From Patescibacteria group bacterium (GTDB lineage: Bacteria; Patescibacteriota; Microgenomatia; 2-02-FULL-39-11), in the NCBI GenBank assembly GCA_023379265.1, contig JAMCUI010000007.1, positions 146,330 to 187,178 of the forward strand: a stretch of DNA of 40,849 bases, written 5' to 3'. The notes beneath the pieces are model-generated. The model was not told the origin of the DNA. It saw only the letters and a program-made list of their open reading frames with translations, and made no database searches. Positions 1 through 40,849 of this stretch are shown here, piece after piece. Position 1 is the stretch's first letter. Each line of letters begins with the position of its first letter. A program made the translations under genes and the position numbers.

Positions 1-1
1 A

Positions 2-328
2 TCTGTTTTGAATACCGCCAAATCCATAGTGAAAGACCAAACAATTACGTTTACATGGAGAATTGACGGTAAACCTACTACCATAACGCATACAGCCGTA
101 TACTTCGGGCTGGAGTCGACTCCGGGTACACTGGCAAAGGACGTGACGCCTGAAAACACAAAATATACAAACATGCTGAAAGATTTCAATAGCGGTACGT
201 ATAACATTCCTCTGCAGTTTGTCGGAAGCGAGAAAATAGCTACAGCTGGAGCTTACTTTTTCCGTGCCCAGGCTTTTATAAACGGACAAAATTACTGGAG
301 CAATGAAGGTACGTTTGAAGTGAAGTAA
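2..328 (+). CDS. C-terminal fragment of a hypothetical, probably extracellular protein (truncated by window edge)
   Basis: Frame is open from the window start to a TAA at 328; the TTG start in the ORF track is probably internal. Beta-rich composition. Confidence 0.5.
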   Translation, partial: SVLNTAKSIVKDQTITFTWRIDGKPTTITHTAVYFGLESTPGTLAKDVTPENTKYTNMLKDFNSGTYNIPLQFVGSEKIATAGAYFFRAQAFINGQNYWSNEGTFEVK

Positions 329-450
329 GTCTTCCTTTGACTTCTATTTGCAATTGTTGTCATCATATTTTTCCGTGTGAAAGTGGATTATATTTCACTC
401 CCCAATTTCCCAGATTGACGAGAAAGACTGGTTTGACATAGCATAGGTAT

Positions 451-2559
451 ATGGTGGATGAAAATAACCAATCGGAACTTTCCAACTCGGATAAAGAATC
501 AAAAAAACCTGAATCTTCCCAAAGAATTGTAACCTTTTTGTTTATTGCCACTGCAATTTTCTCATTCGGAATTTTATTGTTTTTGGCCAACTATTTCGGA
601 AAACATCAGGATATTCGTTCCAATGCTTCTACCAATATTACGGTAAATACTCCCGGTAAGGTCTTGAACCTGAAATTCGCATATGAGAAGGACGCAAGTG
701 GTGATGTAGTGCTTGATTTTGACGATGTGAAGATCATGAACGGCTTTACTCCTGTATCTTCCAAAGGAAATATCGGAAACAGCAGTTTTACAGCTATCAT
801 AATGGGAAAGCAACAAAATATACTAGGTACGCAAAATTTTTCCGTCCCGCTTATAGTGTCCATAGATGGTTTGGATAATACTTCTGGCGGCGAACGAGGT
901 GAGACAGATGAGGTAAAGGCAAACAGTTATACCGTTACACTGCCATATTATAATGGCGCTTCTTATGTGAAGGTGGATAATGTTCAAGGAGAAACAATCG
1001 CGCTTTTATCTATTGAGGGAGCTCAATATGAAAATAACTATGTAAATCCAAAACCACAAAATGGTGACAATTATAAGCCTAAAAATAATCAGCATGATTC
1101 GTATATTCATTTTGCGGATAAGGCTTATGCATCCGGAGGTACCTTTAACATAGCCATAATTGGTGACAATTATAACGGTGACTTGTCCACTTTTCAAAAG
1201 GATGTCAATGATATTGCCAGTGGTCTAATGTCAATAGAGCCTTTTGCTTCAAATAAAAGCAATATTGTTTTTTATCCCCAGTTGTCTACGGTATCAATCT
1301 GTTCTCCGGTTTCCGGATGGCCATCCATAAAATGTGATGATGCCACAGCGCTCTCACAGGCTTCTTCCCTTCCATACGATAAGGTATATGTCTTATATAA
1401 CGGTTCGTATACCGGTTATGCCTATGTTGGGGGAATACTTTCCTATGGTACCAGTTCTACCGGTCAGAATCTTGCGGTCAAACAGGGGTTATTTATTCAT
1501 GAGATGGCAGGTCATTCACTGGGAGGACTAATGGATGAATATTCTTATGGCGCTACAGGTATTGCTTATGGGCCAAACTGTTCCGCTAACTCATCTTGTA
1601 CCCAGTGGTCCGGTATTACTGGTTTGGGTTGTTTTTCTACTTGTGGGTATACAAATCTCTATCGGGCTACTGATGATTCATCTGTTATGAATACGTCGTA
1701 TTTTCGAGGTATTATCAGTTTTGATAATTATTCCACACAACTGGTGCAACAGAAATTGGCAAATTTTCTTTCCGCTCCAGCACCATCACCGACAAATGCG
1801 TTGACTCCCACCTCATCATTGACTCTTCCTCCAGCAATTCTATCTGTAACTCCAACAATTTCAGCATTAATCTCAACTACAATAGCACCGAGTCTTTCAG
1901 CAACAGTGTCAGCCACTTTACCTTTTCCCTCCACCACGGTCACTGTTACACCGACTTTAACTATAGCGCCAACTTCTACAGCATGTAGTTTTCCCAATTT
2001 TTGCACTCAACAGAAATATTGTACCAGCGGTAAATTTATTTCAGGTTCATGTGGGGTATCAGACAGAATATGCTGTGAAGTGCAGACGGATCTTACTGTA
2101 GCAAATCCGACGGTAACAGTTCAAGACAGTAATTCGAAAGTTTCTACTTTTACCCAAGTTTTTACCAGTCTGCCTGTATCTTCTCCTTCCCCTACAAAGT
2201 ATTTTGTGCAGTCACCCACCGCCACCCCTGTTGTCGTCCCTACGATAGTGACGCCGACGTTGGTACCTGCGGCGTCTGACACAGAAAATGTATCCTCTGG
2301 GAAGGTAAACTTACCGACTTTAGTACCTTCTCCAACTTCTGTATTAAGTCCTACAATAGAGATTTATCCGACTATCACTCCAACAAGTTTCCCGACATAT
2401 TTTTATGTTTCACCGACGCTATTTAATCCAGACAATATAAATTACGCCAAAGTTACACCTTCGCCTAAGCAATCTTCTTTGACTCTTTCTACAGTAGGTT
2501 TTTTTGAGGCAATATTTTCTTCAGTCCTAAAAAGCTTATTACCAGGAATTTTCCGATAA
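451..2559 (+). CDS. Membrane-anchored/secreted M64-like (IgA peptidase family) metallopeptidase with Pro/Thr/Ser-rich C-terminal region and Cys-rich motif
   Basis: N-terminal TM segment (FLFIATAIFSFGILLFLANYFG); FIHEMAGHSLGGLMDEYSYG resembles the M64 active-site signature; PT/PS-rich tail; CSFPNFCTQQKYCTSGKFISGSCGVSDRICC. Confidence 0.65.
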   Translation: MVDENNQSELSNSDKESKKPESSQRIVTFLFIATAIFSFGILLFLANYFGKHQDIRSNASTNITVNTPGKVLNLKFAYEKDASGDVVLDFDDVKIMNGFTPVSSKGNIGNSSFTAIIMGKQQNILGTQNFSVPLIVSIDGLDNTSGGERGETDEVKANSYTVTLPYYNGASYVKVDNVQGETIALLSIEGAQYENNYVNPKPQNGDNYKPKNNQHDSYIHFADKAYASGGTFNIAIIGDNYNGDLSTFQKDVNDIASGLMSIEPFASNKSNIVFYPQLSTVSICSPVSGWPSIKCDDATALSQASSLPYDKVYVLYNGSYTGYAYVGGILSYGTSSTGQNLAVKQGLFIHEMAGHSLGGLMDEYSYGATGIAYGPNCSANSSCTQWSGITGLGCFSTCGYTNLYRATDDSSVMNTSYFRGIISFDNYSTQLVQQKLANFLSAPAPSPTNALTPTSSLTLPPAILSVTPTISALISTTIAPSLSATVSATLPFPSTTVTVTPTLTIAPTSTACSFPNFCTQQKYCTSGKFISGSCGVSDRICCEVQTDLTVANPTVTVQDSNSKVSTFTQVFTSLPVSSPSPTKYFVQSPTATPVVVPTIVTPTLVPAASDTENVSSGKVNLPTLVPSPTSVLSPTIEIYPTITPTSFPTYFYVSPTLFNPDNINYAKVTPSPKQSSLTLSTVGFFEAIFSSVLKSLLPGIFR

Positions 2560-2588
2560 TATTTTTATTTTTAGTTTGGGAAGAGTTT

Positions 2589-2975
2589 TTATTGTGATTG
2601 AGTTGGGATAGGACTGATTACTCCCCAGTCTCGGCAGATTTGTGTTTTGAGAGCATCCATTTGAGATTGAGTCAGACGGGTAACCTCCTGTTCTATGGTG
2701 TTAGTGATACTCTTTTGTATCTCTGTCACTTTTTGCGTCACAGTTTGGGACAGAGCATCTTTGGCGTTTTGAGCATTTGATTGCAATATGTTATTTATAT
2801 TATTGAATATTGGTGTTGGGGTAAGTTCTGACGTGTTTTCTCCTAATACGTTTGATAAGTTTTTCTGATTAGTTGATGGATTCTTTTTCAGAAATCCAGT
2901 CAGCATGACTGCTCCTATTGCAAGAAGAGAAAGCATTACTAGAAAAAGCAGTATTTTGCCTTTTTGTTTTTCCAT
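2589..2975 (-). CDS. Hypothetical single-TM membrane-anchored protein with helical region
   Basis: N-terminal TM (ILLFLVMLSLLAIGAVMLTGFL) followed by polar helical sequence; convergent with the upstream ORF. Confidence 0.5.
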   Translation of the reverse strand: MEKQKGKILLFLVMLSLLAIGAVMLTGFLKKNPSTNQKNLSNVLGENTSELTPTPIFNNINNILQSNAQNAKDALSQTVTQKVTEIQKSITNTIEQEVTRLTQSQMDALKTQICRDWGVISPIPTQSQ

Positions 2976-3031
2976 ACATTGAGTAATCGTTGTTATTTAT
3001 GATCATATCACGATATTTTTCCTCTGGCGAG

Positions 3032-3802
3032 CTAAAAATGAGAACTTTCTCTACTCGCCAATTTCTTCAGTCTTGTATCAATATGAAGAAGTGATAAGGA
3101 TAATATTTTACTGTTATCGTAGCCGTTGAGTATTTTTTTTAGGTAGCTCGTGGACTCATTTTTCATTTTTTTCACCTGAGAAATAAGAATCGGCATCACT
3201 CTGACTATATTGTCGACAATTGTAATATCTGCTTTTTGGGCAGTGCGCGACATTGGATTTAGATCAACAGTGATGACCTTTTTGCCCATTTTTTTAAGAG
3301 CCCCCGTTCTGTCTCCGTCTTCAAGAGGGACAAAGATGACGTCAGCTTTTGCCTGGCCAAGGTTATTTATCATTCTGCGGTTACTTTCAATTCCGGGAAT
3401 TTTTCCTGAGTCAGGCAGTAAAATTTTTTTAGCACCATACTTTTTCAAATAGTCAGCAATATTTTTTTCCCGTTTCTTTCCGGCATGAAATATATTTACT
3501 TCAATATGTGCTCCAAGAAGATTTGCCAGTTCTACATATTCTTTAGGAATAAGTATAGCGGTATTGCCGTTTACCGAAAGTATGGGATGCTTTGCTAAAA
3601 TAAGGAGCGCTGCAGAAGATTCAATCGCTTTTCTCGCAAAAGATTCAGTTCTTTCGCCAATAAGATAATCAAAAGTCTCTCCTCGTCCGTGAGCAGTAAG
3701 TCCCTGCAAGGAGGTAATATTTCTTTTGACTCCTTCGCTTAATAAATCACGGTAGTAAAGGGACAGGAAACGCGGATGCGATTTAGGAGTAGAAAGTTTC
3801 AT
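3032..3802 (-). CDS. Archaeal-type 4-phosphopantoate--beta-alanine ligase (phosphopantothenate synthetase, COG1701/DUF137)
   Basis: KSHPRFLSLYYRDLLSEGVK, GLTAHGRGETFDYLIGE, KILLPDSGKIPGIESNRRMI, DVIFVPLEDGDRTGALKKMGKKVITVDLNPMSRTAQ match the family as remembered; adjacent to pantoate kinase. Confidence 0.85.
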   Translation of the reverse strand: MKLSTPKSHPRFLSLYYRDLLSEGVKRNITSLQGLTAHGRGETFDYLIGERTESFARKAIESSAALLILAKHPILSVNGNTAILIPKEYVELANLLGAHIEVNIFHAGKKREKNIADYLKKYGAKKILLPDSGKIPGIESNRRMINNLGQAKADVIFVPLEDGDRTGALKKMGKKVITVDLNPMSRTAQKADITIVDNIVRVMPILISQVKKMKNESTSYLKKILNGYDNSKILSLSLLHIDTRLKKLASRESSHF

Positions 3803-3805
3803 AAC

Positions 3806-4648
3806 TTATAAAACCATGTTGTTGTTTGATATTTTCAACTTCTGCACAGCAAAACCTGTGAGTTTTGTCGGGTCAATTGTACTTACCACAGTTTGTCCTA
3901 CCATTGCCATAGTAGCATGCCCGCCATGTTGTTTTATTTTGCCTATAACGTTGGCAACTGCTTGGTTTGACACAAGGCTACTTTCTATTGCATAAGAATA
4001 AGCTATATCGATAATACCTTCAAGGGAAGGTTTGATCAATTTTTTGATTTTCTCTAAAGCTTTTTCCGCGGCAAGATTTATTTTTGCTGTTTTATTTTTA
4101 TTATTTAATACCGATTCTGTGGGCAATCGCTTTATTACTACAGCATATATATTCTGTCCCACAAAGGGAAAGGATACTGCCCGTACCGGCAGACCTGCTG
4201 CAGTTTTGAGAAGAAATCCTCCTAAAATTTGCGTGCCGACTGTTCCCAAACCAGTCCGGTTTACTATCTCTGCTGTATGGGCAATTTGGACTAATTCTTC
4301 TTTAGACTTTCCTAATTTGTATAAATTGCTTATGGCACTTGCTGTAGTAAGAGCTGCTGCTCCGCTTATCCCAAATCCAAATCCAAGAGGTAAGGGAGAA
4401 GAGATTTCTACTTTGACGTGTTCCTTTGGTACTAGCGTATCTAAGACTGTTTGAACTGTGGAAAAGATAATTTTTTTCCCGTTAAAAACTATTGATGTTT
4501 GTTGCGCTCGCTGAATTCGTACTTCTATCTTTTTATTGACTGTAAAACCTATTCCTACAGACCCTGTTTGAAGAGGATCCTTTTTGTATACCGCCCCGAA
4601 CATGAGGCTTATACTGGCAGGGCAAAAGGTTTGAGCAATTCTTTTCAT
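3806..4648 (-). CDS. Archaeal-type pantoate kinase (GHMP kinase superfamily, COG1829)
   Basis: FCPASISLMFGAVY and GHMP glycine-rich loop PLPLGFGFGISGAAALTTA; 3 nt from the downstream phosphopantothenate synthetase gene. Confidence 0.8.
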   Translation of the reverse strand: MKRIAQTFCPASISLMFGAVYKKDPLQTGSVGIGFTVNKKIEVRIQRAQQTSIVFNGKKIIFSTVQTVLDTLVPKEHVKVEISSPLPLGFGFGISGAAALTTASAISNLYKLGKSKEELVQIAHTAEIVNRTGLGTVGTQILGGFLLKTAAGLPVRAVSFPFVGQNIYAVVIKRLPTESVLNNKNKTAKINLAAEKALEKIKKLIKPSLEGIIDIAYSYAIESSLVSNQAVANVIGKIKQHGGHATMAMVGQTVVSTIDPTKLTGFAVQKLKISNNNMVL

Positions 4649-4729
4649 AGAGGTTTAGTCGCAGCTTATGTGTTTCCCATTCTTATGTTAAAATTCATAA
4701 ATATCTCCCTATAAAGTTTTGAGTGGAAA

Positions 4730-6001
4730 ATGAGGACTAAAGTTTTATTTGCGCTTTTCTTTCTTATTTGTGTTTTTCTTTTCCTCAGATTCTATCATAT
4801 CGGATCGTCCTTTAATTTCGGAGCGGATCAGGGTTTGGGCCTTCTGGAGGATTATAAGATCTATCAGACAAAAAAAATATCCCTCATCGGTGAAACAGGA
4901 AATTCCTGGTCTTCTGGCGGCAGATATTTTTTCAACAGTTCGCTGTTAAGTTATATGATGATCCCCATATTATTGTTGTCTCATTGGGATCCGTTTGTCA
5001 CGGCTTATTTCCTTATTTCTTTACAGTTTTTGGGGCTAGTTGCGGTTTACTGGATACTGGCAGTAAATCAAAGGAGATTTATCACCGCCTTTATATTTGC
5101 CGTCCTTTATACATTTTTTCCTCTTATGGTAGAACACTCACGTTTCTTCTGGTCACCTTCATTTCTCATACCAGTATCAACCGCAGTTCTAGCCATAAAT
5201 TTGCTGGTAGGTAAAAAGGGAGATAAAAAGATAATTTTTCTTCTGGGGTTTTTATGGGGAGTAGGATTGCAAATGCATTATTCTTTTATACTGGCTTTAG
5301 CTGTCAGTTTTGCATGGGTGTTTTCCAAAATTAGGGCAAAAAAAGAAATTTTCATATTTGCCCTTGCGGGATTTATCATAGGTTTTTCACCTATAATTAT
5401 TTTTGAGTTAAGGCATAGTTTCTATAACCTAAGGACCCTATTACTAGTCTTATCAGTAAATGCTTCAGGAGAGAGCGGACAGACAATACGTCTTAATTAT
5501 CATTACGTTTTAAGCCTTCTTCCGTTTGCTTTTTATTTATTGGCTCTTATCATCGTAAAAATAACACAAAGATACATGTGGACGGGATTTGCTCTAATCA
5601 TAATTTTTATTTACTGTTCACTTCTTTTAATATTGCCGACACCCACTCACGGTTTTACCATGGTAGAAGGGTGGAATTATGCAGGTGTAAGTAAAACTGA
5701 GAAAATTATTGCGGATGAGAATAAGGAAGATTTCAATCTTGTAGATCTTCTGACGGGGGATACAAGAGCTATGGCTCTACGGTATCTTTTGACTGTAAAT
5801 AATCATCCCCCTCTTTCCATTTCTGACTATAAAATCGCCAAATTTCTTTATGTTTATTCCCGGGTCCCCATCAAGCAAATTCTTGGCGGCAGCCTTTGGG
5901 AGATAGATAGCGCCCGGCCATTAAAACTGGAGAAAAGCTGGCATATCCAAAACGGTATACAGCTTTATCTTTTAGGAAAATCCTCTTCGCCGACACGTTG
6001 A
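4730..6001 (+). CDS. Polytopic membrane glycosyltransferase-like protein (GT39/ArnT/PMT type)
   Basis: Many TM segments; early acidic motif (FGADQGLGLLEDYKIYQ) typical of GT-C enzymes. Confidence 0.6.
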   Translation: MRTKVLFALFFLICVFLFLRFYHIGSSFNFGADQGLGLLEDYKIYQTKKISLIGETGNSWSSGGRYFFNSSLLSYMMIPILLLSHWDPFVTAYFLISLQFLGLVAVYWILAVNQRRFITAFIFAVLYTFFPLMVEHSRFFWSPSFLIPVSTAVLAINLLVGKKGDKKIIFLLGFLWGVGLQMHYSFILALAVSFAWVFSKIRAKKEIFIFALAGFIIGFSPIIIFELRHSFYNLRTLLLVLSVNASGESGQTIRLNYHYVLSLLPFAFYLLALIIVKITQRYMWTGFALIIIFIYCSLLLILPTPTHGFTMVEGWNYAGVSKTEKIIADENKEDFNLVDLLTGDTRAMALRYLLTVNNHPPLSISDYKIAKFLYVYSRVPIKQILGGSLWEIDSARPLKLEKSWHIQNGIQLYLLGKSSSPTR

Positions 6002-6031
6002 GATTTCTGCTGTATGTTAAAATTAGTGCGC

Positions 6032-6146
6032 ATTTATGACAGATGCAGAACAGATTAAACAGAAACTAGTACCTTTCGGACTGATGCTTAGCAAATTAAA
6101 TAATTCACATATTTATGACAGATGCAGAACAGATTAAACAGAAACT
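6032..6146 (+). repeat. 36-bp perfect direct duplication of the dnaG start region (6032-6067 and 6111-6146)
   Basis: ATTTATGACAGATGCAGAACAGATTAAACAGAAACT occurs twice with a 79-bp period. Confidence 0.95.
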
Positions 6147-7908
6147 GGACATAGTAGATTTTCTATCCGAGTATATACAGTTGAAGAAAGCGGGCCGGAA
6201 TTTCAAAGCTCTTTGTCCTTTCCACAGCGAAAAGACGCCTTCTTTTGTCGTCTCACCCGAGAGGCAATCATGGCACTGTTTTGGAGCCTGCGGTGAGGGA
6301 GGTGATGCCATTTCCTTCCTTCAGAAATGGGAAGGAATTGAGTTTGTCGAGGCGCTAAAGATATTGGCCCAGAGAACCGGAGTAAAACTGAGCAGTTATG
6401 CCCCGACTGAAACATCAAGACTCAAGGAGAGGCTATACGAGATAAACCATCTGGCCGCTGAGTTTTTCCATTATCTATTGACCGGGCACGATATGGGAGG
6501 ACGGGCGCGGGAGTATCTGAAGGAAAGAGGCATAAAGGAAGCAATAATGAAGACATTTCTTTTGGGATATGCACCAAACAGTTGGGATAGTCTTTTATCG
6601 TATCTATTGAAAAAAGGTTATAGTAAGGCAGACATCTATACCGCAGGCCTCACAGTACATACTGACCGCGGTAGTGAGTACGACCGTTTTAGGGGGAGGC
6701 TCATGTTTACGCTGCGGGATCACCGGGGAAACATTGTCGGATTTGCCGGCAGAAAGCTACCGCCGCAGTCGGAGAAGGAAGCCAAATATGTCAATACTCC
6801 CGAAACTCCAGTTTATATCAAAGGCAATATACTTTATGGTCTTGATGTGAACCGCGAGGCGATAAAAAAAGAAAAGAATGCAGTGGTAGTAGAGGGTGAA
6901 TTTGACCTTTTGTCCGCCTTCCAAAGTGGAGTAACAAACGTGGTGGCGATAAAAGGATCCGCATTGACTGATGGGCAGGTACTTCTACTCAAAAGATACG
7001 CTGAAAGCGTTGATCTTTCCCTTGACAGCGATATAGCTGGAAATGAAGCTGCCCGTCGCGGTATTGAGGTGGCTGAGAATGCCGGTTTGACTGTAAAAAT
7101 CGTTCGGTTGCCTTATGGTAAGGATCCGGCTGAGTGTATAGGGAAAGACCCGCATCTTTTTGCCAAAGCCATAAAATCTTCTATTCCTGTTTATGACTTT
7201 GTGATAGAAAATGCTTTTGATAAATACGGAAGCGAAGGAGTGGTGGGTAAAAAGAAAATAGCTGAAGAGGTTATACCCTTTTTATCAAAGATTGAAAACG
7301 CCATAGTCCTCTCACACTATATAAAGTATCTTTCTGAAAAGCTGGGAGTAAGCCAGGAGTCGGTGGAAATTGCCATAGGCCAGTTTGAGAGAAAAAAGAA
7401 GACTGCCAATATTCTTCCTGAAGAACAAAAAACGGGCACCGTAAGGGGGGTACTTCTTGAGGAATATCTGCTATCACTTGTAGTGCAAAGTCATGAGGTG
7501 GATAAGACTTTGGAAAAGGTGCTTGAGTCGTTGAATTTTTCTGATTTTGACCAACCGCCTGTACGTAAGATTATAGAAGAGATGAAAGCTTATATTTCCG
7601 CACATAAAAAGTTTTATGTCAGAGATTTTGGTTCACGCCTTTCGGCTGAAATATCTCCCACTTTTGATAAAGTGCTTATGGTCGACCGCGAAAATATACT
7701 CAAGGATGAGGAAAAATTTGGGAAGGAATTGGCAATGGTAGCACGTGAGGTAAAGAAACAGTCGCTCAGAAGGGAAGTAAATAATCTTTCGACTAAAATA
7801 CGGCAGTTGGAAGAAAGCGGGGAATCTGATAAAATTAAGCCTTTGAATGAAAAATTGAGGGAACTGATAAAAGGGTTAAACCAAAGTGAAACCGGTAAAA
7901 GTTTATGA
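6115..7908 (+). CDS. dnaG: DNA primase DnaG
   Basis: Zinc finger CPFHSEKTPSFVVSPERQSWHCFGACGEGGD; RGRLMFTLRDHRGNIVGFAGR; TOPRIM-like VVVEGEFDLLSA...LSLDSDIAGNEAARRG. Confidence 0.95.
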   Translation: MTDAEQIKQKLDIVDFLSEYIQLKKAGRNFKALCPFHSEKTPSFVVSPERQSWHCFGACGEGGDAISFLQKWEGIEFVEALKILAQRTGVKLSSYAPTETSRLKERLYEINHLAAEFFHYLLTGHDMGGRAREYLKERGIKEAIMKTFLLGYAPNSWDSLLSYLLKKGYSKADIYTAGLTVHTDRGSEYDRFRGRLMFTLRDHRGNIVGFAGRKLPPQSEKEAKYVNTPETPVYIKGNILYGLDVNREAIKKEKNAVVVEGEFDLLSAFQSGVTNVVAIKGSALTDGQVLLLKRYAESVDLSLDSDIAGNEAARRGIEVAENAGLTVKIVRLPYGKDPAECIGKDPHLFAKAIKSSIPVYDFVIENAFDKYGSEGVVGKKKIAEEVIPFLSKIENAIVLSHYIKYLSEKLGVSQESVEIAIGQFERKKKTANILPEEQKTGTVRGVLLEEYLLSLVVQSHEVDKTLEKVLESLNFSDFDQPPVRKIIEEMKAYISAHKKFYVRDFGSRLSAEISPTFDKVLMVDRENILKDEEKFGKELAMVAREVKKQSLRREVNNLSTKIRQLEESGESDKIKPLNEKLRELIKGLNQSETGKSL

Positions 7909-7958
7909 AAGTAAAATTGATAAGTCGGGCTGATGACTTTACAATATAAACTATAGTT

Positions 7959-9050
7959 ATGACGAAAAACAAATCTCCAAAAACAATCAAAGAACTGCTC
8001 AGACAGGGTAAGGATAACGGTTTTGTCACGCAAGAAGAGATTCTGACTCTTTATCCCAAACCCGAGGATCACCTGAGGGAAGTGGATGATCTTTATTCAC
8101 AGCTTATAAAATCTGGAGTTGACATATTTGAGACGCTTTCTGAGGAGGAGGAAAAGGAAGCCCAGAAGACAGTGACGGAACTGGAGAAGGAACTGGAGTC
8201 GCTGGCAATTTTGCATGAGGGAGGTATATCAGACCCAGTCAGGATGTACCTGAAGGAGATTGGCCGCATACCGCTTTTGAAATTTGAGGATGAGATAAAC
8301 TTGGCCAAACATTACGAAAAAGGGGAAAGGTGGGCCAAACAAAAGCTGATTGAGTCAAACTTGAGATTGGTAGTTTCAATAGCCAAGAAATATATCGGCC
8401 GGGGTCTTTCACTTCTTGACCTTATCCAGGAGGGAAACCAAGGTCTTATAAGGGCGGTGGAGAAATATGATTGGAGAAAGGGATACAAGTTTTCTACCTA
8501 TGCCACCTGGTGGATACGCCAAGCCATCACACGCGCCATAGCAGACCAGGCGCGTACTATAAGGATTCCTGTACACATGGTGGAAACAATAAATAGATAT
8601 TTGAAAATTTCCAGAAAACTGATGCAGGAGTTGGGTCGTGAGCCGGTGCCTGAAGAAGTGGCAGAAGCCATGGAAGTGGATGTGGCAAAAATAAGGGAGA
8701 TTATGAAAGTTTCCCAGGAGCCTACGTCTCTGGCTACTCCAGTGGGTGATGATGAAGATTCGCTTTTGGGTGATTTCATCCAGGATACTACCCAGCCGTC
8801 ACCTTATGATGCAGCATCCCGTGAACTTCTGAAAGAACATCTGGATGAGGTTCTCCATACTCTTTCCGACCGTGAGAAGAGAGTGCTCATACTGCGTTTT
8901 GGTCTGGAAGACGGCCGTCCCCGGACGCTTGAGGAGGTAGGGGTAGAATTTGGTGTTACTCGTGAGAGAATCAGACAAATTGAAGCAAAGGCGCTGAGGA
9001 AACTTCGCCATCCGTCCCGCTCCAAGAAGCTGAAGGATTACCTCGAGTAA
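7959..9050 (+). CDS. rpoD: RNA polymerase primary sigma factor (sigma-70)
   Basis: Region 2 ([71 protein letters not shown]) and region 4 ([29 protein letters not shown]). Confidence 0.97.
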
Positions 9051-9268
9051 CTACGAATTATCCATTTGCGAATTGATATAATTATGTATGAAGGGAATTG
9101 GAAGTTGTGTGGTAGACATGGTTGCAAGAGAGCGAAGAATTAGCTAAAATACTCGTCACCATTTCAAAAAAATTTAGTTATAAATAAGCACCTAAACAAT
9201 TTAATCGAATATTTCATTTTTGAAATTATCAATTGTGTAATTTGATAATTCTCAATTAGTGAATTTAT

Positions 9269-9340
9269 TCCCCTGTAGCTCAACGGTAGAGCGGCTTCCT
9301 GTTAAGAAGATGGTTGGAGGTTCGAATCCTCCCGGGGGAG
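9269..9340 (+). tRNA. tRNA-Asn (anticodon GTT), no encoded CCA
   Basis: Acceptor TCCCCTG/CGGGGGA, D-arm GCTC/GAGC, anticodon loop CTGTTAA, T-arm GGAGG TTCGAAT CCTCC. Confidence 0.93.
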
Positions 9341-9589
9341 CAGAAAAAAGAGTCTTTTGTATTCATCTAAAATTCTTTCTGCCCACAGTAATCTTTCCTT
9401 ATCGTCTCTGAAAATGGTGGAATTACATACAATTGGATCTAGAGCATACAATTTATCTTTACCGATTTTTTTGACTGCGGTTTGCAGAAAAAGGATAGAC
9501 GATTTTTGGTCTCCTTTTGCCAGATAAAGGGCAGCCCGGTAAAGATAACCAACCCCGTCTGCAAAGTCGCTTTGTTTTATTTCTCCCAT
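9302..9589 (-). CDS. Hypothetical protein; ORF runs antisense into the tRNA gene
   Basis: Open frame; N-terminal about 80 aa plausible. C-terminal PREDSNLQPSS is tRNA-antisense. Confidence 0.35.
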   Translation of the reverse strand: MGEIKQSDFADGVGYLYRAALYLAKGDQKSSILFLQTAVKKIGKDKLYALDPIVCNSTIFRDDKERLLWAERILDEYKRLFFLLPREDSNLQPSS

Positions 9590-9918
9590 AGTTTAGAAAA
9601 AACTTTTTTTACTGTTGCCAGGAATTTTTTCCTTCTTTTCTCATCCAACAGCTCTATACTATTGTTGTTTAGCCTTGGCCGAAGGTTTAGTATGGCTGTC
9701 GCGTCTATCTCGCCAGTCGCAAAATTTATACCTCCGCCCCATATATCATCCTGTCGTGATCCTTTTTCAAGGAGAATTCTCTCACCGTCGGCGTGCAATA
9801 TACAACCAGCGACTAATTGCTCCTTTTTTATATCCGCGGTTATTTTAACATAATCACCAAATTCATTTCTCAGTTTTTTAACCTCTTCTTTTGTCAGCAC
9901 ATGGTCGATGTATTTCAT
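9577..9918 (-). CDS. DUF5674-like protein
   Basis: VKITADIKKEQLVAGCILHADGERILLEKGSRQDDIWGGGINFATGEIDATAILNLRPR. Confidence 0.65.
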   Translation of the reverse strand: MKYIDHVLTKEEVKKLRNEFGDYVKITADIKKEQLVAGCILHADGERILLEKGSRQDDIWGGGINFATGEIDATAILNLRPRLNNNSIELLDEKRRKKFLATVKKVFSKLWEK

Positions 9919-10478
9919 GGATACAATTTTACATGGTCTAAAGTATAAATGGAAGGAAGGGGGTAATTTATACTTTTTTGGGAAATTAGAATTATTGTTT
10001 CGTCAAATAAACAGAAATAAAAGAGGCGGAATAATGATATTTATCAAACCCGAGGTTATCTGAGAATCGTCCCCAAATACATCCAAATACAATGACAATT
10101 GGTACAACACTTCTTGTAAAAGTTATTGGAAGATTTCTTTGAAATTGATTAAGACGAAAAGAACACAGGCAATAATAAGCAGAATTAAAATTATATCCCA
10201 CCAACCGAACATTAACGGCATTAACGCAACCATAAAAGGAGCATAACTGACCTCATTTATTTCAATATTTCTATGTGTACTCATATTAGATAAATTATAA
10301 TATTTTCATAGAAGGTCAGCAAAAACATATAAAAAAGATCGGAATACTCCAAATAATTAGTAGAGTGGTTTATAAAGATGTTCTAACTTCGTTAGCTACG
10401 ATGAGCAACTTATATTTACAACACTTCAGAACTCCTTAAAGTATTTATTATACCTTCAAAAACGGATGATATAATATA

Positions 10479-10883
10479 ATGAAAGAAGTGAAATCTCCAT
10501 CGCAAGAAATAGATGACATTATCAGAAAGTTGGGCGACTGGCGGGGCAAAAAATTGTCACAGCTTCGAGTCATAATAAAGAAAGCTGATCTTGAAGTAAT
10601 AGAAGAAGTGAAATGGAAAAAGCCTTCAAAACCCGAAGGAGTTCCTGTGTGGTACCATGATGGAATTCTCTGTGTTGTAGATAACCTCAAAAATGCAGTG
10701 AGATTGACTTTTCCTAAGGGAGTTCAAATAAAGGATCCAAAGAGACTGTTTAATACCCGTTTGGATAGTAAAACTGTTCGTGCAATAGATTTCTTTGAAG
10801 ACAATGCTATCAATGAGGTAGCGCTAAAAGCACTTATCCAAGAGACAGTGAAGGTGAATATGCAAAAAACGAAAACAAAATGA
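10479..10883 (+). CDS. DUF1801-domain protein (YdhG-like)
   Basis: WRGKKLSQLRVIIKKADLEVIEEVKWKKPS...GVPVWYHDGILCVVDNLKNAVRLTFPKG. Confidence 0.75.
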   Translation: MKEVKSPSQEIDDIIRKLGDWRGKKLSQLRVIIKKADLEVIEEVKWKKPSKPEGVPVWYHDGILCVVDNLKNAVRLTFPKGVQIKDPKRLFNTRLDSKTVRAIDFFEDNAINEVALKALIQETVKVNMQKTKTK

Positions 10884-11251
10884 AACGACCAAAGTTTTTA
10901 ACAATATGGCTAATTTTACTGCTTATATTTTCTGTGGCTATAACAATTGACTCCCTAACATACCTTTCTTTTATACTGCTTACTAAAAACTACATAAGTC
11001 TTGTTGGAATTATTGCTGGCTTCGTGCAAATATGGGCAGTAGTTCAGCTACTTAGATGGAAAAAGATAGGAGTCACACTTTTTATATCCTCAGCGATTGC
11101 AGTATTTATGATAACAGCTATCAATGAATTTAACATTGTGTCCAAGGTAAACCAAATAATCGTAAGTTTGTTAGCAGTTTTAGTAGTTAACATTGTTATA
11201 CTCGGGATTTTGTATTTGGCGATAAGGCCAGTCTGGAAAAATTTCAAGTAG
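10880..11251 (+). CDS. Small multi-pass membrane protein, hypothetical
   Basis: Four hydrophobic segments; ATGA overlap with the upstream CDS. Confidence 0.6.
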   Translation: MKRPKFLTIWLILLLIFSVAITIDSLTYLSFILLTKNYISLVGIIAGFVQIWAVVQLLRWKKIGVTLFISSAIAVFMITAINEFNIVSKVNQIIVSLLAVLVVNIVILGILYLAIRPVWKNFK

Positions 11252-11274
11252 GAAGCGATTGTAATTTTTTTATT

Positions 11275-11410
11275 TCTTCCATCTTTGCCTTAATTCCCCA
11301 ATATTCCTTACATCCTGAAATGCCTGAATAATTGAGCTAAAATCTATCCGTATAGTAATTTGAGGGCTCGGGAGACATCAAATTGGGAGTATTACAACGC
11401 TCCCTTTTTT
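11275..11410 (+). repeat. Copy 1 of an about 135-bp imperfect intergenic direct repeat ending in a terminator-like hairpin
   Basis: Aligns nearly without gaps to 12654-12787 (CTTCCATCTTTGCCTTA..., CATCAAATTG, hairpin + CCCTTTTT). Confidence 0.8.
11385..11410 (+). terminator. Rho-independent terminator-like hairpin
   Basis: GGGAGTATTACAACGCTCCC followed by TTTTTT. Confidence 0.65.
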
Positions 11411-11428
11411 GTTGTATAATAGATTTAT

Positions 11429-11950
11429 ATGCAAAGTAATCCGTCAATCCATTTTATGATTACTGGCGGCACTATTGATTCCTATTATGACGGGACAAAA
11501 GATACGGCAGTTCCAAATGATAACTCAATTATCCCCCGATATATTAAAAGCCTGAAATTGTATAACCAGACTGAATTTACAGTTATCTGTATGAAAGATA
11601 GCAGAGCTATTAATAAGGATGATTTGCATAAATTAATAAGAGAAATTGAAAAAAGCAGACATAAACATATTATCATCACCCATGGAACATATACCATGCC
11701 AGATACCGCCCGTTTTCTTGAAGCAAACCTCAAGAGGAAAGATCAAACCATAATACTTATCGCAGCCATGCTTCCCATGACTGAATTTACAATGTCTGAC
11801 GGGCCGTTTAATCTGGGTTTCGCCATTGCAAAAGCGCAGGAATTACCACATGGTATTTATGTCTGTATGAATGGTAAGTCATTTTCGGCAGATGAAGTAG
11901 TCAAAGTAATAAGTGAAGGAAGGTTTGCATCGGTATTTGGAGAGAAGTAG
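11429..11950 (+). CDS. Single-domain asparaginase-like protein (N-terminal domain only)
   Basis: FMITGGTIDSYYDG and HGTYTMPDTA correspond to the two catalytic Thr motifs of L-asparaginase; about 170 aa versus about 330 aa in full enzymes. Confidence 0.75.
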   Translation: MQSNPSIHFMITGGTIDSYYDGTKDTAVPNDNSIIPRYIKSLKLYNQTEFTVICMKDSRAINKDDLHKLIREIEKSRHKHIIITHGTYTMPDTARFLEANLKRKDQTIILIAAMLPMTEFTMSDGPFNLGFAIAKAQELPHGIYVCMNGKSFSADEVVKVISEGRFASVFGEK

Positions 11951-12171
11951 TAGTTCCCCGCATAGTCCACTAGGGAAACAAACTCATTTTTGGTACCCTG
12001 AAAAGTTCTTATTATAACTTCATGCTATAATTTTTATGTCCTACTTAATTATTTTTTGGAGTACCTATAACGGAATTGACGAAGGATTTAGTGGAACGAT
12101 ATACTAGAAAATTTCTTATGTAAGTTTGCTTATACTTTTAGCTTCAACAGTTATCTTATTCTTAGAAAATA

Positions 12172-12672
12172 ATGACTATGAAAGCAGCAAAAAATGTTTA
12201 TGATTATATAGACAGTGCTCCAAAAGAAATACAGGCGAAGTTGAAGGAACTCCGTAAAATAATTAAAGAAGTTGTTCCAGATGCAAAGGAGAGTATAAGT
12301 TATGGTATGGCTTTTTATGCCTATAAAGGACGATTAGTATATTTCGGACTTCAAAAAAAACATATCGGACTTTATATTCCTCCACCTATTATAGAAAACC
12401 ACAAATATGATTTAAGAGATTATAAAACTACTAAATCTGCTATTCATCTATCTCTAAGTCAAAAACTTCCAGTAGCTTTAATAAAAAAACTGATTAAAGC
12501 TAGAGTAAAACATAACGAAGCTAATAAACTCAAAACTAGTGATAAAAAAATACATACCTGCAGCAGAGGACATAAATATCAGAGTAGCGGTCCTTGTCCT
12601 ATTTGTTGGCCGGGAAATACAAAGAAAAAAAGATCTCTGCAACTTCTTGATCTCCTTCCATCTTTGCCTTAG
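12172..12672 (+). CDS. DUF1801 family protein with C-terminal zinc-ribbon
   Basis: IDSAPKEIQAKLKELRKIIKEVVPDAKESISYGMAFYAYKGRLVYF...HIGLYIPP; CSRGHKYQSSGPCPICWPG. Confidence 0.8.
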   Translation: MTMKAAKNVYDYIDSAPKEIQAKLKELRKIIKEVVPDAKESISYGMAFYAYKGRLVYFGLQKKHIGLYIPPPIIENHKYDLRDYKTTKSAIHLSLSQKLPVALIKKLIKARVKHNEANKLKTSDKKIHTCSRGHKYQSSGPCPICWPGNTKKKRSLQLLDLLPSLP

Positions 12673-12787
12673 CTTCCCAATATACCTTATATCCTGAAAA
12701 GCCTGAATGATTAGAGTGAAATCTACCTGAATACTAATTCTAGGCCCGGGAGCCATCAAATTGAGAGCATTGCAATGCTCCCTTTTT
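12654..12787 (+). repeat. Copy 2 of the about 135-bp imperfect intergenic direct repeat
   Basis: See copy 1 at 11275-11410. Confidence 0.8.
12763..12787 (+). terminator. Rho-independent terminator-like hairpin
   Basis: GAGAGCATTGCAATGCTCCC followed by TTTTT; core GAGCATTGCAATGCTC is a perfect palindrome. Confidence 0.7.
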
Positions 12788-12820
12788 GGTGACCTTGATT
12801 GTAAGTTAGAACTTAATTTA

Positions 12821-12849
12821 TTGACAATAGATTCCCTTTCAGATAATAT
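12821..12849 (+). promoter_or_regulatory. Sigma-70 promoter of the arsR operon
   Basis: TTGACA (12821-12826), 17-bp spacer, TAATAT (12844-12849). Confidence 0.8.
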
Positions 12850-12867
12850 ATGAACATGGGTTCATAT
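12848..12867 (+). promoter_or_regulatory. ArsR/SmtB-type operator
   Basis: Perfect inverted repeat ATATGAAC-ATGG-GTTCATAT overlapping the -10 box and start codon of the ArsR-family gene. Confidence 0.75.
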
Positions 12868-13164
12868 TCATGCTGCACTCCCAGCAAAAAAGAAGGAAAA
12901 AATGTGTCCCAATTATCTTCATTGTTAAAGTTGTTAGCGGAAGAAAACAGGTTAAAACTTCTTTGTATATTATGCCAAGGTAGACATTGTGTTTGTGAGC
13001 TAGAATCGCATGGCAACATGTCTCAAAGCCTAATATCCCATCATTTGAAGGATCTCAAGGAAGCAGGATTAGTACTTACTGAAAAAAAGGGTCAATGGGT
13101 ATATTACTCATTGACTGATTTAGGAAAAAGAGCAACGGATTTACTATTTCAAATTAATAAATAA
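12856..13164 (+). CDS. ArsR/SmtB family transcriptional regulator
   Basis: Winged helix: LLKLLAEENRLKLLCILCQGRHCVCELESHGNMSQSLISHHLKDLKEAGLV. Start moved from ATG 12850 to ATG 12856 given the promoter position. Confidence 0.88.
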   Translation: MGSYSCCTPSKKEGKNVSQLSSLLKLLAEENRLKLLCILCQGRHCVCELESHGNMSQSLISHHLKDLKEAGLVLTEKKGQWVYYSLTDLGKRATDLLFQINK

Positions 13165-13183
13165 TTATTGAAAGGAGAAAGTC

Positions 13184-13477
13184 ATAAAAATACAAGTTTT
13201 CGGTTCCGGTTGTGCAAGTTGCAAAAAACTGCATGAGTTAACTCAAAAAGCAGTATCAGAATTGGGCATTAATGCAAATGTGGAATATATTACGGATGTT
13301 GCCAAAATGATGGAAATGGGATTTATGACAAGCCCAGTTCTTGCTATAGACGGGAAAGCAGCTATTACTGGTTTTGTTCCAGGTATGGATAAAATCAAGA
13401 ATGCCATTCAGAGAAATTGTTCACCAAAGAGTGAATGCTGCAGGAATGGAAAATGCTCATGTGGGAGTAAATCCTAA
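13184..13477 (+). CDS. Small thioredoxin-like (redox-active disulfide) protein, apparent ATA start
   Basis: In-frame extension upstream of the ORF-track start (TTG 13262): IKIQVFGSGCASCKKLHELTQKAVSELGINANVEYI...TSPVLAIDGK; AGGAG 6 nt upstream of ATA at 13184. Confidence 0.8.
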   Translation: MKIQVFGSGCASCKKLHELTQKAVSELGINANVEYITDVAKMMEMGFMTSPVLAIDGKAAITGFVPGMDKIKNAIQRNCSPKSECCRNGKCSCGSKS

Positions 13478-14442
13478 TGGATATTTTCTATCCTGTTCAG
13501 ATTTTTGCTAACGCCATTACCTATTCCTTTTTACCCTTACGAAGGAAAACTATATTAGGAGATAGTGTAAATTTCTTTATTTACGACAGTGTTAAGATAC
13601 TTATCCTCCTGTTTGTGGTTATATTTGTGGTTTCTCTTATCCGCTCCTATCTACCGCCTGAAAAGATAAAGAAGCTTTTAACAAACAGGTTTGAATTTAT
13701 CGGTAATATTCTGGCTGCCCTTATTGGTATCATTACTCCCTTTTGCACTTGCTCTGCAGTGCCTCTTTTTATTGGTTTAGTAGAAAGCGGCGTGCCGCTG
13801 GGGGTAACATTCTCTTACCTTATATCAGCCCCGATGGTCAATGAGGTAGCAGCAATATTACTTTTAGGACTATTCGGTCCGGCAATTGCAGCTTTGTATA
13901 TCATATCAGGGGTTACTATTGCGGTAATCATAGGTTTCATAATGGGAAAGATGAGACTGGAATCTCTGGTGGAAGATTATGTTTGGAAGATAAAAATAGG
14001 TAAAACCATAATCGATACCAAAATCTCTTTCAATGATAGATTTTTGCAAGCTTATTCATACACAATTTCCTTAATCAAAAAAGTCTATCCTTATGTTTTA
14101 ATCGGTGTTGGCGCCGGAGCATTAATTCATGGTTATGCTCCAGAAAATTTACTTACCCAAATTGCAGGTAAAAATAATCCTCTTGCAGTTCCTTTCGCAG
14201 TTTTAATCGGTGTGCCTCTTTATTCCAATGCTGCTGGTACAATTCCCATTGTTAAGTCATTGATAGAAAAAGGTCTACCTGTAGGTACTTCTCTTGCCTT
14301 TATGATGGCAGTTACAGCCCTGTCTTTTCCTGAAATGATTATTCTCCGCAAGGTGTTGAAACGGAAATTACTGGCAATATATTTCGGCATATTGACTATT
14401 GGTATAATATTCACCGGATATTTGTTTAACGCTGTATTATAA
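13477..14442 (+). CDS. COG0701 permease (ArsP/DUF318 family)
   Basis: IITPFCTCSAVPLFIGLVESGVPLGVTFSYLISAPMVNEVA; multiple TM; in operon with ArsR and thioredoxin-like genes. Confidence 0.88.
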   Translation: MDIFYPVQIFANAITYSFLPLRRKTILGDSVNFFIYDSVKILILLFVVIFVVSLIRSYLPPEKIKKLLTNRFEFIGNILAALIGIITPFCTCSAVPLFIGLVESGVPLGVTFSYLISAPMVNEVAAILLLGLFGPAIAALYIISGVTIAVIIGFIMGKMRLESLVEDYVWKIKIGKTIIDTKISFNDRFLQAYSYTISLIKKVYPYVLIGVGAGALIHGYAPENLLTQIAGKNNPLAVPFAVLIGVPLYSNAAGTIPIVKSLIEKGLPVGTSLAFMMAVTALSFPEMIILRKVLKRKLLAIYFGILTIGIIFTGYLFNAVL

Positions 14443-14654
14443 AACCGTATTGATAATATAAGAAGTCGGGATGAAATTGATGAAGAATTAGCAGGATGGG
14501 TAGGTGAGGCATACAGTCTCAAAGAGAATAAATAGGTTCTGACTTCGTCTTTCAAATAGAGTAAAATTAGAGAGATAAATATCGTATTATCAATTTGACT
14601 TAGGTCCAGTTTCCATTTTATATTATATTAATAAATAATTCTCTTTTCCCATTT

Positions 14655-14882
14655 ATGACCAATTTTTCACACGCATTTTCCGCCAATAACCAGGAAGACT
14701 TTGAATTTGAGCTTATTCCTCTCATTATCTCTTTGTTAGACAGCCAAAAAATATCCTACCCACAGTCTCAATATATAATAGATAATTATATTGATTTTGC
14801 CAAAAATAATCAGTTTGACAAATCCAAGTACCAGATAAAGGTAAATAGTTTAATAGAAAGCCAGGCAGCAGGATTAGATTAG
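14655..14882 (+). CDS. Hypothetical protein
   Basis: Open frame only. Confidence 0.4.
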   Translation: MTNFSHAFSANNQEDFEFELIPLIISLLDSQKISYPQSQYIIDNYIDFAKNNQFDKSKYQIKVNSLIESQAAGLD

Positions 14883-14901
14883 TAATTATGTCTAGAAATA
14901 T

Positions 14902-15261
14902 ATGAATGATAGAGTGTCTGAAGTGGATAAAATGGCTGAAAGAATGGGAACAGATTTCAAATCGCGGGCTACCGTTGCCTTGACAAGAGCTGTCTACACG
15001 TTTGTCGGCTGGTTGGATACTGATCCATTCTTTAGTCCACAATTGACCCGTGACCGGGATAGTAAGGGACGCGCGACGGCTTTTGATGATATGGATAAGG
15101 CCAGGCTAGATAGTGCCCAGGCGCGGCAACGGGATAGACTACCCAAACAGACAGCTATTTTTAATGCAGTTACCGCAATGAGAGATGGTGCGCCGCCCCG
15201 AACAGTACTTGAATTTATGGGGGGGCACAGAAGGCTTAGAACTCCGGCTCCCGCAGCATAA
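14902..15261 (+). CDS. Hypothetical protein
   Basis: Open frame with plausible amphipathic composition. Confidence 0.45.
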   Translation: MNDRVSEVDKMAERMGTDFKSRATVALTRAVYTFVGWLDTDPFFSPQLTRDRDSKGRATAFDDMDKARLDSAQARQRDRLPKQTAIFNAVTAMRDGAPPRTVLEFMGGHRRLRTPAPAA

Positions 15262-15273
15262 GAATTAATTCAT

Positions 15274-15308
15274 CTACAGATAAAAGATTGTCTGTAGGAA
15301 ATCTTTTA
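15274..15308 (+). promoter_or_regulatory. Interleaved inverted repeats (possible bistable RNA element)
   Basis: CTACAGA(15274-15280)/TCTGTAG(15291-15297) interleaved with TAAAAGATT(15281-15289)/AATCTTTTA(15300-15308). Confidence 0.55.
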
Positions 15309-15320
15309 TAACGGGCACTA

Positions 15321-15506
15321 ATGAATCATAAAAATAAAGAATCATACATCGGTGCAGACGACCCACTCTTACCCCAAGTCTTTGACTATCTCAACAAATT
15401 TGATTTCCCGGTTGCATACTTAATTCAAAGAAAATTCAAAATCGGGTTTTCCAGGGCCGAGAAAATTTTGAGGCAGATTGAAGCGAGAAGAACAATCACT
15501 AAGTAA
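15321..15506 (+). CDS. Stand-alone FtsK-gamma-like winged-helix protein
   Basis: DDPLLPQVFDYLNKFDFPVAYLIQRKFKIGFSRAEKILRQIEARRTI resembles the FtsK gamma pattern (DPL..a......s...lQR.frIGynRAariieqmE). Confidence 0.7.
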   Translation: MNHKNKESYIGADDPLLPQVFDYLNKFDFPVAYLIQRKFKIGFSRAEKILRQIEARRTITK

Positions 15507-15549
15507 AAAGTCTCCCATTGGAAGTATTTTTACTAGATATTTTTTCGAT

Positions 15550-17748
15550 TTAATTCAACGGAGTGATATTGCCTCTGACTACAAATCGTTTCGGGACTAA
15601 AAGTCTAGTCTGATAGGGGTTTAAGTCTATCCCAATTCTACCGTTTGTATCGCTTCTAAACTCATCACTGCTGTACAAATCATACCAGAGTGAATTTTTG
15701 GGATACCGACTCTTGATGAAAAGTTGTCTGTTTTGCCCTATTTCAGACGTATTTATTAATACTAAAAATTCTTCCTCCAATCCCGGATGCCTTCTCATAT
15801 AACTCAACACGGTATCGTCTCTACAAGTAATGTCGATAATTCCACGCGTGAGGACGGGATGATTTCTTCTTAGGAAAGTTAAGTAAGTAAAAAATCTGGT
15901 AAAACCTTTATCAAGTGATGTAAACAACATGTCTTTTCTCACTTCAGAATCTGAAAAAGGTGTAACAGTTCCCTCCAGGGCGTTCTCGGAACCGTAATAG
16001 ACTACAGGTAGAGGTAAGGCGGTAAAAAGGAGGGTAAACGCCATTCCGTTTTTCCATAAATTATTGCCTAGTATGTTTCTTATTCTGGTGGTATCTTGGT
16101 TATCAAGGAATAAATATCTTAGAGAAGGTTCATAGAACAATTCTGATCCTAGGGAGTTTGCGACGTCTTTCATATTTCCACCGTTTAGGGCTTTAATTAG
16201 TTTATAATATAAGGGATAGTCAAGGACGCCCATTGGTCCGAATTCCTGATAAGCAGCCAATCTTTTTTCATCATGAGTAGCAAATTCCCCGATTAACTGA
16301 ATATTCCTATCGAAATCATCGGCTAATTTAGTCATCAGTTTCTGTAAAAAAAGAGGATTTATGTGCAAAGCAGCATCGATGCGGAAACCGTCAATACCTG
16401 TTTTTCTTACCCAATCAGAAACAGTTCCGATCAGATAATCAGCAACTTCTTTTTTGGCATGATTGAAAGAAGGCAAACCAAAAAGGGGTCTTGTGACAAG
16501 TTCATATGGACCGATATCTACAGTGGAATGGAGAGGTTCACCTTTTTTGAACCAGTCAGGTCTTTCCTCTTCCCAGCGATGTCCATATCCCAAACCATTT
16601 ATCGGAAAATCTAAAATGATTCGCATCCCTCTTGCATGTACTTGTCTTACCAGTTCTCTAAATTGCTCCATTGTGCCGAAACGTGGGTCTACTTCTTGGT
16701 GATTCTTCACCCAATATCCATGATAAGAATAAATAGTTTTTCCATCAGGGAAAGTAAATTTTTCAATATTCTCCATCGGTGGACTTAAACACAAAGTTGT
16801 GATTCCTAAACTTTTGATATAGTCCAACTTCTCCTTAATTCCCAAAAAATTGCCACCATGGAAAGTATACGGATTACTTAAAGAAAAAAGGGTTCCATCT
16901 TCTCTTTCAGTATCCCGATGGAAGCGGTCAATCATTACATAATATATTATTTCTGGATACTGTCCTTCATCCACTATAATTTCCTTGCCGTCAGGAGAAA
17001 GTATTTTTCTACTTTTTGTATCGTAAAAATTCAAAAGATGCGCATTGAATGGTTGACCAACTTCGCGTGCCTTTATAAATGATTCCGCATCCGCTTTTTT
17101 CTTCTTTCGTGTATCCAATGTATCAGTCAGAAATTCACCTTCAGGGTATGAGGTGTACAATTGCAGTGTTAAAGGATTTGAGTCTTTCCAGCCTGTACTT
17201 CTGAGTAAACTTTTATTTAGAAGAAACAGAATTTGGCCTGATTCGGGGAATACATATGCTTTATTATCCCGCTTTGCACGTGCCGCCTGACAGGTAGTAC
17301 GACAATCGACTATACCATTAACCATTTTCAGACATATTGACCACGCTTTTGTGTTTATAAGCGGTTTATTTGGGATAAAATTTTTGGAACTGTTTTGATT
17401 ATTAAATCCCAACAAAACTCCCAGTTCACATCTATCAAATCTTCCCTTGTCCAAATAGGATAAACCGACCATAATCGCCAGGGGTTCATCCTTACTTCCG
17501 ATATCTATACTACAATCAACGATATCCCGGGCGGTATCGGAACCATCAAAAAGTCTGAATTGATCCCCAAATCCCGTACTGGCTTTTTTGTTTTCCAATA
17601 CAAGCATTCTCCGGAGTAGCGTTTTTTCCATTCTTCCTAATTTATAGGGATATAAGTCAACGAGTTGGGTGGGTATGGAAAACAAATTCTCATGGTCAGG
17701 TATCATATGAGGCTGGTTTCCGTCTCTCATTTCAAGGCTAATTGGCAT
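15550..17748 (-). CDS. GH13 (alpha-amylase/neopullulanase-like) family protein with N-terminal extension
   Basis: YYVMIDRFHRD, LDYIKSLGITTLCLSPP, GIDGFRIDAALH, LIGEFATHDE, FLDNQDTTRI, LLFTALPLPVVYYGSE. Confidence 0.88.
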   Translation of the reverse strand: MPISLEMRDGNQPHMIPDHENLFSIPTQLVDLYPYKLGRMEKTLLRRMLVLENKKASTGFGDQFRLFDGSDTARDIVDCSIDIGSKDEPLAIMVGLSYLDKGRFDRCELGVLLGFNNQNSSKNFIPNKPLINTKAWSICLKMVNGIVDCRTTCQAARAKRDNKAYVFPESGQILFLLNKSLLRSTGWKDSNPLTLQLYTSYPEGEFLTDTLDTRKKKKADAESFIKAREVGQPFNAHLLNFYDTKSRKILSPDGKEIIVDEGQYPEIIYYVMIDRFHRDTEREDGTLFSLSNPYTFHGGNFLGIKEKLDYIKSLGITTLCLSPPMENIEKFTFPDGKTIYSYHGYWVKNHQEVDPRFGTMEQFRELVRQVHARGMRIILDFPINGLGYGHRWEEERPDWFKKGEPLHSTVDIGPYELVTRPLFGLPSFNHAKKEVADYLIGTVSDWVRKTGIDGFRIDAALHINPLFLQKLMTKLADDFDRNIQLIGEFATHDEKRLAAYQEFGPMGVLDYPLYYKLIKALNGGNMKDVANSLGSELFYEPSLRYLFLDNQDTTRIRNILGNNLWKNGMAFTLLFTALPLPVVYYGSENALEGTVTPFSDSEVRKDMLFTSLDKGFTRFFTYLTFLRRNHPVLTRGIIDITCRDDTVLSYMRRHPGLEEEFLVLINTSEIGQNRQLFIKSRYPKNSLWYDLYSSDEFRSDTNGRIGIDLNPYQTRLLVPKRFVVRGNITPLN

Positions 17749-17939
17749 ATTAGGGTGGAATTATAACAAACTATAGGTTTTTTACAAACTTCAATTGATC
17801 TTTCCTTTCTCATGAAAGTGGGAATCAAATAAGTGGACTACGGTAAGGAGGTATGACGCAATAAGGTAATCTTCAACAAAAGGGATTTGGTTAACAGTCT
17901 CAAAGTGTCCAGTAAGGGTGTGGAATTGTTAAGAGAGAA

Positions 17940-18715
17940 TTATTTGTCTGCTAAAGCTTTCCTATAGACAGGATCATTTTCCAACTCTTTAATTAAAGGT
18001 GCTCCTTCTATATTGAAAAACCCATGCCTATCTATGTCATCAAAAACCTTCTGCGAAGACTTACTGATTATTCTATAAGCTGTAGCATTTAGAGAGTCAT
18101 GAATTTCCATAGCATCAGCAAGAGTCTCTTTTCTTGTTTTTCTCGTAACTGAGTAGGCGATAAGCTCGTCAACAATCCTTACAATGTCTACCTCCTCCAG
18201 ACTTTCGCCATTCCATAGCATCTCCTTGCGTAAGTACTTATAACCGCGTTCTTCCCACGATAGATTAAACTGTGCATGGTATGGATCAAAGTAGTCTAGA
18301 GGGTATTCCTTCTCATTTCGCATTAGTCTGTAGAACGATTCCAGTTGATCCCGATGGTTATATCAAAAATAAGGTCGACAAGCCTGGTTTGGTCAGCTTG
18401 CGAGAGGTGAGAAAATACGGCGTGTGAATTTTCATGCCTTAATACTGCTGCCATAATCACGTCTGATGATCCTAGATAATCATCTCCAACAATGATCACA
18501 TTTCGTTTCACCCTGAATCCAGTAACGGTGTTTGGTTCGTAAACGACTGAAGTACCAGTTTTTCTGGGTAGAATATCAACACCATCTTGAGAAGGCGGCA
18601 TGCGTGCACCGTCACTATATAATTGTCTAAACCTGATGAAGTCGGGTAAAGGCGCAATAATAAACGGTTCATCAGCATTTATTTGATTTCCTAGTTCACG
18701 ATGGTTGTCAGACAT
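17940..18715 (-). pseudogene. Putative zincin-type metallopeptidase gene split into two overlapping frames (18323-18715 and 17940-18323)
   Basis: Upstream ORF has HENSH (HExxH); downstream ORF has VDELIAYSVTRK (candidate third ligand Glu). The downstream frame stays open upstream of its ATG as YNHRDQLESFYRL, reading as a natural continuation. Confidence 0.6.
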
Positions 18716-18872
18716 AGGATAAGTAATATTTTATTAATAAGTTGTAAGAATTATCTGAAACAAATTATATTCCATTTTTAACGATTAATCCCAGTACGAA
18801 ATTAACTAATATGTGATCTATTGTACATATTTTTTACGAGCGAAGATGTATATTCATAGTTAGAGATACATA

Positions 18873-19281
18873 ATGAAAAAAATACTTCTGAGAGGACTGG
18901 TTGCAGGATTATCCATGCTTATCGTGTGGTCAAGTAATAAGTTTTTTCTTCCCATCACTCGCAAATGAATACGCTAATCCTAAATTATTCAGGGCATGGT
19001 CAGATCCGTTAATGTCATTATATTTTGTTTATCCGTTTATACTAGGAGTGGTATTGTCTTTCGTTTGGAGTAAAACAAAAAATCTGTTTCAGGGAAAAAG
19101 TGTAGCCGGGAAAGCTGCAAATTTCGGGTTTACTTTTTGGTTTTTGACATCAATTCCAGGAATGTGGATTACATATAGCAGTTTTCCAGTATCGTTCCTT
19201 ATGATTGCCAGTTGGAGTTTCAGTTCTTTGGTGCAGGTGTTAGTTGGTGGCCTGGTAATTTCTAGAATGGGTATTATTTAA
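18873..19281 (+). pseudogene. Small multi-pass membrane protein disrupted by a frameshift at a T6 tract (about 18942-18947)
   Basis: Frame 1 from ATG 18873: MKKILLRGLVAGLSMLIVWSSNKFFLPITRK*. After a 1-nt shift at the T-tract it continues FPSLANEYANPKLFRAWSDPLMSLYFVYPFILGVVLSFVW... to 19281. Confidence 0.65.
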
Positions 19282-20001
19282 GACTTTTTTTGTCCTTTCG
19301 TAGTTAATAAGTGCTAACTTCCATTCCTTTTCTGATAATAAAGGATCCTTTATATTATTTTCTTTGAATGCTTCAATTCTTTCAATGCAAGTACCACACT
19401 TCAGACATGGTTTTTCCCCGCCATTATAACAACTCCAAGTCTTGTCGAAAGGTACGTTTAATTTTAGACCTATTTTTACCAGGTCCGATTTTGTCTTACT
19501 TATAAAAGGGGCGATTATTGTAACCCTCCCAAAGCTCTTATTGCCTAGTCTTAAGGCATGATTTAGGGTTTTAACAAATGGCAGCCGGCAATCCGGATAA
19601 ATGAAATGGTCGCCAGTATGGGCGCCATATATCAAGTAGTCTGACTTATTGGAAATAGCATAACCATAGGCTATTGATAGCATGATGGCATTTCTGTTTG
19701 GTACTACAGTCAACCTCATGTTTTTTTGTGCGTAATGACCTTCAGGAATTTTTTCTCCTTTTTGGGTAAGTGAAGAATTGAGGAGCTTACCGATGGAAGA
19801 GATATTAATAATAGTATTCTCAATACCAAGTGCTTTACTCAATTTTTGGGCATAAATTAATTCCTTAACATGTTTTTGGCCGTAATTAAAGGATAGAGTA
19901 TGGATATTTTGGGATGAAGTTGTTGAACTGGTATAATAAAGTAAAACAGTGCTATCTAAGCCGCCGGATATAATTAAGGTGCATTTTTTATTTTTTGTCA
20001 T
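19240..20001 (-). CDS. queC: 7-cyano-7-deazaguanine (preQ0) synthase QueC
   Basis: LIISGGLDSTVLLYY PP-loop; C-terminal zinc motif CYNGGEKPCLKCGTCIERIEAF; NRNAIMLSIAYGYA. Confidence 0.93.
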   Translation of the reverse strand: MTKNKKCTLIISGGLDSTVLLYYTSSTTSSQNIHTLSFNYGQKHVKELIYAQKLSKALGIENTIINISSIGKLLNSSLTQKGEKIPEGHYAQKNMRLTVVPNRNAIMLSIAYGYAISNKSDYLIYGAHTGDHFIYPDCRLPFVKTLNHALRLGNKSFGRVTIIAPFISKTKSDLVKIGLKLNVPFDKTWSCYNGGEKPCLKCGTCIERIEAFKENNIKDPLLSEKEWKLALINYERTKKVLNNTHSRNYQATN

Positions 20002-20019
20002 AATGTCATTTCCCTTTTA

Positions 20020-20865
20020 TTATTTATCTTTCCTTCTAACCTTCCCAAAACTTGAATTTGTAATAATTTCTGGTTGATTATTTGTGGCTTGTGCTATCTT
20101 ACAGAAATGTCTTGCCTTAATTCTAACATTGATACCCGAAACGCCAAGCTCTTTGAATATAGTTTCAGCTATCTGTAATGTTAATTGTTTTTGTTTTTGT
20201 AGCCTGTGAGAATAGGTCTCAACTAGTCTAAATATTGTATCGTTGTTAACATTTTTACCATTTGTGACATAAACTATTGAAACCGTACCAGTAAAGGGCA
20301 GTAAGTGGCAAGTACAAAATGAATAAAACTTAATTTCATTTAAATTTACCGTTTCATTGCAGCTCTTGAAAATGTTATTTTTTATAGTGATGAGGGGATC
20401 TTTCTTATACCCATGGAAAAATTGCTTATATAACCGAGTGATCTGTGCGGGGGTTTCCAGAAGGTCTTTTCTTTTGGGATTTTCGCCTATATATTCGATA
20501 ATCCGTATAATATTATCGCCTATTTCTGCGGATGGTTTTACAGTTTCCCATGGGAAGGTTACCCACTCAGTAGCTTGCGCTTTGATGACATAAGGTATGC
20601 CAGTCGCTTTCTTTGTGACAAGAACACATTTGGTAAAATCTTTATACCTAGCGATTGTCTTCCCAGTATCCAGTATATCGTCTACCACTAGAGTGTTTCT
20701 ACCGGGAGATTCCACGAGTGGAAGTTTTAATCGCTCTGATATTAAAGCTGCAGGAATCAATCCGCCGTTTGGGATACCGAAGACTGATTTGAGAAGTTTA
20801 TTTTTTTGATATCTTTTCACTAGCACGTCAACAGCCATGTCTATATTTGAATAATTTAATTTCAT
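20020..20865 (-). CDS. Fusion: N-terminal phosphoribosyltransferase + C-terminal divergent GTP cyclohydrolase I (FolE)-like domain
   Basis: PRPP motif NTLVVDDILDTGKTI and WVTFPWE; then DLLETPAQITRLYKQFFHGYKKDP, FYSFCTCHLLPFTG, ETYSHRLQKQKQLTLQIAETIFKELG, RHFC. Confidence 0.85.
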   Translation of the reverse strand: MKLNYSNIDMAVDVLVKRYQKNKLLKSVFGIPNGGLIPAALISERLKLPLVESPGRNTLVVDDILDTGKTIARYKDFTKCVLVTKKATGIPYVIKAQATEWVTFPWETVKPSAEIGDNIIRIIEYIGENPKRKDLLETPAQITRLYKQFFHGYKKDPLITIKNNIFKSCNETVNLNEIKFYSFCTCHLLPFTGTVSIVYVTNGKNVNNDTIFRLVETYSHRLQKQKQLTLQIAETIFKELGVSGINVRIKARHFCKIAQATNNQPEIITNSSFGKVRRKDK

Positions 20866-20947
20866 AGCATTCTATTTGGTTGATATGGATAGTAGATATT
20901 GTTAAAATACGGTAGTAAAAAACCCTGTTTCAGTGTGTACATATTAA

Positions 20948-20980
20948 AATATTTGATAATAAAATATCAATATTTGATAA
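20948..20980 (+). promoter_or_regulatory. Candidate operator/promoter between divergent que operons
   Basis: AATATTTGATAA at 20948-20959 and 20969-20980 (21-bp period) plus inverted TATCAA at 20965-20970. Confidence 0.45.
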
Positions 20981-21018
20981 AAGTGGAACAATAATATTTA
21001 TACACCTCAAATATTTTG

Positions 21019-21450
21019 ATGACAATTTCAAAGACTTTAGAAATATCTGTTGGCCACAGGCTACATCTTTATGTCGGTCCCTGCTCCAATTTTCATGGGC
21101 ATAATTATAAGGTAAACATACATATCGATTACTCCCAAGAAGAAAATTTTATTAGAAAAGAAGGATTTTACATTGATTTTGCAAAACTTAAAAAAATAAT
21201 CGTTGAAGCATATGACCATAAATTTCTTATGAGTATGGATGACCAATATGTGACAGATATAAAAAAACTGAATTTACCTGGATTCAAGTTTGTACCTTAT
21301 TCGCCTACAGCTGAAAACATTGCCATTGATATGGCTGGTTTATTGTACAATTTAATAAAGAAAAAAAATGGAAACTTGGAGTCTGTAAAGATTGAGATTT
21401 TCGAAACTTCAAATTCCTCTGTCATTTTCGCGATTCATAATAACAGGTGA
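21019..21450 (+). CDS. queD: 6-carboxy-5,6,7,8-tetrahydropterin synthase QueD
   Basis: CSNFHGHNYKVNIHIDY, FYIDFAKLKKI, YDHKFLM, YSPTAENIA, IEIFETSNSSV. Confidence 0.93.
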   Translation: MTISKTLEISVGHRLHLYVGPCSNFHGHNYKVNIHIDYSQEENFIRKEGFYIDFAKLKKIIVEAYDHKFLMSMDDQYVTDIKKLNLPGFKFVPYSPTAENIAIDMAGLLYNLIKKKNGNLESVKIEIFETSNSSVIFAIHNNR

Positions 21451-21462
21451 TTTTTCATATTT

Positions 21463-22278
21463 ATGTTTATATCAAGAAGAGGTACAAAGAGGAATGCAGT
21501 CTACTCTCCGCAGTCAATTGACGTAAATAGACTGAAGTCTTCTGCCGATGCATTCAAAATGTCCGGAGATGGAGTCTTCCATACAATTCAGGGTGAAGGT
21601 CCGAGGCTTGGTTATCCGATAACTTTCATAAGACTGCATTATTGCAATTTGTCATGTGTCTGGTGTGATACTTCTTATACATGGGATAAAACATTAAAGG
21701 AGTACTGGGGAGAACCGTGGGATTTACCGATTACCGGATTGAATAGGGAAATACAAAAAGCCCAAAAGAAATTCGGAATTCCGAAAAAAAATATTATTCG
21801 TAGAATATGTTTTACGGGAGGCGAGCCTTTATTACAGCAGGATAAGATTGTTAAGTTTCTCAAACAAAACCCTGATTATTATACGGAAATAGAAACAAAT
21901 GGTACGATTATGCCAGATCAATATTTACTCGAAAGGAATAAAAAAGGGTTGTTTTTCTTCAACTGTAGCCCCAAGTTGTCCAATTCACTAAACCATTACA
22001 AATTGAGGTTTAATCCAGGCGTTGTCAAGGCAATATCAAAGACAAATAATCCCGTATTCAAGTTTGTTTGTAAAAGTAGTAAAGATATCAAAGAAGCTTT
22101 GACCGTTTATGGTCAAATTATTCCGCGCAATCTGATTTCGATCATGCCAGAAGGAGTTACAGTAAAGGAGAATATGAAAGTGTATAAAAAAATAATTAGA
22201 ACCGTTGTGCAATATGGTCTGGCGACTCATCCTAGATTGCAGAATATTGCTTTTGGTGGAGCAAAGCGAGGAGTATAG
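21463..22278 (+). CDS. queE: 7-carboxy-7-deazaguanine synthase QueE (radical SAM)
   Basis: FHTIQGEGPRLGYPITFIRLHYCNLSCVWCDTSYTWD (CxxxCxxC), ICFTGGEPLLQ. Confidence 0.93.
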   Translation: MFISRRGTKRNAVYSPQSIDVNRLKSSADAFKMSGDGVFHTIQGEGPRLGYPITFIRLHYCNLSCVWCDTSYTWDKTLKEYWGEPWDLPITGLNREIQKAQKKFGIPKKNIIRRICFTGGEPLLQQDKIVKFLKQNPDYYTEIETNGTIMPDQYLLERNKKGLFFFNCSPKLSNSLNHYKLRFNPGVVKAISKTNNPVFKFVCKSSKDIKEALTVYGQIIPRNLISIMPEGVTVKENMKVYKKIIRTVVQYGLATHPRLQNIAFGGAKRGV

Positions 22279-22281
22279 TAT

Positions 22282-22854
22282 ATGGACTTAAAGAAAACAG
22301 AAAGAATTATCCATCAACTGTTGGTTCAGATTAGTGATGATCCAAACAGTAAAATACTTAAGGAAACACCAAGGCGTGTGTCACAGATGTATAAAGAATC
22401 TTTCTCTGGATACGACAAGGATGCTGTTGCAGTAATGAAGACGTTTCCAAACGAAAGCAATTCATCTTTAGTGGTGGTAGAAGATATAGACTACTATAGC
22501 TATTGTGAACACCATCTGGTGCCATTTTTCGGAAAAGTCCATATTGGTTATGTTCCGAATAAAAAACTTGCTGGTTTGTCAAAATTTGGGAAAGTAGTAG
22601 AAATATTTAGCAAACGGTTGCAGATGCAGGAGCGGATGACAAAACAAATTGCTGACATTATCGAATCTACGCTGCAGCCTAAGGGTGTCATAGTTGTGGT
22701 GGAGGGAATTCATCTTTGTATGGTGATGCGCGGAATAAAGAAAATTAATTCAAAAACAACAACGACAGAAACAAGAGGCGTCTTTGCCAAAAGAGGTTCA
22801 CGTGTAAAAGAGGATTTTTACTACATTTTAAGTCAAAAGATAAAAAGAAAATGA
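22282..22854 (+). CDS. folE: GTP cyclohydrolase I FolE (canonical active site)
   Basis: YYSYCEHHLVPFFGKVHIGYVPNKKLAGLSKFGKVVEIFSKRLQMQERMTKQIAD, HLCMVMRGI. Confidence 0.95.
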   Translation: MDLKKTERIIHQLLVQISDDPNSKILKETPRRVSQMYKESFSGYDKDAVAVMKTFPNESNSSLVVVEDIDYYSYCEHHLVPFFGKVHIGYVPNKKLAGLSKFGKVVEIFSKRLQMQERMTKQIADIIESTLQPKGVIVVVEGIHLCMVMRGIKKINSKTTTTETRGVFAKRGSRVKEDFYYILSQKIKRK

Positions 22855-23735
22855 TTAATATATGTCATATACTTCCGACTGCATACCTGGATAAAATTAC
22901 TTACTTAAAACAGACTAAATTCCACCTGATACTTGCTCATCAAGTTCTTAGAGACAAGGAATATGTCAATTTTTATAGACGACAAAAAGACGCATTTATT
23001 ATCATGGATAATTCCGCATATGAGTATGGAGAAGCACTCGATGATACTGTTTTAGAGAAAGCAATAAAGATTGTTGTGCCCAATGAATTTGTCGTACCTG
23101 ATGTCCTTTTTGATAAGAACAAAACTATCAGTAGATATTATCGATTTATAAACAAATTTCCGATTAGAAATAGATTTCGGTTGATGGCTGTCCCCCAAGG
23201 GAAAACATTCTCCGAATGGCTGGCTTGTTATAATTTTTTCAATGATAAGCCTGAAATTTCCACACTGGGTATTGGTCAGATATATAGCTTCTTAGATCTT
23301 TTTGGTAAGAGAATACCAACTGAGTACGTTAGTGGTAGGGAATATATATTTCATTATTTGCATAGCAAAAATCTAATAAATAGCAAAAAAGACTACCATT
23401 TACTTGGTTTAAGCAGTATTTCACCCATAAAGGAATTGAGAAGGTTGAAAAAATACACTCGTATTCGAAGTGCTGATACGTCGCACGCCTACTTATTTTC
23501 TACAAAAAAATATTTATTTCACCCTCCACAAGCTAATTATCTTAATGACAATCATTTTTCTTGGCGAAAATTATCTCACATGCAAATGAAATCTTTTTTA
23601 AAATATTTTATTTTTCCCCAACACCAAGCTAAACCCAGGTTCGTATTGGATTTTGACGAGCGCTATCAACCTCAGCTAAGTCACGAGATCAAAAAAAACA
23701 TTCTTCTTTTAAGTAAAGCCGGAAAAATAAAATAG
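22851..23735 (+). CDS. TGT-superfamily, DpdA-like 7-deazaguanine DNA/tRNA transglycosylase candidate
   Basis: FHLILAHQVLRDKEYVNFYRRQKDAFIIMDNSAYEYGEAL, FVVPDVLFDKNKTI, RLMAVPQGKTFSEWLACY, STLGIGQIYSF, HLLGLSSISPIKEL, RSADTSHAY resemble phage DpdA/TGT-like proteins; ATGA overlap with folE. Confidence 0.7.
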   Translation: MINICHILPTAYLDKITYLKQTKFHLILAHQVLRDKEYVNFYRRQKDAFIIMDNSAYEYGEALDDTVLEKAIKIVVPNEFVVPDVLFDKNKTISRYYRFINKFPIRNRFRLMAVPQGKTFSEWLACYNFFNDKPEISTLGIGQIYSFLDLFGKRIPTEYVSGREYIFHYLHSKNLINSKKDYHLLGLSSISPIKELRRLKKYTRIRSADTSHAYLFSTKKYLFHPPQANYLNDNHFSWRKLSHMQMKSFLKYFIFPQHQAKPRFVLDFDERYQPQLSHEIKKNILLLSKAGKIK

Positions 23736-23767
23736 GAGAAATGAGAAAAGATTGTCGATAATAATAT

Positions 23768-24667
23768 TTATCGGCTGTAGACAAGATATAATCCCAACAG
23801 TATGAAAAAAATGGAAACCAGTTTGTGGGTTACAACTTCTCTACGGATATTTTCTTTTATAATATGGGGAAAGAAGAGAGTCAAGAAAATACCTTCGATA
23901 AGCATCAGAATCGGCTGGATACTTTCCACCACGTTTACTAGGGGAACGGCAGCAAGAGATATAGCCGCTCCTTCAGACATTTGCGCCAGAATCCCCAGAC
24001 CTTTATCCGCAGCCAAAGGACTAAGGGAATTTTTGATCGATTCCATATCATTTTTCAAACTTTTTCTTACGTTGGGAAGGGAGAAAAGAAGCAGGCCAGC
24101 TATGCCAGTCCCCATATATTCATAGGAGAGTGTGGACCAGTAGCCCGCATTTTTTACAGTGAAGCGAAAGAGTATGCCGACAGTGCCGTATGTGAGACTG
24201 GATAGAATCATAAAATAGAATGATTTCCGTGGTCGGAAAACACTTCCTTCCAGTCTTTCCATGGAGATTAGTATAGCTCCGCCAACTACCACAAATAATC
24301 CCAAGATTTGTCTATTAGTGAGAGTTTCTTTGAGAAAAACAGCGGAAAGGATAAGAGTGATAACTGGTATAAACTGGAAAAGCGGTATCACTCTTGAAGC
24401 GTCATCAATTTTCATAGCTTCAAAATAAGGAATAAGATAGACTAGAAGAAGCATGCCGCCAAACATGATTAGAGCGGTGTCGGGAAAGCCAATGGATTTG
24501 AATCCGGTAATGAAACCGATTAGTAAACCGACACAGCCTGAGACAATGCCAAAAAGGGATGTCAGCGCAAAGGGATCTTTAATTCTTTTATCGATAAGAA
24601 ACTTATCAATAAATACAGCAATACTGTAACAAAGGGGGGCTGCAGCGGCAAACAGATACCATGGCAT
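23768..24667 (-). CDS. EamA/DMT-family transporter
   Basis: About 10 TM segments in two halves; FKETLTNRQILGLFVVVGGAILI typical of EamA domains. Confidence 0.8.
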   Translation of the reverse strand: MPWYLFAAAAPLCYSIAVFIDKFLIDKRIKDPFALTSLFGIVSGCVGLLIGFITGFKSIGFPDTALIMFGGMLLLVYLIPYFEAMKIDDASRVIPLFQFIPVITLILSAVFLKETLTNRQILGLFVVVGGAILISMERLEGSVFRPRKSFYFMILSSLTYGTVGILFRFTVKNAGYWSTLSYEYMGTGIAGLLLFSLPNVRKSLKNDMESIKNSLSPLAADKGLGILAQMSEGAAISLAAVPLVNVVESIQPILMLIEGIFLTLFFPHIIKENIRREVVTHKLVSIFFILLGLYLVYSR

Positions 24668-24776
24668 AAACAGATTATATGAGAGAAAAATGACAGAGAC
24701 AATAATGAGGAATGTAAATCAAAACCTTAGACAAATGGCCATGATATAATTTTAGAAATAGAAAAAGGTTATCAGT

Positions 24777-25232
24777 ATGTCTATAAAGTATACCCATACA
24801 AATATTATCAGCAAAGATTGGAAGAAGCTGGCTGATTTTTATGTTGGTGTTTTTGATTGTAAGCCGGTTGGAAATGAGACTCATCTGATAGGAAATTGGG
24901 TGGAGAAAGGGTCGGGCGTCGCAGGAGCAGATATTGTTGGAATCCATCTTCTTATGCCCGGATTTGACAAGGACGGGCCAACTCTTGAGATATTTCAGTA
25001 TTCCCAGAATTTGGGAAAACAATTTCCAGAAGTTGCCAACCGGGAAGGATTTGGTCACATTGCTTTTCAAGTGGACGATGTTAATTCTGTTTTGGAGAAA
25101 GTTATAGCCTCTGGAGGTAATAAAGTCGGTGAGGTGGCGGTGAAAGAATTCAAAAGCGGAGTATTAACATTTGTCTATGTTTCCGATCCTGAAGGAAACA
25201 TATTGGAGCTGACAAAATGGGAGAAAAAATAA
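24777..25232 (+). CDS. VOC-family (glyoxalase/bleomycin resistance-like) protein
   Basis: HTNIISKDWKKLADFYVGVFDCKPVG...FGHIAFQVDDVNSVLEKVIASGG...VYVSDPEGNILELTKW. Confidence 0.9.
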   Translation: MSIKYTHTNIISKDWKKLADFYVGVFDCKPVGNETHLIGNWVEKGSGVAGADIVGIHLLMPGFDKDGPTLEIFQYSQNLGKQFPEVANREGFGHIAFQVDDVNSVLEKVIASGGNKVGEVAVKEFKSGVLTFVYVSDPEGNILELTKWEKK

Positions 25233-25348
25233 CTTCAGACTATTCTTTTAATATTTCGTATATATTTCAGAATAATATATACAGTCACTCTTTATTCACT
25301 GCATAAATAACCTCTTGACTTCGGTAATTCTTCGGTAGTATAACAATA

Positions 25349-25615
25349 TTGCGTATGATGATGAAAGTTAGTGCTCCGGTCACAGTCAGCCTCATATATA
25401 ACCACAGGACAAACTCCGTTTCCCCGCAGGTAATTCTTTGGGAAGGAAGAAAATATATAGTCAGCAAAGTTGGTTTACATCACGTGGTTCGCCGTGGCCG
25501 GACTCTTTACCATGTTTTTTCTGTGGAAACAGCGGATCTTTTTTTCAGGTTGGTCCTGGATACCGATAATTTGCATTGGATAGTTGAAGAAATTGCAAAC
25601 GGCGAGCCGGGTTGA
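25349..25615 (+). CDS. Small hypothetical protein upstream of the Y-family polymerase
   Basis: Open frame; VSLIYNHRTNSVSPQVILWEGRKYIVSKVGLHHVVRRGRTLYHVFSVETADLFFRLVLDTDNLHWIVEEIANGE. Confidence 0.55.
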   Translation: MRMMMKVSAPVTVSLIYNHRTNSVSPQVILWEGRKYIVSKVGLHHVVRRGRTLYHVFSVETADLFFRLVLDTDNLHWIVEEIANGEPG

Positions 25616-25669
25616 TTTTCTTAATATTGGTTTGGAAATTATTTATATTGTTATGGATAGTGGAGGAAG

Positions 25670-26932
25670 TTGCGCGTCGTGAACCAAATTGATTTACAGT
25701 TTAATCCGAAGCCGTCCACACTACTGCACGTGGATATCAATTCTTGTTTTGCCACAATAGAGCAACAGGCAAATCCCAAATTGAGAGGCAAACCTATTGC
25801 TGTGGCTGCATATACGACCCCCTCAGGTTGCATTTTAGCTCCCTCCGTAGAAGCAAAAAAGCTAGGAATAAAAGTGGGGATGAGGGTAAAAGACGGTCGG
25901 ATGATTGATCCAGATCTTATCGTGTTGCCGCCGGATCCCTGGAAATACAGATATGTTCATCAGAGACTTAAAAATTTTTTCCTTTCTTATACCGACCGGG
26001 TAGTCCCAAGATCCATCGATGAGTTTGTCCTCGATATTGAAAGTTACCCTGCTTATAAAAAAGGAATTTATAATGTTGGCCGGCAGATAAAAGAGAGGAT
26101 AAAGTCAGAGATTGGAGAGTGGTTGACTGTCTCAGTGGGTATAGGTCCCAACAGATTTCTGGCGAAAACAGCTGCGGGACTTCATAAACCAGACGGGTTG
26201 GATATCATAGACAAAGATAATTATATGGAAATTTATAGAAAACTACGTTTGCCGGATCTTTGCGGCATAAAAATACAAAATACACTCAGGTTGAACAATA
26301 TGGGAATATATACTGTACAGGATTTCTATCATGCTTCGGTATGGGAGCTCTCGGCAGCTTTTAAGTCAATAGTTGGTTATTACTGGTATATACGGTTACA
26401 CGGTTGGGAGATCGATGACGTGGAATTTGCCAGAAAAAGTTTCGGTAACTCATATGCCTTGCCTAAGCCCTTTTCTGATCATTCAGATTTAGCGCCGCTT
26501 CTGCGTAAGCTTGTGGAGAAAACGGGGATAAGGATGAGAAAAGCCGGGTATCGGGCCAGGGGGATACACGTGGCTGAAATTTTCAGGGACGGCAGTTTTT
26601 GGCATAAAGGCATGACATTGGGGTATGAAATTTTTGATTCTAGGGATATATATGAAATTGCCTTTCATATTCTACTTATGTCTCCTTACAAAAAGCCGGT
26701 GAGAGAACTTTCAATATCATGTTTTAATCTGGTTTCCGCAAATGACACACAAATGAGTCTTCTGACAGACCTGGAAAAAAAGGAGAAGTTGGTTGCGGCT
26801 ATAGATGAAATCAACGAGCGTTGGGGAGATTTTGTCATCACTCCGGCTACCATGCTTGGTATGGAAGATACGATAATCGATCGCATCTCTTTCGGCAATG
26901 TCAGAGAATTGCAGAGTCTTATGACAGGATAA
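25670..26932 (+). CDS. Y-family DNA polymerase (DNA polymerase IV/DinB-like)
   Basis: LLHVDINSCFATIEQQANPKLRGKPIAVAA, RSIDEFVLDI, SVGIGPNRFLAKTAAGLHKPDGL. Confidence 0.9.
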   Translation: MRVVNQIDLQFNPKPSTLLHVDINSCFATIEQQANPKLRGKPIAVAAYTTPSGCILAPSVEAKKLGIKVGMRVKDGRMIDPDLIVLPPDPWKYRYVHQRLKNFFLSYTDRVVPRSIDEFVLDIESYPAYKKGIYNVGRQIKERIKSEIGEWLTVSVGIGPNRFLAKTAAGLHKPDGLDIIDKDNYMEIYRKLRLPDLCGIKIQNTLRLNNMGIYTVQDFYHASVWELSAAFKSIVGYYWYIRLHGWEIDDVEFARKSFGNSYALPKPFSDHSDLAPLLRKLVEKTGIRMRKAGYRARGIHVAEIFRDGSFWHKGMTLGYEIFDSRDIYEIAFHILLMSPYKKPVRELSISCFNLVSANDTQMSLLTDLEKKEKLVAAIDEINERWGDFVITPATMLGMEDTIIDRISFGNVRELQSLMTG

Positions 26933-26966
26933 AATTAGCGGAAATTTTGTTATACTTTAAGAATAT

Positions 26967-27713
26967 ATGAGCACAAAAAAGCTTTTGTTTATTCATCATT
27001 CAACTGGCGCTAATCTCATAAGACAAGGGAATCTTAGGCAAATACTGAAAAAAAAGATTCCAACTCTGCAGTTTTGGGATCACAGTTATAATCTGTTACC
27101 TTTGTGGCAAGTGACAGCCAGAATTGTACCTTACCAGACTGGATTATCTGACAAAGACGGTCATTTGACCGGAATAGATTTTAGGATTGAAATTGCCAAT
27201 ACTGATCCGCAGGGTTATGCTAATCTTTTCAGCCAACCGGTCAATGTACCTGCCGACAACGCCTTTTCCAAAATTGTTACCAACTTTGACATTGTTATGT
27301 TCAAATCCTGCTTCCCTGTGACGAAAATAGAATCGAACAGGCAACTAGAGCATTATAAAAATTGTTATATTAAGATAAGAGACAATATTGACAGATTGCC
27401 AGATAAATATTTTATTCTGTTTACTCCTCCACCGCTCAGACGGGAAATGACTAAATCAGAATATGCGGTAAGAGCCAGGAAGTATGCCGACTGGATGAAA
27501 TCGGTAGAATATATTGGCAAAAGAGAAAATATGGCGGTTTTTGATTTCTTCGATATCCTGTCTGATAATGAAGGGGAAAATGCCAATCTGCTGAAAAGAA
27601 GTTATTGTCCTTTTCTCTTTTTTGATTCACATCCCAACAAAAAGGCCAATAACGTAGCGGCTTTGAAATTGATAGGATTTTTATTGCAACACCTCAAGAA
27701 GGTAGAAGGTTAA
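26967..27713 (+). CDS. Hypothetical SGNH-hydrolase-like protein
   Basis: N-terminal LLFIHHSTGANLIRQG and C-terminal DSHPNKKANNVAA suggest an SGNH-type fold. Confidence 0.45.
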   Translation: MSTKKLLFIHHSTGANLIRQGNLRQILKKKIPTLQFWDHSYNLLPLWQVTARIVPYQTGLSDKDGHLTGIDFRIEIANTDPQGYANLFSQPVNVPADNAFSKIVTNFDIVMFKSCFPVTKIESNRQLEHYKNCYIKIRDNIDRLPDKYFILFTPPPLRREMTKSEYAVRARKYADWMKSVEYIGKRENMAVFDFFDILSDNEGENANLLKRSYCPFLFFDSHPNKKANNVAALKLIGFLLQHLKKVEG

Positions 27714-30247
27714 AAACTGTATTTTTTGAGAAAAATCTTTTTTAGTGTCTCTACCAGGAAAAGATAGGATAAGACAAGGAAGATGAGAATAATAAAGTAG
27801 AGTGGCGGAGGTGTAACAAATCCAAGAGGAAAAGAAAGAGGTGTGAAAGGCAATACGATTCCAGTTGCTACTATACCCAGGCATGTAAAAGCCAGCCACT
27901 TGCTGGGCTTACTGAGAAAAAATGGAGTTTTGGAAGTCCTTATGACGAATACGACCAGAATTTCAGTGGCAATGGATTCGATGAACCAACCTGTTTGGAA
28001 TAATGCACCCTGGGCATGGAAGATAAAAATCATAATGCCGAATATAAGGAAATCGTATAAAGAACTTATCGGTCCGAAAAAAAGCATATAGTCTTTGATG
28101 AAATTGATATTCCAATGTCTGGGTTTGATCAGAGACTCCCGGTCAACATTGTCTGTCGGTAAGCTAAGTTGGGACATGTCATAGAGTCCGTTCGTCAGAA
28201 GTATTTGGAGTGGAGTCATTGGTAAAAATGGCAGAAAAAATGACGCCCCGGCAGCAGAAAACATATTGCCGAAATTAGAGCTTGTACCCATAAGAATATA
28301 TTTTATGGTGTTGGTAAAAGTACGTCTTCCTTCCATGATGCCTTCGGCAATGACATCAAGGCTTTTATGAAGGAGTACTATTGATGAGGCTTCTTTTGCT
28401 ACATCAATAGCAGTATTGACGGATATTCCTACATCCGAATTGCGAAGTGATGGTATATCGTTTATGCCGTCTCCTAGGAATCCAACTGTATGACCTTTCC
28501 TTTTTGCAGCACTTATAATCGCCAATTTCTGGTCGGGAGTGACTCTGGCAAAGACATCTGTCTTTTCCACAATCTCTTCCATCATGGTATCAGTTATACC
28601 TTCAAGTTTATCTCCAGTCACAATATCGGAAAAGTTCATTCCGACCTCACGGCATATTTTTTCCGTCACGATTTCATTGTCTCCGGTGATAACTTTTATC
28701 CGGACGTTTAGATGCTGGAGTTTTTGCAGCGCCTCTTTTGCCGTAATTTTTGGCGTATCCCTGAAGGTGATATATCCGGAGAAAGCCATGTTTTTAACAT
28801 CATCCCATGAATATGAATCTTTCTTTGCAATCTTTTTTTCACCAATGGCAATTGTGCGCAACCCGTTTCGGCTGAGAGACAAAAGTTTTTCTTTCAGTTT
28901 GCTTTTATTTATGCCATTATTGCAAAGTTGTAGAATTGATTCGGGCATACCTTTGACAAGAAGCAGAGTTTCTCCTCCAATTGTTATAACAGAGAACATC
29001 ATTTTTCGGCGAAAATCAAAAGGTTCCTCATCAACACGATTAGCGTTTTGTGGTAAGTTTATATTATTCTTTTGTGCATATTTCCAGATGGCAGCGTCAA
29101 TTCCCATACCAATAACCTTATGATGGATGAAGGCGCTATTGCAAAGAAGCGCTTTTTGCAGCAAAGATTGATCCTTTTTACCTTCCTCACTATAAATATC
29201 TGTCAATTCGATATTTCCCTCAGTCAGAGTGCCGGTTTTATCGGTGCAAAGTATATCCATGTTGCCCAAGTTCTCTATGGAGATCAGTTGTTTTGCGATT
29301 ACCTTCTTTTTGGCGAGTTTACCTGCTCCATGGGAAAGGCTGACAGTGACGATAACTGGTAAAAGTTCAGGTGTAAGACCGACGGCAATAGCCAGTGCAA
29401 AAAGTAGTGACTCCAGAAAAGCTCTACCAACCATGATGGAGTTTATGATAAAGATTGCTATTGTCATAATGAGTATTACTTTGACAAGCAGTCTGCCGAA
29501 ATTAGCTAGGCCCAGCTGGAAGTCGGTTTCAGGCTTGATATAAAGAGTGCTTTTAGCGATTTTGCCAAATTCGGTATTTTTACCTATTCCAATCACTACC
29601 CCTTTGCCGGATCCAGTATCGACAGACGTGCCCATAAAAGCAATGTTGGACATTGCGCTTATGCCAGAAGGAGACGATTTGAGTGGATTGCTATTCTTAT
29701 AGACGGTTGCTGATTCTCCTGTGAGGACCGACTCGTTTATCTCCAAATTCTTGGTTTCGATAAGTGAAAGGTCAGCCGGTATAATATTCCCTTCAGTCAA
29801 AAGCACAATGTCACCGATTGTCAGCTGGGAAAGGGGAATTTCCATTTTTTCGTCATGGCGGACGACAAGCGCAGTTCTGGAAATTTTTTTCAGTAGGCTG
29901 TCTACTGTTTTTTCTGCGCTGTATTCATTCCACAAGCCTAAAAATACGCTAAGGAGTATCATGGCGAAAATATAATATGAACTCACTTGTTGTCCTAGAG
30001 CATATGAGACAGAGGTAGCGATAATTAAAATAATAAGAAGAGGATTGTCTTTGAACTGACGTAGAAGCATGGAAAGAAGATTTATATTCCTTTTATGAAT
30101 GACGTTTAATCCATATAGTTTTTCTCTTTTTGTTACCTCATTGGGATCAAGACCACCAATTCTGGTCTTGAATTTTTCAAGTAATTCTTCTGACTTCAAA
30201 GTGCAAATTTGTTGATAGTCAGTTGGGAGAATAGGTACCGTATCCAT
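27710..30247 (-). CDS. Magnesium-translocating P-type ATPase (MgtA/MgtB type)
   Basis: LTGES, DKTGTLTEG, TGDNE, GDGINDIPSLRNSDVGISVNTAIDVAKEAS, and MgtA-like C-terminal TM block. Confidence 0.9.
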   Translation of the reverse strand: MDTVPILPTDYQQICTLKSEELLEKFKTRIGGLDPNEVTKREKLYGLNVIHKRNINLLSMLLRQFKDNPLLIILIIATSVSYALGQQVSSYYIFAMILLSVFLGLWNEYSAEKTVDSLLKKISRTALVVRHDEKMEIPLSQLTIGDIVLLTEGNIIPADLSLIETKNLEINESVLTGESATVYKNSNPLKSSPSGISAMSNIAFMGTSVDTGSGKGVVIGIGKNTEFGKIAKSTLYIKPETDFQLGLANFGRLLVKVILIMTIAIFIINSIMVGRAFLESLLFALAIAVGLTPELLPVIVTVSLSHGAGKLAKKKVIAKQLISIENLGNMDILCTDKTGTLTEGNIELTDIYSEEGKKDQSLLQKALLCNSAFIHHKVIGMGIDAAIWKYAQKNNINLPQNANRVDEEPFDFRRKMMFSVITIGGETLLLVKGMPESILQLCNNGINKSKLKEKLLSLSRNGLRTIAIGEKKIAKKDSYSWDDVKNMAFSGYITFRDTPKITAKEALQKLQHLNVRIKVITGDNEIVTEKICREVGMNFSDIVTGDKLEGITDTMMEEIVEKTDVFARVTPDQKLAIISAAKRKGHTVGFLGDGINDIPSLRNSDVGISVNTAIDVAKEASSIVLLHKSLDVIAEGIMEGRRTFTNTIKYILMGTSSNFGNMFSAAGASFFLPFLPMTPLQILLTNGLYDMSQLSLPTDNVDRESLIKPRHWNINFIKDYMLFFGPISSLYDFLIFGIMIFIFHAQGALFQTGWFIESIATEILVVFVIRTSKTPFFLSKPSKWLAFTCLGIVATGIVLPFTPLSFPLGFVTPPPLYFIILIFLVLSYLFLVETLKKIFLKKYSF

Positions 30248-30354
30248 ATAATTTAGTATATACTAAAAAAACTGAAGTTTTTTATAGTTTACTTCAAAGA
30301 ATTCCCAATTGTTATTTACGAGTTTGATAATCTTTTTGGCATTATCTATAAATT

Positions 30355-30837
30355 ATGCTTTATCATCCGGTAGTTGAAAAGATAAAAAATATATTGGTAA
30401 AAAATAACCTTTGGTTTGAAACATTTGAACATGAACCAGTCATGACAAGCGAGGAAGCGGCAAAAGTGAGACTGGAATATACATTACACCAGGGTGCAAA
30501 AGCTATAATAATTAGAGTGAAGATAACTGAAAGCAATAAAAGATTTGTTATGCTGGTTTTTCCTGCTGATATGAGGTTTGATAATAAGAAAGTTAAAGAA
30601 ATATTTAATGCCAAAGATATCCGATTTGCCACACCTGAAGAAATACGAAAAATTTCAGGCGGGGTGGAAACTGGTGGTATACCTCCTTTCGGAAATCTGT
30701 TTGGATTGGAAGTTTTGGTTGATAATGGTTTATTTGAAAATGAGAAGATAATTTTTAATGCAGGAGACAGAAGGTATTCGATTGCGATGAAATCGGCTGA
30801 TTATAAATCTTTGGTAAATCCACTAATTTTTCGGTAG
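30355..30837 (+). CDS. YbaK/EbsC-family aminoacyl-tRNA deacylase-like protein; last codons altered by IS insertion
   Basis: FEHEPVMTSEEAAKVR, GAKAIIIRVK, GVETGGIPPFGNLFGLEVLVDNGLFENEKIIFNAGDRRYSIAM. Confidence 0.85.
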   Translation: MLYHPVVEKIKNILVKNNLWFETFEHEPVMTSEEAAKVRLEYTLHQGAKAIIIRVKITESNKRFVMLVFPADMRFDNKKVKEIFNAKDIRFATPEEIRKISGGVETGGIPPFGNLFGLEVLVDNGLFENEKIIFNAGDRRYSIAMKSADYKSLVNPLIFR

Positions 30838-30841
30838 TGGG

Positions 30842-31690
30842 TCAATTTGAAAATGTTAAATAAATAAGGTCTTCAATCGTCCACGCTTTATTCGCCACAC
30901 CAGCAACCATAGCAGGAGTTATCCCTAATGCTCTCTTGAGATTAAGAGATTTATGTGGTCGGCAAAAGTTGTAATACATAAAATGCAGTCCAACCGCATA
31001 TTCCAAGTTATCTACTTTTTTTGAGAAAGCATTAGTCAATCTGGTAAATCGCCGCATATTCATTCTCATAGTAAGATTTTGCCGCTCCACGTAGCTTGTA
31101 GAGATTTTGGTAGGGTCGGGATTGCCTTGCATTATGTGGTTTTCTGTAGCAACACACTTTGTAGGACTATATCGCTTTTCTCCCTCTGATTCTTGTCCGT
31201 ATAGCTTTATTAACATGGCATAATCTATATCTGCCCCAAAAACCCGTTCTACCATATCAAGATATACCTTGTGACCATCAGAAGTAAGTTGCACTCTATT
31301 TGCTAGTCGGCTTTTTAGGTCTGATAAAAATCTATAGGCATAAATTGCATTACGCAATCCTACACACCAAGAGGGTACTAGTTTGGTATCAGCATCTATA
31401 GCTACCCATGTCCACACATCACCATACCCAAACTCTCCCTTATGTTCTTCTGGTACGTTTTTATCTTTAGCATAGCAGAATGACCATATTTCATCCACTT
31501 GAATACGTTTGCAGGAGAGATTACGGAAAACTTTATCTTGATATTTAGCACAGACTTTACCGACACTGGAAAGAAGACGTGTAACTGTACCCTTCGCAAC
31601 GCCAGTCATTCGGCATGTTGCCCGAATAGAATTACCTTCTACTAGAGCGGCGATGACTTTTGTTTTTTCTTCAAGTGTAAGTGTGTTCAT
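30842..31690 (-). CDS. IS1-family-like DDE transposase
   Basis: N-terminal HTH; IQVDEIWSF, LTSDGHKVY, SYVERQNLTMRMNMRRFTRLTNAFSKK. Confidence 0.9.
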   Translation of the reverse strand: MNTLTLEEKTKVIAALVEGNSIRATCRMTGVAKGTVTRLLSSVGKVCAKYQDKVFRNLSCKRIQVDEIWSFCYAKDKNVPEEHKGEFGYGDVWTWVAIDADTKLVPSWCVGLRNAIYAYRFLSDLKSRLANRVQLTSDGHKVYLDMVERVFGADIDYAMLIKLYGQESEGEKRYSPTKCVATENHIMQGNPDPTKISTSYVERQNLTMRMNMRRFTRLTNAFSKKVDNLEYAVGLHFMYYNFCRPHKSLNLKRALGITPAMVAGVANKAWTIEDLIYLTFSN

Positions 31691-31776
31691 GAATATATTA
31701 TACTTGAGCGGTCAAGCATTGTCAAGGGGTATTGCTTTTTGTGGTATAATAAAAACAGAAAAGAAGGAAATTAAAT

Positions 31777-32079
31777 ATGGCAGATACTAACAATCCAAAC
31801 CCAAACTATCCCCCTAATGTTAAAGTATTAGTAGATAAAGCTAGAGAAATCTATGATTCTCTAAAACCCACATTAGAACCTGCAAATAACGGTAAATATG
31901 TGGTTATTGAAGTTACTTCTGGCAGACATTTTATTGGTGATACAAAAGATGAAGCAATGGCAGAAGCAAGAAAAGTATTTCCTGATATTCTGCTTTTTAT
32001 AAGAAGGATCGGAGAATTGGAGAAGATTTCACATCATTCTTCCTCATTTTTCCCCAGAACGTATGCTAGCTTTCTTTGA
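31777..32079 (+). CDS. DUF5678-like small protein, IS passenger
   Basis: GKYVVIEVTSGRHFIGDTKDEAMAEARKVFPDILLFIRRIGELEKI. Confidence 0.6.
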   Translation: MADTNNPNPNYPPNVKVLVDKAREIYDSLKPTLEPANNGKYVVIEVTSGRHFIGDTKDEAMAEARKVFPDILLFIRRIGELEKISHHSSSFFPRTYASFL

Positions 32080-32479
32080 TGGCAAAGATAATAGTCCAAA
32101 AGTTGTATTAAAGGTTTATGGAACAAATAAGAAAGAAAAAGAAATAATTGCATTAGTAGATACTGGTCATAATGGAAGTCTGTCTTTACCAGTCCTCGTG
32201 TTAATAGAAATTGGAGCAACGCTATCAAGTATAGAACCAATCCAATTAGCTGATAATAGTATAGTTATTGGATATAATTTTTCTGTTAATGTTATTCTTG
32301 ATGGCAAAAAGAAAAAAGTTGAAGCAACATTGATACCAGATCCAGAAGAAACCGAAGCAATTGCAGGTTTACAATTATTTACTCCTTACATAGCATTTAT
32401 TGATTTTAAGAATAAAATAATTGATATTAAAACTGAAAAGCAGATTAGGGAAAAATTAGCAATAAATAATTCTAAATGA
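32063..32479 (+). CDS. Clan AA retropepsin-like aspartic protease, IS passenger
   Basis: IIALVDTGHNGSLSLPVLVLIEIGA (DTG motif) in a 138-aa protein; overlaps the upstream ORF by 17 nt. Confidence 0.7.
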   Translation: MLAFFDGKDNSPKVVLKVYGTNKKEKEIIALVDTGHNGSLSLPVLVLIEIGATLSSIEPIQLADNSIVIGYNFSVNVILDGKKKKVEATLIPDPEETEAIAGLQLFTPYIAFIDFKNKIIDIKTEKQIREKLAINNSK

Positions 32480-32679
32480 AAAATTGGTTAGTTGAATTTG
32501 TTACCTTTCTTATTATACTCGCTATTGGTTATGTTTTAGGATTTCGAGATTTTGGTCTTATTATTTGGATAATAGTCGGTTTATTTGTAGACTGGTTATG
32601 GTGGGATGGTATCGTTCCTGGTTTAGAATTTAAAAGAAAGACAAAGGAATTAACAGAAAATGCCAAGAAAAAAGGATAA
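32476..32679 (+). CDS. Small membrane protein, IS passenger
   Basis: Two TM segments; ATGA overlap with the preceding ORF. Confidence 0.5.
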   Translation: MKNWLVEFVTFLIILAIGYVLGFRDFGLIIWIIVGLFVDWLWWDGIVPGLEFKRKTKELTENAKKKG

Positions 32680-32701
32680 TCAATATACTTTCTGTCAAAC
32701 C

Positions 32702-32893
32702 TTATCTTTTTATTCTCCAACGGGCTTTTGCAGCTTTCCTCGCTATCTCCTCTTTCCTTTCTTTAGATAATTTTGCCGCCCGTGCCTTACCGCCTATCAA
32801 ACCGCCTAAATGTCCCAAAGCTACAGCCGCAGGATTTTTTTCTTTTGTGGCCTTACTAATTATTGAGTGTGCTAATTGGTTAATATCTGGCAT
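32702..32893 (-). CDS. Small basic protein (GGLxGGKARAAKLSxERRxEIARKAAxARW type), IS passenger
   Basis: VALGHLGGLIGGKARAAKLSKERKEEIARKAAKARW. Confidence 0.65.
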   Translation of the reverse strand: MPDINQLAHSIISKATKEKNPAAVALGHLGGLIGGKARAAKLSKERKEEIARKAAKARWRIKR

Positions 32894-33031
32894 GACTATA
32901 TCCTAACATGCCTATCCATGAGCAGTCAAGCATCCTATAATTCAAATTGACCCACTACCAATTTTTCCTTTGGTTTGAACAAATTCTCTCTAGTAGTCTT
33001 GCGTAAATAGAACATCATGGTATAATTTATA

Positions 33032-33050
33032 TATCCCCCCTGGGGGGATA
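33032..33050 (+). promoter_or_regulatory. CsoR-like copper-responsive operator
   Basis: Perfect palindrome TATCCCCCC-T-GGGGGGATA just downstream of TATAAT (33021-33026) and upstream of the P1B-ATPase gene. Confidence 0.65.
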
Positions 33051-33081
33051 CTTAATTAAATAATATGATGACGAGTATAAC

Positions 33082-35277
33082 ATGAGTACTCCAAAAAAAA
33101 TCTATGTTTGCCCCATGCATCCGGACGTAGTCAGTGAGATACCTGATACCTGTCCCAAATGCGGCATGGCACTTGCGGAAAAATCAAAAGTATACGTCTG
33201 TTCCATGCATCCGGAAATAGTTAGAAATTCTCCTGATACCTGTCCAAAATGCGGCATGGCGCTGTCAGAGAGGGAAACATCGATGTCTTTGCATTCAGAT
33301 GGTATGCATGCAAACCATAACATGGAAAGTGATGCCGCCCGTGATTTTTTACGACGTTTTGCAATTGTGACAGTACTTCTTATCCCTCTTGTCTTATTGA
33401 ACAAAGGAGTATTGTCTTTTCTTGGCATTCCTGATTTCCCCCAGAGGAAATTCTTGCAGTTTGCCATTGCTTCACTGATTTTTTTCTATGCTCTAATTTT
33501 CTTTGAGCATGCAAAACATGAAATGAAAGCTCGTAAATACGGTATGATGACATTGGTATCTTTGGCTGTTGGAGCAGGATATATATTTTCGGCAGCGTCA
33601 ACATTCATCCCCCAACTGAATGTAGAATTTTATCTCGAGATATCGACTCTTATTTGGATTTTACTTTTCGGACATTATCTTGAAGCCAGATCAAGCACCG
33701 CAGCAGGAGATGCTTTGCAGGAGGTGGCCAAACTTTTACCTAAAAAAGCCCATTTGAAAAAAGGAGATGATGTTGTCGACGTTGAAATTTCACAGCTGAG
33801 AGAAAGTGATATGGTACTGGTTAAACCTGGAGAGAAAATTCCTGCTGATGGAATTGTTTTTTTAGGAAGCGCCAATACAGATGAAGCCCTCATAAGCGGT
33901 GAGTCAAAACCTGTTGCCAAAAAAAAAGGAAGTCTGGTGGTTGCTGGATCAATTTGTCTGGATGGGTCTTTGACCATAAAACTAAGCCGTGTAGGGGGAC
34001 ATTCTACAATTGGTCAGATAGAAGAGCTGATCAAAAAGGCCCAACAGACAAAACCTACTGTACAAAAAATAGCCGACAGGGCAGCTGGATTTTTGACCAT
34101 CAGTGCGTTATTAGTGGCAATTTTTTGTCTCATATTTTGGACAATGGTAGCCGGTCAACCATTTGTTTTTGCCATAACGCTCGCCATCACAGTGTTGGTT
34201 ATTGCTTGTCCACACGCTCTGGGATTGGCTATTCCGACAGTATCGACAATTGCTACTTCTCTGGCTACAAAAAATGGAGTATTTCTCAAAGATATGGGGA
34301 AATTGGAGGTTATAAGAAGAATTGATTATGTTGTATTTGACAAGACTGGAACTTTAACTAAAGGAGAATTTGGCGTGACTGATATTTTTGGTTTGAAAAA
34401 AGAGCAGAGAGGTACAATATTAAAGATTGCCGCATCTCTGGAGCAGAATTCGTCACACGTTATAGGTACTGCAATAGTTGATTTTGCCCGGAGAAATAAA
34501 GTCAATCTCTTAACTCCTGAAAGATTTAAGAATGTTGCCGGCCACGGGATAACTGGGGAAGTTCTTGGGAAAGTGTATTTTTTGGGTAATAAGGATTTTA
34601 TGGAAAGAAAGAACGTATGGGGAGAAGAGGTAGAGAGTATTTATAAAAAACTTTCGGGCGAATCAAAAACTGTAATAATTTTAGCTGACAATAAAGATGT
34701 ATTGGGAGTTCTGGCTCTTTCTGACGTGATAAAATCTCAATCATACTTAACTGTAGAGAGATTGCACAAGATGGGGATCAGAGTGGCAATGATGACTGGG
34801 GATAATAAGAGTGTCGCTTCATCTGTTGCAAAAAAGTTGCATATAGACACTTTTTTTGCCGGGGTGAAACCAGATGATAAATATTTACATATAAAAGAAC
34901 TGCAGGAAAAAGGAAGCAAAATAATGATGGTGGGTGACGGCGTAAATGACGCGCCGGCTCTCACCCAAGCTGATGTCGGGGTGGCAGTTGGTGCTGGTAC
35001 TGATGTAGCGGTAGAGGCTGGAGATATAGTCCTGACTCGCAGTAATCCTGAGGATATAGCAAAACTTATTGTTTTGTCAAAAAAAGTTTACCGTAAAATG
35101 CAGGAAAACCTTGTCTGGGCCGCAGGTTATAATATTGTAACAATCCCGGCAGCGGCGGGTGTATTTGCCCCGTGGGGATTTTTTCTGCGTCCTGAGATTG
35201 GCGCCATACTCATGGCCATGTCTTCTGTAATTGTAGTGATAAATGCATTACTTCTGAAAAATGCAAATTTAGAATGA
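33082..35277 (+). CDS. P1B-type heavy-metal ATPase (CopB-like, CPH motif) with two N-terminal heavy-metal-binding domains
   Basis: VCPMHPDVVSEIPDTCPKCGMAL and VCSMHPEIVRNSPDTCPKCGMAL; VLVIACPHALGLAIP; DKTGTLTKG; MVGDGVNDAPAL. Confidence 0.93.
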   Translation: MSTPKKIYVCPMHPDVVSEIPDTCPKCGMALAEKSKVYVCSMHPEIVRNSPDTCPKCGMALSERETSMSLHSDGMHANHNMESDAARDFLRRFAIVTVLLIPLVLLNKGVLSFLGIPDFPQRKFLQFAIASLIFFYALIFFEHAKHEMKARKYGMMTLVSLAVGAGYIFSAASTFIPQLNVEFYLEISTLIWILLFGHYLEARSSTAAGDALQEVAKLLPKKAHLKKGDDVVDVEISQLRESDMVLVKPGEKIPADGIVFLGSANTDEALISGESKPVAKKKGSLVVAGSICLDGSLTIKLSRVGGHSTIGQIEELIKKAQQTKPTVQKIADRAAGFLTISALLVAIFCLIFWTMVAGQPFVFAITLAITVLVIACPHALGLAIPTVSTIATSLATKNGVFLKDMGKLEVIRRIDYVVFDKTGTLTKGEFGVTDIFGLKKEQRGTILKIAASLEQNSSHVIGTAIVDFARRNKVNLLTPERFKNVAGHGITGEVLGKVYFLGNKDFMERKNVWGEEVESIYKKLSGESKTVIILADNKDVLGVLALSDVIKSQSYLTVERLHKMGIRVAMMTGDNKSVASSVAKKLHIDTFFAGVKPDDKYLHIKELQEKGSKIMMVGDGVNDAPALTQADVGVAVGAGTDVAVEAGDIVLTRSNPEDIAKLIVLSKKVYRKMQENLVWAAGYNIVTIPAAAGVFAPWGFFLRPEIGAILMAMSSVIVVINALLLKNANLE

Positions 35278-35319
35278 GTTGGAATGTAATAATGTATATA
35301 TTAAACTTGAAATGTATTC

Positions 35320-35856
35320 ATGAATACGTTAGATGCAATTCACAGCAGAAGAGCAGTACGCAATTATACGGACAAAGAGATACCAAATGAGGTATTAGCT
35401 CAGATTCTAGAAGCAGGCAGATATTCTCCCAGTCCTCTAAACTCCCAACCCTGGCATATGATTGTGTTACAAGATAGAGACACAATCGGTAAATTATCAA
35501 AAAATGCCCATCATGGGCCTTTCCTTTCTCAAGCAAGAGTAGTTGTAATTGTAGTCGTAGATAACAACGCAAAGACTGATCAATGGTTAGCACAGCATAA
35601 GCAGCATATATATAGCGGTGTTTGTGCGATGGAAAATATGTGGCTGGCCGCATGGGATTTTGGAGTGGGATGTTGTTGGGTGACAGTGGATGAAAAATAT
35701 ACTAGAGAAATTCTTGAGATTCCAATTAATCAAATCTTGCTCGGTAGTTTGGTGTTTGGTTTTCCAAAGGGGGAAGTAAGGAAACATATTGAAACAGATA
35801 GGAAACCCATCGATCAAATAGTATTTTATGAGAAATACGGGAATATAAAACAATAA
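35320..35856 (+). CDS. Nitroreductase family protein
   Basis: DAIHSRRAVRNYTDKEIPNEVLAQILEAGRYSPSPLNSQPWHMIV. Confidence 0.9.
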   Translation: MNTLDAIHSRRAVRNYTDKEIPNEVLAQILEAGRYSPSPLNSQPWHMIVLQDRDTIGKLSKNAHHGPFLSQARVVVIVVVDNNAKTDQWLAQHKQHIYSGVCAMENMWLAAWDFGVGCCWVTVDEKYTREILEIPINQILLGSLVFGFPKGEVRKHIETDRKPIDQIVFYEKYGNIKQ

Positions 35857-35865
35857 AAAAAGCTA

Positions 35866-37650
35866 TTAGCCAAAAGTAAAAGCAAAGACTTTAATACCTT
35901 TATTTTCAAACTGCAACTTCAGGATATGCGATTCATTTTTATGTTTCAAATCAACCAGGCCATATAGTCTGTCCAGATCCAAAGTTACCGAACCATCCTT
36001 TACATCCTGGCCTGAAAGTGTCTGAGGTATTGGTTTTCCGTCAAGAAAAACTTTTATCATATCGCCTTTTTCAGCCGGTGTTATAACCAGAAAAACCTTT
36101 TGTGCATAAAATGAAAACGCAAGTGACGAATTTTCTCCGGCAGTCTGGGCGTATTCTGTCTGTATATTCCAGAGTCCGCCGTAAGCAAAGTTGTTGTCTG
36201 GAAGGTTTTGGGGAATGGTAAAAGTCTGTTTACCTTCCTTGACGTTCTCCGGAGAAGCAAAACGTTCCATTCGTCCTTCTCCAAGATAGGTTTCAGGAGT
36301 AAGAATGCCTTCTGGAGTCTGGTCTTTTATGATTGAGAGCGGCAAAGATATTTTCTGGCCGTTTGACTCAAGAATGTCCCTTATGGCTGTTTCGGTCTGG
36401 TCATACTCTCCTTCGCCAAAGTGCACTCTTCTTATATTTCCTTCCCTATCTATAAGATATTCTGCGGGCCAATAATTGTTGTTGTAGTTATTCCAAGTAT
36501 CGTAATTGTTGTCTTGGGCTACGGGATACTTTATATCGTATTGCTTTATGGCATTTTCCACATTCTTCGTATCTTTCTCAAATTCAAATTCCGGTGTATG
36601 TACCCCGACTACGATAAAGCCCTGGTTTTGATATTTGTTATACCAGTTTGTGACAAAGGGAAGCGTCCGAATGCAATTGATACAGGTATAGGTCCAAAAA
36701 TCCACAAGCACGACCTTTCCCTTGAGGGAGGCGACGGTCAGCGGCTTGTCAATGTTTAACCATTTGGTAATCCCGACAAAGTCAGGCGCTGGGCCCAGGT
36801 TGGGAAGCGAAAGTGAGGGATTTTGGGATAGACTTTTCTGATAATTTTCCACAGGATTGACAGCTTCTGAGACAGGTTGGATGTTGATGGTCTGTTTCTT
36901 TTTTATTTGTTTCAGGCCTGAGATAACAAATTGGTTTTCCTCAAGTTGGTTAACAAAAGAAGAAAATATAGGGAAGGCGGTCAAAAGCTTTTCCTGGAGA
37001 ATGACATTATAGTTGGTGTATATTGCAATTGCAGTGAGAATGATGATAATGCCAAATACCCGTTGGACTCTGCCAGTATATTTAGTCAATAACCTGCTTT
37101 TTGAATAAAAACGGTTACTGGCACTGGCAAAAATAAAAAGGGGTATACCGACTCCCATGAGGTAAAAGAATGTCAGAAATACCAGTTGTATGCTGATTTT
37201 TTGGGTTATGGATAAGGCGATAATGGTAGCCAGTATGGGACCGGCGCAAGGGGTCCAGACTACACCTAGGGATATTCCAGTCAGAAAACCTTCCCAGAAG
37301 CCGCCTCTGGTTATGGTTACAGATTTGGATAGCAAACTACTTATTTTGGCAATTACCGTTTCGGTCAGGGTTGAAAGTTTGGGTATGACGAGAGATAAAC
37401 CGAAGTAGAGTAGTATTATAACTGCTGAAAGTCTCAATATCTGAGGGTCCAGATGAAGAAATCGGACCATATAGGAAATAGAAAGAGTGAGAAATCCGAA
37501 ACTGATTATAATTCCTAGTGATAGACCCAATGGTTTTTTCTTACTACCAGATGCAGATGAAGAAAGTATGACCGGTAGAAGAGGCCATATACATGGAGCA
37601 AATATGGTTACTAAGCCGGAGATGAAAGCAAAAACAAAAAGTAAAATCAT
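35866..37650 (-). CDS. DipZ-like fusion: CcdA/DsbD transmembrane domain + TlpA-like thioredoxin (CINC) + C-terminal domain
   Basis: FAPCIWPLLPVILSSS, GVVWTPCAGPILATI, LVDFWTYTCINCIRTLPFVTNWYNKY, VVGVHTPEFEFE. Confidence 0.88.
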   Translation of the reverse strand: MILLFVFAFISGLVTIFAPCIWPLLPVILSSSASGSKKKPLGLSLGIIISFGFLTLSISYMVRFLHLDPQILRLSAVIILLYFGLSLVIPKLSTLTETVIAKISSLLSKSVTITRGGFWEGFLTGISLGVVWTPCAGPILATIIALSITQKISIQLVFLTFFYLMGVGIPLFIFASASNRFYSKSRLLTKYTGRVQRVFGIIIILTAIAIYTNYNVILQEKLLTAFPIFSSFVNQLEENQFVISGLKQIKKKQTINIQPVSEAVNPVENYQKSLSQNPSLSLPNLGPAPDFVGITKWLNIDKPLTVASLKGKVVLVDFWTYTCINCIRTLPFVTNWYNKYQNQGFIVVGVHTPEFEFEKDTKNVENAIKQYDIKYPVAQDNNYDTWNNYNNNYWPAEYLIDREGNIRRVHFGEGEYDQTETAIRDILESNGQKISLPLSIIKDQTPEGILTPETYLGEGRMERFASPENVKEGKQTFTIPQNLPDNNFAYGGLWNIQTEYAQTAGENSSLAFSFYAQKVFLVITPAEKGDMIKVFLDGKPIPQTLSGQDVKDGSVTLDLDRLYGLVDLKHKNESHILKLQFENKGIKVFAFTFG

Positions 37651-37729
37651 TTGTAATCTATATTACATTATATCAGGTGCAGAAAATGGTTTGTTTCAAC
37701 GTAAAGGATAAAAAGTTAAAATAATAAAT

Positions 37730-38365
37730 ATGCCTTTTGACGGTTTTTTAAAAAAAAGAATTGTTACCATAAATTCTAATATCAACGGTGAGATAAAGTT
37801 CTATTCATGGTTCGGTAAAAAGACTTTATATGTGAATAGTGTGGCGCAAAGCGGCGGAGAGTATGTCAGGATGTGGAATAAGTCAATTGATGGTCTGAAA
37901 AAATTGAATATCGAAAAAAGTCTGGTATTGGGTGTTGGTGGAGCTACAGTGATAGAAAAAATAAGGGACAAATATCCTGAAGCAATAATAACTGGTGTGG
38001 AGTTGGATCATCAGATCATAAAAATTGCGCAGAGATTTTTCAGGCTTAAAACGGACGCTAAAACAAAAATTGTTGTAAGTAATGCCGAAACTTGGATAAA
38101 AAAATCAAAAGATAAAGATCAATACGATCTTATTGTAGTTGATCTTTTTCTTACTAAATATAATCCTGAGTTTTCCAGAAAAGAGAACTTTTTGAAGAAA
38201 TTGAAAATTTTGCTGCGGGAAAATGGCGAAATACTCTACAATTCTCATTTTCGACCGGATTCCCCCGAGGAGTTTGGTGAATTTGAGGAAATGTGTAGGA
38301 AGATATTCTCGTTTGTGAAAGTTATCTTTTCGTACAGATATAACCGAGTAATGTTGTTTAAATAA
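37730..38365 (+). CDS. Spermidine synthase-like / SAM-dependent methyltransferase fold protein
   Basis: LVLGVGGATVIEKIRDKYPEAIITGVELDHQIIKIAQRFF...YDLIVVDLFLTK. Confidence 0.7.
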   Translation: MPFDGFLKKRIVTINSNINGEIKFYSWFGKKTLYVNSVAQSGGEYVRMWNKSIDGLKKLNIEKSLVLGVGGATVIEKIRDKYPEAIITGVELDHQIIKIAQRFFRLKTDAKTKIVVSNAETWIKKSKDKDQYDLIVVDLFLTKYNPEFSRKENFLKKLKILLRENGEILYNSHFRPDSPEEFGEFEEMCRKIFSFVKVIFSYRYNRVMLFK

Positions 38366-38701
38366 TTACTTTATTAGATAGTGAAGAAGAGAGTTTATAA
38401 TCGAGAGGATCAGGCTGAACAAAAGTGCCCACCAGAAATTTAGTACATGAAATCCTGCTACAAGACTACTGGCAATAAGGATAATGAAAGCATTAATGAC
38501 AAAAGTAAAAAGACCCAACGTGAGAATGTTAATAGGTAGTGTAAATATGAGAAGAATCGGTTTAATAATTGCGTTGAGTATTCCCAATACTATAGCTACC
38601 ATAACTGCAGTCAGATATCCGTCCACTCTCACCCCCGGCAGAAGATAGGCACTGATGACGACTGCTAAACCGTTAGTAAGAAGATTAATAATTATCCCCA
38701 T
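38366..38701 (-). CDS. Phage-holin-family / YvlD-like four-TM membrane protein
   Basis: LLPGVRVDGYLTAVMVAIVLGILNAIIKPILLIFTLPINILTLGLFTFVINAFIILIAS. Confidence 0.75.
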   Translation of the reverse strand: MGIIINLLTNGLAVVISAYLLPGVRVDGYLTAVMVAIVLGILNAIIKPILLIFTLPINILTLGLFTFVINAFIILIASSLVAGFHVLNFWWALLFSLILSIINSLLHYLIK

Positions 38702-38768
38702 AATTTATTTTCAGAGTACAGATTCATGCAGGAAAAGTCAAATGAGAAGGATGTGTTAATATATTTTT

Positions 38769-39446
38769 ATGGCTACAGAAAGCAACAAAAATAAAAAATT
38801 GATAAGAAAAAGAAACAGAACAAGCTTTCTTATAGTTTCAACTCTCGCCTTTTTGGGAATAATCGTATCGTTATTGATGATAAAAAACTCCTCTTTAGAA
38901 AGTCGGCCTAAGTTACAAGGTTTGCTTAACGTTAATAGTTTTGACTGGTATACGGGAAATAAGACAGCTAATGTAATACTTATGGAATACAGCGATTTTA
39001 TCTGTCAGGACTGTTACCGGTATTATAGTTATATTGAACAGGCAAGAAGAGATTTTATGGGTAAAATATTGTTTGTTTTCAGGCAATATCCGACCAAAAA
39101 CCGTAATTCTATGTTGGCGGCTCAGGCGGTAGAGGCAGCTGGTCAACAGAATCAATTTTGGTCGATGTATTCACTACTTTTTGAAAATCAGAAAGTATGG
39201 TCTCAGTTAACTGATCCGAGAATAGTTTTTGGGACTTATGCAAAGAGTATTTCTCTTAATTTGAATAAGTTTATCATAGATTTTGAGTCAGCAGCTGTCA
39301 GCGGGAAAATAGAGGCAGATTTACAAAACGGGAGAATCTTAGGAATAAAAAATTCACCGGCATTATTTATAAACGGTAAGAGTATAGTCCTGAAAGATTA
39401 TTCTTCATTGAGACAAGGAATTCTAAGGGCTATGGCTGGTGATTGA
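38769..39446 (+). CDS. DsbA-like thioredoxin-fold protein, membrane anchored
   Basis: N-terminal TM; VILMEYSDFICQDCYRYYSYIEQARRDFMGKILFVFRQYP; IKNSPALFINGK. Confidence 0.85.
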   Translation: MATESNKNKKLIRKRNRTSFLIVSTLAFLGIIVSLLMIKNSSLESRPKLQGLLNVNSFDWYTGNKTANVILMEYSDFICQDCYRYYSYIEQARRDFMGKILFVFRQYPTKNRNSMLAAQAVEAAGQQNQFWSMYSLLFENQKVWSQLTDPRIVFGTYAKSISLNLNKFIIDFESAAVSGKIEADLQNGRILGIKNSPALFINGKSIVLKDYSSLRQGILRAMAGD

Positions 39447-39496
39447 GAAAGATATGAATATATATTAACCTTGTGTAAGGAATAGAAATAATTGCC

Positions 39497-40432
39497 ATGT
39501 TTGTTGATATCGCTGTATATATAATATCTTTTATAGTCATCTGGTTTGGGGCCGGTCTTATTGTTGATGGAGTGGGAAATCTGTCACACAAGCTAAATAT
39601 TTCCTCTTTTGCGACCTCATTTTTTGTCTTAGGAATTCTCACATCAATACCTGAAGCATCAGTGGGAATAAATAGTATCATAAACCATACTCCGGATATT
39701 TTTGTCGGTGATCTTATAGGCGCATCGTTGGTGCTTTTTATTCTGGCTATACCAATTTTGGCGATATTTGGAAATGGTATTAAACTTTCCCATCAGATGA
39801 CGCCGCATAAACTTATACTTTCACTTTTTGTTGTCGCTGCGCCTGTATTTCTTATTTTAGACAAAACAATTTCTTCAACTGAAGGATTGTTTCTTATATT
39901 CCTTTACCTCGCCCTTTTTTATTCTGTGGAGAAGAAAAAAGGAATCTTGGAAAATATAAAAGACAGGATTTTGGATGGTAAGACACATTTTCTGGAAGAT
40001 GTTATGAAGCTAACCGGAGGCGCATTGCTTGTTTTTGTATCAAGCAAGATTCTGGTAGACAAAACAATTTATTTTTCCGGCGTATTGGGAATTGCTCCCT
40101 TTCTTATCAGTTTACTCGTGCTTTCCATTGGTACTAATTTGCCTGAATTGTCATTGGCTATTAGGTCTGTTATTTTGGGGAAGAAAGAAGTAGCATTAGG
40201 AGATTATGTGGGATCAGCAGCGGCTAATACACTCATTTTTGGCGTCTTGACACTTATAAACGGTGGTGAAGTGGTGGTATCCAACCATTATTTACAGACT
40301 TTAATATTTATGGTGTTAGGTCTGGGTTTCTTTTATTACTTCAGCCGGTCCAAAAACGACATTTCCCGCAAGGAAGGAATAGTTTTGCTTTCTTTGTATT
40401 TTCTTTTTATTTTTATGGAAATGGGTGGATAA
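39497..40432 (+). CDS. Sodium/calcium exchanger family protein (NCX/YrbG-like)
   Basis: Two alpha repeats: ASVGINSIINHTPDIFVGDLIGASLVLFILAIPIL and LSIGTNLPELSLAIRSVILGKKEVALGDYVGSAAANTLIFGVLTL. Confidence 0.85.
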   Translation: MFVDIAVYIISFIVIWFGAGLIVDGVGNLSHKLNISSFATSFFVLGILTSIPEASVGINSIINHTPDIFVGDLIGASLVLFILAIPILAIFGNGIKLSHQMTPHKLILSLFVVAAPVFLILDKTISSTEGLFLIFLYLALFYSVEKKKGILENIKDRILDGKTHFLEDVMKLTGGALLVFVSSKILVDKTIYFSGVLGIAPFLISLLVLSIGTNLPELSLAIRSVILGKKEVALGDYVGSAAANTLIFGVLTLINGGEVVVSNHYLQTLIFMVLGLGFFYYFSRSKNDISRKEGIVLLSLYFLFIFMEMGG

Positions 40433-40447
40433 AGAGAAAAAATGGTA

Positions 40448-40675
40448 TCAGTTTGCCTTTGCGCGTCTCTTGTTATGCATTCTTCTTTTGAGTGAGTTCT
40501 CTCTGATAGTATTTAATCGATCGCTTTTTGCTTTCAGTTCACGGTCTACTATTTTCTGGCATTCCTTATCTGGACAGACATAGAGGGAAAAAGTGATTGA
40601 ACCCTCAACCCAGGTTTTACTGACTTTTCTGGGTTTTCCGCAACGGATACAGATGTTGGTGGGATTTGTGATCAA
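40448..40675 (-). CDS. Small zinc-ribbon protein with basic C-terminus
   Basis: CIRCGKPRKV...YVCPDKEC; RRMHNKRRAKAN. Confidence 0.6.
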   Translation of the reverse strand: MITNPTNICIRCGKPRKVSKTWVEGSITFSLYVCPDKECQKIVDRELKAKSDRLNTIRENSLKRRMHNKRRAKAN

Positions 40676-40794
40676 AGCAAACTATTATACCACAGAATTG
40701 GCTAAATAGCCACCATAGTGTATTGTGCAGGCTGAGATACATCGGTAACACTTCTTTGTTAGAATAACGGTTCAAAACAGGGAGGTGTTTTTCA

Positions 40795-40849
40795 TGCTTA
40801 TACAAAACAGGGAAGACAGGAAATGGGTACTAAGGCAGAATTTCAAAGG
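40795..40849 (+). CDS. Start of a CDS truncated by window end
   Basis: ATG at 40795 preceded by GGGAGGTG; MLIQNREDRKWVLRQNFK... open to the window edge. Confidence 0.4.

Follow-up and report, generated by a model that had tools for sequence, protein, structure and literature searches.

A Gpt-type phosphoribosyltransferase joined to a FolE domain that lacks its catalytic residues, in a 7-deazaguanine gene cassette of a small-genome bacterium

The gene at positions 20020 to 20865 of the window (the whole 40,849-nucleotide stretch of DNA that was analyzed) encodes, on the minus strand, a 281-residue protein in which an N-terminal phosphoribosyltransferase (PRT) of the Gpt type is joined to a FolE domain without the catalytic and GTP-binding residues of that family and with its zinc ligands retained, as domain searches and a structure model confirm. 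The PRT domain, which is compact and missing flexible loop II, occupies residues 1-112 (20530-20865, minus strand), and the linker and catalytically altered FolE (GCH-I) domain occupy residues 113-281 (20020-20529, minus strand). The gene stands next to a complete set of genes for 7-deazaguanine DNA modification. Our preferred explanation, to which we assign a probability of roughly 45%, is that the cassette was acquired, that the PRT recycles guanine freed by a DpdA-type enzyme while carried on a FolE-pseudoenzyme scaffold, and that a canonical FolE encoded nearby does the chemistry.

The open reading frame has no internal stops. As the preliminary description had noted, it contains a PRPP-binding motif (VVDDILDTGKT, intact at residues 60-70; 20656-20688, minus strand) followed by a FolE-like domain, an arrangement with which the Pfam match and the XGPRT and GCH-I folds agree. 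Residues 118-278 match GTP_cyclohydroI (PF01227) with E = 8e-39; the score against the NCBIfam equivalog TIGR00063 is below its cut-off (120.4 versus 181.6 bits). A single-sequence search with the PRT half gave PF00156 at E = 3e-5, slightly below the Pfam cut-off, and the NCBIfam XPRT family at E = 3e-10, and the full protein scored 40 bits against a cut-off of 138 for the curated Gpt family NF006613, again below. When a profile of the PRT family was run against the PDB, it retrieved the purine PRT 1vdm (E = 4e-14) and XGPRTs (about 1e-13). AlphaFold2 models, which are of monomers only, had a pLDDT of 92.8 for the full-length fusion and 93.2 for the PRT half. In Foldseek searches the full-length model matched GCH-I structures (TMt about 0.83, E about 1e-17), and the PRT-half model matched XGPRT/Gpt structures best and also the ppGpp-bound PRT-like structure 5vog. 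The matches to GCH-I, by both PF01227 and Foldseek, answer the concern voiced at the outset that the C-terminal part might not be a T-fold FolE.

The active site of the FolE half is extensively altered. In full-protein numbering, the position of the C-E-H-H active-site stretch reads C-T-C-H (C184-T185-C186-H187; 20305-20316, minus strand), with the catalytic His replaced by C186 and the preceding Glu by T185. According to the alignment, VQERLT is replaced by KQKQLT (20179-20196, minus strand), with K226 in place of the guanine-binding Glu, and HxCMxxRG by HFCKIAQA (H253-F-C255-K-I-A-Q-A; 20086-20109, minus strand), in which the His and the zinc-binding Cys remain and the Arg-Gly pair is gone. 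The triphosphate-binding Lys and Arg have become T210 and Q259; these two and the guanine-binding Glu are invariant in 63/63 relatives. In what we take to be the numbering of Escherichia coli FolE, the GTP-binding changes are E152 to K226, K136 to T210, S135 to D209, and R185 to Q259. The zinc ligands C184, H187, and C255 are retained, together with H253. Thus, the protein resembles canonical FolE (PF01227/TIGR00063) in its T-fold domain, zinc ligands, and fold but differs from it in the catalytic His, the guanine-binding Glu, and the triphosphate-binding Lys and Arg. The alignment bears out the preliminary description, which had reported the change of CEHH to CTCH and of an HMCMxMRG-like stretch to HFCKIAQA, with zinc ligands kept and the catalytic His changed to Cys; its proposal of a catalytically altered GCYH-I paralog joined to a PRTase was right, and the GTP-binding positions are lost in addition. 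The CTCH/HFCK set occurred in no second sequence among the fusions that we collected from viral and genome loci.

The two halves differ in how much of their conserved sequence survives. Aligned with 63 viral fusions, the window copy keeps 15/15 of the columns that are at least 85% conserved in the PRT half, whereas it has lost 17 of 42 such columns in the FolE half (Fisher p = 0.0025). The lost columns are spread across the FolE half rather than clustered and include E184, H185, G206, S208, K209, E225, R258, and G259, each present in 63/63 relatives (alignment positions omit Met1 and run one below the full-protein numbers). Because 17 scattered substitutions stand beside a fully intact set of PRT columns, neither chance nor read error accounts for the pattern. 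A sequencing artefact, which the preliminary description had considered together with the existence of CEHH-intact homologues, is ruled out by the open frame, the scattered substitutions, and the confident fold; such homologues do exist, as described below. Compared with its relatives, the protein is shorter at the C-terminus by about 10-16 residues. On this alignment we regard the window copy as a FolE-pseudoenzyme variant of a fusion found in phages, and the pattern of conservation suggests that the PRT half, the putative salvage half, is the part being retained.

A search for proteins combining PRTase and GTP_cyclohydroI domains, as had been proposed, recovered fusions from at least 121 IMG/VR contigs, with CEHH intact in 121/121, and, by tblastn against phages, from about 33 GenBank records spanning at least 80% of the fusion and annotated as GTP cyclohydrolase or not at all. 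A unique new fusion is ruled out by these records. The fusion gene is grouped with queE, queC, queD, and dpdA in VpKK5, NP1, MMDA13, ply2008005c, and Vibrio 1.117, and the IMG/VR fusions are mostly accompanied by que genes and a DpdA-type gene; no second FolE was found in the flanks examined around the latter. The window copy shows the family layout of an N-terminal compact PRT, a WxxFPWE linker, and a C-terminal FolE. It shares with the proteins of Vibrio phage VpKK5 (YP_009126590), Pseudomonas phage NP1 (YP_009285847), and Sphingomonas phage MMDA13 (YP_010719899) the two-domain layout over 84-95% of the length, 33-38% identity, and the que/dpdA neighborhood. In the phage proteins, however, CEHH and the HLCMESRG-type motif are intact, and the examined loci encode no second FolE, whereas in the window the FolE half is dead and folE is also present as a gene of its own. 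Phage 9g (Queuovirinae) has a plain, unfused FolE, and DpdA of the 9g type is 43-70% identical among phages 9g, NP1, MMDA13, and VpKK5. FolE of the immuto/phiST type reads C-S-H-H-H for C-E-H-H (L130:7309-8019, L131:5981-6640, and many IMG/VR loci among L199-L218); not every phage FolE, therefore, has the Glu of this motif.

The PRT-FolE fusion is unnamed in the literature that could be searched, a body that leaves out Cui et al. 2023 (NAR, gkad657); in the paper on MMDA13 the protein is termed FolE. The preliminary statement that no fusion of this kind had been described therefore holds for that literature but not as a claim of novelty, since phage 7-deazaguanine gene sets commonly have this layout. 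It is a common phage layout that has apparently gone unremarked.

A FolE tree joins the window fusion and a viral sequence (L029) as a pair (support 98/86) and places the canonical FolE of the window among stand-alone FolE proteins of related small-genome bacteria (98/81). The end branch of the window fusion measures 1.94 in this tree, against a median of 0.36, and 1.39 in the PRT tree, against a median of 0.77, and given such long branches its exact position is uncertain. By sequence comparison, the window fusion is a decayed member of the phage family, descended from a phage PRT-FolE fusion.

A genome scan revealed PRT-FolE fusions with a dead FolE half in two rumen planctomycete MAGs (L306 and L309); a profile made from the window and L029 sequences recovered the planctomycete fusions, whereas a profile from a PRT-only alignment recovered none. 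The two dead sites read DEST and CERS, with the zinc ligands lost. In L306 and L309, 12/42 and 14/42 of the FolE columns are lost, and 12/15 and 13/15 of the PRT columns are kept; canonical FolE is encoded elsewhere in both genomes. Within the planctomycete family, the fusion is present over most of its length in 9 of 120 genomes: six copies have an intact FolE site, one has an internal stop near the site, and two have lost the site. These chromosomal fusions (L306-L314) thus form a graded series from intact to destroyed. In L310-L314 the PRGG motif of the PRT has become PTSG, and L314 carries an internal stop. No que or dpdA genes were detected at the two examined loci with a dead FolE; a link between salvage and DpdA therefore cannot be drawn in those genomes. 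The two planctomycete decays may be one shared loss, and we consider the planctomycete dead FolE, as read from these alignments, to be an independent parallel to the decay in the window.

We turn now to the gene neighborhood. Just 18 bases downstream of the fusion, on the same strand, lies queC (19240-20001, minus strand). A divergent intergenic region (20866-21015) separates this pair from a plus-strand row consisting of queD (21016-21450, identified by domain searches), queE (21463-22278; a radical SAM protein with a CxxxCxxC-type motif), a canonical, CPR-like folE (22282-22854; CEHH and HLCMVMRG intact) located 1.4 kb from the fusion, and a gene for a DpdA-like DNA guanine transglycosylase of the Flavobacterium immuto/Cellulophaga phiST type (22851-23735). 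The gene set for 7-deazaguanine DNA modification (folE, queD, queE, queC, and a DpdA-type gene) is thus complete in the window. The transglycosylase is 29% identical to DpdA of Flavobacterium phage immuto and 25% identical to its counterpart in Cellulophaga phage phiST; searches of Pfam and NCBIfam gave no match to it, and its matches in PHROG were weak. FolE, QueD, QueE, QueC, and a DpdA-type transglycosylase are common to the window and to the phage 7-deazaguanine DNA-modification systems (Hutinet et al. 2019, PMC6884629). The window differs from those systems in belonging to a small-genome bacterium, in its chromosomal-type surroundings, and in encoding two FolE-type proteins.

The window forms the end of a 187-kb contig; the genome to which it belongs has 1.53 Mb, and the genomes of its relatives have 0.5-1.7 Mb. 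The cassette is flanked by genes of a chromosomal type (primase, sigma-70, P-type ATPase, DinB, and amylase), and its GC content is 0.31-0.36 as against 0.38-0.41 in most of the flanks. The fusion was found neither in 14 genomes of the same family nor among 384 genomes of the class and 384 of the phylum (overlapping samples); the DpdA-like transglycosylase was missing from the same 14 genomes and had one distant relative in the class sample. From its composition and distribution, the cassette looks horizontally acquired. A prophage location is unsupported, given the chromosomal-type flanks, the absence of the cassette from the 14 same-family genomes, and the lower GC content. Nor did the fusion have a match in PADLOC as part of a defence system. 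Elsewhere in the window, 3032-3802 encodes a PF02006 phosphopantothenate synthetase, an archaeal-type enzyme, in a host that has a bacterial primase and sigma-70.

The genome is 93.7% complete, which makes gene absences soft. It has a gene for tRNA-guanine transglycosylase (TGT; L148:1513-2658), and at this completeness QueA, QueF, and dihydropteroate synthase had no match above cut-off. Queuosine synthesis for tRNA is accordingly a weak candidate, and a folate role was set aside: with TGT and without QueA, QueF, or dihydropteroate synthase, the gene set is explained by neither folate nor full queuosine synthesis. A search of the same 93.7%-complete genome with the PF00156 profile found no HGPRT/Gpt-like gene elsewhere.

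The compact PRT retains the purine-site residues K85, W101, and PWE 105-107 in full-protein numbering (K84, W100, and PWE 104-106 without Met1), which are conserved throughout the family. Its PRGG loop reads PNGG, with Asn for Arg at a position that is variable in the family. Flexible loop II is missing from nearly all compact PRTs: the spacing from GG to DD has a mode of 25, as compared to 51 in the full-length relative L006, and alignment to 1vdm and 5xtk shows a gap at loop II, with about 25 residues absent. The window PRT is therefore like Gpt (xanthine-guanine PRT) in its PRPP motif, its Lys, Trp, and PWE base-site positions, and its fold, and unlike it in lacking about 25 residues of loop II, in having PNGG for PRGG, and in being fused to FolE. 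In type I PRTs the flexible loop closes the active site. Since it is absent, the activity of the compact PRT may be poor or nil, which keeps alive a reading of the domain as a sensor or regulator.

The compact PRT also exists apart from FolE. Phage immuto and many IMG/VR contigs that carry que/dpd genes encode it as an unfused protein close to folE; a WWE3 (CPR) MAG (L223:5245-9897) has it as a separate gene in the order dpdA-PRT-queE-queD-folE-queC, and it occurs unfused in Campylobacter phage CP220 as well. In 52/75 genome loci its gene directly precedes that of a nucleoside 2-deoxyribosyltransferase (PF05014, E = 8e-29; neighbor scored by phmmer), although these loci are mostly from Prochlorococcus and Synechococcus and are not independent, most being close Prochlorococcus relatives. 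One such locus is L255:7944-8839, to which 51 others are similar. DpdA and nucleoside deoxyribosyltransferase are both base-exchange enzymes that free a base. In the class of the window bacterium, another locus (L141:9876-13629) holds a relative of the immuto-type DpdA followed by a kinase-like 525-residue ORF, a NUDIX-like ORF, and a QueC-like ORF; folE, queD, and queE were not seen within the 20 kb examined.

How might the fusion function? The canonical FolE, QueD, QueE, and QueC would convert GTP to preQ0, and the DpdA-like enzyme would put preQ0 into DNA in place of guanine, which would be set free. Once a separate FolE was available, the FolE half of the fusion could have lost GTP cyclohydrolase activity and persisted as a folded, probably zinc-bearing, oligomeric T-fold scaffold. 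The PRT half would be the selected part, converting the freed purine base and PRPP to a nucleotide (guanine to GMP) and so returning it to the GTP pool. Three elements of this model are inferred: an active PRT, guanine as the substrate of that PRT, and a scaffold role for the FolE half. Guanine salvage had been suggested in the preliminary description; it gains from the occurrence of the compact PRT near folE in DpdA phages and upstream of deoxyribosyltransferase in picocyanobacteria, that is, from its recurrence beside base-exchanging enzymes, and it is weakened by the absence of the flexible loop of Gpt. Also in its favor are the retained conserved residues of the PRT, the complete adjacent pathway, the descent from a phage fusion, a FolE half stripped of its catalytic residues, the parallel decay in planctomycetes, the XGPRT-like fold, and a host in which PF00156 detects no other HGPRT/Gpt-like gene. 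Against it, beyond loop II, are Asn for the Arg of PRGG in the window, the non-independence of the 52/75 loci, the mostly intact FolE half of the planctomycete fusions, and the change of PRGG to PTSG in L310-L314. All told, the model is plausible from the sequences.

Missing loop II is also the starting point for a regulatory reading, which we judge unlikely. Here the compact PRT would be a sensor of PRPP, GMP, or ppGpp, and mixed decamers built from the inactive FolE half and canonical FolE would tune the flow of GTP into preQ0. The well-folded model of the window FolE half with its zinc ligands, the canonical FolE encoded in each genome that has a dead half, and the Foldseek match to ppGpp-bound 5vog are all in keeping with it. 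The planctomycete copies, however, have lost the zinc ligands, as if the FolE half were decaying there rather than specialized; FolE-less compact PRTs lie beside deoxyribosyltransferase, where regulation of FolE would be useless; and co-assembly in the window would have to be new, since its canonical FolE and its fusion come from different clades. The loss of planctomycete zinc sites bears as well on the idea that a new catalytic activity has arisen at the zinc site of the FolE half, to which we give very little credence: the zinc ligands and H253 are kept and Cys186 and Lys226 have been added, but the CTCH/HFCK set was found in no second sequence and the dead planctomycete copies have lost the zinc site.

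That the fusion is simply a leftover, made redundant by the second folE and now drifting, seems to us rather improbable. It would fit the long FolE branch (1.94 versus a median of 0.36), the C-terminus shortened by some 10-16 residues, and the confinement of the fusion to one genome among those sampled in the class and phylum. Yet the frame is open, the PRT columns are kept 15/15 while 17/42 are lost from FolE, all zinc ligands remain, the structure model is of high confidence, and planctomycetes show a similar pattern. We think it quite improbable, finally, that the PRT half ribosylates a 7-deazaguanine base (CDG or preQ0) to a 7-deaza nucleotide in the manner of TubE in the tubercidin pathway. 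TubE, a PRT of the purine type encoded together with FolE, QueD, and QueE, uses PRPP and CDG as substrates (PMC6112128), and the window PRT lies within a FolE-QueD-QueE-QueC set, a comparison at the level of enzyme type and gene content; TubE (194 residues) is unfused and belongs to a nucleoside-antibiotic pathway. Such a nucleotide would be unneeded by DpdA, which inserts the base by exchange; kinase, reductase, and UbiD-type genes of the tubercidin type were not seen in the cassette; and the compact PRT also occurs beside deoxyribosyltransferases outside que genes.

Returning to guanine salvage, we tentatively extend it to the family as a whole: the compact, loop-less Gpt-type PRT could be an unrecognized guanine-recycling component of phage and bacterial 7-deazaguanine DNA modification, fused to FolE in some phages, separate near folE in others, and carried on a FolE pseudoenzyme in the window bacterium. 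In base-exchange phages one free guanine is released per exchange, and one GTP is spent per modified base. A PRT that is linked to FolE and recurs next to enzymes of base exchange makes the fate of this guanine testable. Annotations of these phage proteins as GTP cyclohydrolases conceal a second domain, and some of the cellular copies of the fusion cannot be cyclohydrolases. The window and planctomycete copies, in which FolE activity appears to have been removed and the PRT kept, would serve as natural experiments, pointing to a PRT half with a function of its own.
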